In this document: positions 1 through 20,232 of the stretch, piece after piece
Position numbering within the stretch: the first letter of the stretch is position 1
How the letters are laid out: each line of letters starts with the position of its first letter
IMG/VR virus record: IMGVR_UViG_3300025897_000119
Coordinates: 1 to 20,232 of that record
Source: a virus
Reading direction: 5' to 3' (one strand)
Length of the DNA stretch: 20,232 nt
Notes under the pieces: model-generated
Databases searched by the model: none
The model's input: the letters and a program-made list of their open reading frames with translations, nothing else
Told to the model about the DNA's origin: nothing
Translations under genes and position numbers: made by a program

Positions 1-1
1 T

Positions 2-1120
2 TTGCAGGCCGAGAGGGGCCACGTGTTCTACGTAGCGCCAACACAGGGACAGGCACGTGACATCATGTGGCAGACCTTGTTGGAACTAGGGAACCCTGTC
101 ATCTCAGGTAGCCACATTAACAACTTACAGATTAAGTTAGTCAACGGTGCAACCATAAGCCTCAAAGGGGCCGATAGACCAGAGACAATGCGTGGTGTCA
201 GCCTTAAGTTCCTAGTGTTGGACGAGTACGCAGACATGAAGCCTGACGTATTTGAGCAGATCCTAAGACCTGCCTTGGCTGACCAGAAGGGCTGTGCGAT
301 GTTCATAGGAACACCTATGGGTCGCAACCACTTCTACGAACTGTATAAGTACGCAGAGCTAGGTGACGACGAGACTTACAAAGCGTGGCACTTTACTTCC
401 TATGACAACCCAATCTTGGACCCAAATGAAATTGACACCGCTAAGAAGTCTATGTCGAGCTATGCGTTTCGTCAGGAATTTATGGCGTCATTTGAAGCTC
501 GTGGGTCAGAAATGTTTAAAGAGGACTGGGTAAAGTTTGACACAGAAAGCTCAGGAGAAGGGGACTACTACATAGCAGTTGACTTAGCAGGTTTTGAAGA
601 AGTCAACAAAAAGAGAACTAAGAACACTAAGCTAGACGAAACAGCTATTGTTGTAGTAAAAGTAAATCCAAATGGGTGGTACGTAGAAAACATTATATAT
701 GGTCGTTGGACTCTTGACGAAACAGCAGCCAAGATATTTCAAGCTGTAAGAGACTACGAGCCACTCAGTGTAGGCATCGAGAAGGGCATTGCAAAGCAAG
801 CAGTAATGTCTCCTCTGCTGGACCTACAGAAGCGACACGGGACGTTCTTCAGAGTCGAGGAACTTAGTCACGGTAACAAGAAGAAGACTGACAGGGTCAT
901 GTGGGCGCTTCAGGGACGCTTTGAAAACGGATTTGTAACTCTGAATAAAGGGGAGTGGAACTCTAGGTTCTTAGACCAACTGTTTCAGTTCCCTGACCCA
1001 CTAACTCACGACGACTTAGTTGATGCTTTAGCTTACATTGACCAGCTTGCAAACGTAGTTTATGACTACGAATACGAAATTGATGACCATGAAATTTTAG
1101 ACGTAGTCTCAGGATACTAG
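2..1120 (+). CDS. terL: Terminase large subunit (packaging ATPase-nuclease), 5' end truncated by window
   Basis: Large terminase: the motor that pumps phage DNA into the prohead through the portal and cuts it with a C-terminal RNase H-like nuclease. The frame is already open at the left edge, so the true start and the Walker A loop lie upstream; the TTG at 2 is probably not a start. In the 372-residue fragment I see a Walker B strand (KFLVLDEYAD, about residues 69-78, D74 and E75), the coupling motif IGTP (102-105), and candidate nuclease acids in IAVDLA (D194), GIEKG (E260) and HDDLVDAL (D337, D338, D341). Motif order and spacing are as expected for the family. The portal gene follows 11 bp downstream, the usual phage order. 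No small terminase is visible; it would be expected upstream. Confidence 0.93.
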   Translation: MQAERGHVFYVAPTQGQARDIMWQTLLELGNPVISGSHINNLQIKLVNGATISLKGADRPETMRGVSLKFLVLDEYADMKPDVFEQILRPALADQKGCAMFIGTPMGRNHFYELYKYAELGDDETYKAWHFTSYDNPILDPNEIDTAKKSMSSYAFRQEFMASFEARGSEMFKEDWVKFDTESSGEGDYYIAVDLAGFEEVNKKRTKNTKLDETAIVVVKVNPNGWYVENIIYGRWTLDETAAKIFQAVRDYEPLSVGIEKGIAKQAVMSPLLDLQKRHGTFFRVEELSHGNKKKTDRVMWALQGRFENGFVTLNKGEWNSRFLDQLFQFPDPLTHDDLVDALAYIDQLANVVYDYEYEIDDHEILDVVSGY

Positions 1121-1131
1121 GGAACCAAACT

Positions 1132-3165
1132 ATGAGTGACTTATTTGAACCAGATCCCCTTATGATGGAAGAATCCATTGAAAGCTGGGTTATAACCAAA
1201 TGTGAAGATTGGCGTGACAACTACCAGTCTAACTACGAAGAACGCTTTGATGAGTACTACAGACTCTGGAGAGGAATCTGGGACCCAGCAGACTCAGAAC
1301 GTAAGTCAGAGAGAAGTCGTATTATTTCTCCTGCGCTTCAACAAGCTGTTGAGTCAAACGTAGCAGAGCTAGAGGAAGCTACCTTTGGTCGAGGCAAGTG
1401 GTTCGACGTGTCCGACAACGTGGGTGACTCAGAGCGTCAAGACGTGATGTTCCTGAGAAACAAGTTGACAGAAGACTTCGAGGACTGTAAGGTCCGTAAA
1501 GCAGTAGCAGAGTGTCTAATCAACGCTGCTGTCTACGGTACTGCTATGGGTGAGATTATCATCGAAGAAATGAAGGAAATGGCTCCTGCAACTCAGCCCA
1601 TCATGGGTGGTGACTTACAGGCAGTTGGAGTCAACATTACAGAAAGAGTCAAAGTAAAACTTAAGCCTGTACTCCCTCAGAACTTCTTAATTGACCCTGT
1701 GGCTACCAGTGTTGAAGACGCTTTAGGAGTAGCAGTAGATGAGTTCGTAAGTCTACATCAGGTTGAGCTTTTGCAAGAACAGGGTGTTTACCGTGATGTT
1801 TACGTAGGTCCTGCTGCTACTGACTCAGAATTGGAACCAGACCAGCTTTACTCTGTGTACAACGACGACAAAGTTCGTCTCACTAAGTACTACGGTTTAG
1901 TCCCTAGAGAGCTTCTTGAGTCTGCTATGGCTGACGAAAACGAAGAAGAAGAAGAAATAGTAGAAGTGACTGAAGACTCAGAGTCAAAACGAGAGTCAAG
2001 GTACGTAGAGGCAGTTGTAGTAATTGCCAATGGTGGCATCTTGTTGAAAGCTGAGGCTAACCCTTACATGATGCAGGACAGACCCATTGTTGCTTTCCCT
2101 TGGGACGTAGTACCCGGAAGGTTCTGGGGTCGAGGCGTGTGTGAAAAAGGTTACAACTCTCAGAAGGCTTTGGACGCTGAGTTACGAGCTAGGATTGACG
2201 CTCTAAGCCTCACGATTCATCCTATGCTGGCTGTGGACGCTACTAGGCTACCACGTGGGGCTAAACCAGAAGTACGTCCCGGTAAAATGATTTTAACAAA
2301 CGGAGATCCACGTGAAATTTTACAGCCGTTTAACTTTGGACAAGTTAGTCAAATTACCTTTGCTCAGGCGTCTGCTCTACAGCAGATGGTACAACAGGCT
2401 ACTGGTGCGGTTGACTCTGCTGGAATCGCGGGTTCAGTTAACGGAGAAGCTACGGCTGCTGGTATTAGTATGTCTCTTGGCGCTATTATTAAACGCCATA
2501 AGCGCACACTCATTAACTTCCAGCAGTCTTTTTTGATCCCTTTTGTAAAGAAAGCAGCCTATCGTTACATGCAGTTTGATCCTGAGAACTACCCTGTTGC
2601 TGACTACAAGTTTAACGCGAGTAGTACTCTGGGTATCATTGCTAGAGAGTACGAAGTGACTCAGCTTGTACAACTGCTACAAACTATGGAAAAAGGCTCT
2701 CCTCTGTACAACACACTGATCCAGTCTATCATTGACAACATGAACTTGTCTAACCGAGAAGAACTTGGTGCAGCTCTTCAGAAGGCTATGGAGCCTAACC
2801 CAGAAGCACAGCAAATGGCTCAGGCAGCACAAATGGCACAGGTTGAGTTCCAGAAGTCACAGACTGCAGCTTTGGCTAGTCAGGCTGCTGAGTCTCAGTC
2901 AAGAGCACAGAAAATGGCTATGGAAACACAGCTTATGCCTTCGGAGCTTGAGATTGACCGTATCAAAGCAGTCACCACAAACATACGCAAAGGAACAGAA
3001 GACGACAAAGAGTTTGAGCGTAGACTTAAAGTTGCAGACATGCTCCTTAAGGAAAGACAGCTTGAGATGCAAAAGAGCAGCCAATCAGCCAAAGAAATTA
3101 AGGAGAAGGAGTCGTCTGAACTTGAGCAACAACTCATGTCACGGTTGACCTCTGATGGACGTTAG
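1132..3165 (+). CDS. Portal protein, P22-like
   Basis: Portal protein: forms the dodecameric ring at one capsid vertex through which DNA enters and leaves and to which the tail attaches. The 677 residues and overall pattern fit the large P22-like portals: an N-terminal part rich in W, Y and R (DEYYRLWRGIWDP), a middle with PVLPQNFLIDPVA and VVPGRFWGRGV, a helical stretch GISMSLGAIIKRHKRTLI, and a long Gln/Ala/Glu-rich helical C-terminus (about 560-677) that would correspond to the barrel extending into the head. An acidic loop (about 268-283, ENEEEEEIVEVTEDSES) interrupts the middle. The start ATG follows AGGGAACC. The 3' end overlaps the collagen-like gene by 11 bp. The call rests on position after terminase plus length and pattern; the P22-like subtype is from memory of the family. 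Confidence 0.88.
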   Translation: MSDLFEPDPLMMEESIESWVITKCEDWRDNYQSNYEERFDEYYRLWRGIWDPADSERKSERSRIISPALQQAVESNVAELEEATFGRGKWFDVSDNVGDSERQDVMFLRNKLTEDFEDCKVRKAVAECLINAAVYGTAMGEIIIEEMKEMAPATQPIMGGDLQAVGVNITERVKVKLKPVLPQNFLIDPVATSVEDALGVAVDEFVSLHQVELLQEQGVYRDVYVGPAATDSELEPDQLYSVYNDDKVRLTKYYGLVPRELLESAMADENEEEEEIVEVTEDSESKRESRYVEAVVVIANGGILLKAEANPYMMQDRPIVAFPWDVVPGRFWGRGVCEKGYNSQKALDAELRARIDALSLTIHPMLAVDATRLPRGAKPEVRPGKMILTNGDPREILQPFNFGQVSQITFAQASALQQMVQQATGAVDSAGIAGSVNGEATAAGISMSLGAIIKRHKRTLINFQQSFLIPFVKKAAYRYMQFDPENYPVADYKFNASSTLGIIAREYEVTQLVQLLQTMEKGSPLYNTLIQSIIDNMNLSNREELGAALQKAMEPNPEAQQMAQAAQMAQVEFQKSQTAALASQAAESQSRAQKMAMETQLMPSELEIDRIKAVTTNIRKGTEDDKEFERRLKVADMLLKERQLEMQKSSQSAKEIKEKESSELEQQLMSRLTSDGR

Positions 3166-3859
3166 AGTACTACTCCTCGCTCTTGACGACAAGTTTAGCG
3201 GCCTCATGAAAAAACTTGAGGACCGTGTAAGCAAAGTCAAAGCCATGAAAGGCGACACTGGCCCTGCTGGTGTTGCTGGCCCTAAAGGTGACGTAGGCCC
3301 TAAAGGGGACACTGGACCTGAAGGAAAGCAGGGCAAAGACGGCAAGGACGGTAAAGACGGGAAGGACGGAGAAGAAGGCAAAGAAGGAGTAGGGGTACAA
3401 GACGCCTCAGTGGACTTTGACGGCCATTTGGTCCTTACTTTGACTAACGGTGAAGAGGTAGACGCAGGGGCCGTGAAGGAGCTTAACGAAGCTCAGGCAC
3501 CCAATGTCTACAACATCTCTATGGGTAGTATGGCTAGTCGTGCTGACCTTAAGAACGCTACGGCTAAGATTATCACGAGTAACCACACCACAGGCGGCTC
3601 TGAGATCCTAAAGGTTACTTCTGGTGTCGTGGTCCACTTAAGAGAGCACCCGCAGAACCGAGAGACCGTTATCATCAATTGTCGTACTGATGACAGGATT
3701 GACATCGTAGGTGAGATTAACATTGTCAACATGTCTTACTACGACATAGCCCAGTACAACGTAGATGAATTTGGACTTGGTAGTATTATTGTAGAACAAG
3801 ACGACACCACGATACACCTAGTGTACATCCAAGAATTTAAAGAGTGGTTGGCAATATAA
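3155..3859 (+). CDS. Collagen-like fibre protein with unknown C-terminal domain
   Basis: A 234-residue protein with four parts. Residues 1-30 are a short charged helix suited to trimerisation. Residues 33-80 are an unbroken Gly-X-Y tract with glycine at every third position (16 glycines), ending in four KDG units. Residues 81-107 form a beta-type segment (DFDGHLVLTLTNGEEVDAG) like those that follow collagen tracts in other phage fibres. Residues 118-234 are a C-terminal domain that I do not recognise. That domain is repeated as a separate protein by the next gene. Collagen tracts in phages form rod-like homotrimers, so a virion-surface fibre or head decoration is likely; its place between portal and scaffold genes favours the head, but this is inference. 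The start overlaps the portal gene by 11 bp and the stop runs into the next ATG (TAATG). Confidence 0.85.
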   Translation: MDVRVLLLALDDKFSGLMKKLEDRVSKVKAMKGDTGPAGVAGPKGDVGPKGDTGPEGKQGKDGKDGKDGKDGEEGKEGVGVQDASVDFDGHLVLTLTNGEEVDAGAVKELNEAQAPNVYNISMGSMASRADLKNATAKIITSNHTTGGSEILKVTSGVVVHLREHPQNRETVIINCRTDDRIDIVGEINIVNMSYYDIAQYNVDEFGLGSIIVEQDDTTIHLVYIQEFKEWLAI

Positions 3860-4200
3860 TGAGCTATGTACCTCAATCAAGAGCAGACCTAGCTACTGCT
3901 ACTCCTTATACCTTAACTTCAGACCACACTACGTCTGGAACAGAGATTCTTAGGTGTGCTGCAGACGTAGACATTATTTTAAATCCAGCCCCTAAAGACA
4001 GAGAAACAGTCGTCATGTACTTAGCTACGGCTAATACGGTAAACATTACTGGAGACATTAGGATATATAGTGCTGCTCTGTACAACATAGCCCAATTTAA
4101 CATCGATGAGTTTGGGGGATCAACCTTAACTTTTAACACACAACACGCCACAGCACATCTTATGTACGTAAGAGACTTTGAGGAGTGGCTTGCAATTTAA
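3859..4200 (+). CDS. Free paralogue of the collagen protein's C-terminal domain
   Basis: A 113-residue protein of unknown function. Residues 7-113 align without a gap to residues 128-234 of the preceding collagen-like protein; by hand count 47 of 107 positions are identical (about 44%). Shared blocks are SRADL, HTT-G-EIL, RETV, the (Y)-(N/D)-IAQ-(F/Y)-N-(I/V)-DEFG motif and the terminal EWLAI. I chose the ATG at 3859 because it forms a TAATG junction with the upstream stop; an in-frame GTG at 3844 would add only five residues. The pair looks like a local duplication in which one copy carries a collagen stalk and one does not. It may co-assemble with, or substitute for, the tip of the collagen fibre. 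Confidence 0.82.
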   Translation: MSYVPQSRADLATATPYTLTSDHTTSGTEILRCAADVDIILNPAPKDRETVVMYLATANTVNITGDIRIYSAALYNIAQFNIDEFGGSTLTFNTQHATAHLMYVRDFEEWLAI

Positions 4201-4217
4201 CAACCAAGAGGATAATC

Positions 4218-4400
4218 ATGCTAACGGACAAAGAACTAAGTGTTCTCCTAAAACACATTGACAAACAATTTGAAGACAAGTGGCAACAGATTAAAAACTT
4301 AGAACTAAAAGTAGAGGAGCTTTCCAATGGCAAAGGAGAAGGACCCAAGACTAACAAGGGCGGGAGTAAGCGGGTTCAACAAACCAAAGAGGACTCCTAG
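4218..4400 (+). CDS. Small helical protein of unknown function (60 aa)
   Basis: A 60-residue ORF with a good Shine-Dalgarno sequence (AAGAGGA, 4206-4212) before the ATG. The first 40 residues are strongly amphipathic and likely coiled coil (LTDKELSVLLKHIDKQFEDK, then KNLELKVEEL); the tail is a charged Gly/Lys/Asn-rich stretch. Its last 74 bp overlap the following gene in another frame, and the segment encoding VEEL contains that gene's Shine-Dalgarno. I do not recognise the family. A real gene is supported by the ribosome binding site and position in a tightly packed operon. Confidence 0.6.
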   Translation: MLTDKELSVLLKHIDKQFEDKWQQIKNLELKVEELSNGKGEGPKTNKGGSKRVQQTKEDS

Positions 4401-4611
4401 TCATCCTACTAAGTCGCACGTAGTAGTTGCCAAAGAAGGTGACGAGATTAAAACCATTAGGTTTGGACAACAAGGAGTTAGCGGTGCGGGTGCAGCCCCT
4501 AAGTCTGAGAAAGACAAAGCCAGACGCAAATCATTTAAGGCTCGCCATGCAAAGAATATTGCAAAAGGTAAGATGTCAGCGGCTTATTGGGCCAACAAGG
4601 AAAAGTGGTAA
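4327..4611 (+). CDS. Conserved basic phage protein (94 aa)
   Basis: A very basic 94-residue protein with a strong Shine-Dalgarno (AGAGGAG, 4313-4319) 7 bp before the ATG. The second half has features I recall from small proteins in many phages: KSHVVVAKEGDEIKTIRFGQ followed by GVSGAG, KARRKSFKARHAKNIAKGK and a C-terminal AAYWANKEKW. The function is not established to my knowledge. Its charge and place among head genes suggest binding to nucleic acid or to the acidic capsid interior; this is inference. It overlaps the previous gene by 74 bp and is joined to the next by TAATG. Confidence 0.75.
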   Translation: MAKEKDPRLTRAGVSGFNKPKRTPSHPTKSHVVVAKEGDEIKTIRFGQQGVSGAGAAPKSEKDKARRKSFKARHAKNIAKGKMSAAYWANKEKW

Positions 4612-4760
4612 TGGCAGGTCTATATGATAATATCCACGCAAAACGTAAGCGCATTGCAGCAGGTAGTAAGGAAAAGATGCGTAAACCGGGTTCCAAAGGT
4701 GCCCCCAGCGCAAAAGCCTTCAAACAAGCAGCCAAAACAACCAAAGGGAGAAAGAAGTAA
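4611..4760 (+). CDS. Very small basic protein (49 aa)
   Basis: A 49-residue ORF starting on the TAATG overlap with the previous stop (ATG at 4611) and ending in another TAATG. It begins MAGLYDNIHAKRKRIAAGSK and is rich in Lys, Arg, Ala and Gly with almost no acidic residues. The MAGLYDNIHAKR opening resembles small basic proteins found next to capsid genes in other marine phages, as far as I recall. No catalytic motif is visible; a DNA-binding or virion-internal role is only inferred from composition. The perfect coupling on both sides is the main evidence that it is translated. Confidence 0.68.
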   Translation: MAGLYDNIHAKRKRIAAGSKEKMRKPGSKGAPSAKAFKQAAKTTKGRKK

Positions 4761-4864
4761 TGCCTAAAGTAGCAGGAGTTAAGTACCCGTACACCAAAAC
4801 TGGAGTTGCAGCGGCTAAGAAAGCAGCTAAAAAGAAGAAGAAGCCAATGAAAAAGGGCTACTAA
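4760..4864 (+). CDS. Very small lysine-rich protein (34 aa)
   Basis: A 34-residue ORF whose ATG (4760) overlaps the previous stop as TAATG. It begins MPKVAGVKYPYTKTGVAAAK, then continues in a run of lysines and alanines and ends PMKKGY. Small proteins of the MPKV-G-K-YPYT-KG-AA type occur in many phage structural operons. Function is unknown; the polycationic tail could bind DNA. It is the last gene before the promoter at 4872-4900. Confidence 0.65.
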   Translation: MPKVAGVKYPYTKTGVAAAKKAAKKKKKPMKKGY

Positions 4865-4871
4865 ATACTTC

Positions 4872-4900
4872 TTGACTTTAACCTAAAAATATGCTATACT
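4872..4900 (+). promoter_or_regulatory. Sigma70-type promoter with extended -10
   Basis: TTGACT (4872-4877) and TATACT (4895-4900) are separated by exactly 17 bp, each one base from the consensus, and a TG dinucleotide at 4892-4893 gives an extended -10 (TGCTATACT). It sits in the 65-bp gap after the small basic genes and 30 bp ahead of the ATG at 4930. Expected transcription start is around 4906-4908. It would let the host polymerase drive the scaffold and capsid unit independently of upstream transcription. Confidence 0.8.
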
Positions 4901-4929
4901 ATAACTGTAGTATTAACTAAAGGAAACTT

Positions 4930-5175
4930 ATGACACCCGAGCTTGAAACTTACTTTGACAACTACAACAAACTCTTCAATCACGAAGGTTTCAAACAACT
5001 CGTTCAAGAGCTATCCTCAAATGCAACTAAATTAGCTGACATTCAGTCAGTTAAAGATACCGAAGATCTCTTCTTTCGCAAAGGCCAAGTTGCTGCTTTA
5101 GCTTCTGTAATTAACTTAGAAGCAACAATTACAGTAGCTAGAGAACAAGCAGAAGAAGAAGAAGTAGATGATTAA
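4930..5175 (+). CDS. Small acidic helical protein (81 aa), first gene after the promoter
   Basis: An 81-residue protein, all helical in appearance, with an acidic end (EQAEEEEVDD). It begins MTPELETYFDNYNKLFNHEG and has LFFRKGQVAALASVINLEA in the middle. I recall similar small proteins (a -YF-NYNELF---GW-LI pattern) ahead of scaffold and capsid genes in other phages, without a known function. AAAGGAAA precedes the ATG. It is the first gene downstream of the promoter at 4872-4900 and overlaps the next gene by 8 bp (ATGATTAA). Confidence 0.75.
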   Translation: MTPELETYFDNYNKLFNHEGFKQLVQELSSNATKLADIQSVKDTEDLFFRKGQVAALASVINLEATITVAREQAEEEEVDD

Positions 5176-5389
5176 AGTATACGACTTCCGTTGTGAAAAT
5201 GGACACGTATACGAAAAGTTCGTAGCCTCTAGCACTGCTGAGAGTAGGTGCAATTGCGGTGCTAGTGCTACAAAAATGGTGTCTGCCCCGGCTTTTATAC
5301 TTGATGGACACACTGGGGACTTCCCCGGTAGACACATGAAGTGGGTAAAAGAACACGAACAAGCAGGCAAAAAAACTCAATCTCCATAA
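5168..5389 (+). CDS. FmdB-like zinc-ribbon protein (73 aa)
   Basis: A 73-residue protein that starts MIKVYDFRCENGHVYEKF and continues to CNCGASATKMVSAP. This resembles the FmdB-type putative zinc ribbon: a first knuckle (C9-x2-G-H13), about 15 residues, then C28-x-C30-G and a conserved SAPAF segment. Only three cysteines are present (C9, C28, C30); H13 could be the fourth zinc ligand, whereas the usual ribbon has CxxC in the first knuckle. The C-terminus (FPGRHMKWVKEHEQAGKK) is basic. Small proteins of this type commonly precede scaffold genes in phages. Role unknown; a regulator or minor virion component is possible. A TAATG at its stop opens a 10-codon mini-ORF running into the scaffold start. 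Confidence 0.7.
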   Translation: MIKVYDFRCENGHVYEKFVASSTAESRCNCGASATKMVSAPAFILDGHTGDFPGRHMKWVKEHEQAGKKTQSP

Positions 5390-5421
5390 TGACTAAGTTC
5401 ACGGAGTTTAATTATGTCTAG
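5389..5421 (+). other. Ten-codon mini-ORF bridging to the scaffold start (possible coupling element)
   Basis: The stop of the zinc-ribbon gene overlaps an ATG (TAATG, 5387-5391) that opens a 10-codon frame, MTKFTEFNYV, ending in TAG at 5419-5421. The scaffold ATG (5414) lies within its last codons, so a ribosome ending there would be 5 bp past the next start. It may serve only to carry ribosomes across the gap. It could equally be chance, since the scaffold has its own Shine-Dalgarno (ACGGAG, 5400-5405). Confidence 0.25.
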
Positions 5422-6211
5422 AGCAACACTGGTGGATATGCAGCCTGAAGAGGAAACTGCAGATACCCTAGAAAACGAAGAACCCGTAGAGACTCAACTA
5501 CAAGAAGAAGTTGAACAACCTCAACAAAACCCTACAGTACCTGATAAGTACCAAAATAAGTCCTTAGAAGAAGTAGTGCAGATGCACCAAGAAGCTGAGA
5601 AGCTTTTAGGTCGTCAGTCCTCAGAAGTAGGGGAACTTCGTAAGGTTGTAGATGACTTTATTACAAGTCAACCACAACAACAAGCACCTCAACAATACGT
5701 TGAGCCTGAAGACGATATAGACTATTTTACAGACCCTCAAGCAGCCGTTAATCGTGCTATTGAGAACCACCCTAAAATTAGAGAAGCACAAGAGTACTCC
5801 ACTCAGTACAAAAAACAAGCGTCTCTGGCCTTGCTTAATGGCAAACACCCAGAAATGCAGGATATCCTTAAGGACCCTAAGTTTGCTGATTGGATTAAGG
5901 CTTCAAAGATTAGGACTCAGTTGTTTGTAGAAGCTGACCAACAGTACAATGCTGATGCTGCAGACGAACTGTTTTCACTCTGGAAGGAGCGTAAGACAGT
6001 AGCGGAGCAGACAGTGCAAGTTGAGAAACAAGCACGTAAGCAACAACTTAAGGCAGCTAACACAGGCGGAGCACAGGGTAGTTCTGAAGTAAGTCGTAGA
6101 AAAGTATATCGCAGGGCCGACATTATTAAACTAATGAAAACAGACCCAGAGCGTTACCAAGCTTTATCAGAAGAGATACTGAAAGCATACGCGGAGGGTC
6201 GAGTCAAATAA
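5414..6211 (+). CDS. Capsid scaffolding protein
   Basis: Scaffold: an internal helper that directs coat-protein assembly into a prohead and then leaves or is degraded. The 265 residues have the expected layout: a very acidic, Gln-rich N-terminus (EEETADTLENEEP and EEVEQPQQNP), helical middle segments (KSLEEVVQMHQEAEKLLG; WKERKTVAEQTVQVEKQARK), and a basic helix-turn-helix-like C-terminus (YRRADIIKLMKTDPERYQAL) of the kind that binds coat protein. There is no protease motif. It lies immediately before the major capsid gene, as in many podoviruses. Confidence 0.85.
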   Translation: MSRATLVDMQPEEETADTLENEEPVETQLQEEVEQPQQNPTVPDKYQNKSLEEVVQMHQEAEKLLGRQSSEVGELRKVVDDFITSQPQQQAPQQYVEPEDDIDYFTDPQAAVNRAIENHPKIREAQEYSTQYKKQASLALLNGKHPEMQDILKDPKFADWIKASKIRTQLFVEADQQYNADAADELFSLWKERKTVAEQTVQVEKQARKQQLKAANTGGAQGSSEVSRRKVYRRADIIKLMKTDPERYQALSEEILKAYAEGRVK

Positions 6212-6228
6212 TCTAAAAGGAGATTGAC

Positions 6229-7212
6229 ATGGCTACTGCTACATATCCCGGTGCAGGGGGCAACACTGCAAAGACAGAAGCGGCTACTTTTATTCCAGAA
6301 ATCTGGAGTGACGAGATCATCGCTGCTTACCAAAAAAACCTGAAAATGGCCCCTCTTGTTAAAAAGATTAGCATGAATGGCAAGAAAGGTGACAAACTTC
6401 ACATTCCTAAGCCCGTCCGTGGTGACGCAAATGCTAAGGCTGCCGATACTGCAGTTACTATCATTGCAAACACTGAAGGCGAACTGACTGTTGACATCGA
6501 TCGTCACTTTGAGTACTCACGTCTCATCGAAGACATCGTTGAAGTCCAAGCTTTAAACAGCCTCCGTCAGTTTTACACTGAAGACGCTGGTTACGCTTTG
6601 GCTACTAAGATCGACGCTGATCTCCACTCTTGTGGTACTGGTTTCGGCAACGGTGGTGCAGTTGTGTTCTCTGGTTCAGTAGCTCCTACTGACTATCAGC
6701 ACACTGGCTGTTTCTTCAACGACGCCGGTACGACGACTCAGTACACTGACGACACTCTTGTTGCTGGTGATGACTTCACTGATGCTTTCTTCCGTGACAT
6801 GATTCAGAAGTTGGACGACAACAATGTACCGATGGAAAATCGTGTACTTGTTATTCCTCCTGCTACTCGAAATGCTATCATGGGGATTGACCGTTACGTG
6901 TCTTCTGACTTCGTAGGCGGTCGTGGTGTTGAGTCTGGCTTAATCGGTAACTTGTACGGAGTAGACGTATATGTCTCTGCTAACTGTGCAACTATCGAAG
7001 CTGCTGGTGATAACACTGCTTCCTCTGTAGACACTCGTGCTGCTATGCTCTTCCATCGAGACGCTATTGTTCTCGCAGAGCAGTTGTCAGTACGTTCACA
7101 AACCCAGTACAAGCAGGAATACTTGTCAACTCTGTTCACGGCTGACTGCCTGTACGGTGTTGAAGTATACCGTCCTGAAGCTGGTTTCGTTCTTGCAGTT
7201 CCTTCTGCCTAA
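6229..7212 (+). CDS. Major capsid protein
   Basis: Major coat protein, 327 residues, presumably HK97-fold. Typical features are the N-terminal EAATFIPEIWSDEIIAAYQK, the conserved GKKGDKLHIPKPVRGDANAK, a DRHFEYSRLIEDIVEVQ helix followed by YTEDAGYALATKID, and a C-terminal LFTADCLYGVEVYRPEAGF. It has the best Shine-Dalgarno in the window (AAAAGGAG, 6215-6222) and is directly followed by an intrinsic terminator, both consistent with high expression. Codon use (GCT, GGT, GAC, AAC) looks more biased than in its neighbours, as for an abundant protein. There is no N-terminal protease-cleaved arm that I can identify; assembly probably uses the separate scaffold. Confidence 0.93.
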   Translation: MATATYPGAGGNTAKTEAATFIPEIWSDEIIAAYQKNLKMAPLVKKISMNGKKGDKLHIPKPVRGDANAKAADTAVTIIANTEGELTVDIDRHFEYSRLIEDIVEVQALNSLRQFYTEDAGYALATKIDADLHSCGTGFGNGGAVVFSGSVAPTDYQHTGCFFNDAGTTTQYTDDTLVAGDDFTDAFFRDMIQKLDDNNVPMENRVLVIPPATRNAIMGIDRYVSSDFVGGRGVESGLIGNLYGVDVYVSANCATIEAAGDNTASSVDTRAAMLFHRDAIVLAEQLSVRSQTQYKQEYLSTLFTADCLYGVEVYRPEAGFVLAVPSA

Positions 7213-7219
7213 GAACTCT

Positions 7220-7253
7220 AAGGGGGTCTTCACAGGCCCCCTTTTTCTTTTTT
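7220..7253 (+). terminator. Intrinsic terminator after the major capsid gene
   Basis: Stem AAGGGGGTC (7220-7228) pairs with GGCCCCCTT (7235-7243), one G-U pair, around a six-base loop (TTCACA), followed by a T-rich tract (CTTTTTT) to 7253. It lies 8 bp past the capsid stop. It would cap the abundant capsid transcript, with partial read-through feeding the tail fibre, since no clear promoter is visible between it and the fibre start at 7304. Confidence 0.9.
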
Positions 7254-7303
7254 AGCCCTCTCACACCTCGGGCAGCATAGTAGTCAATATCAGAGGATAG
7301 ACC

Positions 7304-9553
7304 ATGAGTAATTACACCAAAACCGTTGACTTTGCCGCAAAGGATACTTTACCTTCAGGTGACAGCGGCAAAATTATTAAAGGAACTGAGTTTGAAACTG
7401 AGTTCGACAACATTTCAACAGCAATTGCAACCAAAGCAGACTCTGCAGCTCCCACGTTTACTGGGACTTCAGTATTTACAAACTTAGACATTAATGGTAC
7501 TGTACAAGCAGACGGAGCAGTAACAGTAGGTGTAGACGACACGGGTTACGACGTTAAATTCTTTGGTGCTACCGCAGGTAAAAGCCTATTGTGGGACGAA
7601 AGTGCTGATACCTTAATTGTCACAGGTACTACTACTTTAGTTGGTACTGCTAATTTAGACGCCGTAGACGTTGACGGCGACATGACGTTCGGAGATAACA
7701 ACAAAGCCATCTTCGGCGCTGGCAGCGACCTACAGATTTATCATACGGGTACTTACAGCCTAATTGCGGACACTTCTGGTACTGGCCCATTGCGTGTTGT
7801 AACTAACACGTTTCAATTGAACAATGCCGCAGATACGCAAAACATGATTAATGCGGCTGAAGGCGGCGCTGTTAATTTATACCACGCAGGTAACGCCAAA
7901 CTAGCCACCACAGCCACAGGCATTGATGTCACGGGTGACATTGTACTGGGGGATACTAACCCCACTATCACAATGAATGACAGTTCTGTAACCAATCTTC
8001 AACATTTAATTACTAGCTCTAGTGACAGGCTAATAATTGCTGCTGATAATAATGATGTATCCGCTGGATCAAAAATAGAATTTTATGTTGATGGCACTAA
8101 ATATTCAGAGGTAACCCCCACAGGCATTGATGTCACGGGTACGGTCACGGCGGATGGGTTGACTGTTGATGGCAATGCTCGCATTGAGGAAATAGGCGCA
8201 ATAGCTAAACTGACGCTAGAGCGCGGCGGTTCAGCCAACGCCGCCGATAGTGCGGCAGTGGATTTGCTAGAAACCAATGCTGGCTCAGAAGGCGCTAATT
8301 TTGGTGATGCGGCGACAAACGGTTTCAGACTAAAGCTTGATGGAAGCGCCAACGACTTTTTAATTCAGTCGGGTGCTTCTGGAACAGTAAATACAAGGTT
8401 TGGTATTGATAGAGACTCTGGAGACATCAGCTTCTACAATGGCGCGGCTGCACAAGGCTTGTTCTGGGATTCTTCGGCATCGGCGCTTGGGCTTGGTACG
8501 ACGAGTCCTAACAATCGTATTGATGCCGTAGAAGCTCAAGGTACTGTGGCAAACGTATTAGCAAATGGGACTTATGTTGCTAAATTTACAGGAAATACGA
8601 CATACACGACAGGAGCCTCACAGGGAATTTTAATTGGCGGGGTAGACGGAAGTTTAAGAGGTGTCGCATTAGTCGCAGAGGCACAAAGCGCACTTAACGA
8701 TCATGATTTTATTATTGCAGTTTCAGGAACCTCCGCAACTCCAACAGAACGCGTGCGCGTTGCCGGCGCGAACCTACTGGTGGGTCAGACGACAAATACA
8801 ACAACAGGTACAGGTGTTGGCTTAGTTCCAGACGGTACATCGCACATGTATTCTGCTGGCACTGATGCTTTAATGCTTGGTCGTGGTGTGTCGGATGGAG
8901 ACATTCTGAGCTTCAATCGTTCTGGCACACCCGTGGGTGCTATTGGTACTATCTTTGATGATTTATACATTGGAACTGGAGACACTAATATACGATTTGA
9001 CGCTAGTAATGACGCTATTACGCCGAGAGGGTCTGGTGGTTCTGCAAGGCCTGACGCTGTTGACTTAGGTAGTTCATCTGTTCGCTTCAAAGACCTCCAC
9101 CTATCAGGCGGTGTCGTCTTTGGAGCCACAGGCGGCGCTGTATCAAGCAAAACGCTGGATGACTATGAGGAGGGGACTTGGACTCCTGCTTACACAGGTA
9201 CGACAGGTGGAGCTGTAACTTATGGAACTCAAACAGGATCGTACACCAAAGTAGGCAATTTAGTTACAGTTGTAGGGGAACTCAGAGCAAAAAGAAACAC
9301 CTTAAGCGGTAATGTTGAAATTACAGGCTTACCTTTTACAAACTCAGGAAACGGTGCAGGCTTATCTGTTAATTTTGCTTCAAGTTTTGCCACAGACATG
9401 CCAAATCTAACGGGGTACACGACTAGCACGAAAATAGCATTACGCAAAAACGCAACAAATAGTGCAAGCGGTACTCCCGTGGTGAATACAGATTTGGCTG
9501 ATGCTGCAACTACTGAAAACTATTTGTACTTTTCAGTGACATACCTAACATAA
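7304..9553 (+). CDS. Tail fibre / receptor-binding protein
   Basis: A 749-residue fibre. The N-terminus (KTVDFAAKDTLPSGDSGKII, GTEFETEFDNI, then PTFTG) resembles the virion-attachment end of podovirus and marine phage fibres. The shaft has repeated beta-type segments: FGAGSDLQIYH-G (about 145-155), two TGIDVTG units, NARIEEIG and GDISFYNG. The end has DDYEEGTWTPA (619-629) followed by GSYTKVGNLVTV, a C-terminal beta-sandwich module I recall from many phage fibres. Host binding is the expected role, with trimers on the tail. Shine-Dalgarno AGAGGA is at 7292-7297. Base composition varies along the gene: about 8140-8340 and 8740-8775 are rich in GCG/GCC codons, while about 7980-8110 is AT-rich, which suggests mosaic assembly from modules. 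No C-terminal chaperone domain is recognised. Confidence 0.85.
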   Translation: MSNYTKTVDFAAKDTLPSGDSGKIIKGTEFETEFDNISTAIATKADSAAPTFTGTSVFTNLDINGTVQADGAVTVGVDDTGYDVKFFGATAGKSLLWDESADTLIVTGTTTLVGTANLDAVDVDGDMTFGDNNKAIFGAGSDLQIYHTGTYSLIADTSGTGPLRVVTNTFQLNNAADTQNMINAAEGGAVNLYHAGNAKLATTATGIDVTGDIVLGDTNPTITMNDSSVTNLQHLITSSSDRLIIAADNNDVSAGSKIEFYVDGTKYSEVTPTGIDVTGTVTADGLTVDGNARIEEIGAIAKLTLERGGSANAADSAAVDLLETNAGSEGANFGDAATNGFRLKLDGSANDFLIQSGASGTVNTRFGIDRDSGDISFYNGAAAQGLFWDSSASALGLGTTSPNNRIDAVEAQGTVANVLANGTYVAKFTGNTTYTTGASQGILIGGVDGSLRGVALVAEAQSALNDHDFIIAVSGTSATPTERVRVAGANLLVGQTTNTTTGTGVGLVPDGTSHMYSAGTDALMLGRGVSDGDILSFNRSGTPVGAIGTIFDDLYIGTGDTNIRFDASNDAITPRGSGGSARPDAVDLGSSSVRFKDLHLSGGVVFGATGGAVSSKTLDDYEEGTWTPAYTGTTGGAVTYGTQTGSYTKVGNLVTVVGELRAKRNTLSGNVEITGLPFTNSGNGAGLSVNFASSFATDMPNLTGYTTSTKIALRKNATNSASGTPVVNTDLADAATTENYLYFSVTYLT
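7914..8140 (+). repeat. 23-bp exact direct repeat in the tail fibre gene
   Basis: The same 23 bases (starting CCACAGGCATTG and ending TCACGGGT) occur at 7914-7936 and 8118-8140, 204 bp apart start to start, a multiple of three. Both encode the TGIDVTG shaft unit. In-frame recombination between them could remove or add 68 residues of fibre without breaking the frame. Confidence 0.85.
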
Positions 9554-9562
9554 CAACCATAC

Positions 9563-9580
9563 GCCTACTGGACGGTAGGC
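9563..9580 (+). other. Perfect hairpin between fibre and next gene
   Basis: GCCTAC (9563-9568) and GTAGGC (9575-9580) form a perfect 6-bp stem with a 6-base loop, in the 45-bp gap after the fibre stop and just before the Shine-Dalgarno CAGGAG of the next gene. No T-tract follows, so it does not look like an intrinsic terminator; an RNA-stability or processing element is possible. Confidence 0.4.
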
Positions 9581-9598
9581 ACAGACAGGAGAACCAAA

Positions 9599-9847
9599 AT
9601 GGCTTTAGAAAAAGTAGTATCACAAGATAAGATAGAAATCGTAGGCGAGTTCAAAGCAGTACAAGTACGAACCTGCACCAAAGTCCTAGAAGACGGCGTC
9701 GAGCTATCCTCTGGCTACCATCGTCACGTCATCACGGCTGGTCAGGACTACAGCGGCGAATCAGCAGAAGTCCAAGCGATTTGTGCAGCGGTTCACACGG
9801 CTGAAGTCATCGCAGCATTTGAAGCATCACAAGGAGACGCACCATGA
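9599..9847 (+). CDS. Small conserved phage protein (82 aa), unknown function
   Basis: An 82-residue protein (MALEKVVSQDKIEIVGEFKA, then VQVRTCTKVLEDGVELS, a YHRHVITAGQDYSGE segment and VQAICAAVHTAEVIAAFEA). The KIE-VG-+KAVQVRT---EDG-E-S---HRHV pattern recurs in small proteins encoded next to tail fibres in marine phages, as far as I recall. No enzyme motif is seen; the fold is probably a small beta domain with a C-terminal helix. CAGGAG precedes the ATG. It overlaps the next gene by 4 bp (ATGA). Confidence 0.78.
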   Translation: MALEKVVSQDKIEIVGEFKAVQVRTCTKVLEDGVELSSGYHRHVITAGQDYSGESAEVQAICAAVHTAEVIAAFEASQGDAP

Positions 9848-10161
9848 GCGCAACATTTAACTGGGTAATCTCTACCCTTGAGCGTGACTTACAACCAGAA
9901 GACATGGACGGTGCGGTAATCGTGGCCCATTGGCGCTGCAATGCGTCTCAGGACGACTACTCTGCTACGTCTTACGGCACTTGTGGCTTCAGCCCTGACC
10001 CGTCAAGTCCTTCATACGTTGCTTACGACAGCATCACAGAGGACATGGCTTTAGGCTGGTGCTTTGACTCAGGTGTTGACAAAGACGCCGTAGAAGCAGC
10101 CCTACAGGCTAACATTGACGCCCAAGTCAGCCCAACTCAAGCATCTGGAGTTCCTTGGTAA
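9844..10161 (+). CDS. Small conserved phage protein (105 aa), DUF7936-like
   Basis: A 105-residue protein with an N-terminal FNWVISTLERDL, then VIVAHWRCNASQDD, a Gly/Ser/Pro/Tyr-rich middle, YDSITEDMALGWCF, VEAALQANIDAQ and a C-terminal SGVPW. The pattern of a start W-x3-LE, a central V-HWR, LTE-x3-GW and EA-LQ-x-IDAQ ending in G-PW is one I recall from many marine phages, probably the family now named DUF7936 (name from memory, unchecked). Function is unknown; genes of this type sit beside fibre and lysis genes. AAGGAGA lies 8 bp before the ATG. It is joined to the next gene by TAATG. Confidence 0.75.
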   Translation: MSATFNWVISTLERDLQPEDMDGAVIVAHWRCNASQDDYSATSYGTCGFSPDPSSPSYVAYDSITEDMALGWCFDSGVDKDAVEAALQANIDAQVSPTQASGVPW

Positions 10162-10331
10162 TGCAAGAAGAGACTAAAGCAGTTATAGACGCAGTAGCGG
10201 TAGGTGGGACTGTGGGGGCACTGGCTGGATGGTTGCCCCCTTTAGCTGCTTTAGCCACTATTGTGTGGACATGTCTCCGCATTTGGGAAATGGACACCGT
10301 GCAAAACATATTTAAAAAAGAGGACAAGTAA
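10161..10331 (+). CDS. Small membrane protein, holin-like (56 aa)
   Basis: A 56-residue ORF starting on a TAATG overlap. A short acidic N-terminus (MQEETKAVIDAV) is followed by a hydrophobic region, about residues 12-40 (VGGTVGALAGWLPPLAALAT, then IVWTCLR), and a charged C-terminus ending KKEDK. The LPPLAALA-IVW---RIWE pattern resembles small holin-like proteins of marine phages. A Pro-Pro in the middle could split the hydrophobic region into two short membrane passes. With the next two genes it forms a membrane-protein cluster, so a role in lysis timing is likely but inferred. Its stop begins the ATGTG start region of the next gene. Confidence 0.68.
   Translation: MQEETKAVIDAVAVGGTVGALAGWLPPLAALATIVWTCLRIWEMDTVQNIFKKEDK
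10319..10324 (+). promoter_or_regulatory. Shine-Dalgarno deciding the GTG start at 10333
   Basis: AGAGGA lies 8 bases before GTG (10333) and 6 before the overlapping ATG (10331). The ATG frame stops after 15 codons, while the GTG frame yields a 50-residue membrane protein, so the GTG is the preferred start of the real gene. Both starts could be used in competition. Confidence 0.5.
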
Positions 10332-10378
10332 TGTGGAGCACGTTGATCTTATTGCATCTCTTTGGCCTATCTTTGTAG
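10331..10378 (+). other. Fifteen-codon hydrophobic mini-ORF overlapping the GTG start
   Basis: The TAATG at 10329-10333 opens a frame MWSTLILLHLFGLSL that ends in TAG (10376-10378). It shares its first bases with the GTG of the 50-residue gene (ATGTG), in a different frame. It may be a decoy start that lowers expression of the membrane protein, a tiny hydrophobic peptide, or chance. Confidence 0.25.
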
Positions 10379-10485
10379 GATTTATTACTTTAGTTATTGT
10401 ACTTGGTAAGCTACATGCAGACGTAGACGTACTCAAAGAAAAAGTTAGAACATTATTTGAACTCTGGAACAAGCGTAATGATTGA
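10333..10485 (+). CDS. Small single-span membrane protein with GTG start (50 aa)
   Basis: A 50-residue protein, V/MEHVDLIASLW followed by a membrane segment (PIFVGFITLVIVLGKL, about residues 12-27) and a charged coiled-coil-like tail (DVDVLKEKVRTLFELWNKRN). I chose GTG at 10333 because it has the Shine-Dalgarno AGAGGA 8 bp away and the frame overlaps the next gene by 8 bp (ATGATTGA). An upstream in-frame GTG or ATG start would lie deep inside the previous gene. A membrane anchor with a helical tail between two holin-like genes suggests an antiholin, second holin or short inner-membrane spanin; the sequence does not decide. Confidence 0.62.
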   Translation: MEHVDLIASLWPIFVGFITLVIVLGKLHADVDVLKEKVRTLFELWNKRND

Positions 10486-10849
10486 TAAGCTCATAGGTCC
10501 CATTACGGGACTGCTGGACAAGTTCATTGAGGACAAAGATCAAAAGAGTTCTTTGGCGCACGAAATTGCAACAATGTCACAGAAACATGCGCAAGAAATT
10601 GCGTTGGCTCAGATTTCAGTCAATACTCAGGAAGCTAAAGGCAACTGGTTTCAGTCCTCTTGGCGTCCTGCTACTGCGTGGGTTTGTGTCTGTGGATTCA
10701 TGGTAAACTTCCTAATCAGCCCTTTGGCTGCTCCCTTTGGTATTATTGTCCCTCAAGCAGACACTTCAGTTATGCTCCCTGTCCTCATGGGTATGTTGGG
10801 TTTAGGCACGATGCGTAGCTTTGAAAAGACTAAGGGAGTGTCTAAGTAA
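10478..10849 (+). CDS. Holin of the 3-TM GTA-type family
   Basis: A 123-residue protein. The N-terminal half is an amphipathic helix (LDKFIEDKDQ, then AHEIATMSQKHAQEIALAQI). The second half has the pattern of the three-TM holins first described for gene-transfer-agent release: WFQSSWRPATAWVCVCGFMV, a second hydrophobic segment around ISPLAAPFG, and LPVLMGMLGLGTMRSFEKTK with G-V-SK at the end. The WRP--AWVC and G--R--EK-KGV signatures fit well. It would form the membrane lesion that lets lysis proceed. ATG at 10478 gives the 8-bp overlap with the previous gene; an in-frame upstream start would add only seven residues. It is joined to the next gene by TAATG. No endolysin is present nearby. Confidence 0.82.
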   Translation: MIDKLIGPITGLLDKFIEDKDQKSSLAHEIATMSQKHAQEIALAQISVNTQEAKGNWFQSSWRPATAWVCVCGFMVNFLISPLAAPFGIIVPQADTSVMLPVLMGMLGLGTMRSFEKTKGVSK

Positions 10850-13512
10850 TGGGTAAAAGGTCACCAATAAAACAAACAGTTAAAACTGGTCAGGACATTA
10901 CTGATAGTTTGTTGGATGCGGAATACGCTAAAACTGCTCAAGCATGGTGGGACGTTAGAAGGCCCGATGTTTTCTTTGGTGTTCAGGGTGAGCGTACAGA
11001 CGAACAAAAAGCGCGAGTAAAACAGTTTAGACAAGAGTGGGGCAACGTAAGAGGCGCTGCTGCTGTTAACGGTTTAGTAGACGGTACGTACACAGCGGAT
11101 CAACTAAGTCAAAACTGGGGTGCTGAGAACTTAGCCTCAGTCATTAGAGCTGAAACTTTTGAAGTAGGTGAGTTTAACGAAGGTGATAACTTTGGGTCTT
11201 ATTTACAGTCAGAGTTTGATAATGTATCTAGCTTTATTAACCCAAGTAATGAAGGAGTTAGAGGTACTTTAGGAACTATAGACACTGCTTTAGCACAAGG
11301 CTCAGGCGGACCTAAAGGGGCTGAAAGAGGCGTTACAGTTACTGCTGGTGACTTAGCTAGTTCTTCTTATATGGATGCTGTTCGCTCTGCTGCTGAAACA
11401 GCTGGTGTTGACATATACGTTGACGGCCCTGCGGGTGGTCAATACGAACTAAACGTAGGCCAGTACGATGATGTACCTTTAGGGTCTTATCATACTGTAC
11501 GTGAAGCCGACTCACCTTTAGAAATGATCTTTGAAGCTGTACTTAAAGCTGTTGTTGTTAATGTTTTAACAGCAGGTTTAGGCGCAGAATTAGCATCATT
11601 AGGTGAAGCTTTAAGCAGTTCAGGTGAACTCGCTACGATGGCGAGCATGTCTAACGGTGCTAATGTAGCTTATGAAACTACTGAGTGGGCTAGAAATGTA
11701 GGAGATATTTTAACAGGCATAGGACAAACACTAGAAGCTGGTGGTGCTATATCCTCTGGTACTGCCGCTGCTGCTGGTGGTGGCATACCTCCTTATGTTA
11801 TGACCCTTATAAAAAATACTGCTTCTAATGAAGGTGTTATTTCTGATGTAATAGAAGTAGTTGACGTTATTAATACTGCTGCTTCGGCAGTTGAATCAGA
11901 AGAAATACCAGAAGCCGTCATTCAAGAAGAAGAAGAAGAAGTTTCCCTAGAAGCAGACCCAGACTTAATGGGAACTGCAACTATTGAGGAAACCATAGGT
12001 GACGAAGACTTTACTACTGCTCCTTTACCTACTCCAGAAATTATAGTTGACGAAGTACCTATAGACGAAATACCTATAGAAATAACAGAGCCTGAAGTAG
12101 AGTTTGTAGACCCCAGTACGGACAGTGGTGGAGGCGGTGGTGGCGGTGAGGAAAGTGGAGGCGATAGTTCTGCTGGAGCTGGCACTACTGCTACTACTGG
12201 GGGAACTGAGGCTGCTGGAGGTACTGTCGGTTCTGGAGGTGCTTCAGGTTCCAGTGAAGGAAGCACTGGTGACGCCCAAAGCACTGACGCTTCTGGAGCA
12301 GGAACTGAATCGGTTGAGTCTGAAAGTGGAGTTATAGTCGGTTCAAACGACGGTGTTCCCTATACTAGAAACCCAGTTATAGCTGACAACGGCCCTTGGG
12401 TTTATCAAGGGGGAGGCGTGTGGATTATACCTACCGACGAAGAACAAGTTTTACGAGAAGTTTTAGTAGCGGAAGATTATGGTGGTACTTTGGCTGTACA
12501 GCTTGCAGAGTTAGCAGCGGGTGAGCCTGACCCTAACTTACAAGCAAAGTACCTTGAAGAAGCTAAAAGGTATATAGGAGATTCTGAAAACTTACCTCCT
12601 AATTTTGAAGGAATGACTGCGGAAGAGCTTGAAGAGTTCTTAAAAACACCAACTGGTGAAGTTATTGACGAAACTCCAGAACAGCCCGTTTTTAACGATC
12701 CTAATTATGATCCTAATAAAGCAGAAATTTTTAAAGAAGGAGACAGAGCTGATATAGTCCAGAGTTCTGTAGGTACTGGAAATACTACTACTTCGGAGAC
12801 TGAAGAACAGATTGAGGCTAAGGCAGCAGAAGAACCAGAAAACAATTTTTCAACTGATATTTTAGAAGTTCTTATTGAGGAAGTAACTAACAACAACTCT
12901 ACAGCCCCTGCCGATATAGACACTACAGGCGGTGCTTCAACCAGTACTACTGAAACTACAGGTACTACAGGTACAACAGGCACTACAGGCACTACAGGCA
13001 CTACAGGCACTACAGGCACTACAGGCACTACAGAAGTAGTAGTAGTAGACCCTAATCAATCAACTGTAGATTCCGATGGTGACGCTGGTGACGGTGGTAA
13101 TGGAGGTAACGCAGGAGGTGCTGTAGACGGCGGTGGCGCTGGTACTGACGGAGACGGTGTAGACACAGGCGACGGCGGGGAAGCTGGTGGTGGGGACAGT
13201 ACCGGAGTAGCAGACGGCAGTGGTGCAGGTGCTGGAGAAGGCTCAGGGACTGGGGAAGGAACAGGTACTGGAGAAGGAACTGGAGAAGGCTCAGGGACTG
13301 GAGAAGGCACTGGAGAAGGAGAAGGCTCAGGGACTGGCGGCGGATCAGGTGGTATGCTTTCTGGTGACAGTGGCAGTAGTATTGGGCAGGGATACATGGG
13401 AGGCTTCAACTACAACTTACCTCAGTTTGTGCCTGTAGCTTATCAGCCTAAAGATTATGACGTTGAGCTTAATCGAATCATTAATCAAAGTTTGTTTAAA
13501 GGAATGATCTAA
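10849..13512 (+). CDS. Large low-complexity Gly/Thr/Glu-rich protein of unknown function (887 aa)
   Basis: I do not recognise this protein. Residues 1-220 look folded (AEYAKTAQAWWDVRRPDVFF near the start). Residues about 225-320 are hydrophobic and small-residue rich (LKAVVVNVLTAGLGAELASL; GTAAAAGGGIPPYVM). Residues about 355-420 are very acidic with a run of six Glu. From about 427 on come Gly/Ser/Thr tracts, a short ordered island (PWVYQGGGVWIIPTDEEQVL), then GTT repeats (705-728), a Gly/Asp-rich tract and GEGSGTGEG repeats (796-830). The last 40 residues look ordered and probably conserved (FNYNLPQFVPVAYQPKDYDV, then ELNRIINQSLFKGMI). It starts and ends on TAATG overlaps, between the holin and the tail adaptor, so a virion role (ejection or tail protein) is likely but inferred. 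There is no signal peptide. Confidence 0.6.
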   Translation: MGKRSPIKQTVKTGQDITDSLLDAEYAKTAQAWWDVRRPDVFFGVQGERTDEQKARVKQFRQEWGNVRGAAAVNGLVDGTYTADQLSQNWGAENLASVIRAETFEVGEFNEGDNFGSYLQSEFDNVSSFINPSNEGVRGTLGTIDTALAQGSGGPKGAERGVTVTAGDLASSSYMDAVRSAAETAGVDIYVDGPAGGQYELNVGQYDDVPLGSYHTVREADSPLEMIFEAVLKAVVVNVLTAGLGAELASLGEALSSSGELATMASMSNGANVAYETTEWARNVGDILTGIGQTLEAGGAISSGTAAAAGGGIPPYVMTLIKNTASNEGVISDVIEVVDVINTAASAVESEEIPEAVIQEEEEEVSLEADPDLMGTATIEETIGDEDFTTAPLPTPEIIVDEVPIDEIPIEITEPEVEFVDPSTDSGGGGGGGEESGGDSSAGAGTTATTGGTEAAGGTVGSGGASGSSEGSTGDAQSTDASGAGTESVESESGVIVGSNDGVPYTRNPVIADNGPWVYQGGGVWIIPTDEEQVLREVLVAEDYGGTLAVQLAELAAGEPDPNLQAKYLEEAKRYIGDSENLPPNFEGMTAEELEEFLKTPTGEVIDETPEQPVFNDPNYDPNKAEIFKEGDRADIVQSSVGTGNTTTSETEEQIEAKAAEEPENNFSTDILEVLIEEVTNNNSTAPADIDTTGGASTSTTETTGTTGTTGTTGTTGTTGTTGTTGTTEVVVVDPNQSTVDSDGDAGDGGNGGNAGGAVDGGGAGTDGDGVDTGDGGEAGGGDSTGVADGSGAGAGEGSGTGEGTGTGEGTGEGSGTGEGTGEGEGSGTGGGSGGMLSGDSGSSIGQGYMGGFNYNLPQFVPVAYQPKDYDVELNRIINQSLFKGMI
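12961..13032 (+). repeat. Tandem 9-bp repeat (GGCACTACA), 8 units
   Basis: Eight 9-bp units encode Gly-Thr-Thr eight times. The first two are variants (GGTACTACA, GGTACAACA) and the last six (12979-13032) are identical. Slippage would change length in steps of three residues without a frameshift. Confidence 0.95.
13234..13337 (+). repeat. Imperfect Gly-Glu/Ser/Thr repeat array with three exact 20-bp copies
   Basis: The 20-mer GGAGAAGGCTCAGGGACTGG occurs three times (13234-13253, 13282-13301, 13318-13337), with shorter GGAGAAGG(A/C)ACTGG units between. It encodes GEGSGTG and GEGTG units, a flexible linker-like segment just ahead of the ordered C-terminus of the 887-residue protein. Confidence 0.92.
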
Positions 13513-14201
13513 TGAATTATTTAGATTTAGTTAACAATGTGCTAAGAAGACTACGAGAAACGGAAGTTACTTCTGTACAGTCCAATGCTTACAGTAAACT
13601 CATAGGAGACCTAGTCAACGACGCTAAGAACCTTGTGGAAAGCTCGTGGGACTGGTCTATGCAGCGTAAATTAATAGGTTTTTTTGTAAGCACACAAACG
13701 CAAGACTTTGTTTTATTAGGGTCAGGAGAAGCTCCTAAAATACAGAGCATAATTATAGGGTACGAAGGAGAAGATTTTCTAGGCGGAAAAGGAACTAATT
13801 TTTTAACGTACATAGACCAAGTATCTATGGAAAAAAAAGTTAGAATGGAAAGGTCTCAAAACGTACCTGCCCCTTTAGGACTTCCCTTGTACTATACACT
13901 TAATGGCATTGATTCAAACAGAGACACTCAAATATCAGTTTATCCTGTTCCTGATACTGGTTACTTTGCATATGCACAGGTTTTTAAAGCACAAGCAGAC
14001 TTAGTCAATGATACAGACAAACTAGAAATCCCTGTCATGCCTGTGTTACACCTTGCAGTAGCTTTTGCTTCACGAGAACGAGGAGAAACAGGTGGTACTT
14101 CTACTCAAGAATACTTTACTATGGCTAACAAGTACCTTTCGGATGCTATTGCGTTAGACGCAGCAAATGCGCCGGAAAAAACTATCTTTTATACACCATA
14201 A
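13512..14201 (+). CDS. Head-tail adaptor (tail tubular A / P22 gp4-like)
   Basis: Adaptor protein that binds under the portal ring and starts the short tail. It is 229 residues, close to the usual 160-230. The N-terminal helices (MNYLDLVNNVLRRLRETEV; SKLIGDLVNDAKNLVESSWD) carry the typical pattern of this family, with W-W-x-R (SSWDWSMQR) at about 44-52. A beta-rich middle (LGLPLYYTLNGIDSNRDTQI, then SVYPVPD) and C-terminal helices (LHLAVAFASRERGETG) follow, the latter resembling A---A-RERGE-GG in other podovirus adaptors. It directly precedes the propeller-like tail gene, the same order as in P22-like and marine podoviruses. An eight-A run lies at 13829-13836. The start is on a TAATG overlap. 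Confidence 0.75.
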   Translation: MNYLDLVNNVLRRLRETEVTSVQSNAYSKLIGDLVNDAKNLVESSWDWSMQRKLIGFFVSTQTQDFVLLGSGEAPKIQSIIIGYEGEDFLGGKGTNFLTYIDQVSMEKKVRMERSQNVPAPLGLPLYYTLNGIDSNRDTQISVYPVPDTGYFAYAQVFKAQADLVNDTDKLEIPVMPVLHLAVAFASRERGETGGTSTQEYFTMANKYLSDAIALDAANAPEKTIFYTP

Positions 14202-14210
14202 GGTACACGT

Positions 14211-15962
14211 ATGGCACAAGAAATAAAAAGTATTACTCTTGTAGCGCCTGCTTTCAAAGGTATTAATACCGAAGATTCGCCTTTAGCTCAAGACCCTTCT
14301 TTTGCGGAAAGCGCGGACAACGCCATTATCGACAAAAGAGGGCGTATTGCTGCACGTAAAGGACTCAGTGTTTTAACTACGGATAAAACTGAGTTAGGCA
14401 CTGGAAACTTACGAGCAATAAAGGAGTTTAGGGACAACTTAGGTAACACCAAAATATTCTCAGTGGGTAACAACAAAATACTCAGTGGCACAACTGTGTT
14501 GGCTGATGAAACACCGGGTAGCTACACGATCACTTCAGATAACTGGAAGATAGTCAACTTTAATGACAATGTTTATTTCTTCCAGAGAGGCTATGAACCT
14601 TTAGTTTATAATAATACTGGAGGCGCTGTAGTTAAACTTAGTACAGTAGCAGGAGCAGCAGGTGTTGTTGCTGCAATGTACGGCAATGAAGTCCTAGCAG
14701 CCTACGGTAGACTCTGGACTGCAGACTTTACTACTGATAAATCTACTGTGTACTGGTCTGACCTTTTGATTGGCCATGACTGGACAGGAGGAACATCTGG
14801 TTCCATAAATTTATCAAAAGTATGGCCTGATGGTTTTGACGAAATTGTAGCACTGGCTGCACATAATAATCTTTTGATTATCTTTGGAAAACACAGTATC
14901 GTAGTGTACGAAGGTGCTGACTCTCCTGCTACTATGAGATTAGTAGATACTATTGCAGGAGTAGGTTGCGTAGACAGAGACACTGTGCAGTACACAGGAA
15001 CAGACGTTTTATTTTTATCTCAAACTGGTCTCAGAAGCTTCGGTAGAACTGTACAAGAAAAATCAATGCCTATGAGCAGTCTGTCGGGGACAATTACTAC
15101 GGACATTATTAGACTGATTAGAGAAACCGGAGAAATCTTCAGGTCCGTGTACCACCCAGAAGAAAGCTTCTACTTAATAACTTTTACTAATCAAGCAATA
15201 ACCTTTTGTTTCGACGTTAGAGGTACTTTGGAAAACGGGGCTTATCGAGTTACTCGCTGGCCCGGCACAGGCTTTACTTGTTATGGACGCAAGGACAACG
15301 GAGACTTGCTTATAGGTAGTCGTTTTGGAATTGGGCAGTACACAGGGTACAAAGACAACAGTCTTCCTTACCGCTTTAAGTACTTTAGTCCTGAGCTGAC
15401 TTTCGGTGACGCTTCTAAACTTAAGTTTTTAAAAAGACTCAGACCAACACTGGTAGGAGGCAGCGGTGCAGACGCTATTTTTACGTGGTCCTATGACTTT
15501 GGAACTTTGTTTAGCTCTGCTGAAGTAGGGATTAGAAGTCAAGGAAGGTCTGACTTTAATTTATCTGAGTACCCTGTGTACTCTGAGTTGTCTGGTTATG
15601 GCATTTCGTCTACAGGTGACGTTGACATAGGAGAAGTTGTAGTTGTAAACAAGTTCTTAGGGGACTTTACTTCTGCTCCTACTATCGGCTCTGGGGGAGG
15701 TGCTTTGTTAGAAGGAGATAGCTACTTCGACACTGCTGCTGATATTTTTTATGTGTACATAAGTAGTGCTTTTGTCGATTTAGACACTTTAGTTCCTGCC
15801 AGTGTCGGAGAGTTTTCTGACGGAGAACTTGTTTCTAGGAACGCCATAAACGCTAACGGCAGTGGTTCAACTATTACCATTGGCTTAGAAGCAGACATAA
15901 ATGGGCATGAGTTGTCTATACAGGACATCAACGTACTTGCATTAATAGGTAAAACATTATGA
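14211..15962 (+). CDS. Tail hub / DNA stabilisation-type protein (P22 gp10-like)
   Basis: A 583-residue, beta-rich protein likely to be the second short-tail component that closes the portal channel and holds packaged DNA. The N-terminus has FKGINTEDSPLAQDPSFAES and AIIDKRGRIAARKGLSVLT, a pattern (a GINT-DSP start followed by D--I---G-+--R-G) I associate with gp10-like and tail-tube proteins of podoviruses. The middle has propeller-like repeats (GRLWTADFTTDKSTVYWSDL; HNNLLIIFGKHSIVVYEGAD; VLFLSQTGLRSFGR; SFYLITFTNQAITFCFDVRG). The C-terminal quarter is a separate beta segment. The ATG at 14211 has only a weak Shine-Dalgarno (AAGG). The stop overlaps a mini-ORF (ATGA). Exact homology needs a profile search. 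Confidence 0.68.
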   Translation: MAQEIKSITLVAPAFKGINTEDSPLAQDPSFAESADNAIIDKRGRIAARKGLSVLTTDKTELGTGNLRAIKEFRDNLGNTKIFSVGNNKILSGTTVLADETPGSYTITSDNWKIVNFNDNVYFFQRGYEPLVYNNTGGAVVKLSTVAGAAGVVAAMYGNEVLAAYGRLWTADFTTDKSTVYWSDLLIGHDWTGGTSGSINLSKVWPDGFDEIVALAAHNNLLIIFGKHSIVVYEGADSPATMRLVDTIAGVGCVDRDTVQYTGTDVLFLSQTGLRSFGRTVQEKSMPMSSLSGTITTDIIRLIRETGEIFRSVYHPEESFYLITFTNQAITFCFDVRGTLENGAYRVTRWPGTGFTCYGRKDNGDLLIGSRFGIGQYTGYKDNSLPYRFKYFSPELTFGDASKLKFLKRLRPTLVGGSGADAIFTWSYDFGTLFSSAEVGIRSQGRSDFNLSEYPVYSELSGYGISSTGDVDIGEVVVVNKFLGDFTSAPTIGSGGGALLEGDSYFDTAADIFYVYISSAFVDLDTLVPASVGEFSDGELVSRNAINANGSGSTITIGLEADINGHELSIQDINVLALIGKTL

Positions 15963-16000
15963 GTTATTGTGAAAAAAGTTTTGAAAGGGAGATAAACTAA
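15959..16000 (+). other. Thirteen-codon mini-ORF coupled on both sides
   Basis: ATG at 15959 overlaps the stop of the upstream gene (ATGA) and the frame MSYCEKSFEREIN ends in TAA at 15998-16000, which overlaps the ATG of the next gene (TAATG). It also contains that gene's Shine-Dalgarno (AAAGGGAGA, 15984-15992). It exactly spans the gap between two large genes, so it may carry ribosomes across; the peptide itself need not matter. Confidence 0.35.
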
Positions 16001-16851
16001 TGGATCTTAAAGAAATTTTAGAGTCTATAGGCGGTGCAGGAAACGCAGTAAATACTGCTGCTGCTTTAGGATTAGGCACTGCTGGTTTAGCCCTTGCTGA
16101 AAAAGGGTACAGTGATTTAGGAGACATTGGAGAACGAGCATACGCCGGTTTAGCAGGAGAAGGAGGTCTCGCGGAACAACTCAGTGGGATGCTTGAGTTC
16201 CAACCGTACACTGTTACTTCTGCTACTGGTGGTCAGTTCGGCATGACTCAGGACCCTACTACGGGCCAAATGACGTACCAAATGGCTACTTCTCCTGAAG
16301 AACAAGCTCTACAGCAGCAGACATTGGCTAATGCGGGTATGTTCTTTAATCAAGCAGCTATGCCTGTAGACCAACGAGAGCAGGACATATTTCAACGCAT
16401 GAGGACAGCGATGTCTCCTGAAGAGGAACGTCAGCGTTTAGAAATGGAGCAGCGTATGGCGGCTCAGGGACGCTTAGGTGTCCGTACGGCTCAGTTTGGT
16501 GGCACACCTGAACAACTAGCGTTGGCTAAGGCGCAGGAAGAAGCCAGAAATACCGCTATGTTGAACGCTATGCAGTTTGCAGGACAAGAGCAGCAACGTC
16601 AGGCACAGCTAGGAACAGGCATGTTGTCTGCTGGCTACGTACCACAAGCACAGCTTCTATCTGCTTTACAGCCCGGAATGACTGCAGCAGAACGCCAGCG
16701 TCAGTCCTTGTCAGAACAAGCGGGAGCATATGGACAGACGTACGCTTCAGGCTTACAAGGGCTTCTTTCGTCAGCTTTGGGTCAGGCTAATATTGCTGGA
16801 GGAGTCGGTGGTAACATCACTCGTGCAGCACTTGGTGGCTTGTTCGGTTAA
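16000..16851 (+). CDS. Putative internal virion / DNA-ejection protein (283 aa)
   Basis: A 283-residue protein rich in Ala, Gln, Gly and Met. An apolar N-terminal segment (AVNTAAALGLGTAGLALAEK, about residues 15-35) could be a membrane-interacting helix. The middle is helical and Gln-rich (QREQDIFQRMRTAMSPEEER; KAQEEARNTAMLNAMQFAGQ), and the C-terminus is Gly/Ala-rich (GNITRAALGGLFG). Podovirus ejection proteins have this kind of composition and are encoded at the end of the structural block as a set of three, as here. There is no lytic transglycosylase motif. The role is inferred from composition and location. Confidence 0.58.
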   Translation: MDLKEILESIGGAGNAVNTAAALGLGTAGLALAEKGYSDLGDIGERAYAGLAGEGGLAEQLSGMLEFQPYTVTSATGGQFGMTQDPTTGQMTYQMATSPEEQALQQQTLANAGMFFNQAAMPVDQREQDIFQRMRTAMSPEEERQRLEMEQRMAAQGRLGVRTAQFGGTPEQLALAKAQEEARNTAMLNAMQFAGQEQQRQAQLGTGMLSAGYVPQAQLLSALQPGMTAAERQRQSLSEQAGAYGQTYASGLQGLLSSALGQANIAGGVGGNITRAALGGLFG

Positions 16852-16866
16852 TAAGGAGAACACATA

Positions 16867-18123
16867 ATGGCTACATTTTCAGAAGGGTTTTTGTCTCAAC
16901 TAGGCAGACCCGCGATGTCACAAAGCTTGTTTGACTTAGGTTCTGCTATTGGTGGTGTTCCGGGTCAGATGAAGCAGCAGCGAAAGCAGCAAGAGTTTAA
17001 CCAGTTGATACAACAGATACAGGGCGCACAAGGCTCTGGAGACTTCACAAGTATGAAGATCTTGGCGCAGCAGTTGGCTCCTTTGAGCCCACAAGAAGCT
17101 GCTAAGGTGATGCAGGCTGCTTTAGAAGGTGAAGTAAAACAGCAACAAACCCAAAAAGAAATACAAGAGACTAGAGCTGGCGCACAAATGCTAATGACTG
17201 AACTACAAGACTACGCAAGTGACTCGGCAATTCCAGAGCCTTTACGTAGGCAGTCAGAAAATTTTCTTAGGGCAGCAGCCACAGCAGGAGACAGGGCTTC
17301 TCTTTTAGAACCTCGTGTAGCAGAGTTACGAACTCTTATAACAGAATCTCGTAAACCAAAGCAAATGAAGGTTTTGTCGGCTGGGGCGGGTCTTGTTGAC
17401 CCTGAAACAAACGAAGTTGTAGCTTCAATGCCTTTTAAACCCACTGCCCCTGCAAAACCTACTATTAAAGTTATTAAAGGCGATAAGGACGATCCAAACA
17501 TTCGTGTGTTTCGGGACGGTAAACTAACTGAAACAATCAGTACTGTCCCAGCGGGAAGGCCTTTAGAAGAACAAGAAATGGACAATGCGAGAATCTCTCA
17601 GATAGTCAGAATTAAAGGTGATTTAACAGAGCTAATGGATCCTGAAGGGAAATATTCAGGATGGACAACTTCAGGAGTAACTGGTCAAATATTAGGTAAC
17701 TTTTGGGGAGGCTCAACAGCCTACGATAGAAACAGTTTGATGGAGTCTGTCAAAGCAAGTCTAGGTTTAGAGGCTATCGAGGCTTTAAAAAAAGCATCAA
17801 AACAAGGAGCTACTGGTTTAGGACAAGTTTCTAACTTGGAACTTAGAGCTTTACAGTCAGAAATAGCTACTTTAAATATAGCTCAATCAGCAGATGCCCA
17901 GCAGGCTTCTTTACAGAAAATTTTTAACCACTTAGACAGAATACAACAAGTTGCTTCTGGTGTTGTTCCTTCAGACGCTATAGACTGGAATAGTCCTGAG
18001 TACATGGCGGCTGGGTACGCTAAAGACACAAAGACAGGTTCTATTTTTTACGCTCCTGAAGGACCTCAAGGAACTAAGTACAAGTTTATAGATGGTAGGT
18101 TCCAAGAAATAAACATCGATTAA
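16867..18123 (+). CDS. Putative internal virion / DNA-ejection protein (418 aa)
   Basis: A 418-residue protein, second of the trio. The N-terminal 150 residues are long Gln-rich helices (PGQMKQQRKQQEFNQLIQQI; VKQQQTQKEIQETRAGAQML). A short beta segment follows (KVLSAGAGLVDPETNEVVAS; IKVIKGDKDDPNIRVFRDGK). Then comes a helical domain with LKKASKQGATGLGQVSNLEL and LNIAQSADAQQASLQKIFNH, a pattern I recall from other phage virion proteins. The end is a small beta unit (GYAKDTKTGSIFYAPEGPQG). It has a good Shine-Dalgarno (AAGGAGA) 8 bp ahead of its ATG. No catalytic motif is seen. The ejection role is inferred. Confidence 0.55.
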   Translation: MATFSEGFLSQLGRPAMSQSLFDLGSAIGGVPGQMKQQRKQQEFNQLIQQIQGAQGSGDFTSMKILAQQLAPLSPQEAAKVMQAALEGEVKQQQTQKEIQETRAGAQMLMTELQDYASDSAIPEPLRRQSENFLRAAATAGDRASLLEPRVAELRTLITESRKPKQMKVLSAGAGLVDPETNEVVASMPFKPTAPAKPTIKVIKGDKDDPNIRVFRDGKLTETISTVPAGRPLEEQEMDNARISQIVRIKGDLTELMDPEGKYSGWTTSGVTGQILGNFWGGSTAYDRNSLMESVKASLGLEAIEALKKASKQGATGLGQVSNLELRALQSEIATLNIAQSADAQQASLQKIFNHLDRIQQVASGVVPSDAIDWNSPEYMAAGYAKDTKTGSIFYAPEGPQGTKYKFIDGRFQEINID

Positions 18124-18133
18124 GAGGATTATC

Positions 18134-20041
18134 ATGTCTAACGATAAAGAAGCTTTTGAAAGAGCAATGGGTTACCCTCTTGTCAGTGCCGCAGAGAAAG
18201 AACCTGAAGACGATGTAGCAGCTTTCAATAGAGCAATGGAAGTAAGAGAAGTTGTTCTTGCGAACAAGCCTGATGAAGAAGAAGGTCCTACTGCTGTAGA
18301 GCAAATATTTGTTCAACCGGGTCAGCGGTTTGTTAAACGTGTTGAAGATATTGGGGGAAGAATAGGCGAAAGTGTTGAGGACAAGCTTAATCCTTCTCTT
18401 GGGCCTGCTGAGCTAGAAGAGCCAACCAGAGGAACAGGCTTACCTTCAGTATTGCTACAGAGCATAGGTGCTCCTATTTCGCTTGCTTTCGATGTTATTG
18501 GAAACACTGTTGTAGTAGGAGCAACAAAAGCTATTGGTTTAGTACCGGAAGGCGCTAAAGAAGGTGCTTTAGAGTTCTTTAACCAAGCGGTCCAAACAGA
18601 AACAGGTCAAAAAGCTATTGAGGCTTTGTCGTCCGGTGCTGAAGCTTGGGAAGAATACTCAGAGATGAACCCTAATGCTGCTGCAAACTGGACATCTCTT
18701 TTTGATTTACAATTTGGTCTCCCGAAGAGAATTATTCAAGCAGCTTCTCCTGACCTAAAACCTATTAAAGTAACTGAAGTAGGTACTAGGAAGACTACTT
18801 CTGCTTTAGCCGGTATTGACAAAGACGTTTATAATATAGCTTACTCGACTCCTAAAAAGTCTATTGAACAAGCTAAATTAACCACAGACCCCCAAGGTCC
18901 TTTCAGAGTCCAGCAGCAGTTGGCTACTACTGAGCAGTTAGAAGTTGTAGATGAGTTGATAACAGCAGGGGTTCGTGGGAATAGGACCTTACAAGAAAAC
19001 TTAAACAGCACACAGAAGTACTTAGAAAAGCTAGACTCCTCTATTTTAGGCATGGCTAGGAGAAGAAAAGCAGGTCTTATTGACACCGACAGGCTAAGAC
19101 AGCTAGTGGTTGAAGAGTTCGCGGAAATTAGAAAAGGTAACCCAACTATTTTCAAGAGTGATGCTTCTGTCAAACACTTGAAAGAAGACTACGAAGAGTT
19201 TTTGTCTATACTTAACGAACAAGGAAACACTTTTGAAGGTCTTTTTAACGCGAGACGTATTTTCATGGACAGGATGGAGAGACGGGGTGTAGACGCTGGA
19301 GGAAACCGTTTAAACGCCGCGGTTCTAGCAGCTAAGGCAGTAAGGAAAGCAGGCAATAGGGCTATGTTTGATGTTGTTCCTGAAGCTGAGCAGCTCCTTA
19401 AAAGACAGAGTAGGATATTGAGCGTTCAAGACAACATGGCCGTTAAAGCAGCTAATGAAGCTAAAAGCGCCTTGGGTAGATACATCCAAGAATTAGGACT
19501 GCATAAGTTGGTCGCTGATTCAGCCTTGAGTAAAGTAGCTAACGCTGGTTACGCTTTGGGGATGGGTATTGTTGCTTCTCCTTATGTCATACTTAAAAGA
19601 GCTATGAAATCGACAACGCCTGCAAACATTAGGGCTAAAGTTTCCTATGCTTTAAAGGATGTTTTAGGAGAAATAGAAAAAGGATTGGCTAGGACTAAAG
19701 ACCCAGTAACTAAGAAAAGCTTGTTAGCTCAGAGAGCAATAGTCTACTCATCTTTTAAAGCAGCCGGTGAGCAGATTATAGCAGAATCCGAAGGAAGAGC
19801 ACAAGAAGAAGCTTTTCTTGAGAGGCAGAGGAAAGAAAAAGAAGATAGGGACAGGGAAATAACTGAGTCTGCTGCTGAAAGGCAAGAGCGTTTAAAGGCT
19901 TTTGGTTCAAGAGAAGACCGTATGTCTGCTCTAGGTTCAAGAGAAGACCGTATGGGTTCGATTGGGAGGGGTTTTGTAGCTAGGACAGACGCTTTAGGAC
20001 CCAGAGAACAACGAATGGGTTCTATGTTTGGTATTCAGTAA
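18134..20041 (+). CDS. Putative internal virion protein with C-terminal GSREDRM repeats (635 aa)
   Basis: A 635-residue protein, last gene of the plus-strand run. The N-terminus carries a duplicated motif, DKEAFERAMGYPL and DDVAAFNRAMEVRE (F-RAM). An apolar stretch follows (LLQSIGAPISLAFDVIGNTV, about residues 105-135). A large helical middle (about 210-520) has many K/R/E/L residues, and a second apolar stretch (ALGMGIVASPYVIL) lies near 475. The end is highly charged (EEAFLERQRKEKEDRDREIT) and closes with repeats: KAFGSREDRM, SALGSREDRM, DALGPREQRM. AGAGGA precedes the ATG. Length, charge pattern and place suggest the largest ejection or core protein, but no T7 gp16-like transglycosylase motif is seen, so the exact role is open. 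Confidence 0.55.
   Translation: MSNDKEAFERAMGYPLVSAAEKEPEDDVAAFNRAMEVREVVLANKPDEEEGPTAVEQIFVQPGQRFVKRVEDIGGRIGESVEDKLNPSLGPAELEEPTRGTGLPSVLLQSIGAPISLAFDVIGNTVVVGATKAIGLVPEGAKEGALEFFNQAVQTETGQKAIEALSSGAEAWEEYSEMNPNAAANWTSLFDLQFGLPKRIIQAASPDLKPIKVTEVGTRKTTSALAGIDKDVYNIAYSTPKKSIEQAKLTTDPQGPFRVQQQLATTEQLEVVDELITAGVRGNRTLQENLNSTQKYLEKLDSSILGMARRRKAGLIDTDRLRQLVVEEFAEIRKGNPTIFKSDASVKHLKEDYEEFLSILNEQGNTFEGLFNARRIFMDRMERRGVDAGGNRLNAAVLAAKAVRKAGNRAMFDVVPEAEQLLKRQSRILSVQDNMAVKAANEAKSALGRYIQELGLHKLVADSALSKVANAGYALGMGIVASPYVILKRAMKSTTPANIRAKVSYALKDVLGEIEKGLARTKDPVTKKSLLAQRAIVYSSFKAAGEQIIAESEGRAQEEAFLERQRKEKEDRDREITESAAERQERLKAFGSREDRMSALGSREDRMGSIGRGFVARTDALGPREQRMGSMFGIQ
19904..19954 (+). repeat. 21-bp exact tandem repeat (period 30 bp)
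   Basis: The same 21 bases (beginning GGTTCAAGAGAAG) occur at 19904-19924 and 19934-19954, encoding GSREDRM twice. A diverged third unit (GPREQRM) follows at about 19999-20019, so the C-terminus arose by short in-frame duplication. Confidence 0.9.
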
Positions 20042-20048
20042 ACTGAGT

Positions 20049-20077
20049 AAAAACAAAGGGGGTCACTTAAGACCCCC
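20049..20077 (-). terminator. Intrinsic terminator for the converging minus-strand gene
   Basis: GGGGGTC (20058-20064) and GACCCCC (20071-20077) form a perfect 7-bp stem with a 6-base loop. Read on the minus strand, the stem is followed by TTTGTTTTT (complement of 20049-20057), a proper terminator tract. On the plus strand no T-tract follows, so it would stop plus-strand transcripts only weakly. It lies in the 44-bp gap between the two converging stop codons. Confidence 0.85.
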
Positions 20078-20085
20078 AGTTCACT

Positions 20086-20232
20086 CTAAATCTCGCAACT
20101 GTTGCCAACACAGGCCAACTGCTGCGACCCCTCCGTCATGTCAGAAGCCTCTGAGATGTTCCAGTCGATAGCCTTGAGAAAAGCCTTGTTGACTAACGAT
20201 TGGTACGTCTCTAGGTCCACTGGCTCATAGGG
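20086..20232 (-). CDS. nrdJ: C-terminal end of a probable class II (B12-dependent) ribonucleotide reductase
   Basis: A minus-strand frame enters at the right edge and ends in TAG (20086-20088), giving the last 48 residues of a protein. They read PYEPVDLETYQSLVNKAFLK, then AIDWNISEASDMTEG and SQQLACVGNSCEI. Monomeric class II reductases such as the Lactobacillus enzyme end with a mobile pair of cysteines spaced C-x4-C that reduces the active-site disulfide; here CVGNSC matches that spacing near the terminus, and DMT-GSQ-LAC-G--CEI is a pattern I recall from phage class II enzymes. The enzyme makes deoxynucleotides from ribonucleotides, feeding phage DNA synthesis, and class II needs no oxygen or iron but does need cobalamin. 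The identity rests on the C-terminus alone; the catalytic domain lies outside the window. Confidence 0.6.
   Translation of the reverse strand, partial: PYEPVDLETYQSLVNKAFLKAIDWNISEASDMTEGSQQLACVGNSCEI

Follow-up and report, generated by a model that had tools for sequence, protein, structure and literature searches.

A Collagen-Stalked Domain and Its Unstalked Twin Form an Optional, Exchangeable Gene Pair Behind the Portal Gene of Uncultured Marine Phages

The Same Domain Ends a Collagen Stalk and Makes Up the Next Protein

Two adjacent genes in the IMG/VR record IMGVR_UViG_3300025897_000119 raise the question of what a phage gains from a domain that it encodes twice, once at the tip of a collagen-like protein and once as a free protein. 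The window, i.e., the whole stretch of 20,232 nucleotides that was analyzed, covers that half of a podovirus-like genome which contains the structural genes, with the gene order terminase, portal, stalk/free pair, 60-aa gene, PHROG 7595 gene, scaffold-like protein, major capsid protein, and tail/internal proteins, whereby the pair sits in the head module between the portal and the scaffold/major capsid protein. Cultured relatives are distant, with the major capsid protein being ~32% identical to that of Anabaena phage A-4L and the portal ~25% identical to those of HMO-2011-type phages. Searches of cultured phages yielded no relatives of the free protein and collagen matches only for the stalk protein. 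One pattern-based scan of cellular genome contigs gave no relatives, whereby an empty scan of this type is weak evidence, and a photosynthesis gene (PF00124), which would have served as a host clue, had no match in nine contigs. The phages carrying the pair are uncultured marine phages. Elsewhere in the window, the major capsid protein (6229-7209) is a mosaic with 92–94% identity to the carriers L172 and L021 and 75–77% to other carriers. It is directly followed by a 749-aa fiber-like protein without a Pfam match (7304-9553), and further genes encode a DUF7936 member (9844-10161, E 3.7e-27) and an 887-aa protein (10849-13512) that lacks a PHROG match and contains long low-complexity stretches rich in Gly and Thr.

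All features of the locus are encoded on the plus strand. The stalk gene (3155..3859, 234 aa) overlaps the portal stop with its start and, by one base, the ATG of the free gene with its stop. Its product begins with a segment that is amphipathic by eye and is proposed as an anchor (residues 1–32, 3155..3250; no PHROG match), followed by a collagen-like region of 16 Gly-X-Y triplets (3251..3394; Pfam PF01391, E 5.3e-08), a feature shared with collagen-like head decorations of the SPP1 gp12 kind; relatives have 15–17 triplets. Next comes a GVGV...DAG cap with three predicted strands and a low-confidence linker (3386..3535; model m462a0a12b557, strands at model residues 4–29, pLDDT <50 at 32–49). 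The stalked domain copy forms the tip (3536..3856). The free gene (3859..4200, 113 aa) encodes the domain with only six extra N-terminal residues. For both copies the assignment rests on alignment, model, and fold match.

Residues 128–234 of the stalked and 7–113 of the free protein align without a gap over 107 positions, of which 47 are identical and 73 similar (BLASTP, E 2e-33). This agrees with the preliminary description, which had placed the similarity at 3536-4197, a range that spans both domain copies, and whose hand count of 47/107 was exact. With the stalk domain as query, a six-frame search of the whole 20,232-base record detected two copies only (E 1.7e-70 and 2.3e-28), which together with the BLASTP result rules out a chance similarity. 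That one domain occurs once on a collagen stalk and once free, in genes lying side by side, is thus confirmed by the alignment as well as by the relatives described below.

Both Copies Are Predicted to Have an XD1-Like Fold

The domain had been described as unknown, and this holds for sequence families, since neither Pfam, PHROG, nor PDB sequence searches gave a significant match; it does not hold for the fold, which is predicted to be the known XD1 beta-sandwich. In a profile search against PDB sequences the best match had an E value of 0.92 and fell on unrelated proteins, and a StcE_b-sandwich match (E 0.13) was obtained for one member only. The tip also matched Pfam Trm56, but at E 0.045 this was below the cut-off and was regarded as chance. 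AlphaFold2 monomer models of both copies were built from alignments generated in this analysis and had a mean pLDDT of ~80. With VIA-align, Z scores of 9.4–9.9 were obtained for XD1 of CBA120 TSP4 (chain residues 71–175), a baseplate protein of Klebsiella phage KP1, and residues 179–289 of the Pa223 capsid spike, and Z scores of 8.7 and 7.8 for T4 gp9 and gp10, respectively. The match within TSP4 was limited to XD1. StcE and CpaA (4dny, 6o38) were also among the fold matches. Foldseek gave the Pa223 capsid spike (9ny6) as the best match for both models (E 1.5e-4 and 3.3e-4), and a library of predicted viral structures held many further fold matches in phage proteins, some of which are small free proteins. 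XD1 of TSP4 (residues 80–178) has been described as a trimerically packed beta-sandwich of nine strands, with gp9, gp10, StcE, and CpaA named as its relatives (PMC8825819). Both copies are predicted to have this nine-stranded mixed beta-sandwich fold, which is known from phage baseplates and a capsid spike, whereby Z scores of 8–10 at <16% identity demonstrate that the fold is shared, which does not extend to the function.

The Pair Is an Optional Block at an Overlapping Gene Junction

With the portal as query, >600 related stretches were obtained, of which the best 80 were kept together with the window, yielding 81 loci, a few of them from the same contig. Within this set, 13 loci carry the pair, 56 do not but have the next genes in place, and 12 were unscorable. 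The preliminary description had overlooked that the pair is optional, as the block is missing from most of these close relatives. In the 13 carriers, the ATG of the 60-aa gene is immediately preceded by a block of ~1.15 kb that contains a new portal tail, the stalk, and the free protein. Comparison of the window with the empty site of L206 showed DNA similarity up to 3059 (85% over 3000) and again from 4218 (86% over 3043), whereby L206 has 17 bases in place of the 1158-bp block of the window (3060..4217: portal 3' end, stalk gene, free gene, and a short spacer). Likewise, a block of 1137 bp in L166 corresponds to none or one base in L151. The block starts with the carrier-type C-terminal tail of the portal (3060..3165), which is helical and Glu/Lys/Gln-rich and replaces the Pro/Gly-rich tail of the non-carriers; the former tail type is present in 13/13 carriers and the latter in 56/56 non-carriers among the best 80 and the window. 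The right border, as defined by DNA comparison with non-carriers, is the ATG of the coiled-coil-like 60-aa gene (4218..4400). In non-carriers (L150, L151, L153, and others) the Pro/Gly-rich portal tail is overprinted in a second frame on the first ~100–130 nt of this gene. Ten non-carrier contigs of 17–58 kb contained no domain copy elsewhere, in a search that had no positive control of its own; the same domain query found both copies in 14/14 carrier contigs. The new finding here is that the pair belongs to a cassette which is both optional and exchangeable and which occupies a junction of overlapping genes. In the non-carrier L217 (record G019 14642-14989), collagen repeats were seen in a 1587-aa open frame, which shows that this phage group has collagen in a further protein as well.

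Stalked and Free Forms Are Anciently Paired but Partly Independent

Scans of IMG/VR yielded ~70 loci, and 71 stalk-bearing loci were examined, several of which are overlapping stretches of one contig and some the window itself. The free copy directly follows the stalk in 69 of the 71, and the remaining two are truncated within the stalk by the contig end. Never more than one free gene follows a stalk gene in these loci, and each of 14 larger contigs (12–36 kb) has exactly two domain copies. The stalk/free junction reads TAATGAG, i.e., a TAATG start-stop overlap, in 25/25 distinct stalk genes. A scan with the cap region for stalks with other tips gave stalks of this lineage only.

In a maximum-likelihood tree of 60 domains, all stalked copies are split from all free copies at 100/100, which places one old duplication before the radiation of these phages. 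A recent duplication or gene conversion is ruled out by these separate clades together with the saturated synonymous sites between them. Purifying selection is strong on both forms, with a median dN/dS of 0.06 for the stalk tip and 0.05 for the free form; at values of about 0.05, decaying passenger genes are ruled out. Across pairs, stalked and free distances correlate only partly (r 0.74). The stalked tips of L071 and L073 are 98% identical, their free forms 55%, whereas L048/L071 and L051/L037 share 80% of the tip but 96% of the free form. Since in certain pairs one copy is shared while the other differs, the two forms are exchanged separately at times. From carrier to carrier, divergence is much greater in the free form than in the stalked tip, the latter being more conserved than the portal in many pairs. 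Should one of the two forms interact with a variable partner, this would be the free form. Free proteins with insertions of up to ~20 residues, on long branches, were observed in L053 (4309-4731) and L073 (3838-4251).

The Block Was Probably Gained and Moves Between Backbones

The old reading frame downstream of the block in L166 still encodes the former portal tail (NSSPETNRSTPRPQVAPFGGTGTQGRGPMQ compared to NSSPETSRSTPRPQVAPFGGVGTQGRGPMQ in L150), although it is now cut off from the portal; in the window this frame is decayed and has stops. The leftover frame of L166 supports a gain of the block by an ancestor without it, whereby the same DNA is also held by the overlapping gene. L166 is closer to L151 in the right flank (94%) than in the left one (84%), and thus a single insertion explains the data no better than a recombination joint at the right border. 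In the portal tree of the best 80 relatives and the window, the carriers are scattered and four changes are needed, at least three of which are forced by well-supported branches. The window is 87, 93, and 91% identical to the non-carrier L153 in portal, terminase, and PHROG 7595 gene, but 84, 90, and 71% to the carrier L144, with which its stalk tip shares 92%. A backbone nearer to L153 combined with a tip this close to L144 shows that the block moves between backbones. As the tail type tracks the block perfectly across scattered carriers, it is conceivable that portal tail, collagen fiber, and free tip are a matched three-part device that moves together, whereby uptake of the fiber would need the exchange of the portal C-terminus. 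We consider this quite improbable; a shared recombination border also explains the association.

Possible Role of the Pair

The best explanation, to which we give about an even chance, is an optional virion-surface module consisting of a homotrimeric collagen fiber and an unstalked twin of its tip, which would decorate the head, aid attachment, and spread as a block. In such a module the product of the first gene would form a homotrimeric fiber that is anchored by its short N-terminal helix and continues as a collagen rod, whose 15–17 triplets correspond to ~13–14 nm at the usual rise of collagen. A small beta cap would hold the three chains in register, and the tip would be a trimer of XD1 fold. 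The second gene, whose start overlaps the stop of the first, would supply the tip domain without a stalk; this product, likewise probably trimeric, would be another component of the surface and sit on either the capsid or the fiber tip. The module would most likely decorate the head and aid attachment to cells or particles, would not be essential, and would spread between backbones as a block. The data establish the duplication with its age and constraint, the fixed pairing, and the presence or absence of the block at one site, while trimerization, anchor, head location, and adhesion role are what we infer here. Capsid decoration is plausible because the genes belong to the head module, the protein has a collagen stalk like SPP1 gp12, and the predicted fold matches that of a capsid spike. 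A trimeric tip is supported by the trimeric packing of TSP4 XD1 modules (PMC8825819), and dispensability by the empty site in 56 of the best 80 relatives and the ten non-carrier contigs free of the domain. SPP1 gp12 is a collagen-like trimeric capsid protein that is dispensable (PMC6813328, PMC7602432), and together with phi29 gp8.5 and Hoc it belongs to the dispensable head proteins that aid attachment (PMC7602432, PMC6813328). Against a head fiber it can be said that the same fold occurs in tail baseplates and tailspikes and hence does not fix the location, and that the carrier block also alters the portal tail. Nor is the conservation of the stalked tips beyond that of the portal in many pairs what would be expected of a fast-evolving receptor binder.

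It might instead be that the collagen protein is a tail or portal-vertex fiber, with XD1 as an adaptor holding another trimeric fiber, as in T4 gp10 and CBA120 TSP4. Most fold matches are indeed tail baseplate or tailspike proteins, the block begins inside the portal gene, and most PHROG families matched by the collagen part are annotated as tail fiber. These matches, however, rest on the collagen repeats only, the genes lie in the head module, and a long fiber-like gene is present elsewhere (7304-9553); moreover, XD1 acts as a spacer while XD2/XD3 bind partners (PMC8825819). Such an appendage is unlikely in our view, but deserves to be taken seriously, since most solved relatives of the fold are tail proteins.

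The free protein, in turn, might be an assembly partner of the stalked one, forming mixed trimers or a tip cap and being made in step via translational coupling. The fixed adjacency, the TAATG overlap in every pair, and the predicted fold common to both domains are consistent with this, yet the free form is exchanged independently (L071/L073 above all) and diverges far more between carriers than the tip does. This argues against an obligate matched hetero-interface, whereas a loose one is still compatible, and we regard an assembly partner as distinctly unlikely; the mixed trimers proposed in the preliminary description find no support in view of the separate clades and the independent exchange. 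A role of the free form as an independent second adhesin or as a glycan-binding decoration is very improbable: the glycan-binding domains of StcE and CpaA (4dny, 6o38) have this fold as well and the free form varies more than the stalked one, but no glycan-binding residues were identified and a shared fold shows no function. A mobile optional head fiber with an unstalked companion is the most economical reading.

Comparison With Known Systems

Dispensable capsid fibers are already known, and their purpose is rarely clear. Here, closely related portals provide naturally matched phages with and without the fiber, so that its effect can be tested by comparing carriers with non-carriers or by deletion. 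The locus is also a case in which a pair of overlapping genes has taken up a putative virion-surface module, whereby the tail of the upstream protein was exchanged, and in which, according to the models, a tail-baseplate fold appears to serve both at the tip of a stalk and as a protein of its own. XD1 of T4 gp9/gp10 and CBA120 TSP4 is alike in its beta-sandwich of about nine strands (Z 7.8–9.9 over 81–95 aligned residues) at 7–15% identity; there it is an internal module of a tail protein, whereas the present domain either stands alone or forms the C-terminus behind a collagen stalk. The Pa223 capsid spike has the same fold in its distal domain (179–289), the only one compared (Z 9.3–9.4, 8–9% identity). 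SPP1 gp12, whose gene also adjoins the capsid genes, is alike in being collagen-like and non-essential. It differs in its size of 6.6 kDa and in having no such tip, and no paralogue is reported in PMC6813328 or PMC7602432. The phi29 gp8.5 head fiber and T4 Hoc resemble the proposed module as dispensable head decorations linked to attachment (PMC7602432), but have other folds, no collagen, and no paired free twin.
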